Below are positions 1-53,765 of a stretch of 53,765 nt of DNA, piece by piece. The DNA is from Bacillota bacterium (GTDB taxonomy: Bacteria > Bacillota > Dethiobacteria > DTU022 > PWGO01): assembly GCA_012518215.1 (NCBI GenBank), contig JAAYSV010000054.1:1-53765 (forward strand), in the 5' to 3' direction. Position 1 is the first letter of the stretch. Every line of letters begins with the position of its first letter. The notes under the pieces are model-generated. The model searched no databases. It was given only the letters and a program-made list of their open reading frames with translations, and was not told the origin of the DNA. The position numbers were made by a program, and so were the translations under genes.

Positions 1-23
1 ATATTTAGCTCAACCTTTCTCAT
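1..23 (-). CDS. Transposase, N-terminal fragment (cut by window edge)
   Basis: An ATG at 21-23 on the minus strand opens the frame MRKVELN, which then runs out of the window. It is preceded by a GAGGTG Shine-Dalgarno six bases upstream. The same start is seen at 53741 in the right copy, where one more residue (M) is visible. The start resembles ISNCY-type transposases, but seven residues cannot prove a family. The Shine-Dalgarno is part of a 7-bp inverted repeat that would sequester it. Confidence 0.45.
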
Positions 24-125
24 CAGATTCACCTCGTTTTAATAAAATCAATACGAGGTAACTTTCTAAAAACCGGGACATTTTCCCTTGTCTTCTAATG
101 GGACATTATCGCATGTGAATCACTC
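1..125 (-). mobile_element. 5' end of an insertion sequence (left copy, cut by window edge)
   Basis: These 125 bases are the exact reverse complement of 53639-53763 at the other end. Read on the minus strand the element contains two AATGTCCC boxes, then an inverted repeat (31-37 with 53-59) and the start of an ORF reading out of the window. This layout (terminal boxes, short leader, ORF start) is that of an IS end. The first residues of the ORF recall the ISNCY/IS1202-type transposases, from memory and on very few residues. The inner boundary is set at 125 because the two copies diverge beyond it. The true IS tip could differ by a few bases. Confidence 0.75.
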
Positions 126-152
126 TAACATATCCTCCGAAAAGCGAAAAGT

Positions 153-181
153 TTGACAAACAGGCGGCCTTCCTTTAAAAT
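153..181 (+). promoter_or_regulatory. Sigma-A promoter of tRNA-Trp
   Basis: A -35 box TTGACA (153-158) and a -10 box TAAAAT (176-181) are separated by exactly 17 bases. The predicted start near 188 is five bases before the mature tRNA. The -35 box lies 27 bases inside the end of the left IS copy. Confidence 0.8.
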
Positions 182-192
182 TACTAGCGGAA

Positions 193-268
193 AGGGGAGT
201 AGCTCAACGGGAAGAGCAACGGTCTCCAAAACCGTAGGCTGCGGGTTCGAGTCCTGTCTCCCCTGCCA
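193..268 (+). tRNA. tRNA-Trp (anticodon CCA)
   Basis: A full cloverleaf can be drawn. The acceptor stem pairs AGGGGAG with CTCCCCT, the D stem pairs GCTC with GAGC, and the anticodon stem pairs ACGGT with ACCGT around the loop CTCCAAA, giving anticodon CCA for tryptophan. The T arm contains GGTTCGAGTCC. The discriminator base is G and the 3' CCA is encoded. It has its own promoter (153-181) and is followed at once by a terminator hairpin, so it is a single-gene unit. Confidence 0.97.
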
Positions 269-270
269 CT

Positions 271-310
271 ACAACCGCTGGAAAAGTGCATGATCCAGCG
301 GTTGTTATTT
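271..310 (+). terminator. Terminator after tRNA-Trp
   Basis: An 11-bp perfect inverted repeat (271-281 with 295-305) with a 13-base loop starts two bases after the tRNA CCA and is followed by TATTT. The U-tract is short, but position and stem strength fit a factor-independent terminator. Confidence 0.75.
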
Positions 311-480
311 CAAGGAATCCATTCATAATACTTTCTACTCTTGAGGCCCGTGCGGGGTGAAATTTGTTCTCTAACACAAAAAGGAGACAACCAACCGGCA
401 CAGCGTTTCTCCCCAAACTGGAATTATCATGCAAAGCCCCTTCAATCAATGAATCCGATTCTTTGATGGCATCAGGGCGG

Positions 481-1272
481 TTATTCCACGTTCGAGGCCG
501 ACGTCTGTTTTCTGATAAATTTCTCTGTTTCCCTGAAAACGCTGTCCTTGTCATAATCAACGGTAACCACATGCAGGGAATTATCCACCACGAACATACT
601 TTTATCCGCCGATGAAATATGTTCCATTATGTATTCGGCATTGTCCAGCGGCACCACCGGATCATGGCGGGAAGCAATCACCAATGCCGGTATTTTTATA
701 CGGGGCAAGATGGAATTTGTTTCACCGATAAATTTCAACAACTCGATTATTGATGCAGGGGGCAACCAGAAGTAATTGACCAATTTTACAGAACTGTCAC
801 GGACAGTTTTTCCGATCCCCGGCAGATAGGGAATCACGCGGTTGACAAAAGGAGCCAGTGGAATCAATCTGGCACGCCATCCACCCAGTATCGATGGTGC
901 ACAGATCGGTATTATCCCCGCTATGTCTTCGGGATGTGTTGCAGCCAGATGAAGTGTCAGTGCCCCACCCATGGATAGTCCCGCAACAAAGACACTGGAA
1001 CATACCTTTTTGATTTCTTTCAGTCCTTCACGTGCAGAATCGATCCATTCCAGATAGGTGGATCCGCGCATATCGGCAGGTGTGGTGCCATGCCCCTTCA
1101 ACCTTACACCCATGGCATTTATCCCCTGTTCCCACAGGTACTTTCCCATGGGTTTCAGCTCATGGGGCGACCCGCCAAAGCCGTGAATCAGCAAACATCC
1201 TATCTCGCTTCCGGCTGCTCGGTAAAAAAACGGTTCCGCCCCCGGCATGACCGATCGGTAATTTTTTTTCAT
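481..1272 (-). CDS. Alpha/beta hydrolase, carboxylesterase / monoacylglycerol lipase type
   Basis: This 263-residue protein has the alpha/beta hydrolase layout: an oxyanion-hole motif HGFGG (30-34), a nucleophile elbow GLSMG with Ser100, the acid Asp204 in SRHDP, and His234 in SLHVV. Length and motif spacing match the Est30-like carboxylesterase and monoacylglycerol lipase group, which cleave short or medium acyl esters in the cytoplasm. No signal peptide is seen. The ATG is preceded by a purine-rich AGGGGAGAG ribosome binding site. It lies alone between tRNA-Trp and a 400-bp non-coding stretch, so context does not reveal its substrate. Confidence 0.85.
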   Translation of the reverse strand: MKKNYRSVMPGAEPFFYRAAGSEIGCLLIHGFGGSPHELKPMGKYLWEQGINAMGVRLKGHGTTPADMRGSTYLEWIDSAREGLKEIKKVCSSVFVAGLSMGGALTLHLAATHPEDIAGIIPICAPSILGGWRARLIPLAPFVNRVIPYLPGIGKTVRDSSVKLVNYFWLPPASIIELLKFIGETNSILPRIKIPALVIASRHDPVVPLDNAEYIMEHISSADKSMFVVDNSLHVVTVDYDKDSVFRETEKFIRKQTSASNVE

Positions 1273-1678
1273 CTCTCTCCCCTTCCTTTCCCTTCATGGT
1301 GTCCCTTCAGAAAGTTAACTCATCGCCCAATATCACTTTCTATTATAGAACATCCCCGATTATTTGGAAGGATATTTTCCATGATCCCATGCAAGAAGGG
1401 GGTATTGCACAGTCATACCGTGTTGTTGAAACTGAAATTCTTTTGATAGAACGGGTGCCCGCGGGGGACAGAAAAGGTCATGGCCGGATTCCATTTTGTG
1501 GCGACACCGGCTCCCATCTGCCCACACTCACCATGAAAAACCGCACACCCCGGAAGGGGGATACAAACAGGGAGTTCCTTCCCGCCTGGCTGCATCTCGA
1601 TGCCACAACCACGCAGATTCCCCCGATAATCCATCCATGCAACTGCCATCATGTTTCTGCCTTTCAAACCCTCTTGCT
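1273..1678. other. Intergenic stretch without a convincing gene
   Basis: These 406 bases lie between the DUF3825-like gene and the hydrolase. A 138-codon frame on the minus strand (1413-1829) overlaps the end of the upstream gene, is rich in Cys, Gly and Pro, has no clear ribosome binding site and resembles no family I know. No tRNA, strong hairpin or promoter was recognised. It may be decayed sequence next to the IS-flanked contig end. Confidence 0.4.
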
Positions 1679-2497
1679 TCAGGGTTTCAGCCAGTAGATA
1701 TCGGGCCTCGCAATCAGGCGGGCGTTGTTGTAAGCCATGTCCAGCGTCAAGCATGTCATACCCGCATAATAATTGTCTTGTTTGGAAATAGCCAGAGCCA
1801 CATCCACCACATCTGGATCTTGCAAGCAAATCGGTATCAGCAACTGGATTTCGTTTTTATAATATTGGGGCACCGCTTCTTTGTAATTTGCCTCGATTTT
1901 TTTCTTGGCTATATCTATCGCTCCGGTAAAGAGTGGGGTCAAATTGGGATTCTCCCTCACGCTTGGGGGTATTCTTTCTTTATTGAGTTCATTGCCCATG
2001 ATGTGATCGATATTGACCCTCAAACTAAGATTGGTATCGTACAATAGATCGCTGATATCTTCAAAATAATTGGCTCTCCTGGGAAGGGGAAATATCCTTT
2101 CAAGATAGGCATTGCTTTCTTCATAAAATCCCTTGAAATACCAGGGGACCTCGAAATAAGGGTTGGTGTTTTTTTCAAAATAGGCATAGATGTACTGATA
2201 GTTCCTGGTGAACAACCCTGTGTTGAAACAAGCTTCCTGGTCAGAGGTAAATAATTTGCTGTTTTTTTCTTCATCCTTCATATTTTCCTCTTCGAATTTC
2301 AATCTCTGAAAGGTATGAACTATGTAATTTTCCAGAATGGGGTTATTCTTGTTTTTACTTTTTTCACTCAACACCGGGTCCCTGAATTTCCAGTCTTCTT
2401 TCAGGCAGAGGCTCTCCAGATAATCAAGCTGGCTTTGCCACCCCTTGGGGACAACCGTAAATTCATAAAATTCCATATAAGCATTTGGTTCGTTCAA
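1679..2497 (-). CDS. DUF3825-like domain protein, function unknown
   Basis: The 272-residue protein is rich in Asn, Tyr and charged residues and has no membrane segment. The middle segment (NTGLFTRNYQYIYAYFE, about 90-110) and the segment LPRRANYFEDISDLLYDT (about 138-155), followed by DHI and ERIP, resemble what I recall of the DUF3825 family. The biochemical role of that family is not known; members are often accessory genes. It is a single gene with more than 250 non-coding bases on each side. An accessory or horizontally acquired origin is plausible but unproven. Confidence 0.6.
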   Translation of the reverse strand: MNEPNAYMEFYEFTVVPKGWQSQLDYLESLCLKEDWKFRDPVLSEKSKNKNNPILENYIVHTFQRLKFEEENMKDEEKNSKLFTSDQEACFNTGLFTRNYQYIYAYFEKNTNPYFEVPWYFKGFYEESNAYLERIFPLPRRANYFEDISDLLYDTNLSLRVNIDHIMGNELNKERIPPSVRENPNLTPLFTGAIDIAKKKIEANYKEAVPQYYKNEIQLLIPICLQDPDVVDVALAISKQDNYYAGMTCLTLDMAYNNARLIARPDIYWLKP

Positions 2498-2757
2498 TTT
2501 GATCCCTCCATTTACATTTTTTGATTCTTATTCTTTATATAAGTATATTTTTGAAGTGATTTTTAGAACAATCAGGACTGTCGGTGTTCCGCATACACGA
2601 ATGAACGGTCAAGGAGAGTTTCAAACGAGGTTGGCAATAGCGGCATTGCCGCCCCTTCACCATGACGGATGGAAATATGTCACCTGCATGATAACGGTTC
2701 AGGTTGAAGAAAAAATAATGCGTCCTGGCATTGGCAGTTGTAAAGTTTGCACTGGCA

Positions 2758-3999
2758 TCACCTTCTGGCAGCAAAATCATCGTTCCCCGGCAAGCCCAGG
2801 AAAAAATCCATCAGCCTGTGACCTTCGGGAATATGCAGGCCAGTTCTGGCGGCGCTTTCCTCACAGTACCTTTCCCCGGCACTGATAATCTTGTCGCCCC
2901 GTGAATAAATCAAGAAGGGAACCGGGTCGTCAGTGTGGGTTCGCAATGACAGTGGAGTGAAATGATCGGGAAGGAAAAGAATCTTGTAGTCGATATTTTT
3001 CCGGTCCATGTTCTCCTTCATTTCTTTCACCACAAATCTATCGATAAATTCTATCGCTTTGACTTTGTTTTCATGTTCGTTGCGATGGCTGCATTCATCA
3101 GGGGCTTCGATATGCAGATAAACAAAATCCTTCCCCCTCTCGAGTGCTTCCAGGGCGGCTTTCACCTTGCCGGCATAGTCCGTATGCAAGTTTCCCGTAG
3201 CACCCCGGACATCGATCGATTCCATTCCTGCACAGATCCCCAGCCCCTTGATCAGATCCACGGCGGAGATAACCGCCCCCGATAGACCATATTTATTTTT
3301 GAAATCGGGCAGTAACGGACTGCGTCCTTCCCCCCAGATCCAGATTGAATTTGCCGGTTCAAGCCCGCTCCCGGCTCTCTTCCTGTTTATTTCATGATCC
3401 GAGAGCAAATCGAAACTTCTGACCATCATATCGATAATTATTTCCTTGCCCTTCCCCCGGGGGAGATGGCCGGAAATGTTCCGGCCGATTATGTCATGCG
3501 GCGGTGTAAGATCCCATTCAAAAGGACCCCCTTCCCAGATCATCAGGTGGCGGTAACTTTTTCCGCTGTAAAACCTGATCCCCTCCGCAGTGAAATTCTT
3601 CTCCAGTTCTTTGATGAGTATCCTCGCCTCATCGGTAGTTACTTCATCGGCGCTGTAATCAACCATCTTTTTATTTTCATACGGTTCGTCATCTGAAAGA
3701 GTAACCAGGTTACACCTGAATGAAATATCCTTCTTCCCCATTTTGATACCCATGCTGGCAGCCTCATAGGGAGAACGGCCGCTATAATATCTGGCAGGGT
3801 CATATCCCATCACCGAAAGATTGGCCGTATCACTGCCCGGAGGCATACCCGCAGGAACGGTCCGGGCCGTCCCCATGAGACCCCGTTCGGCCATGAAATC
3901 AATGGCCGGCTTCCGCGCAATCTGAAGAGGGGTCTTGCCTTCAAAGCGTTCCAGGGGATAATCCCCCATACCATCACCAAGTATCACAATATATTTCAT
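2758..3999 (-). CDS. apgM: Cofactor-independent phosphoglycerate mutase, archaeal (ApgM) type
   Basis: The protein would interconvert 3- and 2-phosphoglycerate in glycolysis and gluconeogenesis. It is 413 residues long, as usual for the ApgM branch of the alkaline phosphatase superfamily. Metal ligands are visible in GDGMGD (8-13), and the phosphate-accepting Ser56 sits in GSDTANLSVMGYDP. Later metal-binding segments are HIEAPDECSH and LPDHFTPLSLRTH. Some members were once proposed to be homoserine kinases, but no threonine genes lie nearby. The ATG has a GAGGAAA site upstream. It follows the LOG-like gene by 18 bases and is probably the last gene of that operon. Confidence 0.92.
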   Translation of the reverse strand: MKYIVILGDGMGDYPLERFEGKTPLQIARKPAIDFMAERGLMGTARTVPAGMPPGSDTANLSVMGYDPARYYSGRSPYEAASMGIKMGKKDISFRCNLVTLSDDEPYENKKMVDYSADEVTTDEARILIKELEKNFTAEGIRFYSGKSYRHLMIWEGGPFEWDLTPPHDIIGRNISGHLPRGKGKEIIIDMMVRSFDLLSDHEINRKRAGSGLEPANSIWIWGEGRSPLLPDFKNKYGLSGAVISAVDLIKGLGICAGMESIDVRGATGNLHTDYAGKVKAALEALERGKDFVYLHIEAPDECSHRNEHENKVKAIEFIDRFVVKEMKENMDRKNIDYKILFLPDHFTPLSLRTHTDDPVPFLIYSRGDKIISAGERYCEESAARTGLHIPEGHRLMDFFLGLPGNDDFAARR

Positions 4000-4017
4000 T
4001 TATTTTTTCCTCGCTTT

Positions 4018-4614
4018 TTATCGATTGCATTCTCCAAGCAATCTGTACAATGTTTCGATGGCCTCTGCTGGAGTGTCGCAATGAATGATCTTCCGTTCTT
4101 CTCCCCCGGGGCTATCCAGATTCCATGTATGAATTCCCACGACCGGTTTCCCCATTTTCATGGTCAGCGCTATTTCGGAAAGAGTACCGTATTCTCCGTC
4201 TATGGCAATGGCCCCGTCAATAGTTCTGGCGATGATTGCGTTTCTTGCCTCTCCCATTCCCGTCGCCACCGCATATGTTAGACAATCATTTCCTTCTTGA
4301 TGGTCATCACCGGACAGGATTCCGATTGCTGTTCCCCCGGCATTGCCTGCCCCGCGCGAAGCGGCTTCCATCACCCCGCCACCACCCCCGCAGACCAGGA
4401 TGGCCCCGCGACGGGCAATCTCTGCTCCCACTTCTTCCGCCATCCGCAACGAAGAAGTGTCACATTCCCCGGATCCTATGACTCCAATGTAATACAAGGC
4501 ATCACACTCCTGAATTCGTGGTCCGGCAAGACCATCAACACACATGGCGGAAAGCAGATGATCGGCCTGCCTTATATTGATACGTTTTTGCCCCCGGGAG
4601 AACACATGGATCAT
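4018..4614 (-). CDS. TIGR00725 family / LOG-like Rossmann-fold protein
   Basis: The 198-residue protein has the nucleotide-binding glycine loop CGGGGGGVMEA (75-85) and the motif DGEYGTLSE (139-147), which corresponds to the PGGxGTxxE signature of lysine-decarboxylase-like (LOG, MoCo carrier) proteins. The TIGR00725 group is uncharacterised; related LOG proteins are nucleoside-5'-monophosphate phosphoribohydrolases. The family core starts near residue 42, so about 40 N-terminal residues are extra. The ATG sits one base after the yraN stop (TGA-C-ATG), which supports translational coupling and this start, although a shorter start cannot be excluded. Confidence 0.8.
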   Translation of the reverse strand: MIHVFSRGQKRINIRQADHLLSAMCVDGLAGPRIQECDALYYIGVIGSGECDTSSLRMAEEVGAEIARRGAILVCGGGGGVMEAASRGAGNAGGTAIGILSGDDHQEGNDCLTYAVATGMGEARNAIIARTIDGAIAIDGEYGTLSEIALTMKMGKPVVGIHTWNLDSPGGEERKIIHCDTPAEAIETLYRLLGECNR

Positions 4615-4615
4615 G

Positions 4616-4975
4616 TCATGTTATCCCGGCAATATGGTTGATGCTCTCCGTCCCGTCCTCACGGTTAAATTTTATACCGATAAAATCAAACCGGCAAGGC
4701 ACTTCCCTTCGCAACTCGGTGGAGAGATAGTAGTTGGCCAGATCTATCAGCCTGTTCATCTTGCGGTCAGAAATTGACTGTTCCGGCGGTCCGAAACTAC
4801 CCGACCACCTGCTTCTGACCTCCACGAAAACGAGCATGCCCTCCCGCCTGGCGATGAGGTCTATCTCACCCAGTGAACAACGATAATTGCGCGTGACTAT
4901 CTCGTAACCTTTCGATTGGAGATAGTCTGCAGCCAGCTTTTCACCTTTCATGCCCCTGGCCCGTTTGTTCCCCAT
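4616..4975 (-). CDS. yraN: YraN family putative endonuclease (UPF0102)
   Basis: A 119-residue protein with the YraN core: GEIDLIA (36-42) followed by VFVEVRSR (49-56). Asp39, Glu52 and Arg54 occupy the positions of a PD-(D/E)XK nuclease centre; most family members have Lys where this one has Arg54. The cellular role is not firmly established, though the fold suggests a Holliday-junction-resolvase-like nuclease. Placement directly after rnhB is conserved across Firmicutes and many other bacteria. Confidence 0.9.
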   Translation of the reverse strand: MGNKRARGMKGEKLAADYLQSKGYEIVTRNYRCSLGEIDLIARREGMLVFVEVRSRWSGSFGPPEQSISDRKMNRLIDLANYYLSTELRREVPCRFDFIGIKFNREDGTESINHIAGIT

Positions 4976-5028
4976 GCTTGTTTCCCTCTATCTTCCACTC
5001 ATTTTTAACCTGTTGAAAACCAGGATTT

Positions 5029-5805
5029 CTATCCCAGGCAGAAGGAACGCCTATGTACCGGTGATGGCCCGTAAGTTTGCAATGCTTTTCGATGCTCGGC
5101 AGTGCCATAGCCCTTGTGACGTGCAAAACCATATTGCGGATACTTGACATCAAGTTCCTCCATGATCCGATCCCTGGTTACCTTGGCAATTATGGATGCA
5201 GCCGCTATGGAAACAGAAAGCCCGTCCCCACCTGAAATGGCTCTTTGCGGGCAAGGAATATCGGGGACAGGAAAACCATCCACCAGCACAAAATCGGGCG
5301 GCACCAGAAGTCCTTTCACGGCGTCGGCCATGGCCAACAATGTAGCCCGGTAAATATTCAGGGCATCAATCTGCTCCACGTCAACGATGCCCACCCCCAT
5401 GTCGATCAATTCCTCCTGGAGACGGGTATAAAGAGAATCTCTTTGTTTGGGGGTCAGTTTTTTTGAATCATCAAGTCCTGCAAAATCTACGTCCAGGGGC
5501 AGGACAACAGCTGCAGCCACGACCGGACCGGCCAGAGGGCCCCTGCCGGCCTCGTCCACGCCGGCAATGACCATGTATCCGGCCTGCCTTGCCGCCAGTT
5601 CATATTTTTTCAGCTCGCGGAGCCGTTTCAATTCCTTCTTCTTCTCTTCTTCTTTTTTCAGGTACCTTTCCACAAGTTTTCGGGCCCCCTTGCGCGGATC
5701 CTTCCCGAGCAAAACGATTTGTTTCTCATCGAGAAGGTTGTTGTCCAGCATCCGTGCAATCTCGCCCAGGGTCAATCCCCGCATTTCATGTCCCCCCCCG
5801 GCCAT
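5029..5805 (-). CDS. rnhB: Ribonuclease HII
   Basis: The enzyme nicks RNA in RNA-DNA hybrids and removes single ribonucleotides from DNA. The catalytic core starts with GVDEAGRGPLAGPV (82-95), giving Asp84 and Glu85. The other two carboxylates are Asp176 in LVDG and Asp194 in GGD, with the usual 18-residue spacing, and AAASIIAKVTRD follows. At 258 residues it has an N-terminal extension of about 75 residues with a Lys/Glu-rich helix (47-70), typical of the Bacillus-like form. Its ATG shares one base with the ylqF stop (TGATG), indicating coupling. Confidence 0.96.
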   Translation of the reverse strand: MAGGGHEMRGLTLGEIARMLDNNLLDEKQIVLLGKDPRKGARKLVERYLKKEEEKKKELKRLRELKKYELAARQAGYMVIAGVDEAGRGPLAGPVVAAAVVLPLDVDFAGLDDSKKLTPKQRDSLYTRLQEELIDMGVGIVDVEQIDALNIYRATLLAMADAVKGLLVPPDFVLVDGFPVPDIPCPQRAISGGDGLSVSIAAASIIAKVTRDRIMEELDVKYPQYGFARHKGYGTAEHRKALQTYGPSPVHRRSFCLG

Positions 5806-6647
5806 CAGCCGCCTGTCGGCACCTCCAGGGAATACCGCCCCAACAAGCCGCTCCTGAATTCCTTCAGCAATATCTGCGCCGCCGCATTCGAATCAATTTC
5901 CCCCCCGGCCCGGAGGCAACCTCTTCTTGAGCCTATCAATTTCAATACTTCCTCCGTATGCAAGGCATCGATAATCGCCCTGTCGCCATACCGTCCGGCT
6001 ATTCCTTCTTTCAGCCCCCGGATTCCCGATTCGTTCAACAACCATTCCGCCACCTTCGGGGAATCGAATCGGGAGTCTTCCAGCATCCCCAGAACCGCCA
6101 GGACATTGAAGGTTTCGGCATTGACATGTGGATGAATGATCCCTACCGTATCGAGCAGTTCCCATCCTTCCTTGATTCTTATCCATTGTTTTCCACGTGT
6201 AATTCCCGGCTGATCCCCGGTTTTTGCAGATTTTCTCCCCAGCAACGAATTGATAATCGTCGATTTACCCACATTGGGAATACCGACTACCAGGACCCTG
6301 CCGGGCCGTCTGAACCTTGGCCTCGCTGACATCATGCCTGTTCTGTCCAAAACCGAAAATATCGTGGAGGGGGAATGCCGAATACTGAAAGAAAGAGCCC
6401 TCGCATTCTCTTTTTTGTAAAAGTTCAACCAGCGGTGAGTGACCTCGGGGTCAGCCAGATCCGATTTGTTGAGAACGATGATCCGATGAGATTTTCCGGC
6501 TATATTTCCAAGGATGGGGTTACTGCTGCTGCATGGAGCACGAGCGTCGAGAACTTCAATAACATGATTCACGGCCTTGATCTGTTCCCTGATCTCCCGT
6601 AAATGACGTGCAGATCCATGGTTGATCTTTCTATTGCCCAATTTCAT
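5805..6647 (-). CDS. ylqF: Ribosome biogenesis GTPase YlqF/RbgA
   Basis: This circularly permuted GTPase assists late 50S subunit assembly. G4 (NKSD, 60-63) comes before G1 (GIPNVGKS, 122-129), as expected for the family. The G3 motif reads DTVG (166-169) instead of the usual DTPG. The C-terminal helical domain that contacts rRNA follows, for a total of 280 residues. It lies between lepB (6-base gap) and rnhB (1-base overlap), the standard Firmicutes order. Confidence 0.95.
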   Translation of the reverse strand: MKLGNRKINHGSARHLREIREQIKAVNHVIEVLDARAPCSSSNPILGNIAGKSHRIIVLNKSDLADPEVTHRWLNFYKKENARALSFSIRHSPSTIFSVLDRTGMMSARPRFRRPGRVLVVGIPNVGKSTIINSLLGRKSAKTGDQPGITRGKQWIRIKEGWELLDTVGIIHPHVNAETFNVLAVLGMLEDSRFDSPKVAEWLLNESGIRGLKEGIAGRYGDRAIIDALHTEEVLKLIGSRRGCLRAGGEIDSNAAAQILLKEFRSGLLGRYSLEVPTGG

Positions 6648-6653
6648 TCCCCA

Positions 6654-7160
6654 TTAGTTTATACGTCGGAGACTATCCAGGGGCCAGAAAACGATGCTGG
6701 CGCGCCCCTTGACTTTTTCCAGAGAGACAAATCCCACATCGGGATAACGGCTATCCCTGCTGTTGGGGCGATTGTCGCCAAGAACAAATATGTGTTCCGG
6801 GGGTACCGTTACGGGGCCATAATCTTGCATTGCACCATTCTTCAGATAGGATTCATTCACCGGCAATCCATTGCGGTACAGTTTGTTGTCGATTATCTGG
6901 ATCGTATCCCCCTCCACCCCCACCGCTCTTTTGATAAAATCACGGCGGCCCTGATAATTGAATACAACGATATCTCCCTGTTCCGGATTGGAAAAATGGT
7001 AGACCATCTTGTTGACGATTATTCTTTCGCTGTTATTCAGCGTTGGAATCATCGATTCCCCTTCAACCAGAAAATGTTCCATCACGAACATTCTGAATAG
7101 CAAAGCCACAACCACAGCTATAATAATCGCACGTACCCATTCCCAGACCTCTTTCAACAA
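6654..7160 (-). CDS. lepB: Signal peptidase I
   Basis: A membrane protease that removes signal peptides from exported proteins. One N-terminal membrane segment (about 9-27) is followed by the catalytic box GESMIPTL with Ser36 and by RRDFIKRAVG with Lys77, the Ser-Lys dyad. The late motif GDNRPNSRDSR is present. At 168 residues it is a typical short Firmicutes SipS-like enzyme with one membrane anchor. The start is TTG, eight bases after a GGGAGG site. It belongs to the rplS-lepB-ylqF-rnhB-yraN unit. Confidence 0.95.
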   Translation of the reverse strand: MLKEVWEWVRAIIIAVVVALLFRMFVMEHFLVEGESMIPTLNNSERIIVNKMVYHFSNPEQGDIVVFNYQGRRDFIKRAVGVEGDTIQIIDNKLYRNGLPVNESYLKNGAMQDYGPVTVPPEHIFVLGDNRPNSRDSRYPDVGFVSLEKVKGRASIVFWPLDSLRRIN

Positions 7161-7242
7161 GAAACCGGCCTCCCATCAAACAATGGCGATAAAACAGCGG
7201 ACAACCGAAGCAAACAACCAAGATGGCCGTATTCTTTCACCT

Positions 7243-7584
7243 TTAACGCTTTTCCTTGATGCGGGATTTCTTCCCGGTAAGTTTCCGCAAATAGTAGAGG
7301 CGGGCACGCCTGACTGCCCCTTTTTTGACCACCTCGATGTGTGATATCATGGGGGAATGCAAAGGAAAAACCCTCTCGGCCCCGATTCCAAATGACACCC
7401 TGCGCACGGTAAAGGTTTCTCTGGAACCTCCCCCGCGCCTCCGGATCACGACCCCTTCAAATATCTGTGTTCTTTCACGAGTTCCCTCAACTACTTTTAC
7501 GTGAACTTTGACCTGATCACCGGGTGAAAAATCCGGAATATCTTTTTTCAGGTACTGTTTTTCAACATCACGTATCATATCCAT
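7243..7584 (-). CDS. rplS: 50S ribosomal protein L19
   Basis: A 113-residue protein with the L19 core: [16 protein letters not shown], then [11 protein letters not shown] and [15 protein letters not shown], ending in a basic [16 protein letters not shown] tail. It binds 23S rRNA at the subunit interface. The ATG follows a GAGGAGG site. It has its own strong promoter (7636-7664) although trmD lies only 115 bases upstream, so L19 can be made independently of the rpsP-trmD unit. Confidence 0.98.
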
Positions 7585-7604
7585 TGGACTGCCTCCTCAA
7601 GTTA

Positions 7605-7630
7605 ATACCCGTAAAGTCCCCATTTTACGA
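7605..7630 (-). promoter_or_regulatory. 5' hairpin of the rplS leader (possible L19-leader element)
   Basis: Transcripts from the promoter at 7636-7664 would begin near 7629 and carry a 6-bp hairpin (7624-7629 with 7610-7615, CGTAAA/TTTACG) directly at the 5' end, followed by the GAGGAGG site. L19 leaders are known autoregulatory elements in Firmicutes. Assignment here rests only on position and a short hairpin. Confidence 0.35.
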
Positions 7631-7635
7631 GGCAT

Positions 7636-7664
7636 ATTATAGCATACAGAATTTTCTTTGACAA
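7636..7664 (-). promoter_or_regulatory. Sigma-A promoter of rplS operon
   Basis: On the minus strand a TTGTCA -35 box (7659-7664) and a perfect TATAAT -10 box (7636-7641) are separated by 17 bases. It would drive rplS-lepB-ylqF-rnhB-yraN and probably the genes after them. Confidence 0.75.
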
Positions 7665-7699
7665 CAATAACGGGCCTCCGGAAAAACCCGGCAATCACT

Positions 7700-8416
7700 T
7701 CAACCTTCCCCTTCCTCCCCGGAATCATTGCCGTTTCCATCCAGCAGATCCGGCCTTCGTTCCCGGGTAGCCTCCATCGCCCGCCGGTGTCGCCATTTTT
7801 CTATCAACCCATGGTTGCCCGACAACAATACATCGGGAACAGGATATCCCTCGAACATCGGTGGCCTGGTGTACTGGGGATATTCAAGCAATCCCCCGGC
7901 AAAGGTAAATGATTCGTCTTTCACAGCGTCACTGGACAGGACTCCCGGCAGAAGCCTTACCACTGCGTCAGTTACCGCCATAGCCGGAATTTCCCCGCCG
8001 GTCAGGATGTAATCGCCAATCGATATTTCCTCATGAACCAGGTACTGGCGCACCCGTTCATCCACCCCCTCATAATGACCACACAGCAAAATGAGGTGTT
8101 CCCTGACAGCGAGCCCGGCTGCAATCCTCTGGTCAAAAACCTTGCCCCTCGGGGACATCAAGATCACATACGGGGCCCCCTTGCCTCGGGTGCCCAGTTC
8201 CCTTACGGCCATGAATAGCGGTTCCGGCTTCAGAACCATCCCGCCCCCCCCGCCATAAGGGTAATCGTCTACCTGGCGATGTTTTCCCCCGGCATAATCC
8301 CTCAGGTCAACAATATTGATACTGACCAGGTTTCTATCCAGCGCCCGCTTGATCATGCTTTCCTGGAAAGGACCGTTGAACATCCCGGGAAATATGGTAA
8401 CAATATCGATATGCAT
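7700..8416 (-). CDS. trmD: tRNA (guanine-37-N1)-methyltransferase
   Basis: A SAM-dependent SPOUT methyltransferase that makes m1G37 in tRNAs reading CNN and some other codons, preventing +1 frameshifting. The 238 residues include MHIDIVTIFPGMF at the start, DDYPYGGGGGM, the knot motifs LLCGHYEGVDERV and ISIGDYILTGGE, and the C-terminal PQYTRP segment. The start ATG has a GGAGGT site. It follows rimM by 17 bases in the conserved rpsP-khpA-rimM-trmD order. Confidence 0.98.
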   Translation of the reverse strand: MHIDIVTIFPGMFNGPFQESMIKRALDRNLVSINIVDLRDYAGGKHRQVDDYPYGGGGGMVLKPEPLFMAVRELGTRGKGAPYVILMSPRGKVFDQRIAAGLAVREHLILLCGHYEGVDERVRQYLVHEEISIGDYILTGGEIPAMAVTDAVVRLLPGVLSSDAVKDESFTFAGGLLEYPQYTRPPMFEGYPVPDVLLSGNHGLIEKWRHRRAMEATRERRPDLLDGNGNDSGEEGEG

Positions 8417-8433
8417 GGTGACCTCCAGACAGA

Positions 8434-8949
8434 TTACAGATCAAAAAGGCCTTCCGGTAAATCCACCCTCATCCTGCCGCGCCTGGTGTCAATCTCTTTT
8501 ACAATTTGTTTGGCCGCCGGCATGAGGAATTCCCCGCCCCCGGCCTTTTCGACCACGTAAATATCCTGCGCCGCCGAGGGAACAATCTCTTTGACGGTAC
8601 CGAGAAAATTCCCTTCTTCCGAACAAACCTGCATCCCCACAATCTCGCTGTGGTAGTAATGACCCGGAGGCAACGGCACCCTTTCTTCCGGCAAGATATA
8701 CAAATTATCGCCTTTCATTGCATCCGCTTCTTCACGACTATCTACACCCACCAGTTTGATGACCCACAATTTTCCCTGAATCCGGGCTTTTTCGACTTCC
8801 GCAATCCTGAATCCGCCTGATTCTTTTATTCTTACGCTTTTCAAACCATGGCAACGCTCCAGAAAATCAGATTGGGGAAAGACCTTGATCTCGCCCTTCA
8901 AACCGTGGCTGGAAATAACGGTGCCGATTACGACCAGATTGGCCCCCAT
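8434..8949 (-). CDS. rimM: 16S rRNA processing protein RimM
   Basis: A 30S assembly factor that binds ribosomal protein S19 during maturation of the 16S head. The 171-residue protein has the two expected domains: an N-terminal beta barrel starting VIGTVISSHGLKGEIKVFP, and a PRC-barrel region from about 95 (YYHSEIVGMQV) ending in MRVDLPEGLFDL. The conserved neighbours are khpA upstream and trmD downstream. Confidence 0.96.
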   Translation of the reverse strand: MGANLVVIGTVISSHGLKGEIKVFPQSDFLERCHGLKSVRIKESGGFRIAEVEKARIQGKLWVIKLVGVDSREEADAMKGDNLYILPEERVPLPPGHYYHSEIVGMQVCSEEGNFLGTVKEIVPSAAQDIYVVEKAGGGEFLMPAAKQIVKEIDTRRGRMRVDLPEGLFDL

Positions 8950-8977
8950 ATCATAACCTCAGTCCGCGTTGTATTTC

Positions 8978-9208
8978 TCATTCTATGATCTCGACCATCA
9001 CTCTTTTGTTTTCTTTGATGGCCGCTGCCCCCACTACAATACGGATTGCCTTGGCAATCCGCCCCTGTTTGCCAATGACCTTGCCCATATCTTCCGGTGC
9101 AACTCTCAGTTCCAGAATAATGGAGCGTTCCCCCTCAACCTGTTGCACGTCCACCTGTTCGGGATAATCTACCAATGATCTTGCAATGTATTCTACCAAT
9201 TCCTTCAT
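8978..9208 (-). CDS. khpA: KH-domain RNA-binding protein KhpA (YlqC)
   Basis: A 76-residue single KH-domain protein. The RNA-binding GxxG loop is GKQG (46-49) within MGKVIGKQGRIAKAIR. In Firmicutes KhpA pairs with KhpB/Jag and affects cell elongation and sRNA biology. The start is set at the ATG giving MKELVEYIA, 5-10 bases after a GGAGG site. A longer frame extends 13 residues upstream into rpsP but lacks support. It lies between rpsP and rimM. Confidence 0.93.
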   Translation of the reverse strand: MKELVEYIARSLVDYPEQVDVQQVEGERSIILELRVAPEDMGKVIGKQGRIAKAIRIVVGAAAIKENKRVMVEIIE

Positions 9209-9224
9209 AGCAAACCTCCTTAAC

Positions 9225-9467
9225 TTAATTGGCAACTGCTTTTTCAAGCAGTTTTCTTACCCTATCAGAAGGCTTCGCCCCTTTTGAGACCCAGTAATCA
9301 ACCTTTTCCTGATTGATAAACAAAGTAATCGGATCGGTGGTGGGGTTATAATAACCCACTTCCTCGATAAACCTGCCATCCCGGGGAGAACGTGAATCTG
9401 CAACAACGATACGGTAAAAAGGCTGTTTTTTTGCCCCCATTCTCTTCAAACGTATCCTTACAGCCAA
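9225..9467 (-). CDS. rpsP: 30S ribosomal protein S16
   Basis: An 80-residue protein with the full S16 signature: [37 protein letters not shown], and [18 protein letters not shown]. It binds 16S rRNA in the body of the small subunit. The start appears to be TTG, preceded by an AAAGGGGG site. The first residues are slightly longer than the MVRIRL start in many homologues, but no closer start codon is available. Confidence 0.98.
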
Positions 9468-9496
9468 TACAACACCCCCTTTCTATCCATGATCAA

Positions 9497-10843
9497 TCAC
9501 ATAAAAGGGAACCTTCTGTTCTTTTTGGTTTTCTTGAACCCTTTCCTCCTGTCCATGGCCCCCAATTTTTTCATCATCTTTCTCATCTGTTCAAATTGTT
9601 TAAGAAGCCTGTTCACGTCTTGCACGCTGGTACCACTGCCCATGGCAATCCTTCTGCGCCTGCTGCTGTTTATGATGTGGGGATTGGCTCGTTCCTGCCT
9701 GGTCATGGAATTGATGACAGCCTCGGTCACCGCCAGCTGTTTGTCACCGAAAGCAAGATTTTTTACCTCTTTGGGAATTCCGGCTCCACCGGGAATAAGG
9801 TCTATGATCTCATTCAGCGAACCCATCTTCTTGATCTGTACCAATTGTTCCTGAAAATCTTCCAATGTGAACTGTTGGCTCAGAAGTTTCTTTTCCAGCT
9901 CGGCTGCCTTCTCCCTGTCCATCGTGGATTCTGCCTTCTCGATCAGAGAAAGGATGTCGCCCATTCCCAGTATCCTTTTAACCATCCGCTCGGGGTAAAA
10001 TGGTTCAAGCCCCTCAACCTTCTCCCCGGTTCCGATGAACTTTATGGGGCAACCCGTAACCGACCTTATGGAGAGAGCGGCCCCACCCCTCGTATCCCCG
10101 TCCAGCTTGGTCAGGATTACACCCGACAGATCCACTCTTGTGTTGAATTCCTCGGCAATGTTGACCGCATCCTGCCCCGTCATCGCATCGACAACAAGAA
10201 GTACCTCCTGGGGATTCAAAGCTCCCTGCAAAACGGAAAGCTCCTCCATCAATTCCTCGGCCACATGAAGACGGCCGGTCGTGTCCACGATGACCACATC
10301 CAGGCCTTCACTTTCAGCATGTTCTATCGCCTTCTGGCATACATCAAGGGGAGTATTTCCACCTGCATACACGGGCAAAGAAACTTCGGCAGCAAAGATC
10401 TTCAACTGGTCAACCGCCCCCGGGCGCTGCAAATCCGCTGCAACCAGAAGTGGCCGTTGCCCCTTGCTCCGCAGGTGAAAGGCCAGTTTGACCGCGGTGG
10501 TCGTCTTTCCCGCTCCCTGGATCCCGGCCAGCAAAATGACCGTTGGCGGAGTTGAAGCCATCTTTATCCGGCTGCTGTCCTGTTCAAGCAATGCCGTCAA
10601 TTCTTCCCTGACGATTTTGACAACCTGCTGCGCCGGTGAAAGACTTTTCAAAACTTCGTGCCCCACGGCCCTTTCCTTCACCGCCGACACGAGACTTCTT
10701 ACGACCTTGAAATTTACATCAGCCTCAAGAAGAGCAACCCTTATTTCGCGCAGCGCGGCCTCCACATCTTTTTCATTCAACTTGCCTTTTCCCTTCAAGC
10801 GCTTGAATACATCCTGCATTTTTTCCGAAAGAGAAGCAAACAT
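9497..10843 (-). CDS. ffh: Signal recognition particle protein Ffh (SRP54)
   Basis: The GTPase subunit of SRP, which binds signal sequences on ribosomes with 4.5S RNA and delivers them to FtsY. The protein has an N domain (about 1-90), a G domain with G1 GIQGAGKTTTAVKL (107-120), DTTGRLH, TKLDGDTRGG and GTGEKVEGLEPF, and a Met-rich M domain from about 300 to the end. With the ATG at 10843 it is 448 residues and begins MFASLSEKM as in relatives. An ATG two codons earlier lies too close to the GAGG site. The ylxM-ffh pairing is conserved. Confidence 0.97.
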   Translation of the reverse strand: MFASLSEKMQDVFKRLKGKGKLNEKDVEAALREIRVALLEADVNFKVVRSLVSAVKERAVGHEVLKSLSPAQQVVKIVREELTALLEQDSSRIKMASTPPTVILLAGIQGAGKTTTAVKLAFHLRSKGQRPLLVAADLQRPGAVDQLKIFAAEVSLPVYAGGNTPLDVCQKAIEHAESEGLDVVIVDTTGRLHVAEELMEELSVLQGALNPQEVLLVVDAMTGQDAVNIAEEFNTRVDLSGVILTKLDGDTRGGAALSIRSVTGCPIKFIGTGEKVEGLEPFYPERMVKRILGMGDILSLIEKAESTMDREKAAELEKKLLSQQFTLEDFQEQLVQIKKMGSLNEIIDLIPGGAGIPKEVKNLAFGDKQLAVTEAVINSMTRQERANPHIINSSRRRRIAMGSGTSVQDVNRLLKQFEQMRKMMKKLGAMDRRKGFKKTKKNRRFPFM

Positions 10844-10883
10844 CGTCATATACCTCTTTTATATTATTCAAATAAAAACATCG

Positions 10884-11237
10884 TTAATTTTCATTTTCCG
10901 CAAACAGATCCTTGACAATCTTTCTTAACCTGTCAATTTCCTTCCCCTGCATCTCCAGCTCCAATGCTGATATTATCTCCAGCATCTTGCTCAATTTCTT
11001 CTTGCGATAGACATAACGTTCGTACAGCTTCATTGCCCCTTCCAGGGTTTCCAGTGATTGCAAAGCTCGTTTTACGATATCATGGACACCTTGCCTGCTG
11101 ATCCGTTGAACCTCGGCAATCTCACCCAGGGAAAGGTTGTCAAAATAATACAGCCGCAACGCATGTTGCTGCTTGGGTGTCAGAAAAAGCCCGTATATGT
11201 CATACAGATAACTTACTCGTTCAAGTTTCTCAAGCAT
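10884..11237 (-). CDS. ylxM: YlxM/UPF0122 helix-turn-helix protein
   Basis: A 117-residue protein with a sigma-factor region-4-like helix-turn-helix: LTPKQQHALRLYYFDNLSLGEIAEVQ and ISRQGVHDIVKRA (about 20-58), then a Lys/Glu-rich helical tail. In streptococci YlxM modulates SRP GTPase activity. The gene sits immediately upstream of ffh, as in other Firmicutes. The ATG at 11237 gives MLEKLERVSYLYD; an upstream in-frame TTG is less likely. A MITE-like repeat lies directly upstream of this gene. Confidence 0.93.
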   Translation of the reverse strand: MLEKLERVSYLYDIYGLFLTPKQQHALRLYYFDNLSLGEIAEVQRISRQGVHDIVKRALQSLETLEGAMKLYERYVYRKKKLSKMLEIISALELEMQGKEIDRLRKIVKDLFAENEN

Positions 11238-11274
11238 TTTTCCGCCTGTCAAGTGTTTTTACTTTACACCACAT

Positions 11275-11397
11275 TTTACACAAAAATGTATCAACAAGCA
11301 ATCCCTGCAATTGTATTCAGGACTGAATAGTGAAGAATGCATGCCATCATCAGGCCATGTTGCTGATGATGATATATGCCTTCCATTTTTGTGTAAA
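11275..11397. repeat. 123-bp MITE-like element with 14-bp terminal inverted repeats
   Basis: The 14 bases TTTACACAAAAATG at 11275-11288 are perfectly repeated in inverted orientation at 11384-11397. Inside lie a 9-bp hairpin (11345-11353 with 11363-11371) and a smaller one (11315-11320 with 11323-11328). The termini recall those of IS256-family elements in Clostridia, from memory. The 8-bp flanks are not identical, so there is no visible target duplication. No coding frame spans it. It fills most of the gap between ftsY and ylxM. Confidence 0.55.
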
Positions 11398-11435
11398 TAA
11401 AATAAATGGCAGAAAAAGAGGGCTTGCGGCTGCTT

Positions 11436-12347
11436 TCAACCCAGAAGAGCCTCCACGAAAAGGCCGGGATCAAAATACTCCAGATCATTTATCTTCTCCC
11501 CCAGGCCCACATGACTGATCGGAACTCCGAGCCGTTCCTTGATGGCAATGGCAATACCACCCCTGGCGGTCCCATCAAGTTTCGTCAGAATCACCCCGGA
11601 AACCGGAACAGCATGGTTGAACTTTTCCGCCTGTGCCAACCCATTCTGCCCGGTGGTGGCATCGATGACCAACATTACTTTTTGGGGTGCACCGGCGATC
11701 ACTTTACCGCAGACCCGGTGTATCTTTTTCAGTTCCTCCATCAGGTTCACCTTGGTATGCAGCCTGCCGGCGGTGTCACCGATCACGACATCCACATCAC
11801 GGGCCCTGGCGGCCTGCAAAGCATCATAATAAACAGAGGAAGGGTCGGATCCTGCCTGCTGTTTGACAATCTCTGCACCGGTACGTTCGGCCCAGATTTC
11901 AAGCTGCTCTATGGCCGCTGCCCGGAAAGTATCTCCGGCTACCAGCATCACTTTCTTCCGGTTTCTGATCCAGCGATGAGCAAGTTTGCCAATGGTGGTG
12001 GTCTTTCCCGAACCGTTGACACCCACCACCAGGATGACCAGGGGGGTATCAAAAATGTCCCTTTCGGGAAGGACCGGATAATGGCTCAACAAACCAATCA
12101 GTTGCCGGGCCAGTATTTCTTTAACCCTGGCCGCATCGGTTATCCTTTTGTCCTGCAGTTCTTCCCTGAGACTCTCGATAATATTCTCCGAGGTTTCAGC
12201 CCCCACGTCGCCAAGAATCAGCCCCTCTTCCAGTTCTTCAAAAAAAGCGTCCGTGATTTCCCGGCCCCGGAAAAGATGTTCCAGGCGTTGGCCAAAATTT
12301 TTACGACTCCTTTCCAGACCGCTTTTGAATTTGTCAAACAGGCTCAT
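11436..12347 (-). CDS. ftsY: Signal recognition particle receptor FtsY
   Basis: The membrane-associated SRP receptor GTPase that docks Ffh-ribosome complexes at the translocon. It is 303 residues long: a short N domain, G1 GVNGSGKTTTIGKL (109-122), DTAGRLH, TKLDGTARGG and the closing GLGEKINDLEYFDP. The long acidic A domain of enterobacteria is absent, as usual in Firmicutes. It starts 22 bases after smc ends, in the conserved rnc-smc-ftsY order. Confidence 0.97.
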   Translation of the reverse strand: MSLFDKFKSGLERSRKNFGQRLEHLFRGREITDAFFEELEEGLILGDVGAETSENIIESLREELQDKRITDAARVKEILARQLIGLLSHYPVLPERDIFDTPLVILVVGVNGSGKTTTIGKLAHRWIRNRKKVMLVAGDTFRAAAIEQLEIWAERTGAEIVKQQAGSDPSSVYYDALQAARARDVDVVIGDTAGRLHTKVNLMEELKKIHRVCGKVIAGAPQKVMLVIDATTGQNGLAQAEKFNHAVPVSGVILTKLDGTARGGIAIAIKERLGVPISHVGLGEKINDLEYFDPGLFVEALLG

Positions 12348-12369
12348 GGTACATCTCCTTCATCAAATT

Positions 12370-15300
12370 TCAACTGGCTATCTCGTTGACTTTCATGGAT
12401 ATGATCTGTGAAATACCCGGTTCCGGCATGGTAACGCCGTAAACCACATCGGCTTTCTCCATCGTGCTTCTCCGGTGGGTAATAAAGATGAACTGAGAAC
12501 CGGCGACGGCATCATCCATGAAATCAATGAATCTGGAAAGATTGCTATCATCAAGGGAGGATTCGATCTCGTCCAGGAAATAAAATGGAGCCGGTTTGTA
12601 TCTGAAAAGCGCAAAGATAAGCGCTATGGCCGTAAGCGCTTTCTCCCCTGAAGAGAGCAAGGATATATTTCTCAAATTTTTCCCCGGAGGCTGGGCAACT
12701 ATCTCGATACCGGAGTCGAGAATGGCTTCCGGATCGGTAAATTTCAAGATCGCCTGCCCGCCACCGAACAGCTCCACAAAGGTATCCCTGAAATGGCCCG
12801 CGATCTCTTCCAGCGCCTCGACAAGTTTGTTCATTATGCGTTCATCTATCTCTGCCAGGATATCTTTTACAGACTCCTCCCCTTCAATCAGATCTTTCTC
12901 CTGTTCCTGCAAAAAAGAGACCCTTTCCGTGATCCGTTCCAGCTCGTCTATGGCCCCGATACGCACCTGTCCCATCAACTCGATTTCTTCCTTCAGCCGA
13001 TTGATCTCTTCCATGACCTCGGCCTCGTTATAATCAGGTTCGTCTATCTCCCTTGCCGGGTATGCATCGAACTTTTCCCTGAAAAGATTTTGCAGGTGCT
13101 CATATTCTGACTGCAGGCGGGTTTTCTCGATTTCCAGCCTGTGTTCTGCGCGTTCCAGCCTATGGCGCTTGTTTTTTCGGACCTGCTCCTCTTTCTCAAG
13201 TTCCTTCTTTTCGGCCATTCCCGTGTCATATTCCCGTCGAATATCTTCATATTCTATCGTTTTTTCCCTGCTTCCGGCTGCCAGTCGATCCATTTTCCTG
13301 ACCTCTTCCGTTTTCTCCTCGCCCATCTCCACAAGAAGTTCCTCGATATGCACGATATTCCGATCCAGTTCGGCTATTTCATTTTCAACTTTCTGCAAAT
13401 CGTTTCTGGTCAGCACCAGACGTTCAGCGAGATAATTGCGCTGTTCGGCAACCTTGTTATATTCTATTTTTTTCCGGGTGAGGGCGTCAGCAACGGCATC
13501 CCGGCCTTCGATGATGTGGCGATGTCTTTCCTTCATCTCATCGTGCGCTGATTCGAGGGTGGCGCTTCTTTTATTCAGTTGAAGCAACTCTTCACGCAGT
13601 GAATCCCCCCGTTCACACAGTTCACCCTCCTCCGTGACCAGGGATTCGGCCAAACTGAAGTGCATCCGTATATTTGCTTCCCGATGATCCTTCTCCTGGT
13701 CAAGGAGTGCCCTTTTCCTCTCCAGGGCCTCCATTTCCGCCTTCAGCTTTTCCACAAATTCTCGTGAATGCGCCTGTTTTTCTTCGTAAGCTCCGGTTTG
13801 TTTCTCAAGATGCCGCAGTTTCCCTGACAGCCCCTCCATTTCTTTTCGATCTCTGGCTATTTTGCTTTCAATTTTTTTGATTTCTTCCTCCCGATTCCAT
13901 CTTCGGGTTTCTTCCTCTTTCCCCCCACCCCCGCGTATGGCACCACCGGGATATACAACTTCACCATCCAGGGTAACCGCATATACCGAATACCCCGATT
14001 CACGGGCCACGTCAAGCGCAGCTTCCAGATCCTCGGTCAGGTAGATATTCCCCAACAGCCACCTGCCGATCTCTTTGTATTCCGGATCCACATGACAAAT
14101 CTCGAGGAAGGATCCTTTGTTACCGGGGACCCCCTTGATCTTTTCGGACATGGAAGCAACCCCGGCTTCAATTTTGCGAGCAGTGCTCAACGGAAAAACG
14201 GTGGCCCAACCCCTCCGTCCATTCTTGAGATAATTTACAGCCCGTACCGCCGCTTTCTCATCCGTGGCCACAACCCCGAAAACCTTCTCACCCAGCACCG
14301 CTTCAAGTGCGCCCCTGAACTCCGGAACAACAGCTATTTTGGAGAAGATGGCTCCCGGAAGTATCTTTTGCAAGGAAGAGTTGCCGAGCAATTCCTCCGA
14401 TCCAATCTGAAATGAAGTCCTGCCATCTTCTTCAAGTTTTTTCAACAGCCACCGTTTATTTTCGCCCGCGGAAAGGCGCTCCCTGATCATTGCAAGCTGC
14501 TGCTCGATCGATGACTCTTTTTCTCTGGTTTTTTCCAGTACAGATTCGATTGCATCAATTTTCTGCAGCGTTTCACTCAAAAGCGTTTTTTTTGCCTGCC
14601 TCTCCCCCTCCACCTCCGAGGCTTTCCGGCCGATCGATCCAACCTTCTCTCGCTCATTTTCAATCTGCTCTTCGATATCTGCACGCTCCGACTCTATCCT
14701 TTCCTGCCGATGGACTATTTCAGCCAATGTCGCTTCCAGCGCCTCGATGCGTGTCGCGGTGGAAACAAGTTCCTGCTTGAGCTGTTCCATCTGCAGCAAA
14801 GACTCCTCGGTCCGGTAACGTTCATTTTCTTGCTGTAATTTATCCACTTCTTCCCGGATCATCTCTATTTCTTTCTTTTTTTCTGCAAGTTGTTCTTCGT
14901 GTTGTACACATGCATAGCCCAATTCCCGGGCTTTTCTCCCGTGATTGTCCCGGCTTTCCCTGTTCTCCTCCAGACGCCGAACCTGGTTCTGTTTTTTTTC
15001 TTCCAGCAGGCGCAACCTTCCCTCGATCTGTTCTTTTTCCTGCCAGGCAGCATTCAATTCCTTTTCAAGGGCACTCTTGCGATCTTCGACCTCTTCCAGC
15101 CGCCTTTCCGTCTCCTGCAATGATGCGACTGTCGTTGTTAAATCACTTATCACCCTGACCGTTTCATTTTTATTTTTTTCCAGCTTTTCGCTTACCTTTT
15201 CCACGAGCAATTTGTATTCACATATCCTGTGATTCAGAACAAGACTTTCCCTGGCCTTCAAAGTATCTCTGAGCTCCATGTAAGTTCGTGCCAGCTCTGC

Positions 15301-15924
15301 CTGCCCTTTCAACGGCTCGATCTGATTGTCCAACTCGTGGATCAGATCCCTGATCCGCTGCAAGTTGACGCGCATATCATCGAGCCTCAGGCGGGCCTCC
15401 CTCTTGCGATGCCTGTATTTCAACGTCCCTGCAGCCTCTTCTATCAGTTCCCTGCAATCCTCGGGCCTTGCAGAGATGATTTTCTCGACCCGGTTCTGTC
15501 CCACTATGGAATAGAATTCTTTGCCGACCCCTGTATCCATGAATAATTCTGCAATATCCTTCAGGCGGCAGGGGGTTTTGTTTATAAAATATTCGCTTTC
15601 ACCGGAGCGGTACAGCCTGCGGGTGATTTCCATCTCGGCAAAATCAAGCTCGAGGTGGGAATCTACATTTTCAAAGCATAGGCTTACTTCCGCAAAATTG
15701 AGGGGTTTTCGTTCCTTGCTTCCACAAAAAATAAGGTCTTCCATCCGCCCCCCGCGCAGATCCTTGACACTCTGTTCGCCCAGAGCCCATCTGACGGCAT
15801 CAACGATATTACTTTTCCCGCATCCATTGGGGCCAATTATCGCCGAGCTCCCCCTGGAAAACTCGATTGTAGCCTTGTCGGCAAAAGACTTGAAACCGAA
15901 TATCTCGATTTTTTTCAAGTACAA
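12370..15924 (-). CDS. smc: Chromosome segregation ATPase SMC
   Basis: The core subunit of bacterial condensin, which organises DNA with ScpA and ScpB. The 1184-residue protein has a Walker A GPNGCGKSN (31-39), long coiled coils (about 170-500 and 680-1010), a hinge around 510-680 (EFRGALEAVLGEKVFGVV and PGGAIRGGGG), the ABC signature LLSSGEKALTAIAL and Walker B FYFLDEIESSLDD. The start is TTG, about eight bases after a GGGG site, giving MYLKKIEIFGFKSFADK as in relatives. Confidence 0.98.
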   Translation of the reverse strand: MYLKKIEIFGFKSFADKATIEFSRGSSAIIGPNGCGKSNIVDAVRWALGEQSVKDLRGGRMEDLIFCGSKERKPLNFAEVSLCFENVDSHLELDFAEMEITRRLYRSGESEYFINKTPCRLKDIAELFMDTGVGKEFYSIVGQNRVEKIISARPEDCRELIEEAAGTLKYRHRKREARLRLDDMRVNLQRIRDLIHELDNQIEPLKGQAELARTYMELRDTLKARESLVLNHRICEYKLLVEKVSEKLEKNKNETVRVISDLTTTVASLQETERRLEEVEDRKSALEKELNAAWQEKEQIEGRLRLLEEKKQNQVRRLEENRESRDNHGRKARELGYACVQHEEQLAEKKKEIEMIREEVDKLQQENERYRTEESLLQMEQLKQELVSTATRIEALEATLAEIVHRQERIESERADIEEQIENEREKVGSIGRKASEVEGERQAKKTLLSETLQKIDAIESVLEKTREKESSIEQQLAMIRERLSAGENKRWLLKKLEEDGRTSFQIGSEELLGNSSLQKILPGAIFSKIAVVPEFRGALEAVLGEKVFGVVATDEKAAVRAVNYLKNGRRGWATVFPLSTARKIEAGVASMSEKIKGVPGNKGSFLEICHVDPEYKEIGRWLLGNIYLTEDLEAALDVARESGYSVYAVTLDGEVVYPGGAIRGGGGKEEETRRWNREEEIKKIESKIARDRKEMEGLSGKLRHLEKQTGAYEEKQAHSREFVEKLKAEMEALERKRALLDQEKDHREANIRMHFSLAESLVTEEGELCERGDSLREELLQLNKRSATLESAHDEMKERHRHIIEGRDAVADALTRKKIEYNKVAEQRNYLAERLVLTRNDLQKVENEIAELDRNIVHIEELLVEMGEEKTEEVRKMDRLAAGSREKTIEYEDIRREYDTGMAEKKELEKEEQVRKNKRHRLERAEHRLEIEKTRLQSEYEHLQNLFREKFDAYPAREIDEPDYNEAEVMEEINRLKEEIELMGQVRIGAIDELERITERVSFLQEQEKDLIEGEESVKDILAEIDERIMNKLVEALEEIAGHFRDTFVELFGGGQAILKFTDPEAILDSGIEIVAQPPGKNLRNISLLSSGEKALTAIALIFALFRYKPAPFYFLDEIESSLDDSNLSRFIDFMDDAVAGSQFIFITHRRSTMEKADVVYGVTMPEPGISQIISMKVNEIAS

Positions 15925-16097
15925 CTACATTACCCCTTTACAATCTTAGATCCATGTCCGCTGCTTTTTTTTCATCGCAAACCCACACGGGTTCTTCCCC
16001 GTGCCAATTCACCATCTATTATATTCTAATTCAAGGATGCAACTTCCTTCAAGGCCATCTCCACATATGCCATTCCCGGCATTTTACCGGGGCACCA

Positions 16098-16802
16098 TCA
16101 ATCATGCTCCAGTGCCTCCCAGGCAAATTTTGCCGCCGCCTGTTCGGCCGCTTTCTTGGTTTTACCGGATCCGGTACCGATCACTTTGCGGCCCAGTCGT
16201 ACCTGAGCGATAAACACCTTATCGTGGTCCGGCCCCCTTGCGCTGATGATCCTGTAACGGGGAGTAATGGAATAACGCGACTGCATGTATTCCTGGATCA
16301 ATGTTTTGAAATCCTCGTTCAGTCCCCCCCGGTCCCACATTTCAAAAATGGGCCCCATCAAGGACAGGACATGGTCATGAGCTACCCGGTAACCTTGATC
16401 CAAAAAAAGAGCGCCGATAAGCGCTTCCACCGCATCAGCCAGTATCGACGGGCGTGAATCGCCGCCGCTGGCAGCCTCACCTTTCCCCAGGCACAGGTAT
16501 TGCCCCAGCTCCAGGCGCAGGGCGATCCGCACCAGTGATTTTTCGCAGACGATTTTTGCCCTCAACCTGGTCAGATCGCCTTCAGTTGCAAGGGGATAGG
16601 TTTTGAACAGATAATCGCTGACCACCAATTCAAGCACGGAATCTCCAAGAAATTCAAGGCGTTCATTGTGGTTCAATCTATCATCGGTTTCGTGTGCGTA
16701 GGAAGAATGAATCAATGCTTCCCTGTACAAATTCAGGTCATGAAAATTCCATCCCAGCTTCTTCAACAATTTGTGGACACTTTCAACAGCCAAGGCGCTC
16801 AC
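16098..16802 (-). CDS. rnc: Ribonuclease III
   Basis: A double-strand-specific RNase that processes rRNA precursors and mRNAs. The signature NERLEFLGDSVLELV (46-60) carries catalytic Glu50 and Asp54; the second acidic set lies in ADAVEALIGALFLDQG (about 113-128). A dsRNA-binding domain fills the C-terminus (about 157-230). The length of 234 residues is normal. It follows fabF by 14 bases. Confidence 0.98.
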   Translation of the reverse strand: MSALAVESVHKLLKKLGWNFHDLNLYREALIHSSYAHETDDRLNHNERLEFLGDSVLELVVSDYLFKTYPLATEGDLTRLRAKIVCEKSLVRIALRLELGQYLCLGKGEAASGGDSRPSILADAVEALIGALFLDQGYRVAHDHVLSLMGPIFEMWDRGGLNEDFKTLIQEYMQSRYSITPRYRIISARGPDHDKVFIAQVRLGRKVIGTGSGKTKKAAEQAAAKFAWEALEHD

Positions 16803-16816
16803 CCGGTATATCCGTA

Positions 16817-18064
16817 TTAAAATTCAAATCTTTTCAGTGCCAGACAGGAATTGGTACCGCCGAAACCAAAGGAATTTGACAGGGCACGATCAACTGTGGC
16901 TTCACGCATCTTCCCGGGTACATAGTCAAGGTCACATTCGGGGTCCGGGTATTCATAGTTGATCGTAGGCGGTATGACATGGTGCTTCAGGGTCATAAGG
17001 GTGGAGATAAGTTCAACGGCACCTGCGGCACCCAGAAGGTGGCCGAACATCGATTTGTTGGAACTTACAGCCAGCCTGCAAGCATGCTCGCCAAATAATT
17101 TTTTTATGGAAATGGTCTCGATCCTGTCGTTATGTGGCGTCGAAGTGCCGTGTGCATTGATATAATCGATCTGCCCGGGTTCCAGGCCGGCGTCGTCCAG
17201 AGCCCTTTTCATGCACAGAAAAGCCCCCCTACCCTCGGGATCAGGGGCAGTGATGTGATAGGCATCCCCGGACATGCCATAACCTACAATCTCCCCGTAG
17301 ATATCTGCGCCTCTTTTTAGCGCACTGTCCAGCTCCTCCATGATCACGACCCCGGCGCCTTCCCCCATTACGAACCCATCGCGGCGTTCATCGAAAGGCC
17401 TGGAGGCCTCCCCGGGAGAATCATTGCGTGTGGAGAGGGCCCGTGCTGAACAGAACCCCCCGTAAGCCAGAGGGGTAATCGCTGCCTCTGCACCCCCGGC
17501 CACCATGCAATCGGCATCCCCTCTCTGGATGATCCGGAAAGAATCGCCAATGGAATGTGTTGAAGTTGCACAGGCGGTGACCGTCGTGTTGAGCGGGCCC
17601 CTTGCCTGCAGGTAGATGGAAATATAACCTGCAGCCATGTTGGCAATGAGCATGGGCACCATGAACGGGCTGATTCTGCGCGGCCCTTTTTCCATGAGTA
17701 TTTTCATCTGTTCCTCGAAAGTACCGATACCGCCAATTCCGGACCCGACCGAAACCCCCAGCCGTTCTTTATCCAGATCATCATGGCCGTTCAGACCGGC
17801 GTCTTCCCATGCTTGCATGGCTGCATCCACCGCATATTGCGTGAACCTATCCATCTTTTTGGCTTCTTTTTTCTCGATGTACCTCAACGGGTCAAAATCT
17901 TTGACCTCGCCAGCAATCCTTGAGGAATAATCTGAAGGGTCGAAACGGGAAATCAGGTCAATACCATTTCTCCCGCTGATAAGGCCTTCCCAGAATGTCT
18001 CCCTGTTGTTGCCGATCGGTGAAACAACACCCACCCCGGTAACCACAACTCTTCTTTCTCTCAC
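16817..18064 (-). CDS. fabF: 3-oxoacyl-[acyl-carrier-protein] synthase II
   Basis: A condensing enzyme that extends acyl-ACP with malonyl-ACP. The catalytic triad is Cys165 (TACATSTHS), His305 ([11 protein letters not shown]) and His342 ([11 protein letters not shown]), with Lys337 before it. The 415-residue length is standard. The start is GTG after a GAGG site, giving [18 protein letters not shown]. It follows acpP after a spacer with a strong 10-bp hairpin. Confidence 0.98.
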
Positions 18065-18089
18065 GATAACACCTCTTTGAATACCACTA

Positions 18090-18121
18090 CCGGCCTTTTT
18101 ATGTTCCGATCAAAAGGCCGG
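18090..18121 (-). other. Stable 10-bp hairpin in the acpP-fabF spacer
   Basis: A perfect inverted repeat CCGGCCTTTT/AAAAGGCCGG (18090-18099 with 18112-18121) with a 12-base loop lies between acpP and fabF. No U-tract follows on the minus strand, so it is more likely an mRNA processing or stabilising hairpin than a strong terminator. It could separate high acpP from lower fabF expression. Confidence 0.6.
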
Positions 18122-18167
18122 CTGTATATTGAAAATAAAAATACGCTGTATCTGAAGCGAAAAGGAA

Positions 18168-18395
18168 CTATATTTTCGAGCTGATATGATTGACCACATC
18201 ACCCACGGTCTTGATACCCTCTATTTCCTCATCGGTTATTTCGATATCAAATTCCTCCTCCAGAGCCATCACCAGTTCTACCAGATCCAATGAATCGGCA
18301 TCCATTTCCTCGAACGTGGAGTCCAAAATAATATTGTCAATGTCAATATCCAGTTGCTCTGAAATTATCTCTTTTACCTTATCAAAGACAACCAC
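18168..18395 (-). CDS. acpP: Acyl carrier protein
   Basis: The 75-residue acidic carrier of growing acyl chains. The phosphopantetheine attachment Ser35 is in [13 protein letters not shown], and the rest ([23 protein letters not shown]) matches the four-helix ACP. The start is taken at the GTG giving [11 protein letters not shown], about ten bases after an AAGGGGG site. An ATG eight codons upstream would overlap that site and add an atypical extension. It lies between fabG and fabF. Confidence 0.96.
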
Positions 18396-18428
18396 TTCAT
18401 TTGCACCCCCTTCCCACATTTTTATGTA

Positions 18429-19175
18429 TTACAGAACCAGTCCTCCGTCAACAGGCAATACTTGTCCGGTTATATAGTCGGCATCGGCCACAAGAAACAA
18501 TACAGCAGCTGCCACATCCTCGGGCTTGCCGATCCTTCCCAGGGGGATCCTTCTCAAGGATTCCTTCTGTATCCTGTCGGTCAATTGTGCCGTCATCTCC
18601 GTTTCAATAAAACCGGGAGCAACGGCATTGACGGTGATACCCCTTGAACCAAGTTCCCTGGACAGCGACCTGGTAAGAGCTATGACCCCGGCTTTGGAGG
18701 CGGCATAATTGGCCTGCCCGCTATTTCCGTATATCCCGGCTATCGAAGATATGTTGACAATCCGCCCACCGCTCTTCTGTTTCAACAGAGGGCGGATGAT
18801 CGCCTGACAGCAATTGAACACCCCGGTCAGGTTGATATTGATAACATCTTCCCATTCTTCCTGTTTCATCATCACCATGATATTGTCCCTGGTGATACCT
18901 GCATTATTGATAAGTATATCAATCCTTCCATAATAATCAATAGTCTCCAGTATCATCCGATCGCATGATTGCCGATCGGCCACATCAGCCCTTACAATTA
19001 TCCCCCGGCCACCTTCAGCTTCAACCATCTCCAGCACTTCCCGTGCCGCCTTCTCATTCTGCCGATAGTTGATGGCCATCGATGCCCCTTCACCGGCAAG
19101 CGCCTTCACGATAGCCCTGCCTATCCCCCGTGATCCACCGGTAACCAGGGCCACTTTTCCCTCAAGTTTAGGCAT
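18429..19175 (-). CDS. fabG: 3-oxoacyl-[acyl-carrier-protein] reductase
   Basis: An NADPH-dependent short-chain dehydrogenase that reduces 3-oxoacyl-ACP. The cofactor loop is TGGSRGIG (12-19), with NNAG at 90-93. The catalytic residues are Ser144 (NISS), Tyr157 and Lys161 (YAASK). The 248-residue length is typical. Its start overlaps the end of fabD by 8 bases, which fits coupled translation. Confidence 0.97.
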   Translation of the reverse strand: MPKLEGKVALVTGGSRGIGRAIVKALAGEGASMAINYRQNEKAAREVLEMVEAEGGRGIIVRADVADRQSCDRMILETIDYYGRIDILINNAGITRDNIMVMMKQEEWEDVININLTGVFNCCQAIIRPLLKQKSGGRIVNISSIAGIYGNSGQANYAASKAGVIALTRSLSRELGSRGITVNAVAPGFIETEMTAQLTDRIQKESLRRIPLGRIGKPEDVAAAVLFLVADADYITGQVLPVDGGLVL

Positions 19176-20124
19176 ATTTCATGTTTCCCCTTTCCATGAT
19201 CCTCTCTTTCGCCTGCAACCACGATTCCACGTCATCGATGCTTGAAGAGTTCACATCCGGCGATATCTTGTTCATGAACCCGGTCAGAACCTTTCCCGGG
19301 CCAACCTCCACGAAAGTATCGAATCCACCGTCAATCAGATTGACGATGGAATCCTCCCATCTTACCGTATTGCTGACCTGTTTTACCAAAGCTTCTTTGA
19401 TCAGTTGCGGATCCGTTACAAAACTGCCCGATACATTGCTTACCAGGGGCACGGCCGGTTTTTCAATCTTGATTCTGTCCAGTTCCGCAGAAAGTTTTTT
19501 CTGAACCGGAAGCATGAGCTTGCTGTGAAATGGAGCGCTGACTTTGAGGATGACCATCCTTCTGGCCAGCTTCTCCTCCCCGGCAATCTCCATCGCCCTC
19601 TTTACCGCCTTGCTTTCCCCCGAAATAACTATCTGGCCGGGATAATTGAAATTGGCTGGCTGAACGATACCCAGGGAAGAAGCCCGCTTGCACATATTTT
19701 CGACATCCGCCCTCCCGGCCCCGATAACGGCCACCATCATCCCCTGCCCCGGCGGAACCGCCTCCTGCATGTAAATACCCCTTTTCTGCACCAGGGGCAA
19801 TGCATCCTCCAGAGAAAAAGCTCCTGCAGCAACAAGGGCACTGTATTCACCCAGGCTCAGGCCAGCTACAGCATCCGGAACCAGGCCCTCTTCCCTCAGA
19901 ACCTCGTGAATGGCAACGCTTGTAAGTAATATGGCTGGCTGAGTTATGGCCGTTCTGGAGAGGTCCTCTCCTCCGTTGAATATCAATTCAGATATGGGAA
20001 AATTTAAAATATCATCGGCACGCTTGAATATCCCACGGGCAACATCGTATTCATCGTAGAAATCCTTACCCATCCCTATGTACTGGGCACCCTGCCCCGG
20101 AAAAAGAAAAGCCACTTTTCCCAC
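19168..20124 (-). CDS. fabD: Malonyl-CoA:ACP transacylase
   Basis: The enzyme transfers malonyl from CoA to ACP. The active-site Ser90 is in GLSLGEYSALVAAG and His200 in SAPFHSKLM; the opening FLFPGQGAQY motif is intact. Length is 318 residues. The start appears to be GTG, about ten bases after an AAGGAG site. It sits 89 bases after fabH and overlaps fabG. Confidence 0.97.
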   Translation of the reverse strand: MGKVAFLFPGQGAQYIGMGKDFYDEYDVARGIFKRADDILNFPISELIFNGGEDLSRTAITQPAILLTSVAIHEVLREEGLVPDAVAGLSLGEYSALVAAGAFSLEDALPLVQKRGIYMQEAVPPGQGMMVAVIGAGRADVENMCKRASSLGIVQPANFNYPGQIVISGESKAVKRAMEIAGEEKLARRMVILKVSAPFHSKLMLPVQKKLSAELDRIKIEKPAVPLVSNVSGSFVTDPQLIKEALVKQVSNTVRWEDSIVNLIDGGFDTFVEVGPGKVLTGFMNKISPDVNSSSIDDVESWLQAKERIMERGNMKYA

Positions 20125-20213
20125 TTCATCAACGCTCCTTTTTTGAAACCATGGCGTTAGATTTAATGTTATCCGCAGTATAAAATATTATGCCACCACC
20201 GATTGCAAAATTA

Positions 20214-21203
20214 TTACCATTCAAGAAGGACACCACCGCTAGTCAACCCTGCGCCAAAAGCAACCATGGCCACGAGATCACCTTTCTTCAATGTTCCATC
20301 TTCAACACTTTCATGCAGCGATATGGGAATGGAAGCCGCCGAAGTGTTGCCATACCGATCTATATTGATCGGCACTTTTTCCGCGGGCAACCCCAACCTT
20401 CTCCGCGCCGCTTCGATAATGCGGGAATTGGCCTGGTGCAGAAACAACAGATCGAGACTTTCCACCTCTTCATCGGCCTTCTTCAGCAGGTTGACGGTTA
20501 TGTCTTCAATGACGCGAACCGCAAATTTGAAAATTTCATTTCCATTCATCCTCACGAAATGTTCCTTCCCCTTCACCGTCGTCTCGGAAGCCGGCAATCT
20601 GGATCCCCCGGCCGGCACAATGAGCATCTCCGCCCCGCTCCCATCCGAACGCAAATCCGTTGCGAGAAAGCCCCTCCCGGCATTCGTGGGTTGCAGGATG
20701 GCCGCACCGGCGCCATCCCCGAACAAGACACAGGTAGCCCGATCTTCCCAATCGACGATCCGGCTGATAATATCAACCCCGATGACCATGACATTTTCGC
20801 AAGTGCCACTTTCAACAAACTGCCTGCCAACAGCAAGGCCATATACAAATCCGGTACACCCGGCATTCAGATCAAAGGCCGCCGCCCTGGTCGCACCCAT
20901 CGCATCCTGCACCACGCATGCTGTTGAAGGAACGGGAAAATCGGGGGTGCTTGTACAGACAATGATCAGGTCAATTTCCTCCGCATTCAATGCCGTCCCT
21001 TTCAAAGCCTGCATACCTGCATCCACGGACAGATCCGATGCAGCCCGTTCCTTTCCCAGAATACGCCGTTCCCTGATTCCGGTGCGGGAAACGATCCAGT
21101 TATCACTTGTCTCCACCATCTTTTCAAGATCCGAGTTGGTTAGACGTTTCTCCGGCAGAGATACGCCAACCGATGTTATCGCCGTTTTTAATAAACCTGG
21201 CAT
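20214..21203 (-). CDS. fabH: 3-oxoacyl-[acyl-carrier-protein] synthase III
   Basis: The enzyme starts fatty acid synthesis by condensing an acyl-CoA primer with malonyl-ACP. Catalytic residues are Cys116 (NAGCTGFVYGL), His256 (HQANSRI) and Asn286 (YGNTSAA). The 329-residue length is usual. Its start is two bases after the plsX stop. Primer preference, straight or branched, cannot be read from the sequence alone. Confidence 0.97.
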   Translation of the reverse strand: MPGLLKTAITSVGVSLPEKRLTNSDLEKMVETSDNWIVSRTGIRERRILGKERAASDLSVDAGMQALKGTALNAEEIDLIIVCTSTPDFPVPSTACVVQDAMGATRAAAFDLNAGCTGFVYGLAVGRQFVESGTCENVMVIGVDIISRIVDWEDRATCVLFGDGAGAAILQPTNAGRGFLATDLRSDGSGAEMLIVPAGGSRLPASETTVKGKEHFVRMNGNEIFKFAVRVIEDITVNLLKKADEEVESLDLLFLHQANSRIIEAARRRLGLPAEKVPINIDRYGNTSAASIPISLHESVEDGTLKKGDLVAMVAFGAGLTSGGVLLEW

Positions 21204-21205
21204 GA

Positions 21206-22228
21206 TCAGAACCCTTTCCAGTCAATTTTCAACCCGGCTATGGATTCCTCTATCACATCGTTAACCCTGTTTTTGACCGAAGGAATAACCTGGTTTTTGA
21301 TGGCCATCATTATTGCCCTCCGCCCCGATGAACCATGGCACTTTATGCAGATTCCCTTCACACCGATAAGAGGTGCTCCGCCGTACTCCACATCATCCAT
21401 TTTAAGGCGAAAAGCATTGAAGGATGAAAATAAAGCGCGCGCCTCGTTTTCGCTGGCCATATTCTGCATGAATTGCTCTTTCAACCCTTCAAAGATTCCT
21501 CTGGATATTCCTTCGGCTGTTTTTAAAAAGATGTTTCCCACGAAGCCATCGCAGACGACCACATCCGTGTTTCCCTCAAAGATACCATAGGGTTCAATAT
21601 TACCGGCAAAATTTTCCACATGGGAGGCAAACAGTTCGTATGTTTTTTTGACCTGCTCGTTACCCTTGTTGTTTTCGACACCCACGTTGAGCAAGGATAT
21701 TTTCGGATTTTTCCTTTTTAGAACCTGCCGGGCGTATGCACTGCCCATAAATGCATATTGAAGCATCTGTTCAGGACGGGCATCCATGTTGGCACCAACG
21801 TCCAGGATAACCGCCGGTTCACCGTCAAAAACGGGGAAAGTGGTCAACAGGGCCGGACGGGACACCCCTGGAATCCTTCCCAGAAAAATAAGGCCCCCGG
21901 CCATCAACGCCCCTGTATTTCCCGCGCTTAGAATCGCATCGGCATCACCGCCACGAACCATTTCAAGAGCCATAACCATCGAGGCCCCTTTTTTGCGGCG
22001 GATGGAAATACCGGGGGTATCATCGCCGGTAATAACTTCCGGTGCATGGACCACCTCGATCCTGTTTCCTGGGATCCCCTCACCCGGGAGGAGTGGCTTT
22101 ATCATTTTTTCCAGCCCGACCAATATTATTTTCAGGCCCTGATCCCGTGACAAAGCCTCCACGGCGCCCCTGACAATTTCCCCCGGAGCGTTATCGCCCC
22201 CCATGGCATCAATGGCTATCCTGACCAA
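21206..22228 (-). CDS. plsX: Phosphate acyltransferase PlsX
   Basis: A peripheral membrane enzyme that makes acyl-phosphate from acyl-ACP, feeding PlsY in phospholipid synthesis. The 340-residue protein opens with IAIDAMGGDNAPGEIV and contains LSAGNTGALMAGG, DVGANMDARPEQM and CDGFVGNIFLKT, all family hallmarks. The start is TTG after a somewhat distant GGAGG. In many Firmicutes the repressor gene fapR precedes plsX; here rpmF does, and no fapR is present. Confidence 0.97.
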   Translation of the reverse strand: MVRIAIDAMGGDNAPGEIVRGAVEALSRDQGLKIILVGLEKMIKPLLPGEGIPGNRIEVVHAPEVITGDDTPGISIRRKKGASMVMALEMVRGGDADAILSAGNTGALMAGGLIFLGRIPGVSRPALLTTFPVFDGEPAVILDVGANMDARPEQMLQYAFMGSAYARQVLKRKNPKISLLNVGVENNKGNEQVKKTYELFASHVENFAGNIEPYGIFEGNTDVVVCDGFVGNIFLKTAEGISRGIFEGLKEQFMQNMASENEARALFSSFNAFRLKMDDVEYGGAPLIGVKGICIKCHGSSGRRAIMMAIKNQVIPSVKNRVNDVIEESIAGLKIDWKGF

Positions 22229-22357
22229 AAGATATTGCTACCTCCATCCATTTCATTAACAATCAAGTAACAATCGAGTCAAAGAAAAAACAATACCGCC
22301 ATAAACTGCCCTTTCAGGAAGCAAGCGCATTTCAGGCGGAATGGTTATGCGAGGTTA

Positions 22358-22537
22358 TCAACCTTCGATCTCTACGACGTTTCTGTCCTTGTAAAAACCA
22401 CATTTCATGCAGACGCGGTGGGGCAGTTTCAATTCGAAACAACGGGGACATTCCACCAGCTGTACTGCCTTCAACTTCTTCTGGGCACGCCTGTGGTCCC
22501 GCCGGGCCTTGGAAGTTCTCCTCTTTGGAACAGCCAT
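22358..22537 (-). CDS. rpmF: 50S ribosomal protein L32
   Basis: A 59-residue protein read directly from the sequence. It opens with MAVPKRRTSKARRDHRRA and has a zinc-ribbon pair CPRC (30-33) and CMKC (43-46), so it is the four-cysteine, zinc-binding form of L32. The ATG has a GGAGG site a few bases upstream. The yceD-rpmF-plsX order is widely conserved and links ribosome and lipid synthesis. Confidence 0.97.
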   Translation of the reverse strand: MAVPKRRTSKARRDHRRAQKKLKAVQLVECPRCFELKLPHRVCMKCGFYKDRNVVEIEG

Positions 22538-22547
22538 CTTACTCCTC

Positions 22548-23093
22548 CTAACTGTTTTCTTCTTTATCCAATTTATCTTTCAAATCCTGCAAGATGGAAA
22601 AACGCGGATCGACATTCTCCTTCTCGCATTTGCATCTGATTTTGTTTCGATTTTCCCCACAGACGGGGCAGATCCCCAGGCAATCTTCACGGCAGAGGTC
22701 ATTCAATCCCCTGGACAACTCGAACAACTGCCTGAAATATTCCCCAAGATCAATCAGACCACCCTTGACCGGAAGGCTTTCTTCCAGGTCTTCCATGGAT
22801 GCCTCCCTTTCACCACCGGACAAATGCAGGCTCAACTCCTCCTGGAACGAGGATTTCATTCTTTTTTCAAACGGCTCCAGACAGCACGAACATTCCGCCT
22901 GATAGATCGCCTCCATCGTCCCCGAGATATAGACAGCCCCACGGTTGTAGTATGCTTCCATGTTTATCGTCAGTCTGCTGTCTGTGTCACCATTGATTCT
23001 TCCGACCCACCCCAATTCAACAGGATCTTTTTCAAAAGAAATATTGAACACTTTCAGGGGTTCATTCTCGAGCAAGCCAAGATCAAGAAACAA
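22548..23093 (-). CDS. yceD: YceD/DUF177 family protein
   Basis: A 181-residue protein of the DUF177 family, nearly always next to rpmF; homologues affect 23S rRNA accumulation. Cysteine motifs stand out: CSCC (68-71) in the core and a C-terminal cluster C134, C138, C142, C145, C154 and C156 that could bind zinc. The core segment ISGTMEAIYQAECSCCLEPF is typical. The start is TTG, seven bases after AGGAGG. It is the first gene after a perfect-consensus promoter. Confidence 0.92.
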   Translation of the reverse strand: MFLDLGLLENEPLKVFNISFEKDPVELGWVGRINGDTDSRLTINMEAYYNRGAVYISGTMEAIYQAECSCCLEPFEKRMKSSFQEELSLHLSGGEREASMEDLEESLPVKGGLIDLGEYFRQLFELSRGLNDLCREDCLGICPVCGENRNKIRCKCEKENVDPRFSILQDLKDKLDKEENS

Positions 23094-23122
23094 AGTTGTC
23101 CCTCCTGAAAAAAACTAATGCA

Positions 23123-23151
23123 ATTATATAAACCTTTATTTTCTTTGTCAA
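23123..23151 (-). promoter_or_regulatory. Perfect-consensus sigma-A promoter of the yceD-rpmF-fab operon
   Basis: On the minus strand TTGACA (23146-23151) and TATAAT (23123-23128) are separated by exactly 17 bases, matching the consensus in every position. Transcription would start near 23116, about 22 bases before the yceD TTG. Confidence 0.88.
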
Positions 23152-23159
23152 GAAATAGA

Positions 23160-23538
23160 AAACGGGCATGGCAGGCCGTTTTAAAAATATTGTATGTTCA
23201 GGAAGGAGGATTTATCAGTCAAATTGAAGAACTCATGATTGAAACCGTTTCCAAAATCCGATCCCTGTATCTTGCAAACTTTTCCGGACTCAAGCAATTC
23301 GAAAATCCTGCAACGGTCCATTCCCTGGCCAGGTTTCCGGAACGAACGACAATCCGGCCTGGCCTGCGAAGCAATAATTGTACCTGACCACATGCCAATT
23401 GCACACGAGGCGATACACTCCTGTTGAATTAATGCCCAGAATAGCTTACCATTACTACCAGGGATCGTCAGGTGGATATAGTTTGAATTTAAAAGCGATA
23501 GGATGGAAAAACTAAATCTGGGGAGGGAGTTACATAAA
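23160..23538. other. Divergent spacer upstream of manC fusion; no gene recognised
   Basis: About 380 bases separate the yceD promoter from the manC fusion. A plus-strand frame (23118-23387) begins inside the yceD promoter and has no ribosome binding site at its start codon; a GGAGG at 23205-23209 is not followed by a usable start. A small AAAACGG/CCGTTTT hairpin lies near 23159-23182. A promoter for the manC fusion must be here, but no convincing -35/-10 pair was found. Confidence 0.4.
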
Positions 23539-26500
23539 ATGTATGCTGTCATACTGGCTGGCGGCAGTGGAACACGCCTCTGGCCGTTAAGCAGGGAACA
23601 GTATCCCAAATACCATTTGCAAGTAGCTTCGGAAGGAACCGGAAGTCTTTTTGAGCAGACAGTCGCCAGGGTCAACACCCTGGTGCCCGAAGAGAAGATC
23701 ATCGTCGTGACCCACGAGAACCAGAAAAGTGACCTTGCCACGGTCCTTGGCCGCAATGACAAACAGGCCGTTACCGTTATAGGTGAACCGCAAGCCCGCA
23801 ATACCGCCCCCGCGGTGGGGCTTGCCGCATGGTTCCTGAATGCAAGGGATCCGCAAGCTGTGATGGCCGTCCTCCCCTCGGATCACTATGTGAAACCGGA
23901 TGAACGATTCGTGGAGTTGCTTGAAAAAGCAAGCCATGCCGCAGCCAGATATGGCCTGGTAACCTTCGGTATCCGTCCGGATGCACCTGAAACCGGCTAC
24001 GGTTACATCTGCTGCGGTGACCCTCTCGATTCTTCCACCTGTCTGGTTGACAGATTTGTAGAAAAACCTGACCTGGAGAACGCGCGCAAATTCATTCAAG
24101 ACGAACGTTACCTGTGGAACAGCGGAATGTTCGTCTTTCATGTTCCATCACTGATGGATGAATTCCGCCGTCATCTCCCCGAAATTGCCGATCTGCTGGA
24201 CCGGCTGGATCTCGAGCAATTCAGCAATCTGCCCGAAATATACGAACAGATGCCCTCGATATCGATCGACTATGGAATCATGGAGAAAGCAGAACGGATT
24301 GCAGTTATCCCTGCTGATATCAACTGGAGCGATGTTGGAAGCTGGGAATCATATTACCATATGCTCACCCATGATGAAAACAAGAATGCACTTCAGGGCC
24401 GGGTGCATGATGTCGATACCACCGGTTCGCTGGTTATATCCCCCGACAGGGTTGTCGGAACCATCGGATTGAAGAACATGATCGTCATTGACACCCCCGA
24501 TGCCCTGTTGATCTGTGATCGAGATAAAACACAGGATGTTAGAACGGTTGTGGAAAAACTCAAGGAAGAAGATGCAGAGGAAGCTTCCATACATAGAACC
24601 GTATACCGCCCGTGGGGCAGCTACACGGTCATTGCCGACGGTGAGGGCTTCCAGGTGAAGACCATCATCGTCAACCCCGGGCATCGGCTCAGCCTGCAAC
24701 GACATCGTTACCGTTCCGAGAACTGGGTGGTGGTCAACGGGACTGCCCGTGTAACCCTTGACGAGAGCGTGCATGACCTCTCGCCGGGCGAAAGCATTTT
24801 TATCCCGATCGGCAGCCTGCACCGGCTGGAAAATACCACCGGGGAGATGGTCCAGATCGTCGAGGTCCAGAACGGAAGTTACCTGGGTGAAGATGATATT
24901 GAACGCATTTCGGATGATTATGACCGTGTCAACAATCCCGGCACGGTAAATGATTCCCCTGCAAGGAACAACTTTCAAACCATGTATGAAAAATGGCTCA
25001 ACCATCCCGGGCTTGATGAACGGACAAAAAAGGAGCTTCTGGACATCGGTGATGACCCGGAAGAAATAGAAAACCGTTTTGCCTCGGAACTCCAGTTCGG
25101 GACAGGGGGTTTCAGGGGCATCATCGGTGCCGGGCCCAACCGCATCAACAGTTTTGTTGTCCGCCGGGCCACGCAGGGACTGGCCAACTACATCAATGAC
25201 ACCTATCCGGAAGAGCCGGATAAAAAAGTGGCCATCGCCTACGATTCACGCCATTTTTCCAGGGAATTCGCCCAGGACGCGGCCCTTGTCCTCTGTGCCA
25301 ACGGGATCAAAGCCTGCCTCTTCGAGGAGCTGAGGCCCACCCCGCTGCTCTCCTTTGCCATCAGGGAACTTGGTTGCCTGGCCGGTATCGTCATTACCGC
25401 CAGCCATAACCCTTCCCGCTACAATGGCTACAAGGTTTATGGCCGTGACGGGGGACAGGCAGTTCCCTCCCTGACTGCAAAGTTGACCGAATACATCGCC
25501 AGGGTGGATGTTTTTGATGATGTCAAACATATCTCCCGTGATGAAGCGGAGCGGAAAGAACTTCTCATCGCCGTGGGTAAGGAGATCGATGACCTCTATC
25601 TGGCAAATGTAAAAACGCTATGCCGCCACGAAGGCAACAAGGATCTTCGCATTGTTTACACTCCCTTGCATGGAACAGGTTATCCCCTTATCCCCAGGCT
25701 ACTGGAAGAACTCGAATACAGGCATCTATTCATGGTTCCGGAGCAAGTATCGCCTGATCCCGATTTCCCCACGGTAAAAACGCCCAATCCCGAAGACAGG
25801 GAAGTTTTTACCATGGCGCTATCCCTGGCCAGAAAGGAAAATGCCGAAATAATCCTGGCCACCGACCCCGACTGTGACCGGGTCGGGTGCGCGGTGAAAG
25901 ACAAGCACGGGGAATATACCCTCCTCAACGGCAACCAGATCGGGGCTCTGCTGGTCAATTATCTCCTGCAAGGGATGAAAGAGGATCATTCCCTGCCTTC
26001 CAACGGTGTCATTATAAAAACAATTGTTACCGGAAACCTTGGAAAAGTGATTGCCACTGACTACGGTATCGAAACTATTGAAACCCTTACCGGCTTCAAA
26101 TTCATCGGTGAGAAGATCAAAGAATTTGAAGAAAGCGGAACCAGGGAATTCATCGCCGGTTATGAAGAAAGTTATGGCTACCTGGCCGGTACTTTTGTAA
26201 GAGACAAGGATGGCGTGATATCTGCCGCCCTGATCACCGAGATGGCCGCTTATTATCGGTCTCGAGGCAAATCTCTCCTGGATGTACTGGAAGAGCTCAA
26301 TCAAAAATACGGTTATTTTATCGAGGAACTTCAATCCATCGAACTGGAGAATCCTGCCGAGGCCGAAAAGATGATCCGTGTTCTGTCCGAGGTGAACCTG
26401 GACAGGATTGCCGGTATAGCAGTCGCGGAAAAGAAAGATTTCATGAAAGGCAAAGCCATCGAGCCACGGACCATGGCCACCAGGGATCTTCCTTTTCCCC

Positions 26501-26679
26501 GAACGGAAGCAATCCTTTTTGATCTGGAAGACGGTTCCTGGTTCTGCGTCCGGCCATCCGGAACCGAACCCAAGTTCAAGATCTACTATTCTACCAACGG
26601 CAAAAACTACGGCGAAGCCAGACAGCGGATGGACCGCCTGACGGAAGAAGTTCAGGTAATCCTTGAAAGCAAAAAATAG
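23539..26679 (+). CDS. Fusion: mannose-1-phosphate guanylyltransferase + cupin + phosphoglucomutase/phosphomannomutase
   Basis: A 1046-residue, three-part protein. Residues 1-340 are a ManC-like nucleotidyltransferase with AGGSGTRLWPLS (7-18), FVEKPD and WSDVGSWES. Residues about 350-465 are a type II mannose-6-phosphate isomerase cupin. Residues about 480-1046 are a PgcA-like alpha-phosphohexomutase with phospho-Ser622 in TASHNPS, metal loop DPDCDR (776-781), sugar loop EESYG (876-880) and phosphate loop RPSGTEP (1005-1011). It could turn hexose-6-phosphate into the 1-phosphate and then into GDP-mannose. In the cupin the usual HxH and EHW residues read H389-R-Y391 and E394-N395, so isomerase activity is doubtful. 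The start follows GGGGAGGGAG; an upstream ATG adds 12 unneeded residues. Confidence 0.9.
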   Translation: MYAVILAGGSGTRLWPLSREQYPKYHLQVASEGTGSLFEQTVARVNTLVPEEKIIVVTHENQKSDLATVLGRNDKQAVTVIGEPQARNTAPAVGLAAWFLNARDPQAVMAVLPSDHYVKPDERFVELLEKASHAAARYGLVTFGIRPDAPETGYGYICCGDPLDSSTCLVDRFVEKPDLENARKFIQDERYLWNSGMFVFHVPSLMDEFRRHLPEIADLLDRLDLEQFSNLPEIYEQMPSISIDYGIMEKAERIAVIPADINWSDVGSWESYYHMLTHDENKNALQGRVHDVDTTGSLVISPDRVVGTIGLKNMIVIDTPDALLICDRDKTQDVRTVVEKLKEEDAEEASIHRTVYRPWGSYTVIADGEGFQVKTIIVNPGHRLSLQRHRYRSENWVVVNGTARVTLDESVHDLSPGESIFIPIGSLHRLENTTGEMVQIVEVQNGSYLGEDDIERISDDYDRVNNPGTVNDSPARNNFQTMYEKWLNHPGLDERTKKELLDIGDDPEEIENRFASELQFGTGGFRGIIGAGPNRINSFVVRRATQGLANYINDTYPEEPDKKVAIAYDSRHFSREFAQDAALVLCANGIKACLFEELRPTPLLSFAIRELGCLAGIVITASHNPSRYNGYKVYGRDGGQAVPSLTAKLTEYIARVDVFDDVKHISRDEAERKELLIAVGKEIDDLYLANVKTLCRHEGNKDLRIVYTPLHGTGYPLIPRLLEELEYRHLFMVPEQVSPDPDFPTVKTPNPEDREVFTMALSLARKENAEIILATDPDCDRVGCAVKDKHGEYTLLNGNQIGALLVNYLLQGMKEDHSLPSNGVIIKTIVTGNLGKVIATDYGIETIETLTGFKFIGEKIKEFEESGTREFIAGYEESYGYLAGTFVRDKDGVISAALITEMAAYYRSRGKSLLDVLEELNQKYGYFIEELQSIELENPAEAEKMIRVLSEVNLDRIAGIAVAEKKDFMKGKAIEPRTMATRDLPFPRTEAILFDLEDGSWFCVRPSGTEPKFKIYYSTNGKNYGEARQRMDRLTEEVQVILESKK

Positions 26680-26722
26680 ATATCAATCCGTTCCGGGCTC
26701 CAGACAGGTTCGCAGACCTTCT

Positions 26723-27136
26723 TCAACGGGCAATAATGTCATAATCGGGGTCTGGCCCTGCGGGGATATGAATAACAATCATGATTCGATTTGGCAAGCA
26801 GACGATACTTTCGCCATGATGTTCGATCCAGCCCGTATGCGAACAGATACCTCGCGGGCAAAGATCCCTGTCCAGGGGAAGCATCCTTGCCTTGCCCTTG
26901 CGGATCTCTATCATCGCTTCATGTTCGTTCCCGGGCCCGAAATTTATGGTGACCAGATCCTCATAATCCCTTGTCAATGATCTTTCTTCCACCATATTGT
27001 TTTCAACATAAATCCTCAGATATTTCAGATCCGCGTTGTTCCTGCCGGAAAGATTGAAATAGAGGCCCCCCAGACCGACAAGAAGGAAAAGTATGATCGT
27101 GAAAAAGTCCCCCCAGACCAGCCGTAAACGCTTCAT
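26723..27136 (-). CDS. Membrane-anchored NusG domain II protein
   Basis: A 137-residue protein with one N-terminal membrane segment (about 10-28) followed by an outside NusG-II-like beta domain. Characteristic residues are LCPRGICSHTGWI and ESIVCLPNRIMIVI, with three conserved cysteines. The function of this small Firmicutes family is not known; it is not the transcription factor NusG. The ATG follows an AAAGGAGGGG site. A much longer frame antisense to the ligase gene enters this gene from upstream and was discarded. It diverges from the aryl-CoA ligase/IOR cluster and shares its promoter region. Confidence 0.8.
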   Translation of the reverse strand: MKRLRLVWGDFFTIILFLLVGLGGLYFNLSGRNNADLKYLRIYVENNMVEERSLTRDYEDLVTINFGPGNEHEAMIEIRKGKARMLPLDRDLCPRGICSHTGWIEHHGESIVCLPNRIMIVIHIPAGPDPDYDIIAR

Positions 27137-27157
27137 GACCCCTCCTTTACCTCCAAA

Positions 27158-27163
27158 ATTATA
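27158..27163 (-). promoter_or_regulatory. -10 box for the NusG-domain-II gene
   Basis: A perfect TATAAT lies 22 bases before the gene start on the minus strand. The -35 region 17 bases upstream (TATTGT) is weak. The resulting leader would be only about 15 bases. Confidence 0.45.
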
Positions 27164-27202
27164 ACATAAATCATCAAAATACAATAAAACCCGAAATTGT
27201 TT

Positions 27203-27231
27203 TTGAAATCTGTTAAAATAAGATGTGTAAT
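27203..27231 (+). promoter_or_regulatory. Candidate sigma-A promoter of the ligase/IOR cluster
   Basis: TTGAAA (27203-27208) and TGTAAT (27226-27231) are separated by 17 bases, each one mismatch from consensus. The leader to the first ligase gene would be about 55 bases. Confidence 0.5.
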
Positions 27232-27292
27232 TATTTCGGGATGCTGTATGGAACGGATCGCCGTAAATTATCTGGAAGAGGAGAAAAAAAAT

Positions 27293-28591
27293 ATGTGGAA
27301 CCCGGAACATGAAATGATGGATAGAGAAAAACTCGATTTGTTGCAGTACATTCGCCTCAAAAATACCCTTGAAAGAGTCTACCGGCTGGTTCCCCATTAC
27401 AGGAAATCTTTCGACAGCAAGGGCCTGGAACCGGGTGATGTTCGTCAGCTGGAAGACATCGCCATCCTCCCCTTTACACACAAGGATGACCTGCGGGAGC
27501 ATTACCCTTTCGGGCTGTTTGCCACGGATTTCAACGAAGTGGTGCGCATTCATTCCTCGTCCGGCACGACAGGAATTCCCGTCGTGGCCGGTTATACCAG
27601 GCATGATCTCGATATCTGGACAGAGCTGATGGCACGCACGCTGGTCAGTGCCGGTGGCAACAAAAATTCCGTCATCCATATTGCGTATGGATATGGCCTT
27701 TTCACCGGCGGTCTGGGAGTACATTACGGGGCCGAGAAAATCGGGGCCACGGTCGTCCCTATCTCCGGCGGACAGACAAAGCGTCAGGTGCGCATGATGA
27801 AGGATCTGGGAACAACATTGCTGGCCTGTACCCCCTCTTACGCCCTCAACATCGCTGAAACCATTACCGAGATGAATATAGAACCCGAAGAATTGAATCT
27901 TGAATCCGGTCTTTTCGGTGCCGAGCCATGGTCCAACAGTATGAGGGAATTGCTGGAACAAAAATTGCATATTGATGCCTATGATATCTATGGTTTGAGC
28001 GAAATTATCGGACCGGGCGTATCCAGTGAATGTTATGTCCAGGATGGCCTGCACATCCATGAAGACCATTTTATTCCTGAAATAATAGATCCTCTCACCG
28101 GTGAAGTCCTTCCCGATGGTACCACGGGCGAACTTGTTCTCACCACCATCACGAAGGAAGCCCTGCCCATGATCAGATACCGAACCGGTGATATCACCTC
28201 GATAAATCGGCGGGTCTGTGTCTGCGGGCGTACCCATGCGCGGATGTCCAAGATCGCCGGAAGAACCGATGATATGATCATCGTAAGGGGTGTGAATGTC
28301 TTTCCCTCGCAAGTAGAAAGCATTTTGTTGGATATCGGCCAGACGGAACCCCATTATCAGCTCATCGTTGATCGGGTCGGTGCTCTGGATACCCTTGAAG
28401 TCCAGGTGGAAGTTTCCCAACAGCTTTTTTCCGACAAGGTCAGGGGCCTGGAGGAACTGGAAGCCGTGATCAGCGGGGAAATAAACAACCTGCTCGGCAT
28501 CACGGCAAAGATCAAGCTTGTCGAACCAAAGACCATTCACCGCAGTGAAGGAAAAGCGCAGCGCGTGATAGACCGCAGGGTTTTCAAGTGA
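27293..28591 (+). CDS. Phenylacetate-CoA ligase-like (aryl-CoA ligase), copy 1
   Basis: An AMP-forming ligase of the PaaK family, 432 residues. It would activate an aromatic acid such as phenylacetate or indoleacetate with ATP and CoA, or run in reverse. The ATP-binding P-loop SSSGTTGIP (88-96) is intact, as are YGLSE in the middle, the RYRTGD motif and a hinge region [26 protein letters not shown] segment may bind zinc. The start is the ATG after GGAAGAGGAG; a 32-residue upstream extension is out of keeping with the family. It is the first gene of a cluster with an ACT protein, a second ligase and iorAB. Confidence 0.92.
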
Positions 28592-28633
28592 TTGACGTGC
28601 GTTTCACCAAACCAAATTACAGGAGGAATTCAA

Positions 28634-29062
28634 ATGATCAAGCAGATATCAATTTTTCTGGAGAACAAATGTGGGCGGCTGGTAAAAGTAACGCAGGTCC
28701 TGGGAGAACACAAGATCAACATCCGTGCCCTTACAATCGCCGACACCTCGGACTTCGGTATATTGCGTATCATCGTCGATGATCCGGACAGAGCACTCGA
28801 AGTGTTGAAAAAAGAAGGTTTTATCGTTACCGTTACAGAAGTGGTCGCCATCGAAGTTCCCGATCATCCCGGCGGCCTGGCCCGGATTCTCGAATATCTT
28901 GAGGGAGAAAAGATAAACATCGAATACCTTTATTCCTTTGTGGAAAAACCTGCCCAGGATGCGCTGATCCTGATGCGTCTCGAGGATGCGCAGAAAGCGG
29001 TAAAGATCCTCAGGGAAAAGAACGTCAACGTTCTGGACGGCAAGCGAATCTATTCCCTTTGA
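28634..29062 (+). CDS. Tandem ACT-domain amino-acid-sensing protein
   Basis: A 142-residue protein made of two ACT domains (about 2-65 and 70-142). The first begins QISIFLENKCGRLVKVTQVL, the second IEVPDHPGGLARILEYLEG; the Gly and Asn of KINIR and KINIEYLY lie at the usual ligand positions. No enzyme domain is attached. Such stand-alone ACT proteins are often found beside PaaK and iorAB and are presumed to bind aromatic amino acids or regulate the ligases. The ATG follows AGGAGGAATT directly, which fixes the start. Confidence 0.9.
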   Translation: MIKQISIFLENKCGRLVKVTQVLGEHKINIRALTIADTSDFGILRIIVDDPDRALEVLKKEGFIVTVTEVVAIEVPDHPGGLARILEYLEGEKINIEYLYSFVEKPAQDALILMRLEDAQKAVKILREKNVNVLDGKRIYSL

Positions 29063-29102
29063 GGCAGACCAAACAATTCATGCAGATGGGAGTTGAACAC
29101 AC

Positions 29103-30413
29103 ATGCAGAAGTGGCAAGAAAACGATTATATTTCAGCGGCCGACCTTCTGGCACTGCAGGAACATAAACTCTCTGCCATCGTAAAACACGCTTCCCGAAG
29201 CCCGTTTTACAAAGAATATTTCAAAAAAGAAGGTATCGATCCAAAGAAGATAAAGAAGATCGATGACCTGAAATCACTGCCTTTTACCACCAAGGCTGAC
29301 CTGCGCAAAAGCTATCCCTATGGAATGGCCGCCGTCCCCATGGACAGGATAGTGCGCATTCATGCCTCCTCCGGTACCACGGGCAAGCCCATCGTGATGG
29401 GATATACGAAGGGCGATGTCGCCTCCTGGGCAGAAACGGTGGCCCGCATATGCGTGATGGCCGGCGTCACACCCGCAGATACAGTCCAGATTTCTTTTGG
29501 TTACGGACTGTTTACCGGGGGCTTCGGGCTTCATTATGGCCTGGAAAAACTGGGAGCCATGGTGGTCCCTTTTTCCAGTGGCAATACCGAAAGACAGCTC
29601 ATGCTGATGAAAGACTTCCGCACCACTGCTCTTGTCAGCACACCCTCTTTTGCCCTCTACATGGCCGAGGTGGCCCTGGAAAAAGGGATAGAACCGTCCA
29701 GTCTTGGCCTGCGCCTGGGACTCTTCGGCGGTGAACTCTGTTCCGACCTGATCAGGGAAGAAATTCAACGAAAATGGAAAATCAGAGCCACTTCCAACTA
29801 CGGCCTTACCGAGGTGGGTGGCCCCGGAGTTTCCGGTGAATGTGAAGAGCTCGATGGGATGCATATTCTTGAAGATTGTTTCTTGGCCGAAATCATAGAC
29901 CCCGAGACGGGACTTTCACTTCCCGACGGGGAGGCAGGGGAACTGGTACTCACCCCTCTTTTCAAAAAAGGATTCCCCGTAATACGTTACCGCACCGGGG
30001 ATATAACCCGCTTTATCACCGAACCGTGCAAATGCGGCCGTTCCTTGAAAAGGATGGGTCACATCACCGGCCGCACAGATGATATGATTATCTTCAAGGG
30101 AGTAAATATCTTCCCCTCGCAGATCGAGGAGGTACTGGCCACGTTCAACGAGGTGTCGTCACATTATCGCCTGATAGTATACAGGGACAAAGATATCAAC
30201 AGGGATCTGGAAGTTCAGGTGGAACTGGCGCCGGAAGGGTTTTCAGATAGTTTCCGCGTGATGGAGCTTCTGGAAAACAATATCCGCTCCAGCCTCCGTT
30301 CCTCTCTATCCGTCTCCCCCCGAGTCAAGTTGATGGATCCAAAAACATTGCAGCGTACAACCGGCAAGAGCCAACGTGTCTTTGTAGTTGAAGGAGATGA
30401 AACACTTCCATGA
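29103..30413 (+). CDS. Phenylacetate-CoA ligase-like (aryl-CoA ligase), copy 2
   Basis: The second PaaK-family ligase of the cluster, 436 residues, with ASSGTTGKP (88-96), YGLTEVGGPGVSGEC, VIRYRTGD and [20 protein letters not shown]. It is clearly related to copy 1 but diverged along its length, and its P-loop carries Lys95 where copy 1 has Ile. That suggests different substrates or roles rather than a recent duplication. A CKCGR segment is present. Its last codons overlap the start of iorA by four bases, so ligase and IOR are translationally coupled. Confidence 0.92.
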   Translation: MQKWQENDYISAADLLALQEHKLSAIVKHASRSPFYKEYFKKEGIDPKKIKKIDDLKSLPFTTKADLRKSYPYGMAAVPMDRIVRIHASSGTTGKPIVMGYTKGDVASWAETVARICVMAGVTPADTVQISFGYGLFTGGFGLHYGLEKLGAMVVPFSSGNTERQLMLMKDFRTTALVSTPSFALYMAEVALEKGIEPSSLGLRLGLFGGELCSDLIREEIQRKWKIRATSNYGLTEVGGPGVSGECEELDGMHILEDCFLAEIIDPETGLSLPDGEAGELVLTPLFKKGFPVIRYRTGDITRFITEPCKCGRSLKRMGHITGRTDDMIIFKGVNIFPSQIEEVLATFNEVSSHYRLIVYRDKDINRDLEVQVELAPEGFSDSFRVMELLENNIRSSLRSSLSVSPRVKLMDPKTLQRTTGKSQRVFVVEGDETLP

Positions 30414-32188
30414 CCGGAGAGATCATGACGGGAAATGAAGCTATTGCCAGAGGTGCCTTTGAAGCCGGTGTCACCGTGGGCACTGCATACCCCGGAACCC
30501 CCAGCACGGAAATACTGGAAAGCCTGGCCCGCTATCCAGGGATTGAATGTAACTGGTCCGCGAACGAAAAAGTGGCGCTGGAAGTGGCCATCGGTGCTTC
30601 CCTTGAAGGAGCAAGGGTCCTCGCTGCCATGAAACATGTAGGTGTCAACGTCGCCGCGGATCCTCTTCTGACCCTTTCCTATATCGGTGTCGGTGGCGGC
30701 CTGGTCCTGGTTAGCGCGGATGACCCCGGAATGCACAGTTCACAAAATGAACAGGATAACCGACACTATGCCCGTTTTGCCAAAATACCGCTGCTGGAAC
30801 CCTCCGACAGTCAGGAAGCAAAAAATTTCGTGATCGCTGCCATGGACATAAGTGAGGAATATGACACCCCGGTGATGCTCAGAACAACCACGCGCATCTC
30901 CCATTCCCGCACCGTGGTGAAACTTGGTGAACGGACAACAACGGGAAATAGGAAATATCAAAAAAAGCCGGCCAAGCACGTGATGCTTCCCGGTTTTGCA
31001 CGCCAGAGGCATCCTTTCGTTGAAAAACGGCTTCTTGCCCTGGCGAACGAGGCAGAAAAATCACCTTTCAACCGTATAGAAACAGGCACCAGCAATGAAA
31101 TAGGCATCATCTGTTCTGGAATAGTCTATCAGTACGTCAAGGAAGCCTTTCCTTCCTTTCCGGTACTGAAACTGGGGTTTACCTTCCCCCTTCCTGTAAA
31201 GTTGATCGAGAAATTTTGCAGCGAGGTGGAAAAAATACTGGTGATCGAGGAACTTGATCCTTTCATGGCGGAACAGATCAAAGCACATGGCATCCGTATA
31301 TCGGGATATTCCCTTTTTGCGCCGATCGGCGAACTGAGCCCGGAAATCATCCATGATAGAATTTCCCGTTTTCAAAAAAATGTCAATCCTGCTTCCGCCG
31401 AAGCCCCCCCGGAAAAAACAATCCCCCAGCGTCCACCGATACTCTGCCCGGGTTGTTCGCATCGTGGAATCTTCTATACTTTAAAAAAGTTGAAATTGCG
31501 TATTGTCGGCGACATAGGTTGTTATACCCTTGCCGCCCTCTATCCCCTTCAAGCCATGGATACCTGCGTATGCATGGGAGCCAGCATCGGGATGGCCCTC
31601 GGGATGGAAAAAGCCAACCCCCGAACATCCATGCAGACAGTGGCTGTTATAGGCGATTCAACATTCCTGCACTCGGGAATTACCCCCCTCATAGATGCCG
31701 TTTACAATGACTCTTCGATAACCGTGATCATCCTTGACAATAGCACCACCGGAATGACCGGCCATCAGGAACATCCGGGTACAGGGACAACCTTGCAGGG
31801 GAAAAAAAACAAAGCCGTGAATATTGCCGCCCTCTGCCGCGGCCTGGGAATAGAAAGGGTTGTGGAGACGGATACCTCCGATCTGGACACACTGCGCCGG
31901 ATAATTGAAAAAGAAGTAGCAAGCAGGGAACTTTCCGTGATAGTCTATCGGCGGCCATGCATTCTGAAAAGCAGAACTTCCTCCGACCCTTTGCACATAG
32001 ATCCCGAAAAATGCAATGGTTGCAAAGCCTGCTTGCAGCCAGGCTGCCCTTCTATACGTTTTCTGGACGGGAAAGCCCTTATCGATCCTGGCACATGCAC
32101 AGGTTGCGGCCTCTGCCGACAACTTTGCAAGAGAGATGCTATCGGAATACGGAAGAAAGGTGGGAACCGGGGACATGAAAAAGATTGA
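30410..32188 (+). CDS. iorA: Indolepyruvate:ferredoxin oxidoreductase, alpha subunit
   Basis: The large subunit of the enzyme that oxidatively decarboxylates aryl-pyruvates to aryl-acetyl-CoA and reduces ferredoxin. The 592 residues begin with the pyrimidine-binding domain (GTAYPGTPSTEI, MKHVGVNVAADP). The TPP/Mg part follows (LCPGCSHRG, GDSTFLHSGI, LDNSTTGMTGHQ). At the C-terminus are two ferredoxin motifs, CNGCKACLQPGC and CTGCGLCRQLC, for two 4Fe-4S clusters. It works with IorB in the cytoplasm. It overlaps the upstream ligase by 4 bases and iorB by 14. Confidence 0.96.
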   Translation: MTGEIMTGNEAIARGAFEAGVTVGTAYPGTPSTEILESLARYPGIECNWSANEKVALEVAIGASLEGARVLAAMKHVGVNVAADPLLTLSYIGVGGGLVLVSADDPGMHSSQNEQDNRHYARFAKIPLLEPSDSQEAKNFVIAAMDISEEYDTPVMLRTTTRISHSRTVVKLGERTTTGNRKYQKKPAKHVMLPGFARQRHPFVEKRLLALANEAEKSPFNRIETGTSNEIGIICSGIVYQYVKEAFPSFPVLKLGFTFPLPVKLIEKFCSEVEKILVIEELDPFMAEQIKAHGIRISGYSLFAPIGELSPEIIHDRISRFQKNVNPASAEAPPEKTIPQRPPILCPGCSHRGIFYTLKKLKLRIVGDIGCYTLAALYPLQAMDTCVCMGASIGMALGMEKANPRTSMQTVAVIGDSTFLHSGITPLIDAVYNDSSITVIILDNSTTGMTGHQEHPGTGTTLQGKKNKAVNIAALCRGLGIERVVETDTSDLDTLRRIIEKEVASRELSVIVYRRPCILKSRTSSDPLHIDPEKCNGCKACLQPGCPSIRFLDGKALIDPGTCTGCGLCRQLCKRDAIGIRKKGGNRGHEKD

Positions 32189-32762
32189 TATTCTGGTCGT
32201 CGGTGTCGGGGGCCAGGGAACCATCCTCACCGGAAAGATTATCTCACAAGTGGCCCTCCATGAGGGTATGGACGTAAAAACTGCTGAAACATATGGTATG
32301 GCACAACGGGGAGGCAGTGTCGTCACCCATGTGCGGATCGCCAGCAGGGTCTATTCACCGCTGATTCCCGCCGGAAGTGTGGACTACCTGCTAGCCTTTG
32401 AACAACTGGAGGCCCTGCGCTATCTTCATCTCCTGCGCCCCGACACCACGTTGATCATAAACACCCAGGCGTTGGCTCCGCCATCCGTTCTTGCCGGGCG
32501 GGAACTCTATCCGGAAAACATTCCGGAAAAAATTGAAGACCGTTTTCCCCAGGCTTGCTTTGTCAACGGGCTACAGGAAGAATCGGTCAAGGAAAACAAG
32601 AGGGTCTTGAACGTCTTCCTGGTTGGCATCCTTGCCAGCATGCTCCCCTTTTCTGCAGAAAGTTGGAAAAATGCTCTTGGGGACACTGTCCCGGCAAATT
32701 TTCTGCCCATGAATACGGATGCTTTTGATGCAGGATACCGCTGGGGCTTGAAAACAAAATGA
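32175..32762 (+). CDS. iorB: Indolepyruvate:ferredoxin oxidoreductase, beta subunit
   Basis: The 195-residue gamma-type domain subunit of IOR. The signature GVGGQGTILTGKI (about 9-21) and AETYGMAQRGGSVVTHVRI are intact. Its ATG lies inside the end of iorA, 14 bases before the iorA stop; a longer in-frame extension reads through the iorA ferredoxin region and is not real. With iorA it would yield indoleacetyl-, phenylacetyl- or hydroxyphenylacetyl-CoA from transaminated Trp, Phe or Tyr. Confidence 0.95.
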   Translation: MKKIDILVVGVGGQGTILTGKIISQVALHEGMDVKTAETYGMAQRGGSVVTHVRIASRVYSPLIPAGSVDYLLAFEQLEALRYLHLLRPDTTLIINTQALAPPSVLAGRELYPENIPEKIEDRFPQACFVNGLQEESVKENKRVLNVFLVGILASMLPFSAESWKNALGDTVPANFLPMNTDAFDAGYRWGLKTK

Positions 32763-32841
32763 AATTACGGCAATATTTTTCCCATGCCCTTCTATATTGG
32801 ATCGAATTAATATATCATATGTTTGAAGGAGTGATGCCCGA

Positions 32842-33552
32842 ATGGTAAAAAACAAAGAAAACAGAACCAGTCTAGCCGAAATCTTGCAGAAAGTATCGAT
32901 CGTCCTGATGATACTCATGGTGGCCGCGGGAGTTTTTTTGTTTTTCAAATATCGCCCCACCTACCAGCAGCTTGTAGATTTTACACCCAAGAACCCATGG
33001 CTTGGAGCCTTCGTGATCATCGCCATCTATGTTATCAAATCATTCTCACTCTTTATTCCCCTGCCAATATTTTTCCTTGCTGTAGCAATAATCTATGACC
33101 CCGTACCGGCCTTCATGATCAACCTTGCCGGGGTCGTCCTCAGCCTTTCACTTCCATACTATATTGGTAAATTCTCGGGCAGCTTGCTCCTGGAAAGGCT
33201 TACAACCAAGTATCCCAAAGTCAAGAAAATCGATGAAATAAAAACAGGCAACGAGGTTCTATTGAGCTTCATCCTGAAACTGTCGGGCGTATTTCCATGT
33301 GATCTGAGCAGCCTCCTGCTCGGCACCATGAACATCAATTACAGAAAATTCATGATCGGTGCCATTCTCGGTCACCTGCCGCATATCGTGGCCTGGACTT
33401 TCCTGGGGGATTCACTCGACCTGAGTTCTCCCCAATTCTATCTGGCCATCGCCGGAATCATCATCGTGATCGTCGGTTCCACCATTATTTACAGGAAAGT
33501 GGCCGCCAGGAAAGCTGGCGGAGAAACCGCCGGGACAGATTTCAAGAATTGA
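32842..33552 (+). CDS. TVP38/TMEM64 (VTT domain) membrane protein
   Basis: A 236-residue integral membrane protein with about five to six hydrophobic segments (near 18-38, 52-72, 75-105, 125-145, 160-185, 190-212). The VTT/SNARE-associated signature is seen around FIPLPIFFLAVAIIY and LPYYIGKFSG. Relatives (DedA/VTT) are lipid scramblase- or transporter-like proteins affecting membrane homeostasis. It follows iorB by 79 bases with a GAAGGAG site of its own, so it may be co-transcribed, but no specific link to IOR is known. Confidence 0.85.
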   Translation: MVKNKENRTSLAEILQKVSIVLMILMVAAGVFLFFKYRPTYQQLVDFTPKNPWLGAFVIIAIYVIKSFSLFIPLPIFFLAVAIIYDPVPAFMINLAGVVLSLSLPYYIGKFSGSLLLERLTTKYPKVKKIDEIKTGNEVLLSFILKLSGVFPCDLSSLLLGTMNINYRKFMIGAILGHLPHIVAWTFLGDSLDLSSPQFYLAIAGIIIVIVGSTIIYRKVAARKAGGETAGTDFKN

Positions 33553-33634
33553 GGATTGCAAGATCCGTTCATACCCTGTTCAATTCACTGCTTTTTCAAC
33601 AACCATCCCGGAAAATGCACTTCCGCATGAATAC

Positions 33635-33677
33635 AAAAACCCGGCATCATCGGTCACAGACACCGCATGATGCCGGG
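33635..33677 (-). terminator. Terminator between TVP38 and 3-hydroxyacyl-CoA dehydrogenase genes
   Basis: An 11-bp perfect stem CCCGGCATCAT (33640-33650 with 33667-33677) with a further short inner stem is followed on the minus strand by GTTTTTG. It lies 28 bases after the stop of the dehydrogenase and is a good factor-independent terminator for it. The stem could also stop transcripts from the plus side. Confidence 0.85.
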
Positions 33678-33704
33678 CAATAACATCCCTTGCTGTTACA
33701 CAGG

Positions 33705-34856
33705 CTATACCTGGATATCTCCCTTTTTCATCGTCTCGGTAGGCTTGAAAACATCTATGGGGAACTCCTTGTAAAGCTCTTCAAGCTTCTCCAGAAGTGC
33801 CGGGTAACCTACCCCCGAAGCGATGGCGAAAGGCCCTATGGGTGTCCCCCCACCGTTGGCCATGGCCAGGTCGATTTCCTGCGGGGTGTCAGCCACACCC
33901 TCCTCCAGGAGTTTGGTAGCTTCATTGACCTGAAGGGCCACCAGGTGGTTGGCATCGTACTGTGATGTGGCCTTGTCAAGATCTATTTCAGGCCGACCGG
34001 TAGACCAGTCGTAGATTCCTTTACCGGTTTTCTTTCCAAGGTTACCGGCTTTCACATAGGCCATGAGCGCCTCGGAAGGCTCGTAGTCCTTGGAAATTTC
34101 CTTGGCAAAATAGATCATGCCGTTCACAGCGATATCGATACCCGCAAAGTCCATCAATTCGAACGGAGCCATGGGCATCATGGCCTTGAAGGCTGCGTCA
34201 AATTCTTCCGGTGAAGGCGAACCTTTTTCCAGAATCTTGGAAAGCAGCAGAAGGGTCGGCTCATTGACACGGTTGAAAATAAAGCCGGGTGAATCCTTCT
34301 TCACGATCACGGGAACCTTCTTGATGCTTTCTGCCAGATCATAGGCGACCTGGATAGATTCATCGGATGATTTTTCGCCGCGGACGACTTCTACCAGTCT
34401 CATCAGCACTGCCGGGTTGAAAAAGTGATATCCGATCACCTTCTCCGGCCTGTTGGTCGCTTTGGCAATATCCGTGATTTTGATATAGGAAGTGTTGGAA
34501 GCCAGGATAGCCTGTTCGGGAGCAAACTTGTCAAGATCCGTAAAAACACTTTGCTTGAGATCCAGTTTTTCCGGAACAGCCTCGATCACGAAATCCGCAT
34601 CCTTCACTGCTTCTTCAATACTGACGGTAGTTGACAGAGATGATAGTGCCTTTTCGTATTCCTCCTCTGACATTCTACCCCTATCCTTGAATCTGTTGAA
34701 ACTGTCCTTGATCCCGGCCACACCTTTATCCACGAATTCCTGCTCTATATCACGCATGGTTACCGCATAGCCACCCCTTAAAAAGGCAGCCGTGATACCA
34801 TGCCCCATCGCGCCGGCACCAATTACAGCAATTTTCTTTACATCCTCAGCTTTCAT
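33705..34856 (-). CDS. 3-hydroxyacyl-CoA dehydrogenase
   Basis: An NAD-dependent enzyme oxidising (S)-3-hydroxyacyl-CoA to the 3-oxo form. The 383 residues include the NAD loop IGAGAMGHG (12-20), the catalytic pair His144 and Glu156 (YHFFNPAVLMRLVEVVRG), Ser123 and the FIFNRV motif. A first C-terminal 3HCDH domain (KKTGKGIYDW) is followed by part of a second (QVNEATKLLEEGVADTPQEIDLAM), so it is longer than the 280-residue Hbd type. It probably forms an operon with the upstream enoyl-CoA hydratase and works in beta-oxidation or its reverse. Confidence 0.92.
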   Translation of the reverse strand: MKAEDVKKIAVIGAGAMGHGITAAFLRGGYAVTMRDIEQEFVDKGVAGIKDSFNRFKDRGRMSEEEYEKALSSLSTTVSIEEAVKDADFVIEAVPEKLDLKQSVFTDLDKFAPEQAILASNTSYIKITDIAKATNRPEKVIGYHFFNPAVLMRLVEVVRGEKSSDESIQVAYDLAESIKKVPVIVKKDSPGFIFNRVNEPTLLLLSKILEKGSPSPEEFDAAFKAMMPMAPFELMDFAGIDIAVNGMIYFAKEISKDYEPSEALMAYVKAGNLGKKTGKGIYDWSTGRPEIDLDKATSQYDANHLVALQVNEATKLLEEGVADTPQEIDLAMANGGGTPIGPFAIASGVGYPALLEKLEELYKEFPIDVFKPTETMKKGDIQV

Positions 34857-34909
34857 TGTACATCCCTTTCCTTTTTATTTTTTTAAACAGGATTACTGTA
34901 TCCTCCCCG

Positions 34910-35695
34910 CTAGCGCCCTTTCCATTGGGGTTCCCGTTTTTCCATGAAAGCGGCTATCCCTTCCTGGAAATCCTCGGTCTGCATCAAGAAACCCAGTGCT
35001 TCCTGTTCCAGCTTCAGGCCGGATTCCAGATCTGTATCCATCCCTTTGTTCACAACTGACTTGATCTTGCGCAGCCCCAGTGGAGCCTTTGAAGCCAATT
35101 TTTCGGCAAACGCCATTACCGCGCCATCAAGTTCTTCCATGGGCAAAACCTCATCAGCCAGGCCGATTTCCTTGGCCTCCTTGCCATTCACCGTATCCCC
35201 TGTCAAGATCATCTTCTTGGCCAGAGGCAGGCCGATCCTCCGTGGGAGTCGCTGGGTGCCACCCCACCCGGGGAGCAGGCCCCGGTTGATTTCGGGCAGG
35301 CCAAGCTCGGAGTTCTCGGAAGCGAAAATAAAATCACAGGCCAGCGTGACCTCGCAACCACCACCCAGGGCAACCCCGTTTACCATGGCAATGACGGGCT
35401 TCTCATAACTGGCCAGCATTTCCACGATGGGTTCGACGGGGGAGGTTTCCGAGAGATCCCATCCTGCAGAGAAACAGTACCTGATTTCCTCCTTGCCATC
35501 TTTCTCCCTGATGCGTGGGTTGCCGGTTATAACCAATACCCTTATCTCATCATCCTCGGCAATCTCTTCAAGAACCTGCTTCACTTCCAGACCCAATGTA
35601 GAGTTGATAGCATTGAATCTATGAGGACGGTTCAAGATGATTTTGGCAACATAACCCGACTTCTCGACAATAATTGTTTCAAAACCCATACACAT
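34910..35695 (-). CDS. Enoyl-CoA hydratase/isomerase family protein
   Basis: A 261-residue crotonase-fold protein. The oxyanion-hole segments YCFSAGWDLSE and NGVALGGGCEVTLACDF are present, as is LPEINRGLLPGWGGTQRLPRRIG. The first oxyanion region carries Trp (AGWDL) where many hydratases have Ala (AGADL), so the exact reaction (hydratase, isomerase or another crotonase) is open. The ATG lies close to a weak AGGTG site. It is upstream of and collinear with the 3-hydroxyacyl-CoA dehydrogenase, with a gap of 53 bases. Confidence 0.88.
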   Translation of the reverse strand: MCMGFETIIVEKSGYVAKIILNRPHRFNAINSTLGLEVKQVLEEIAEDDEIRVLVITGNPRIREKDGKEEIRYCFSAGWDLSETSPVEPIVEMLASYEKPVIAMVNGVALGGGCEVTLACDFIFASENSELGLPEINRGLLPGWGGTQRLPRRIGLPLAKKMILTGDTVNGKEAKEIGLADEVLPMEELDGAVMAFAEKLASKAPLGLRKIKSVVNKGMDTDLESGLKLEQEALGFLMQTEDFQEGIAAFMEKREPQWKGR

Positions 35696-35853
35696 ATCAC
35701 CTGCTTTTATTATTTGATTATTTAATATATTCTACAATTATCACTGATATCCTTCCATTTGAAAACAAAAGCTGGGAAATGGTGCAGATGTTCAGGATTT
35801 GCCATTATAATGGAGATAACCCGGCCGGGATCGGAGAGACGCAGATAAAACAG

Positions 35854-35894
35854 AAAGGGGATGCCTCGATGTTGAAATTCGAGACACCCCTTTT
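35854..35894 (-). terminator. Probable terminator after the NDP-forming acyl-CoA synthetase gene
   Basis: A long imperfect stem (AAAGGGG..CTCGA with TCGAG..CCCCTTT) spans 35854-35893, about 100 bases after the synthetase stop. On the minus strand it is followed by CTGTTTT. The stem ends in T-runs on both sides, so it may also act the other way. Confidence 0.6.
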
Positions 35895-35996
35895 CCTGTC
35901 AAACGGATTACTTGCCGATACGGGGCATTCTGGCTCGCCATTTTTCAGAATGGAGAACGAAATCATTCTGGAAGATGAAATTGGTCAGGGCCAGAC

Positions 35997-38153
35997 TCAC
36001 CCTTTTTTCAAAACGATAAGCGCGTCCGCAGCCACAGCTCCCTGTCCTTCTTCATAAACGATCAGGGGGTTTATATCCAGTTCTTCCAGATCATCCGCAT
36101 GATCGAGAGCCAATGCGGACAACCCCATCAATATCTCCGTCAATGCTTCGAGATCACGCGGGGGCTGCCCCCTGGCCCCCTTCAGCAAACGAAAACCCCT
36201 GATTTCCTCGATCATCTCCTGCGCGTCTTTCATGGAAAGGGGTGCAACTTTCATGGACACATCCTCCAGGATCTCCACAAAAACCCCGCCAAGGCCAAAT
36301 AAAATCATCGGCCCGAAAACCGGATCCTTTTTTAAACCAACGATCACTTCCATTCCGGGGTTCAGCATTTCCTGAACAAGGACCCCGTCGATCGAGGCAT
36401 CCTCCCTGTAGCGACGTGCCCGCTCCATTATCTTCGCAAAGCCTTTTTCAATTTCTTCCGCATCATTCATGTTCAGCAATACCCCCCCGGCATCCGATTT
36501 ATGGAGAATGTCGGGAGATTCAATCTTCAAAGCGACGGGATATCCGATGTTTTCAGCGGCTTTTACCGCTTCTTCGGGCGTTGCAACCAGGACCTCCCTT
36601 GTAACCGGAATGCCGTACCCGGCCAGGATGCGCTTGGCCAATGACTCGGTCAGAACCTTCCTTCCCGGCGGGAAAATTTCCTTTTTTTCTTTCAACTTGC
36701 AGGCCTGGCGGTAAGATTGCAATTCCTTGTGGGTTGAAGCAAATTCATTGGTGCGTGCATACCATTTGCCAAGATCGGCAATCGCTTGAAGGCCGCTGGG
36801 GATATGTTGCAGTACCGGAATACCCGCTTTGATCAGTTCGTCTATCATCGCCAGCCCATAATCATCCTGTGTGGGGAAAGTCATTATTACCAGAGGTTTC
36901 CGCGTCTGCCTGTAAACATCTATTATTTTTTTATTTGACTCCGGATTGGGGATATCGATGTTGTAAAAGAAGACACCCACATCCACCAGAGGATCTTCCA
37001 GGACCTGTTTTATCGTTTTCTGGAAAAGGTCCGGTATCATCGTTATATGAGAGGTCAGATCGACCGGATTCCGGAATGACCCGTAAGTGGGAAAATATTC
37101 GCGCAGCCCCTGCTGGGTTTCCTCGCTGAGAGAAACGACGTCCAATCCGTATGCCGGGCATTTGTCGGCCAGTATGACCCCCCCTCCTCCGGAAACGGTG
37201 ATGATGCCGATCCTGTTCCCCCGGGGTATTCTTCCCGCAGCATAGATTGACAGCAGCGCACTCATCTCCTCGAACGTATCGGTGCGTACTACCCCCTTCT
37301 GCTTGAAAACTGCATCATAAACCCGGTCTTCACCGGCCAACGCGCCGGTGTGAGAGGAAGCAGCCTGGGCCCCTTCCGGTGTTCTTCCCACTTTCAACAT
37401 GGCAATCAATTTTTTATCAAGCATGGCTCGCTCGCAAGCTTCAATAAACAACGGCCCCTCGCGATAAAGCCCCTCCAGATATCCGCCAACAATGGACACC
37501 TCATCCCTGTTGACCAGATAATTCAATAACTCTGCAAAAGAGATGTCAGCTTCATTTCCGCTGCTGATGAAATAATTGAATCCCACCCCCAGTTGAATGA
37601 TGGCCTGGTAAACGATCCAACCCACCCCACCACTCTGGGAAATAAAAGAAAACAAATGGGGAAAAACAAAATCCTGGGGCATGTTGTAGAAAAAACTGGC
37701 CATGCTCCCGTTGTAATAATTGTTGATACCGAGACAATTCGGCCCCAGGATACGGATACCGTTTTCCCGGGCGAATGCACTTATTTTTTCCTGCTCTTCT
37801 TTCCCCCTGCTACCTATCTCCGCAAAACCGGAAGTAAAGATTACAACCGCCTTGACCTTTTTCCGGGCGCAATCCTCAAGCACTCCCATCACCAGTTCTG
37901 CACGAACGGCAATGATGGCCAGATCAACATCTTCTTCGATTTCCACAAGACTGGCATAACATTTTTTCCCGTAAACCTCGTCGTACTTCGGGTTTACCGG
38001 ATAGATTTTCCCTTCATAATTGAAAACACCCAGCATGACCATGGTCAAACCATTCGGTTTCTTGGGATTCCTCCCAGCTCCGACCACAGCTATTGAACGC
38101 GGGTTAAAAAAGGGATCCAGTGTAGCGAGATCATTGTTCTTATCGGTAGCCAT
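35997..38153 (-). CDS. NDP-forming acyl-CoA synthetase (acetate--CoA ligase, ADP-forming, single chain)
   Basis: A 718-residue fusion of the alpha part (CoA-binding and ligase domains, about 10-465) and the beta part (ATP-grasp, about 495-718). The phosphorylated His268 sits in ASSHTGALAG; the opening NPRSIAVVGAGRNPKK is the CoA-binding motif, and VALKIESPDILHKSDAGGV and GPMILFGLGGVFVEIL belong to the ATP-grasp. The enzyme makes ATP from acyl-CoA, ADP and phosphate in many anaerobes, which would suit the aryl-CoA products of the nearby IOR. Acyl preference cannot be read here. It is divergent from the small unknown gene at 38328. Confidence 0.92.
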   Translation of the reverse strand: MATDKNNDLATLDPFFNPRSIAVVGAGRNPKKPNGLTMVMLGVFNYEGKIYPVNPKYDEVYGKKCYASLVEIEEDVDLAIIAVRAELVMGVLEDCARKKVKAVVIFTSGFAEIGSRGKEEQEKISAFARENGIRILGPNCLGINNYYNGSMASFFYNMPQDFVFPHLFSFISQSGGVGWIVYQAIIQLGVGFNYFISSGNEADISFAELLNYLVNRDEVSIVGGYLEGLYREGPLFIEACERAMLDKKLIAMLKVGRTPEGAQAASSHTGALAGEDRVYDAVFKQKGVVRTDTFEEMSALLSIYAAGRIPRGNRIGIITVSGGGGVILADKCPAYGLDVVSLSEETQQGLREYFPTYGSFRNPVDLTSHITMIPDLFQKTIKQVLEDPLVDVGVFFYNIDIPNPESNKKIIDVYRQTRKPLVIMTFPTQDDYGLAMIDELIKAGIPVLQHIPSGLQAIADLGKWYARTNEFASTHKELQSYRQACKLKEKKEIFPPGRKVLTESLAKRILAGYGIPVTREVLVATPEEAVKAAENIGYPVALKIESPDILHKSDAGGVLLNMNDAEEIEKGFAKIMERARRYREDASIDGVLVQEMLNPGMEVIVGLKKDPVFGPMILFGLGGVFVEILEDVSMKVAPLSMKDAQEMIEEIRGFRLLKGARGQPPRDLEALTEILMGLSALALDHADDLEELDINPLIVYEEGQGAVAADALIVLKKG

Positions 38154-38327
38154 GATATCCCTCCTTGATCGGGCTTCGAAATTATCTGTGTCGCATGCAG
38201 GAGATATTGTTGCCTCGCCCTATAATATTTTAACTGATAAATCATATTTTTGGTATCTTATATCGGATTTATTAATAATAATTAACTCCCATCAAGATTT
38301 TGCTTTTTAAAAAAGGATATTGACCTG

Positions 38328-38660
38328 ATGGCAAAGAAATGCCGGATAAAGTTTCAAACTACGAACATTCAGGAGTTCATTTGTGATATGGTTGATATGG
38401 TTTCTCATCTTTTGCAAAAAAAGAATGGATTGGAAATATATATTCCTTCCATGGATGCTTATTCACGGCTGGCCCTTGATTCCGTGGGCAAGGAAACACT
38501 TGCGGTACAGGAGATACACACACAACAAGGGATCGGGGCTTCCGTACGTTTCCGCCTCTCCGAAAACGAGATCTATCCTCTCTTTGTCCGGGACAAGAGA
38601 ACCGCCTGTCGCGGAGACGCCTGGACCCTGGAACGGCACGAGATGGATATATTGTCTTGA
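38328..38660 (+). CDS. Hypothetical protein, 110 residues
   Basis: I do not recognise a family. The frame has an ATG 11 bases after an AAAGGA site and is not antisense to any gene. The product is soluble-looking, with no signal peptide or membrane segment, a hydrophobic N-terminal half (CDMVDMVSHLLQKKNGLEIYIP) and a charged C-terminal half. It may be a small regulatory or binding protein. It stands between the divergent acyl-CoA synthetase and the penicillin-binding protein, whose promoter starts just after its stop. Confidence 0.6.
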   Translation: MAKKCRIKFQTTNIQEFICDMVDMVSHLLQKKNGLEIYIPSMDAYSRLALDSVGKETLAVQEIHTQQGIGASVRFRLSENEIYPLFVRDKRTACRGDAWTLERHEMDILS

Positions 38661-38672
38661 CATATTTTCAGG

Positions 38673-38700
38673 TTGTGCTTCCCAACAATTGTGTTATAAT
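38673..38700 (+). promoter_or_regulatory. Promoter of the penicillin-binding protein gene
   Basis: A perfect TATAAT (38695-38700) has TTGTGC (38673-38678) 16 bases upstream. A consensus TTGACA at 38657-38662 is 32 bases away and too far to pair with it. Confidence 0.55.
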
Positions 38701-38759
38701 TTTTATCGTGATGGCCATACGAGGAGGACAACCATTTTTTCTGTAAAAGGAGGATGCAG

Positions 38760-41700
38760 TTGAAAATGAAAAAAGGCGCATCAAATGCAACTTCTGCAGA
38801 AAAATCTCCCCAGAAAAAATCATTCAACAAAACGCTGAAGGTCATTTTTACCGTTCTTGCATTCTTGATTATTCTTGGTTTTGGTACAGGCACTGCCATG
38901 TTGGTCGCCTATGTCAAGGATGCCCCTACTTTTGATCCCCGGATGCTCAAACCGGCGGAAACATCCTATCTCTATGATAATAAAGGGAATGAAATAACCC
39001 GTCTTTATCAGGAACAGAACCGTACAGTGGTTCCCATCAGCAGTCTTCCCGAGTATGTACCCAAAGCCTTTGTCGCCATCGAGGATGAACGCTTCGAAAA
39101 ACATTTTGGTGTCGATGTCATCGGGATAACGCGTGCCCTGGTTGTCAATATTACCAAAAAAGACCTGGTCTCCCAGGGGGCAAGCACCATAACCCAACAA
39201 CTCATCCGCAACGCTTTTTTGACTCCCGAAAAAACATTGAAACGAAAAATTCAGGAAGCATGGCTCTCCATCCAGCTGGAACGGGAGTTTTCAAAACCGG
39301 AAATACTTGAAATGTATTTGAACACCATTTATTTCGGCAACGGGGCATATGGCATAGAAGCAGCAGCAGAAACCTATTTCAACAAAAGTTCTTCCGATCT
39401 TTCTCTTGCCGAAGGATCCATGCTGGCAGGTTTTGTTTGCGCTCCCAACTCATTCAATCCTTTCATCAATGAAGAAAAAGCGCAAAACCGCAAAAAAACC
39501 GTTCTGCGCAAGATGAGTTCTTTGGGTTACATCGGCGCCGATGAAGCCAAGTCTGCCCGCGAAGAAGAATTGAAGTACGGGGAATTGAAGACCCGGGAAT
39601 ACCCATATCCCTATTTTATCGATTATGTTGTCCATCATGAATTGATCAAGATCCTCTCCGAAACTGCGCTCCTGGGCGACAAGGAGGCAGCGTATCATGC
39701 AATTTACACCCAGGGGCTCAAGATCTACACTACTCTCGATACAGAGTTGCAAGCCCATGTCGAAGAAACCCTGAGACGCAAGGACAAATATCCGACCACG
39801 ATATACATCGATATGGACAAGTTCAAGGCCGCCTACAAGGAAGCGGGCAACAAACTGCCCAAAGATTACCCCAAGGCTTATATCGATGAAGAGAATGGCG
39901 TTCCACAGCCCCAGGCGGCAATGGTCATCGCCAACCCGCAAACAGGTGCTATCAGGGCCCTCGGAGGAGGGCGTGAATATCGTAAAAACAAGGATGAAGT
40001 TCTCCGTTTTGTCAGCAAGCGGCAACCCGGGTCATCCATCAAGCCGGTAGTTTCCTATGCCCCGGCTTTCGAAGAAAAGATTCTGGCACCGGGAAGTATC
40101 GTATACGACGTACCAATAAAGATCGGGAACTATGCACCGCGGAGCTGGGATGGCAGGTACTGGGGGCCCATCACCGTAAGAGAGGCCATCAAGTGGTCGC
40201 GCAATATCCCCGCCGTCTCCGTTCTACACATGGTTTCTCCGGGCAAAGGCACGGAATATGCCGAAAGAATGGGCATCTCTTCCTTTTCGGAAGATGATCG
40301 CGGTGCTCTATCCGTGGCCCTGGGTGGGGTAAGCGGGATTTCCGTCATGGATATGTGCCAGGCTTTTGCAACCATAGCCAACGAGGGGGTTAAAAAGCCA
40401 CTGCACACCGTCTCCCGTATCGAGGACCGAAACGGGGAAATTATCTTTGAACAGAATGCTGCCGGAGAAGCAGTGTTGAGCCCGCAAACAGCTTACATGA
40501 TAACAAACATACTGGAGGAAACCCACCGCACCACTTTCACCGGTAACCGTCTGTACATTGACCGCCCCGTGGCCGCCAAAACGGGCACCACGAATGATGA
40601 CCGCGATACCCTGCTGGCTGCCTTTACGCCCAATCTTATTTCATATCTATGGATGGGGTATGACTTCAAGGACATGGGACGGATCAGGGGTGGACATGGG
40701 CTTACCACCTCGATCACCAGGGATGTCTTCAGGAAAGCATTCGAGGGTTTGGAAAAAATCAGTTTCGAAAGCAGGCGCCCATCGGGCCTGGTTACCATGG
40801 AAATATGCAAATTGTCCGGATTGAAACCAACACAGGTATGCCGTGATGCAAACACCGTGGTCAAGGAAATTTTCACACCGCAGACCGCTCCCAAGGAAAC
40901 ATGCAGTGACCACGTCGAGGTGGAAATATGCCAGGCCTCGGGCCTCCTTAAAGGACCCTACTGCCCGGATGAAGATGTAACAAAGGAATATTTTTATATT
41001 GGAAAACATTCGGAAGACAAACCTCCCAAGGAAAAATGCAACGTCCACACCGGGCCATCCGAAAAAGTAACATCGTTTGCGGCCATATGGAATCCCGTTT
41101 CCAGATCGGTAACGCTTTCCTGGTCGGTTTCTTCTTCCACGAACATCAAAGAATTCAAAATTTACAGGGGGTCAAGTAGCGAGAAATCCACCTTGCTGGC
41201 CACCGTCGATGCCCGGACCCTGCATTACACCGATGCGCGTGATTTGAAAAATGATACGGAATATACTTATTTCCTGTACATGGTGGATAAACAGAACAAC
41301 CAATCCGAACCTGCCACGGCCAGGGCCAAGGTTCCTTCGGCGGAACTCTCCCTTTCACCTCCCACCCTCTCTCTTCCTGAAAACAGCAAAGAAAAGGAAG
41401 TTGCCTTGTCACCCGTGTTGTTGTGGCGAGGATCGCCTGGAGCAACATCTTACACCGTGGAGGTGGCCAGCGATGAGAACTTCAGCAATATTGTCTTCAA
41501 CGGTACAGTTAAAATAACGATGATAACCGTTACCCCGCCGCTGGAAGAAGGCAAAATATATTGCTGGAGAGTAAAATCAAACGACGAAAACGGATCGAGT
41601 CAATGGTCATCTGTCAGATCTTTCAAAACCAAACAGATCTCACCTTCCGAGTTGAGCCTTTACAATCGTTTTGTTATCAAAACTCATTTTCTGGCAATGC

Positions 41701-41783
41701 CCTGGAAAATTTATCCGCCCTATACCCGGCCCCATCATTTGAGTGTTACCACGGTAACACCGATATCGCCCTCTTCCGGGTAG
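38760..41783 (+). CDS. Class A penicillin-binding protein (PBP1A type) with C-terminal fibronectin-like domains
   Basis: A bifunctional peptidoglycan glycosyltransferase/transpeptidase of 1007 residues. One membrane anchor (about 26-50) is followed by the glycosyltransferase domain with IEDERFEKHFGVD (Glu108) and STITQQLIRN. The transpeptidase has S425-S-I-K428, S480-R-N482 and K607-TGT. Two Cys-containing repeats (about 680-760) precede two fibronectin-III-like domains (about 765-855 and 870-965). The last 45 residues look unlike a domain, and the gene overlaps mutS2 tail-to-tail by 49 bases. The start is taken as the TTG six bases after GGAGG; an ATG two codons earlier touches that site. 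Confidence 0.93.
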   Translation: MKMKKGASNATSAEKSPQKKSFNKTLKVIFTVLAFLIILGFGTGTAMLVAYVKDAPTFDPRMLKPAETSYLYDNKGNEITRLYQEQNRTVVPISSLPEYVPKAFVAIEDERFEKHFGVDVIGITRALVVNITKKDLVSQGASTITQQLIRNAFLTPEKTLKRKIQEAWLSIQLEREFSKPEILEMYLNTIYFGNGAYGIEAAAETYFNKSSSDLSLAEGSMLAGFVCAPNSFNPFINEEKAQNRKKTVLRKMSSLGYIGADEAKSAREEELKYGELKTREYPYPYFIDYVVHHELIKILSETALLGDKEAAYHAIYTQGLKIYTTLDTELQAHVEETLRRKDKYPTTIYIDMDKFKAAYKEAGNKLPKDYPKAYIDEENGVPQPQAAMVIANPQTGAIRALGGGREYRKNKDEVLRFVSKRQPGSSIKPVVSYAPAFEEKILAPGSIVYDVPIKIGNYAPRSWDGRYWGPITVREAIKWSRNIPAVSVLHMVSPGKGTEYAERMGISSFSEDDRGALSVALGGVSGISVMDMCQAFATIANEGVKKPLHTVSRIEDRNGEIIFEQNAAGEAVLSPQTAYMITNILEETHRTTFTGNRLYIDRPVAAKTGTTNDDRDTLLAAFTPNLISYLWMGYDFKDMGRIRGGHGLTTSITRDVFRKAFEGLEKISFESRRPSGLVTMEICKLSGLKPTQVCRDANTVVKEIFTPQTAPKETCSDHVEVEICQASGLLKGPYCPDEDVTKEYFYIGKHSEDKPPKEKCNVHTGPSEKVTSFAAIWNPVSRSVTLSWSVSSSTNIKEFKIYRGSSSEKSTLLATVDARTLHYTDARDLKNDTEYTYFLYMVDKQNNQSEPATARAKVPSAELSLSPPTLSLPENSKEKEVALSPVLLWRGSPGATSYTVEVASDENFSNIVFNGTVKITMITVTPPLEEGKIYCWRVKSNDENGSSQWSSVRSFKTKQISPSELSLYNRFVIKTHFLAMPWKIYPPYTRPHHLSVTTVTPISPSSG

Positions 41784-44125
41784 CCATCGCGGAAACCCCG
41801 CACCAGGTGATGTTCCTTTAGAAAAGCTTGCAGCCCCTTTCTGAGTCGGCCTGTACCCCGCCCGTGGACTACAAACACCTGCCTGTAATTGTTGAGAATA
41901 GCGTTGTCCAGATATTTTTCAAGTTTCTCCCTGGCTTCCTCGAGGGTAAACCCGTGCAAATCGATACTGTCGCCTACCGTTTCGTATCCCCTGTCAAGCA
42001 TGTAGCCCGGCAAATTCGAACTTTTTTGCCCCGTTTCATGCTTGCCAGGCTCCATTGGTCTGATGTCCCCGAAAACAGTTTCGATCATCTTGTCTTCTAC
42101 CCGTACCTGCAAACTCTCTTTCTGCAGGTCCAAATATTCCACTATCCCCTCCCGTTTCAAGCTCTTGATGTAAATTTTATCTCCACAGCGGATCCCGTCC
42201 CCTGATATTGTACCGATATCCGAAAGATCGCTTTCGGTGTCGAATACATCCTCCATGGCAGCGTGCAACGACCTTCTTATTTTTTCGGCATCTTTCAATG
42301 ATCCTGTTTCTTTTTCTGCCCTTGAATCGGAGACAATCCGCTGAAGATCACCGATCAATTCATTGGCCTTCTGCCTGGCTTCTTTTACTATCCTTGCAGC
42401 TTCATTCCTGGCTTCTCCGAAAACTTCTTCCTGCATGGCCCTTGTCTTTTCCATTTCTTCTTCCAGCTGTTGGCGTATTGTTTCCGCCTGCCTGCGTTCA
42501 CCTTCCGCCTGTTCTGCTTCCTGCCTGGAACGCTTCTGCTCGATGTTGAGGTCGTTGATAATCGCCTCTATCTCTTCATGTTCACGGGACAGATAACCTC
42601 TGGCCTCATCAATAATGGCCGGGGGCAATCCCAGTTTGCCCGCAACAATCAAGGCATTGCTGCTCCCGGGTACCCCCATCAGCAGGCGGAAAGTTGGCGA
42701 CAGTGTTTCCACATCAAATTCCAGGGAAGCATTCTGGATACCTTCCTGGAGATGAGCAAACATCTTCAGGTCATTGATATGCGTGGTGGTAACCACCAGG
42801 GAACCCTTACGATAGAGGTTGGCCAGTATTGCCCTGGCCAGCGCCGCCCCCTCCGAGGGATCCGTGCCCGCCCCCAGTTCATCGAGCAAGATCAGTGATC
42901 GTGGACCTGCTTCCTCCAGTATGGAGATGATATTTTTGAGATGTGCCGAAAAAGTGCTCAGTGACTGTTCAAGGCTTTGTTCATCGCCGATATCGACCCT
43001 TATCTTCTCGAACACCCCTATTTCGGTTCCAGCACGTACAGGCAGATGCAGTCCTGATTGAGCCATGGCCACGAACAGCCCGACGGTCTTCAGCGTGACT
43101 GTCTTCCCGCCTGTGTTCGGGCCGGTAACGACCATGATACGATTTTCCCCCCCAAGTTTGAAATCAATGGGCACTGCTTTTTCTTTCAGAAGTGGATGTC
43201 TGGAACCTCTCAGATCTACAAGTCGTTCCCTTGCAAGCCTTGGCTCGATTCCTTCCATGGAAAAACTCAATTTCCCCTTGGCCATTGCGAAGTCGAGGTA
43301 GCCATACAACGCCAGATCATTGCGAAGTGAACCGGCATTGCTGCCTACCAGCATACTCGATTCCTTCAGGATCTTTTCTATCTCCTTCTTCTCCATATTT
43401 TTATATTGTTGAAACTTGTTCTGCAATTCCATGGTGGAAATCGGTTCAATGTAAAGGGTCGCCCCACTGGAAGATTGGTCATGGAAAATTCCCTGAAACT
43501 GCGCCCTGTACTCCTGTTTGACAGGAAGAACATAACGGTCATTGCGGATCGTGATCAACGGTTCCTGCAGATATCGACGCAAGCCGGGATTTCTTGTACA
43601 TTCCTCCAATTTGTCCTGTATTCTGCGGCTCAAATCTAGCCGAACATGTCTTATTTCACTCAACAGGGGCGAGGCTGAATCACGGATTTCACCGCCATCA
43701 TCGACACAGGATTCCAATTTCCGGTACAGGGCGGGACAGCCGTCAATGCGGAAAGAAAATGAAGCGATGGTGGGAGCCATTTCCATGATTTCTTCCCTTT
43801 TCAAACGGTTTTGCAGATGACGGCATGATCGTAAGAAAATTTTTACTTTCAACAACTCGGGAGCGGTCAACATACCGTTTTTTTCGGCTTTCCTTGTGGC
43901 AAGCCGGATATCGGGCGCAGGCTTTATCTTCAAAAAATCTTTTACCAGGAGGGCGCAAGCTTCCGTTGTCTCCCTGTATTTTTTATTTATCCTGTACAGG
44001 TCTGATTCCGGCAGGAGAGTTCGTGCCACTTCATTTCCCATGGCGGTGACAGTCAATGAAGCCAGCATCATCCTGATCTGATCAAATTCGAGCAATCTTA
44101 TTTCTCTTTCTGTCAGCACTGTCAT
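41735..44125 (-). CDS. mutS2: Endonuclease MutS2
   Basis: A 796-residue MutS2 family protein: a core/clamp region (1-310), an ABC ATPase with GPNTGGKTVTLKT and LILLDELGAGTDPSEG, a Glu/Arg-rich coiled coil (about 510-620), and a C-terminal Smr nuclease domain with DLHGFTLEEA and VVHGRGTGRLR (about 715-796). MutS2 does not act in mismatch repair; it suppresses recombination or rescues collided ribosomes, depending on species. It lies two bases after mpg in a polX-mpg-mutS2 unit. Confidence 0.97.
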   Translation of the reverse strand: MTVLTEREIRLLEFDQIRMMLASLTVTAMGNEVARTLLPESDLYRINKKYRETTEACALLVKDFLKIKPAPDIRLATRKAEKNGMLTAPELLKVKIFLRSCRHLQNRLKREEIMEMAPTIASFSFRIDGCPALYRKLESCVDDGGEIRDSASPLLSEIRHVRLDLSRRIQDKLEECTRNPGLRRYLQEPLITIRNDRYVLPVKQEYRAQFQGIFHDQSSSGATLYIEPISTMELQNKFQQYKNMEKKEIEKILKESSMLVGSNAGSLRNDLALYGYLDFAMAKGKLSFSMEGIEPRLARERLVDLRGSRHPLLKEKAVPIDFKLGGENRIMVVTGPNTGGKTVTLKTVGLFVAMAQSGLHLPVRAGTEIGVFEKIRVDIGDEQSLEQSLSTFSAHLKNIISILEEAGPRSLILLDELGAGTDPSEGAALARAILANLYRKGSLVVTTTHINDLKMFAHLQEGIQNASLEFDVETLSPTFRLLMGVPGSSNALIVAGKLGLPPAIIDEARGYLSREHEEIEAIINDLNIEQKRSRQEAEQAEGERRQAETIRQQLEEEMEKTRAMQEEVFGEARNEAARIVKEARQKANELIGDLQRIVSDSRAEKETGSLKDAEKIRRSLHAAMEDVFDTESDLSDIGTISGDGIRCGDKIYIKSLKREGIVEYLDLQKESLQVRVEDKMIETVFGDIRPMEPGKHETGQKSSNLPGYMLDRGYETVGDSIDLHGFTLEEAREKLEKYLDNAILNNYRQVFVVHGRGTGRLRKGLQAFLKEHHLVRGFRDGYPEEGDIGVTVVTLK

Positions 44126-44127
44126 TT

Positions 44128-44733
44128 TTACAGGACCCTTCCTTTCCGGAAACGATCTTCATCGCCCACGTAAAGGAAACGCAATTTCTTTTCTGTACCC
44201 CTGGTAATGCCTACCCGCCCGGTGGCAACAATTTCCTCCCCGGGAATATTCATGTCCCCATCCACAATATACAACGGGGGCTCCACCAGTGAAATTCCGT
44301 TGTGCATACCTTCAATACCCATCGCCTTGCAAAGGTTTCCGGGGCCGTTTGCTATTGAAAGCCGATCTTGCTTTCCCCTTCTTTTTTGCATCAGGAGCAG
44401 TCCTTCAAACGGCAGAACGGATCTCACCAGTACCGCCTCGCCGCAGCCTTCTTCCCGGCAGACAGCGTTGAAACAATAATGAATTCCGTAGATCAAATAA
44501 ACATATGCCCGTCCCGGAGGGCCGAACATCACCGCATTTCTTTTCGTACGGCCCCTGTAAGTATGTGATGCCGGATCATCATGCAGATATGCCTCGGTCT
44601 CGACGATAATGCCCGCTGTTACCCCGTCCGGGGAGTCGTGTACCAGGACCTTGCCCAATAATTCCCTGGCTACCGCCACCGTATCCCTGTCGTAAAAATT
44701 GATCTTCAGGGGGTTCGCTCCACTCCACGGCAT
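44128..44733 (-). CDS. mpg: DNA-3-methyladenine glycosylase (AAG/MPG family)
   Basis: A 201-residue base-excision glycosylase that removes alkylated purines such as 3-methyladenine and hypoxanthine. Family motifs are ARELLGKVLV, IVETEAYLHDDPASHTYRG with the catalytic Glu, NAVMFGPPGRAYVYLIYGIHYCFN, and NGPGNLCKAMGI. The ATG directly abuts the TAA stop of polX (TAAATG), so translation is probably coupled. Together with polX and mutS2 it makes a DNA repair operon. Confidence 0.95.
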   Translation of the reverse strand: MPWSGANPLKINFYDRDTVAVARELLGKVLVHDSPDGVTAGIIVETEAYLHDDPASHTYRGRTKRNAVMFGPPGRAYVYLIYGIHYCFNAVCREEGCGEAVLVRSVLPFEGLLLMQKRRGKQDRLSIANGPGNLCKAMGIEGMHNGISLVEPPLYIVDGDMNIPGEEIVATGRVGITRGTEKKLRFLYVGDEDRFRKGRVL

Positions 44734-46440
44734 TTACAAACTTCCTCTCCAGAATTTCGCATGGCGTGTATTGAGAATATCATCCCTGCCGGCCATGCCC
44801 CTGCGTGCTGTGATAACCCCGTACACCATGTCGTCCATGGCGTTTATCCCGTGTGCATCGGTGTTGATGACAAGCCGGACCCCCCTGGACACCGCTTCCC
44901 TGATGTGTTCATCCTTGAGGTCAAGACGATCAGGGGAACTATTTATCTCCAGTGCTGTATTCGTCCTGATGGCATGATCCAGAACCTGTTCAATATCGAT
45001 CCTGTATGGATCCCTCCTGTTGATCAGCCGGCCGGTAGGATGCCCGATAATATCCACGTAAGGATTTTCCATCGCCGACATTATCCTCCCGGTCAGTTCC
45101 TCCCTGCTCTGCTTGAATCCGCTATGGATGGAAGCGATTACCACATCCAATTCTTTCAGAACCTGATCCGGAAAGTCGAGTGTCCCGTCCCCCAGAATGT
45201 CAACCTCGATCCCCGTAAAAATATGCAAACCGTTGACTATGCCACGAAGTTCCTCTATGTAAGACACCTGCTCCCGGAGCTTTTCCTCTGTCAAACCGCC
45301 GGCTATCTTCAAGGATCGGGAATGATCGGTGATGGCCACATATTCATATCCCTTTCTGATGGCACGCTCGACCAGTTCAGGAATGGTGTTGCGGCCATCG
45401 CTCCAGTCACTGTGCAGGTGGAGATCGCCCTTGATATCTTCGATTTCAACCAATGATGGCAACTCCAGCACATCTGCCTCGAACAGGGAATTGTCTTCGC
45501 GTAACTCCGGAGGTATGAAAGGCATATCCAGAATGCGATATATCTCCTCTTCGGACCTGATAGCCGGATACCCGTTCCCGGGTGAAAACCCCTTTTCATC
45601 CCAATCAAACCCCAGATCACGTGCCCTCTTCTGCAGGTACCGGATGTGCTCTCCGGAACCTGTTTCAAGAACAAGGCGGGCAAAGTACCGCTCTGCCGGA
45701 ACATATTTGATGGTCACCGGCACATTGTAAATAGAATTTATCTTTATCTTTCCCCCCACCCGTTCCATCTCCCTGAGCAGGGGATATGGCCTCAATACCT
45801 CTTCCAACCTTTCCGGGGCAAATTGTCCATCGGTACCCAGCAAAATACCAACTTCACTGACACCCTCGTGCCCCCTCCGCGTCTCGCCCGTGGCCGAAAA
45901 GAAAGTAACTCCATCTACCCTCCCGATCCTGGCTTGCAATTCCAGAACCAGGTCCGTGGCCATGTTGAGCAAGATCCTGCTGCCAAATCTCTCTTTCCTT
46001 TCCAGGTGATTCAAAATACTTCTTTCCAGAGAAGCTCCCACACGGGGTATCCTCCCGATATCCCCTCTTTCCGCCGCAGCTTCAAGATCGTCAAAGTTTT
46101 TCACATCCAGGCTTTCCATCAACAATGATATGTTCCTGGGCCCCAGGCCGGACATGCTGAAGAGAGGCAGAAGTTCGACCGGCGCCTCCGCCTCCAGTTC
46201 CGCCAGGTATTTGCTCCCACCATCGATGACGATTTCCTCGATTATCCCGGACAGAGTTTTTCCGATGCCCTTTACTTCCAGTATGCGGCGTTCTGCAACC
46301 AGGTCTTCCACCCTTTCCTCGAGATGGGATATCGTTCTGGCTGCCTGTAGAAACGCCTGAACCTTGTACCGGTTTTCTCCTCTTAAAATCAAAAGCTCCG
46401 CTATATGCTGTAGATAAGCGGCAACTTCCCTGTTCTTCAC
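44734..46440 (-). CDS. polX: Family X DNA polymerase with PHP exonuclease domain
   Basis: A 568-residue PolX. The N-terminal part (about 1-315) has helix-hairpin-helix motifs (LEVKGIGKTLSGII, MSGLGPRNISLL) and the polymerase nucleotidyl-transfer fold. The C-terminal PHP domain (about 335-568) has GDLHLHSDWSDGRNT, AITDHS, EVDIL, IASIHSG and INTDAHG metal ligands. It fills short gaps in base excision repair. In the catalytic palm many PolX proteins carry GS and DxD motifs; here the region reads FFSATGETRRG and VGILLG, so polymerase activity may be altered. Confidence 0.93.
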   Translation of the reverse strand: MKNREVAAYLQHIAELLILRGENRYKVQAFLQAARTISHLEERVEDLVAERRILEVKGIGKTLSGIIEEIVIDGGSKYLAELEAEAPVELLPLFSMSGLGPRNISLLMESLDVKNFDDLEAAAERGDIGRIPRVGASLERSILNHLERKERFGSRILLNMATDLVLELQARIGRVDGVTFFSATGETRRGHEGVSEVGILLGTDGQFAPERLEEVLRPYPLLREMERVGGKIKINSIYNVPVTIKYVPAERYFARLVLETGSGEHIRYLQKRARDLGFDWDEKGFSPGNGYPAIRSEEEIYRILDMPFIPPELREDNSLFEADVLELPSLVEIEDIKGDLHLHSDWSDGRNTIPELVERAIRKGYEYVAITDHSRSLKIAGGLTEEKLREQVSYIEELRGIVNGLHIFTGIEVDILGDGTLDFPDQVLKELDVVIASIHSGFKQSREELTGRIMSAMENPYVDIIGHPTGRLINRRDPYRIDIEQVLDHAIRTNTALEINSSPDRLDLKDEHIREAVSRGVRLVINTDAHGINAMDDMVYGVITARRGMAGRDDILNTRHAKFWRGSL

Positions 46441-46495
46441 GGGTTTAAAACTCCTTGAAAATTATTTGGGGGTCAACGAAAACACTCATGCACCG

Positions 46496-47083
46496 TCATT
46501 TGATGACGACATGATAATGTTCCAGAAAGAAAATCCTTGCTCTCTCGAATAGACCGGGCATGACCTGGTTGATCGCCGTAGCCAATTTCGAACCGGCAAC
46601 AAGATCCCCCAGGTATTCAAGGGGTAACAGGGAGACGACGGCCAGTACGATGAAGACGAAAAGCAATCCCTTCAAGGCACCGATGCCCATGCCGCCCAAC
46701 CTGTTCAACGGCCCGATCAGGGGCACCCGGTTGAATGATTTCATTTTCCTGACGATAATACCGATCAGGATCTGCAGGACGATAAACAGCAGGACAAAAG
46801 AAACCGCACTGACAATGGTGCTCATCCCCGGAATGAAATCGAAACCGGGAATTCCTTCATCAATCACACCCAGCGAGGAATCCTCGATAAAGGCACCCCC
46901 GGAGGAGAGCATATCGGTAAGCAAAATTCCCAGAGGTTTGCTCCCGTACAGTGCCCCCAGGAAAGAAACTGCATATCCGACAACCCCGGCCACCTGTTTC
47001 AACAACCCGTCAAGAAGACCGCTGATCAAATACAGACCCATTACCAGAATAATAATATAATCCAGCGTGTTAACCTTGATCAT
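46496..47083 (-). CDS. cvpA: CvpA family membrane protein
   Basis: A 195-residue protein with four hydrophobic segments (near 8-25, 30-50, 85-108, 130-155) and the loop GPLNRLGGMGIGALKGLL, typical of the CvpA/colicin V production family. Function is uncertain; members affect envelope integrity. The start used is the ATG giving MIKVNTLDYIIILVMG; an ATG six codons upstream has a poorer site. Both starts lie inside the end of zapA, so the genes are coupled. Confidence 0.85.
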   Translation of the reverse strand: MIKVNTLDYIIILVMGLYLISGLLDGLLKQVAGVVGYAVSFLGALYGSKPLGILLTDMLSSGGAFIEDSSLGVIDEGIPGFDFIPGMSTIVSAVSFVLLFIVLQILIGIIVRKMKSFNRVPLIGPLNRLGGMGIGALKGLLFVFIVLAVVSLLPLEYLGDLVAGSKLATAINQVMPGLFERARIFFLEHYHVVIK

Positions 47084-47390
47084 CCCTTTCCAGTTCTTCA
47101 TCCTGAAAGTAATATTTCGCTTGTTCTATCTGCAGTTGTTGCATGAATTCTTTTTTATCAAATTCATCTTTCAGCCTTAACAATTCATCGGCCAGATTGA
47201 TTGAACACAGGGTAGCCAACATATGCTTGCTCATATAAGGATTGTTATCAGCCAGTTTTAACATCATTTCGTTGACGTATTCCGCAACCTTCATGAGATG
47301 CTCGACCGAAGCGGTGCCTCTTATGGTATACTCGTCACCAACGATCTTTATGGTTACCCTTTTTTTCTCCTCTTGAGCCAAGGTGGGCAC
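47070..47390 (-). CDS. zapA: Cell division protein ZapA
   Basis: A 106-residue ZapA. The globular part holds VTIKIVGDEYTIRG and VAEYVNEMM, followed by the helix LATLCSINLADELLRLKDEFDKKE. It bundles FtsZ filaments at mid-cell. The start appears to be GTG after an AAGG site. The pheT-zapA-cvpA-polX-mutS2 order is common in Clostridia and Bacilli. Confidence 0.92.
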   Translation of the reverse strand: MPTLAQEEKKRVTIKIVGDEYTIRGTASVEHLMKVAEYVNEMMLKLADNNPYMSKHMLATLCSINLADELLRLKDEFDKKEFMQQLQIEQAKYYFQDEELERDDQG

Positions 47391-47477
47391 ACCTGCCTTG
47401 AGATAATATTTACAGTATTCGTTAAAACATGAATATATCCTGCAAGCTACAGTAACAGCAATTTCGTTACCTGCCCC

Positions 47478-49904
47478 TCATTCTCTCGGATAAACGCGGA
47501 GTCGCCTCCCCAGCTCTTTCTCGATCCGGGTATGGATCGTGGACACATCTTCATCGGTCAACGTGCGTTCCCTGGATCGGTAAACAATAGAATAGGCCAG
47601 GCTGCGATGTCCCGATGGTATGGGATCACCTTCGTAAACATCGAAAAGCACCACGCTCTCCACTATGCCTTCACCGGTTTCCCTTATACAATCTTCCACC
47701 TCTCGCGCGGCAACCCCGCCGGGAACAACTACTGCCAGATCGCGCAATGAGGCCGGATACCTGGGCAGTGATTCAAAAGTTTTAAACAATCTGGCCCCGC
47801 TGATAAGCGGTTCCAGAAGTATTTCCGCCAACGCCACGTCCTGTTTCAGGCCGAACTTCCGACCGACATCGGGATGAAGTATACCCAGAATGCCCGCTTT
47901 TATATCGCCGATCAATATATCCGCCGCCCTTCCGGGTTGCAGAAACGGAAGCTTGCTCTTCACAAAAGAAAATTCCTTCACGCCGAGGCGGTCAAATATT
48001 GCTTCGATGGCACCCTTGATAAAAAAGAAATCTATTTCTTCATCGGGCGTATTCCAGCTTTTCTCCGAGATCTTTCCCGTGCCCATGATGGCAAGAACGG
48101 GCTCTTCCCCCGGCAGGTCTTTCAAGGGCAATTCATCGGCATTGAAAATCGATCCTATCTCGAAAAATATTGATGATTTTTCCTTGCGGTCACAATTATA
48201 TTTCAATACCTCCAGAAGCCCGGGGATCAATGTCGTCCTCATCACTCCCTGTTCCTCGGTAATGGGGTTGGATATCCGGATGCAATTTCTCCATGGATCT
48301 TCCGCCTCCAGACCCAGCTTGTCAAGGTTATCCGCACTCATGAATGAATAAGTGATCGCTTCATAGAAACCGCATCCCAGCATGGTGTCCTGGATGATAT
48401 GGATAATTCTGTTTTCCGGGGTCTCCCGCCCGGCCATGAGTTTGCCTTCCGGCATTTCGGCAGGGATATTCTCGTAACCGAAATGTCTGGCTATCTCCTC
48501 GACAATGTCTTCCTCGATTTTTACATCTGCCCTTCCAAATGGAACGGTGACCATCCACCGTTTATCGATATCCGGCATCTTTACCGTGAAGCCCAATCCT
48601 TCCAGTATGCCGGCCATCCGTTCCGCGGGAATCCCGATACCCAATATATGCTCCACACGTTCAGGCGATACCTCAACAACATCCTGAACGAATGTGCGGG
48701 GGTAACAATCGGCAATCCCTCCGGTCACTTTCCCCCCGGCCAACTCCGACATCATGCCCGCGGCCCTGTCAAGGGCGCCCACTATCCTTTCCGGGTTCAC
48801 GCCTTTTTCGAAACGCAGGGAGGCCTCGGATATCAAACCAAGGTTACGCGCCGTTTTCCGTGTGGTAATGGGGTCAAAATAGGCCGCCTCCAGCAATACA
48901 TCTTCCGTCTGCAAGGAGATCTCCGTATTTTCTCCGCCCATGACCCCGGCCAGGGCTATGGGTTTATCGCTGTCAGCAATAACCAGTTTGTCCGTATCCA
49001 GTTTTCTTTCCACGCCATCGATCGTTATCAGGGATTCGCCCTCTTCTGCCCGGCGCACGATGATTGTACCGTTATCGACCAGTTGATAATCAAATGCGTG
49101 CAGTGGCTGCCCGTATTCCCACATCACATAATTGGTGACATCCACAATATTGCTGATCGGCCTGATACCGGCTTTAAGCAATCTAACCTGCAACCACAAC
49201 GGCGAAGGCCTGATCTTTATATCACGGATCACCCTGGCCGTATATCGCGGGCAGAGAATTTCATCCTTGATTTCCACCGAAACAATATCTTCAATTCTTT
49301 CATCGCTTTCGGAAGGACGTTCGGAGGGCATCCTGACACGACCCCCAAGCAATGCCGCCAGTTCGTGGGCAACGCCGATAAGTCCAAGACAGTCCGCCCG
49401 GTTGGGGGTAAGATCCAGCACGATTATCCGGTCATCTATCTCCAGATATTCAACCATGTCGGTCCCTGCCGGGACATATTCGTCCATGGTCAGAATCCCA
49501 TCATCTTCCTGAACCAGATCCAACCCCAGTTCTTCTGCCGAACAGAGCATCCCCTCGGAGACGACTCCCTGGAATTCAATTTCTTCGATACGCCTGCCAC
49601 CGGGCAGGGTGCTGCCCGGCAGGGCGAGAAAAACCCGCTGGCCTATCTTTACATTTGGCGCGCCGCAGACAATCTGTCGAGAACTATGTTCACCGGCATT
49701 GACGGAAAGTATGGTTAAATTATCCTTTCCGGGAAATGCTTTTATATTTTCTATTACCCCAGCAACCACGCCCCTTATCCCCGGATTGAAGTCATCAACG
49801 GTCTCTGCCTCCACACCGGCAAGCGTCAGCCTTCTGGCGATCTCCTCGGGGGTAACATTCAGATCATGCAGGTAATCTTTCAGCCACAAATACGGAACTC
49901 TCAT
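47478..49904 (-). CDS. pheT: Phenylalanine--tRNA ligase beta subunit
   Basis: The 808-residue beta subunit of the alpha2-beta2 enzyme. Domains in order: EMAP-like tRNA-binding (about 40-155), B3/B4 editing (about 210-375), B5 (about 405-475), a catalytic-like core (about 490-690) and the C-terminal FDX-ACB anticodon-binding domain (about 715-808, opening FKTFESLPRYPASLRDLAVVV). The editing domain removes mischarged Tyr. It follows pheS by 58 bases. Confidence 0.98.
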   Translation of the reverse strand: MRVPYLWLKDYLHDLNVTPEEIARRLTLAGVEAETVDDFNPGIRGVVAGVIENIKAFPGKDNLTILSVNAGEHSSRQIVCGAPNVKIGQRVFLALPGSTLPGGRRIEEIEFQGVVSEGMLCSAEELGLDLVQEDDGILTMDEYVPAGTDMVEYLEIDDRIIVLDLTPNRADCLGLIGVAHELAALLGGRVRMPSERPSESDERIEDIVSVEIKDEILCPRYTARVIRDIKIRPSPLWLQVRLLKAGIRPISNIVDVTNYVMWEYGQPLHAFDYQLVDNGTIIVRRAEEGESLITIDGVERKLDTDKLVIADSDKPIALAGVMGGENTEISLQTEDVLLEAAYFDPITTRKTARNLGLISEASLRFEKGVNPERIVGALDRAAGMMSELAGGKVTGGIADCYPRTFVQDVVEVSPERVEHILGIGIPAERMAGILEGLGFTVKMPDIDKRWMVTVPFGRADVKIEEDIVEEIARHFGYENIPAEMPEGKLMAGRETPENRIIHIIQDTMLGCGFYEAITYSFMSADNLDKLGLEAEDPWRNCIRISNPITEEQGVMRTTLIPGLLEVLKYNCDRKEKSSIFFEIGSIFNADELPLKDLPGEEPVLAIMGTGKISEKSWNTPDEEIDFFFIKGAIEAIFDRLGVKEFSFVKSKLPFLQPGRAADILIGDIKAGILGILHPDVGRKFGLKQDVALAEILLEPLISGARLFKTFESLPRYPASLRDLAVVVPGGVAAREVEDCIRETGEGIVESVVLFDVYEGDPIPSGHRSLAYSIVYRSRERTLTDEDVSTIHTRIEKELGRRLRVYPRE

Positions 49905-49962
49905 ATCGGCCCTCCTCGTCAGATTCTCTCACCGTTTCGGTAATGCTTGCAACCATCTTGTT

Positions 49963-50991
49963 CTACAACTGTTTGAGCATACGAAGATCATTGACATAGA
50001 ATAAACGGATATCATCGATGCCATATTTCAACATGGCGATACGTTCGATACCCATGCCAAATGCAAAACCTGTTACCTCCCGTGGATTGTATCCGGATAT
50101 TTTCAATACATCGGGATGCACCATTCCCGCGCCGAGCACTTCCAGCCAACCTGATTGGCCACATACCCGGCATCCTTCCCCCCCGCAGATAATACACAGG
50201 ATATCCACCTCCGCACTCGGCTCCGTGAAGGGGAAAAAACTGGGGCGAAGGCGAATCTGCTGCTCCCGGCCGAACATCTCCCGGGCAAAAGCAAGGAGGA
50301 CACCTTTCAAATTGGCAAAAGTTATGCCGCGGTCGACGGCCAGACCTTCCACCTGGTGGAACATCGGCGAATGGCTGATATCATCGTCACGCCGGAAAAC
50401 CTTGCCCGGTGCAATGATCCTGACCGGAATATCCGGCTTCCTTTCTTCCATCACTCTGATCTGTACCGGGGAAGTATGGGTCCGCAGCAATATACTGGAG
50501 GTGATAAAAAAAGAATCTTGCATATCTCGTGCCGGGTGGCCCGGAGGGAAATTCAACGCCTCGAAATTGTAATAATCCGATTCCACTTCAGGCCCCTCGG
50601 CAACCTGAAAACCCATCGATGTAAAAATATCCTTTACCTCTTCCATGATAACCGTTATCGGATGTTTCTTGCCGTTGTTCATGCGATTTCCCGGCAAGGT
50701 GACATCGATCTTCTCCGCTTCCCACCGTTGCTCCCGTTTTATGTTATCGAGTTCCTCGATCTTCTCACCGAACAGCTTTTCCAGCTCACGCCGCAATTCA
50801 TTGGCCTTTTTCCCGATCAAAGGCCTGACCTCTTCCCGTTGGCCCTTCATGGCCCTGAGAATCGCCGTGATTTCACCTTTCTTCCCCAGATATTTTATCT
50901 TCAGTTCCTCGAGAGATTTGATATCCCCCGTTTCCTTTACCGCTTTACGCGCATTGTTTTTGAGTTCTTCGATTTTATCCAGTATAGACAG
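49963..50991 (-). CDS. pheS: Phenylalanine--tRNA ligase alpha subunit, apparent CTG start
   Basis: The catalytic subunit that charges tRNA-Phe. It has an N-terminal coiled coil (about 1-90) and the class II core: [37 protein letters not shown], and the closing [14 protein letters not shown]. The first in-frame ATG would leave only 295 residues and remove half of the coiled coil. Reading upstream the homology continues ([16 protein letters not shown], then [16 protein letters not shown]) to a CTG at 50989-50991, five bases after an AGGAGGGGG site. This gives the usual 342 residues, so a CTG start is proposed. The gene has a 290-base leader with a terminator. Confidence 0.95.
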
Positions 50992-51020
50992 CTTGACCCC
51001 CTCCTGTGAAAATTCCTGTT

Positions 51021-51052
51021 AAAATAAAAAACCTTCGCTCTCGGGGCGAAAG
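51021..51052 (-). terminator. Attenuator-type terminator in the pheS leader
   Basis: A 7-bp stem (51046-51052 with 51032-51038, one G-U pair) with loop CCCGAGA is followed by TTTTTTATTTT. It lies 30 bases before the pheS start and downstream of the leader promoter, so read-through would decide pheST expression, unless the upstream RNA is an independent transcript that ends here. Confidence 0.8.
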
Positions 51053-51282
51053 TTAAACTTGAAAATAATATGACCGCTAACCAATTTTATACCAAGAGGC
51101 TTGTCTAAACCGGAGAAACAGATGACACGAACCGGTTTGTTGACCAGCCATATCCCCTAATGAGCAGCAAGCTTTTTGTACATAAGATAGGCAACGATGG
51201 AACCGGTTCTTTCAAACAATCTCCAGAACAAGTTAGCGCTTAGCAAAGCTAAGCCACTTCCCTTCGGCTTTTAATACTTGCT
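51053..51282 (-). ncRNA. Structured leader or small RNA upstream of pheS (unassigned family)
   Basis: Between promoter and terminator lies a rod-like fold. A 5' hairpin with a 7-bp perfect stem spans 51238-51254. Long-range helices then pair 51232-51238 with 51075-51081, 51227-51231 with 51101-51105, 51220-51226 with 51110-51116, 51201-51209 with 51129-51137 (9 bp, perfect) and 51186-51192 with 51147-51154. A 10/12-base internal bubble separates the third and fourth helices. The T-box AGGGTGGNACCGCG element is absent. A long rod with a central bubble recalls 6S RNA, but a pheST attenuator is equally possible. Confidence 0.55.
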
Positions 51283-51287
51283 TCTGG

Positions 51288-51317
51288 ATTATATCATATC
51301 GGAACAGAGAAAAGCAA
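51288..51317 (-). promoter_or_regulatory. Promoter of the pheS leader RNA
   Basis: On the minus strand TTGCTT (51312-51317) and a perfect TATAAT (51288-51293) are separated by 18 bases. Transcription would start near 51281. Confidence 0.65.
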
Positions 51318-51406
51318 CAGAAAAACAACCTTCCCCTGACGGGATCACACCCACTCTTTTTCAGGATCATGGAAACAACCGTGCAAAACAGCATGTAACA
51401 CCAGTC

Positions 51407-52210
51407 CTACCTGCCCTGACCGGCTCTCTGTCTCCATGCTTCATATATTATAATCCCCGCGGCCACCGAAGCGTTGATGGATTCCATTTCCGGAACCAGA
51501 GGTATTCTAACCATGCTGTCCACGGGATGTGCCGACCTGGAAATCCCCCTGTTCTCGTTACCGATAACGATCAGCGACGGCCGACAAAAATCTTCCTCGA
51601 AATAATACCGTTCCGCGCGGGGATGAGCCCCGATCACGGCAATATCCCGGGCCCTGACCTGCACCCAGAATGCATGGATATCTCCGGTAAAAAGAACCGG
51701 TACATGAAACAAGGCGCCTGCCGTCGAACGCAGCATCTTGGGATTGCTCAACCTCACCGTTCCCGGCGTAAGAAATACAGCATCGAGACCCGCCGCTGCA
51801 GACGACCTGATCATGGTCCCGAGATTGCCGGGATCCTGGACCGTATCAGCAACCAGGCCCAATAGATTGGGCCTGGCGATAATCTTTTCCAGTTCAAACG
51901 TGGGGTAGGAAACAAGAGCCGCCACCCCCTGGGGATTCTCTGTTTGTGCAATCACTTTGAAAATTTTTTTGGATACAGCTATCTTCATGGTATCCGCGGG
52001 AAGACTGTGTAGTAATGACGTCAACATTTCGGGGTTGACTATTTCGGGGGCATAAAAGAATTGTTCAACAAACACACCACTGTTGATGGCCTCCCGGATC
52101 AGGTGAACACCCTCAAGGGGAAGTTCGGCCGCTTCCTTTGGCCCCTTCCCCTCGACAACCTTCATGAAATTTTTGATCAGTGGATTTCGTGCGCTGGCTA
52201 TTTGATTCAA
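51407..52210 (-). CDS. TrmH/SpoU family RNA 2'-O-methyltransferase
   Basis: A 267-residue SPOUT enzyme using SAM to methylate a ribose, probably in 23S rRNA. An N-terminal substrate-binding domain (1-100) is followed by the knot domain with ADTVQDPGNLGTMIRSSAAAG, IVIGNENRGIS and IPLVPEMESINASVAAGI, the three SpoU motifs. The gene lies between rplT and pheS, a common Clostridia position. The exact target nucleotide is unknown. Confidence 0.93.
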   Translation of the reverse strand: MNQIASARNPLIKNFMKVVEGKGPKEAAELPLEGVHLIREAINSGVFVEQFFYAPEIVNPEMLTSLLHSLPADTMKIAVSKKIFKVIAQTENPQGVAALVSYPTFELEKIIARPNLLGLVADTVQDPGNLGTMIRSSAAAGLDAVFLTPGTVRLSNPKMLRSTAGALFHVPVLFTGDIHAFWVQVRARDIAVIGAHPRAERYYFEEDFCRPSLIVIGNENRGISRSAHPVDSMVRIPLVPEMESINASVAAGIIIYEAWRQRAGQGR

Positions 52211-52290
52211 AAATATTCTCCCTGTTCCCTGTTCCCGCCCATATCGACAGGGCGGAATGCATCAGAAGGGGTTCATCATGTATTTCCCTG

Positions 52291-52647
52291 TTATGACAGT
52301 TTTTCTTTGGCCAACTTGACCAACTGGTCAAAACCATCTTTATCCCTTACTGCCAGATCAGCCAGCATCTTGCGGTTGATCTCTATACCCGATTTCTTCA
52401 ATCCATTGATAAATCTGCTATATGACAAACCGTTGCCACGTGCAGCCGCATTGATCCTGGTTATCCACAATTTCCTGAAATCCCTTTTGCGTTGCCGGCG
52501 GTCACGATAAGCATAATGCAAGGATTTCATCACTTGCTGGTTGGCCACCCTGTACAGCTTGCTTTTTGAACCGTAATACCCCTTGGCCAACTTCAGTACC
52601 TTTTTACGCCTTTTCCGGGCCACGTTTCCTCTCTTGACTCGAGACAT
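52291..52647 (-). CDS. rplT: 50S ribosomal protein L20
   Basis: A 118-residue, very basic protein with the L20 signature: [25 protein letters not shown] and [22 protein letters not shown]. It is an assembly protein of the large subunit and, in Bacilli, the repressor of infC-rpmI-rplT. The start is the ATG giving [14 protein letters not shown], ten bases after GGAGG; two codons with start-like triplets upstream are less fitting. Confidence 0.98.
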
Positions 52648-52689
52648 AACCATCAAACCTCCTTGATCACAAAACTGTCTGACAATATT

Positions 52690-52884
52690 TTAATAGGGAA
52701 GAAGCTTGTTGAAACGCTTGCGATCAGCCTTGCCAAATGTGGTTGACTGACGCAGGCGGCGTTTCCTCCTCGTTCCCTTTTTTTCCATGATATGGCTGGT
52801 GAAAGCGCGAAACCTTTTGATTTTCCCTTTTCCTGTTCGGGCAAATCTCTTCGCCGCTCCGCGATGAGTTTTCATCTTGGGCAC
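52690..52884 (-). CDS. rpmI: 50S ribosomal protein L35
   Basis: A 64-residue basic protein beginning MPKMKTHRGAAKRF and containing SHIMEKKGTRRKRRLR, the standard L35 sequence. The start is GTG, about ten bases after AAGGGGG. It lies between infC and rplT as in nearly all bacteria. Confidence 0.98.
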   Translation of the reverse strand: MPKMKTHRGAAKRFARTGKGKIKRFRAFTSHIMEKKGTRRKRRLRQSTTFGKADRKRFNKLLPY

Positions 52885-52899
52885 CGTTTCTTACCCCCT

Positions 52900-53400
52900 T
52901 TATTTTGCTTTATTTGGTGCAATGATCATGATCATATTTCGGCCTTCCACGCGCGGTTCTTTTTCCACCGTTCCATATTCAGCTACCTCCGCGGCCAACT
53001 TCCGGCAGAGATCCCTTCCAAATTCCTTGTGGGTGATCTCCCGACCACGAAACATGACCGTTACCTTGACCTTGTTGTTGTTTTTCAAAAAACGGATGGC
53101 ATTCCTTGTCTTGACTTCAAAATCATGTTTGTCGATCCCCGGCCTGAATTTGATTTCTTTGACGACAATTACCTTCGTGTTCTTGCGCGCTTCCTTCTCA
53201 CGCTTGCTCTGTTCGTATTTGTACTTGCCGAAATCCATGATACGACATACAGGTGGTTTTGAATGAGGGGAAACATTCACCAGATCAAGGTTTTTCTGCA
53301 TGGCGATCCTGAGAGCTTCCCCGACATCCATTATTCCCAGCTGCTCTCCATCAACTCCAATCAATCGAACCTCTTTGGCCCTAATCTGTTCATTAACCAA
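52900..53400 (-). CDS. infC: Translation initiation factor IF-3
   Basis: A 166-residue IF-3 with N-domain motif VNEQIRAKEVRLIG, the linker DFGKYKYEQSKREKEARK and the C-domain VKEIKFRPGIDKHDFEVK. It keeps subunits apart and checks the initiator codon. The start is taken as TTG; infC commonly uses a rare start codon for autoregulation. It is preceded by a leader with a terminator and a good promoter. Confidence 0.97.
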   Translation of the reverse strand: MVNEQIRAKEVRLIGVDGEQLGIMDVGEALRIAMQKNLDLVNVSPHSKPPVCRIMDFGKYKYEQSKREKEARKNTKVIVVKEIKFRPGIDKHDFEVKTRNAIRFLKNNNKVKVTVMFRGREITHKEFGRDLCRKLAAEVAEYGTVEKEPRVEGRNMIMIIAPNKAK

Positions 53401-53577
53401 CAGATTCCTGCTAATTACCTCTCACCTCCATGGCATTAAAAATAAATAAGAGCAGTGTCTACCTCTGCTCTTCAAATTTTACCAAACAATCTGGCATCCT
53501 TTACCCTGGCAACTGTGCCGCGACGCACGTCCCAAGGTGAGAAGCAGGGCTTCTACTTTTCAATATGCTCTTTTGGT
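53401..53577 (-). promoter_or_regulatory. infC leader RNA (L20-leader type)
   Basis: About 177 bases lie between the predicted transcript start and infC. A GAAGC-CCT-GCTTC hairpin near 53540-53560 and a downstream terminator are the arrangement of the Firmicutes L20 leader, where L20 binding favours termination. Assignment is by position and architecture; a covariance model was not run. Confidence 0.6.
53436..53472 (-). terminator. Attenuator terminator in the infC leader
   Basis: An 8-bp perfect stem AAGAGCAG/CTGCTCTT (53465-53472 with 53448-53455), loop of nine bases, is followed on the minus strand by ATTTATTTTT. It lies about 35 bases before the infC start. Confidence 0.8.
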
Positions 53578-53583
53578 AAAGTA

Positions 53584-53612
53584 ATCTTACCAGATAAGGA
53601 CTTTGTTGTCAA
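53584..53612 (-). promoter_or_regulatory. Sigma-A promoter of infC-rpmI-rplT
   Basis: TTGACA (53607-53612) and TAAGAT (53584-53589) on the minus strand are 17 bases apart. The -35 box is 26 bases from the edge of the right IS copy. Confidence 0.8.
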
Positions 53613-53638
53613 CACTATCCGCTGCCTCTCATAACCCG

Positions 53639-53765
53639 GAGTGATTCACATGCGATAATGTCCCATTAGAAGACAAGGGAAAATGTCCCGGTTTTTAGAA
53701 AGTTACCTCGTATTGATTTTATTAAAACGAGGTGAATCTGATGAGAAAGGTTGAGCTAAATATGA
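53639..53765 (+). mobile_element. 5' end of an insertion sequence (right copy, cut by window edge)
   Basis: Identical in inverted orientation to 1-125, plus two further bases. It has AATGTCCC boxes near 53659 and 53691 and an inverted repeat (53705-53711 with 53727-53733). A GAGGTG site at 53729-53734 overlaps that repeat, and an ATG follows at 53741. Homologous recombination between the two copies could invert the 53 kb between them. Confidence 0.75.
53741..53765 (+). CDS. Transposase, N-terminal fragment (cut by window edge)
   Basis: The frame MRKVELNM starts at an ATG six bases after GAGGTG and runs off the window. It matches the left fragment and recalls ISNCY/IS1202-type transposases, but only eight residues are visible. 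Confidence 0.45.

Follow-up and report, generated by a model that had tools for sequence, protein, structure and literature searches.

A ManC-type guanylyltransferase, a type II isomerase cupin and a PgcA-type mutase fused in one chain: a predicted route to GDP-mannose typical of one order of Bacillota

Introduction

In AlgA, WbpW, XanB and CBU0671 of C. burnetii, a ManC-type nucleotidyltransferase is followed, in one chain, by a phosphomannose isomerase (PMI) cupin, and the protein described here begins in the same way. To our knowledge, these type II PMI or PMI-GMP enzymes all lack a mutase, whereas here a PgcA-type mutase of 570 residues is added after the cupin. The PgcA protein of B. subtilis, which is of the same mutase class and shares its catalytic motifs, is a stand-alone protein, in contrast to the present mutase with its position behind ManC and cupin. 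The gene lies in a stretch of 53,765 nucleotides from a Bacillota bacterium (assembly GCA_012518215.1, contig JAAYSV010000054.1), which as a whole we call the window, and we compared it across 71 genomes of the same order. In our reading, one polypeptide probably makes GDP-mannose from fructose-6-phosphate, where activities, direction and product are all predicted from sequence.

Results

Positions 23539 to 26679 of the forward strand translate as a single open frame of 1046 residues with 0 internal stops, in which the following features were located.

23539..26679 (stop codon included), + strand: full ManC-cupin-PgcA fusion gene, from the open frame, its domains and single-frame relatives.
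23539..24561, + strand: ManC-type mannose-1-phosphate guanylyltransferase (NTP_transferase at residues 3-280, beta-helix at residues 288-341), from Pfam, a fold match and 16 ManC positions.
24571..24915, + strand: type II PMI cupin (residues 345-459), the proposed mannose-6-phosphate isomerase, from PF01050 at 144.3 bits and the conserved Q387, H389, E394 and H428.
24934..24963, + strand: linker NPGTVNDSPA (residues 466-475), of 10 residues in the window and with low pLDDT.
24964..26676, + strand: PgcA-type phosphohexomutase (residues 476-1046) with the expected catalytic Ser622 at 25402-25404, from PGM_PMM domains I-IV, conserved positions and a fold match.
24982..24984, + strand: internal ATG (Met482), the second start proposed in the initial annotation; weak, as its AAGGA lies 14 nt upstream and is not conserved.

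An earlier in-frame ATG is present at 23503, and the start at 23539 was preferred because relatives begin at that position (MYAVILAGGSGTRLWPLSRE or close). All Pfam domains score above their cut-offs, namely NTP_transferase, ManC_GMP_beta-helix and MannoseP_isomer (the cupin) at the residues listed above, and PGM_PMM I at 519-655, II at 687-789, III at 797-924 and IV at 962-1017. The first three, PF00483, PF22640 and PF01050, follow one another in one chain, as in the type II PMI architecture, and the protein belongs to the curated family TIGR01479 (GMP_PMI, NCBIfam), its score of 505.5 bits being well above the 372.95 required. No hexapeptide (LbH) match appears in the fusion up to an E-value of 0.001 in Pfam, the cupin occupying that place. 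The mutase, in turn, has the features of the PgcA type: four PGM domains, the phosphoserine, the metal loop, the sugar loop and the phosphate-binding residues. The predicted order of enzymes along the chain is, therefore, guanylyltransferase, PMI cupin, short linker and complete mutase, and the three-domain fusion described in the initial annotation is borne out by the open frame, Pfam and TIGR01479, as is the PgcA-like class given there to the mutase by its motifs.

Residues expected in the active sites are widely shared among the fused proteins. In particular, seven cupin positions, including the four named above, which we take from the general cupin motif to be putative metal ligands, are identical to the window in all 29 cupin-holding fusions; the motif itself reads QRHRYRSENW here and QMHHHRAEHW in AlgA-type enzymes. 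Sixteen ManC positions agree in 25 of 30 fused rows, the five exceptions being three signature variants (L115, L116, L128), one truncated row (L127) and one damaged row (L022). In the mutase, 20 positions are the same in 29 of the 29 fused rows that hold them, among them Ser622, D776/D778/D780, E876/S878 and R1005/K1014, and positions were matched by motif to S146, E403, S405, R535 and K544 of B. subtilis PgcA, residues given in PMC6797236. That said, a shared PMI motif is not proof of PMI activity, as other motif-bearing proteins are noted in PMC3204966 to have lost the function.

The linker between cupin and mutase, low in complexity as judged by eye, measures from 2 to 304 residues in relatives (between BLAST matches). 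The AlphaFold model of the fusion has a mean pLDDT of 77.8 and a pTM of 0.56, with pLDDT below 50 at residues 458-477, that is, at the linker, and in parts of 267-358. A fold search covered the ManC and mutase parts only. In it, the mutase matched 9du5_A (Z 40.0, 3.2 A, 445 residues), while for ManC the match was GDP-mannose pyrophosphorylase of T. maritima, 2x5s_A (Z 31.2, 3.1 A, 288 residues). The initial annotation had suggested channelling; in its strict sense, this is not supported, given the range of linker lengths, which argues against a rigid channel, the low pLDDT and a relative (G007) in which the same parts are split between two adjoining genes separated by a TGA. A mutase on a flexible tether would fit the model better than a fixed channel, with the domains arranged as beads on a string and the linker holding the mutase near in no fixed pose. 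The long insert of one relative (G012, about 304 residues) was considered as a fourth enzyme and rejected, being of low complexity and with no Pfam match. As for the internal ATG, from which the mutase alone had been suggested to start, its AAGGA ends outside the required spacing of 4-12 nt. What is more, among the 31 fused loci scanned (four cut by contig ends, two with no cupin), only four have a junction start codon with a Shine-Dalgarno-like site; the relative position of this site takes three different values, and the four loci do not include the window. A second start inside the gene is, consequently, not supported.

The full-length, single-frame fusion is present in 25 of the 71 genomes of the order, including that of the window (G000, G002, G004, G009, G014, G016, G021, G024, G028, G034, G040, G045, G050, G051, G053, G054, G056, G059 and G062-G068; in G063 the first residues are cut off by a contig end). 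The protein of G002, from the same family, is 63% identical to that of the window. Any match at 1e-60 was obtained in 50 of the 71 genomes, while three near-complete ones (G022, G038 and G042, 96-98%) gave none at that threshold. Four further genomes carry fusions, three of them cut by contig ends (G036, G052, G061) and the fourth being G012 with its 304-residue linker; in five more (G020, G030, G044, G060, G069) nothing but short pieces was seen, at contig ends or close to them, for which reason 25 of 71 is a lower bound. Other forms exist as well. Namely, in six f5 genomes the cupin, ManC and a distant mutase are three adjacent genes; in G043 a shortened ManC, its signature damaged, is fused to the mutase with no cupin; and in UBA4049 (L034), which comes from the GTDB scan described below, ManC and mutase are likewise fused with no cupin, so that the cupin is dispensable there.

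Beyond the order, 26 genomes from other orders of the class yielded, at 1e-200 or better, one match, a mutase alone, and no fusion, and a phylum sample of 398 genomes (1e-230, two candidates per genome scored) yielded, outside the order, three mutases alone. A GTDB scan returned at least 595 stretches; among the 80 kept, ManC and mutase share one frame only in L032, L033 and L034, the first two being G056 and G014, already counted in the order. Among 72,556 plasmid records, 470 match at 1e-40; query coverage reaches 80% or more in two of them, where the parts are separate genes. Finally, no open-licence paper retrieved names a ManC-cupin-mutase fusion in its title or the opening of its abstract. 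There is, in other words, no three-domain fusion outside the order in the searches made, and the fusion is typical of one order. The initial annotation had thought it probably unusual, naming a widespread fusion as a refutation; the fusion is widespread within the order, but not, in these searches, outside it.

To trace the history of the fusion, 70 of 124 mutase sequences with a match above 480 residues and above 35% identity were placed in a tree (rows L036-L111 being thinned to every fourth, plus L046, L089 and L095). In it, a branch with support 100/100 sets apart a group of 41 rows, which comprises every fused row, those stand-alone mutases from the order that are of the same kind, and the mutases of G219 and G432, from another family of the phylum, which sit beside UBA4049. 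The mutases of the six three-gene clusters fall outside this group. Counting any fusion with ManC or cupin as fused, and excluding L165, where the contig ends, six changes between fused and not fused are needed on the tree. The fused mutases as a clade of their own were rejected (AU p 2.2e-5, for a group named after the first tree had been seen). In a quick ManC tree with no bootstrap, the unfused ManC-cupins of G032 (97%, with G014 and G034) and G007 (89%) lie among the fused ones, and that of G027 lies at the base. By eye, the stand-alone mutase of G029 begins with a likely remnant of a cupin tail (MDMEHFADDFGHVPGQ), and that of G032 with a similar, less clear one. We read this as an early fusion probably followed by several splits or losses, the alternative being repeated fusion.

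Next to the fusion, relatives carry a GT4 glycosyltransferase gene upstream, and some of them also a second GT4 gene and a GH130 gene, which is a new observation. In G014 and G028 the order on one strand is GH130, GT348 (a GT4), GT780 (a GT4 plus a long C-terminal part) and fusion, and these neighbours may well form one transcript. A GT780 homologue lies just upstream on the same strand in 18 of the 25 full-length fusion genomes, with 38-577 nt between matches; it is mostly seen in part, as the flank covered was 1.5 kb or less. No such homologue was found for G000, G002, G059, G065 and G066 (1.1-1.5 kb of flank in the last three), and in G056 and G063 the fusion stands at a contig edge. GT780 also precedes the fusion in G012 and G052, the unfused ManC-cupin of G032 and five of the six three-gene clusters, the sixth being at a contig edge. 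It was not found at the fusions of G036 (2.75 kb of flank), G061 (0.5 kb), G043 (0.6 kb) and UBA4049 (5 kb), nor at the second ManC-cupin of G027. Since it was met at ManC loci and upstream of 0 of 10 stand-alone mutase loci, this glycosyltransferase goes with ManC and not with the mutase. The sets vary: G021 has GT780 and GT348 with no GH130 within 6.9 kb, and G007 has GH130 and GT348 with no GT780.

In the window, the fusion adjoins plsX and fab-type genes (yceD and plsX by Pfam), and there is no match to GH130 or GT4 next to it; nor is it beside glycosyltransferases in G002, where plsX and fab-type genes were recognised by eye. On another contig of the window's genome (C49), homologues of GT780 (55%) and GH130 (67%) stand side by side, while no GT348 turned up in the parts of this genome examined. 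The best solved match of the C49 GH130 protein is TM1225, named a beta-1,4-mannooligosaccharide phosphorylase in PMC8950772; matches to the NCBIfam mannobiose phosphorylase families stay below cut-off. The GT4 and GH130 neighbours of the relatives, lying outside the window, were beyond the view of the initial annotation.

Two candidate uses of GDP-mannose were rejected. Namely, the PF09488 route to mannosylglycerate is absent from all 71 genomes (the control is positive in 1 of 14), and, for GDP-mannose 4,6-dehydratase, the genome has nine PF16363 places, of which the top two were scored: their matched stretches fall far below the gmd cut-off, and the best is GalE.

Discussion

The domains described above suggest a division of labour in which the cupin would interconvert fructose-6-phosphate and mannose-6-phosphate, the PgcA-type mutase would interconvert mannose-6-phosphate and mannose-1-phosphate, and the ManC domain would join mannose-1-phosphate and GTP to GDP-mannose, the proposed sugar donor of those GT4 glycosyltransferases whose genes precede the fusion in most relatives. 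The initial proposal of a path from hexose-6-phosphate to GDP-mannose in one chain is, as a prediction, supported, with fructose-6-phosphate as the starting point provided that the cupin isomerises. Should all three domains prove active, a single gene would cover every step from fructose-6-phosphate to GDP-mannose, and the protein would be a compact enzyme useful for GDP-sugar production. What is more, the split and long-linker forms in the order and the cupin-less form in UBA4049 make the value of the tether directly testable.

Would the conclusion be different if the cupin were structural or regulatory? In that case, the chain would be a bifunctional ManC-mutase, with mannose-6-phosphate or mannose-1-phosphate coming from sugar uptake or from GH130. 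We consider this unlikely, if worth keeping in mind. In its favour, a natural cupin-less fusion exists in UBA4049, the genome of the window has a GH130 gene, as do G014 and G028 upstream of their fusions, and GH130 phosphorylases release mannose-1-phosphate directly from beta-mannosides (PMC4264767). On the other hand, the putative metal ligands are identical in every cupin-holding fusion, and no other PMI from two searched families is found in the 71 genomes: type I PMI (PF20511) and bact-PGI_C (PF10432) both occur in 0 of 71, with the controls positive in 7 of 14 and 3 of 14, respectively. This absence makes the cupin the foremost candidate for the PMI.

It is less probable still, and in our view quite improbable, that the mutase is mainly a phosphoglucomutase, carried along by its fusion to ManC and with only a minor link to mannose. 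B. subtilis PgcA, after which the class is named here, is a phosphoglucomutase (PMC6797236), and Gly523 of the fusion seems equivalent to its PGM-type Gly47. Of the seven genomes that have the mutase but lack a match to ManC, four have GalU (G029, G008, G017 and G001, the last from the family of the window), but three (G006, G019, G033) have no GalU match, and GalU is likewise absent, at 1e-40, from the window's genome and the fused G002. GalU is present in 11 of the 25 fusion genomes and absent in 14, and the mutase may, therefore, serve UDP-glucose too. Against this reading speaks also the inventory of the window's genome, where PGM_PMM_I is found in three places: the fusion, a GlmM-like protein of 457 residues (class assigned by eye) and an 826-residue protein. 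As the mutase part of the last lacks, by eye, the TASHNP serine motif, the only intact phosphomannomutase candidate besides the fusion is the GlmM-like protein; its match to the fusion is 26% identical, and the mutase tree holds PgcA-like rows only, with no GlmM or AlgC rows. In addition, on a Lactococcus plasmid a PgcA-type gene stands among mannose-pathway genes, adjoining genes for a nucleotidyltransferase and a type I PMI amid glycosyltransferases.

Finally, a false join of two or three genes in sequencing or assembly, for which one could cite the split forms of G007 and the six f5 genomes, has next to no chance of being correct and is ruled out, as 25 assemblies of the order show the same single frame with divergent linkers, and the frameshift raised as a possible refutation is not there.

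Returning to the trifunctional chain, its isomerase and mutase steps are reversible in these enzyme families, and it could, therefore, return mannose-1-phosphate released by GH130 to fructose-6-phosphate. The mutase, the ManC domain and GH130 would all converge on mannose-1-phosphate, such that the fusion could serve both the synthesis and the recovery of a mannoside, and the recurrent GT4 and GH130 neighbours do point to a mannoside in these bacteria. One can go further, in a proposal that we regard as speculative and rather unlikely, and see in the fusion the mannose-1-phosphate hub of a bacterial mannoside cycle, with a logic comparable to that of mannogen in Leishmania. Here, the chain would supply GDP-mannose, the GT4 pair would build an intracellular mannoside, and GH130 would phosphorolyse a mannoside to mannose-1-phosphate, which the same chain would send either to GDP-mannose or down to fructose-6-phosphate with no ATP spent. 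GT4 enzymes should, however, keep the alpha configuration. As GH130 phosphorylases act on beta-mannosides (PMC4264767), such a cycle would need a second linkage or a GH130 working in reverse.

How, then, does the fusion compare with other joined or clustered enzymes of this kind? The 826-residue protein of the same genome (G000:C38) also unites a sugar nucleotidyltransferase with a phosphohexomutase-like domain, but it carries a hexapeptide helix and no cupin, its mutase looks degenerate, and by architecture it is a separate fusion, of an NTP_transferase-LbH-PGM type that we take to be MPG1-like. In L046 (Clostridiales bacterium UBA7001), a nucleotidyltransferase likewise precedes a PgcA-type mutase in one frame of 1015 residues; this is, however, a UDPGP-PgcA protein with a pyrophosphorylase of the UDP-sugar type and no cupin, and its mutase groups with those of Lachnospiraceae and other clostridia. 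As regards gene clusters, in Thermoanaerobacter sp. X-514 GH130 adjoins a mannose-1-phosphate guanylyltransferase and a GT4 mannosyltransferase, with mannose-1-phosphate as the shared intermediate; there, the genes for mutase and PMI are located elsewhere, genes for an ABC transporter and for GH5 occur as well, and a fusion is not mentioned (PMC4264767). This arrangement, GH130 and GT4 beside the guanylyltransferase, is absent from the window and occurs in its relatives G014 and G028, where the guanylyltransferase is part of the fusion.

Genes accompanying the fusion

Upstream of the fusion in two relatives, G014 and G028, lie a gene of the predicted mannoside phosphorylase family GH130, then a GT4 glycosyltransferase of 348 aa, and then a GT4 glycosyltransferase of 780 aa, GT780 (loci L140:7535-15308 and L139:7571-15103); GT780 is found again in the majority of relatives. 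In the window's own genome, a GT780 homologue of 820 aa adjoins a GH130 gene on another contig, C49 (L182:16127-18586 and L183:127-3951), this pair being apart from the fusion, and the same contig carries another, shorter GT780-like frame of 414 aa (L182:10907-12148).

Variants of the fusion and analogous proteins

In G012, the cupin and mutase of the fusion (L132:2387-6490) are separated by a 304-aa low-complexity linker, for which there is no Pfam match. Within genus g18, one locus (L022, genome G043) lacks the cupin and carries a damaged ManC, and in another (L137, genome G029) only the mutase is present, with a cupin-tail-like start; possibly, these represent stages of decay inside one genus.

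Contig C38 of the window's genome encodes an 826-aa protein of NTP_transferase-hexapeptide-PGM architecture (L146:7430-9907), whose mutase part may be non-catalytic, since the phosphoserine motif is apparently absent. Finally, in Clostridiales bacterium UBA7001, a UDPGP-type pyrophosphorylase is joined to a PgcA-type mutase (L046:3675-6719), a fusion analogous to the ManC-cupin-PgcA protein of the window.
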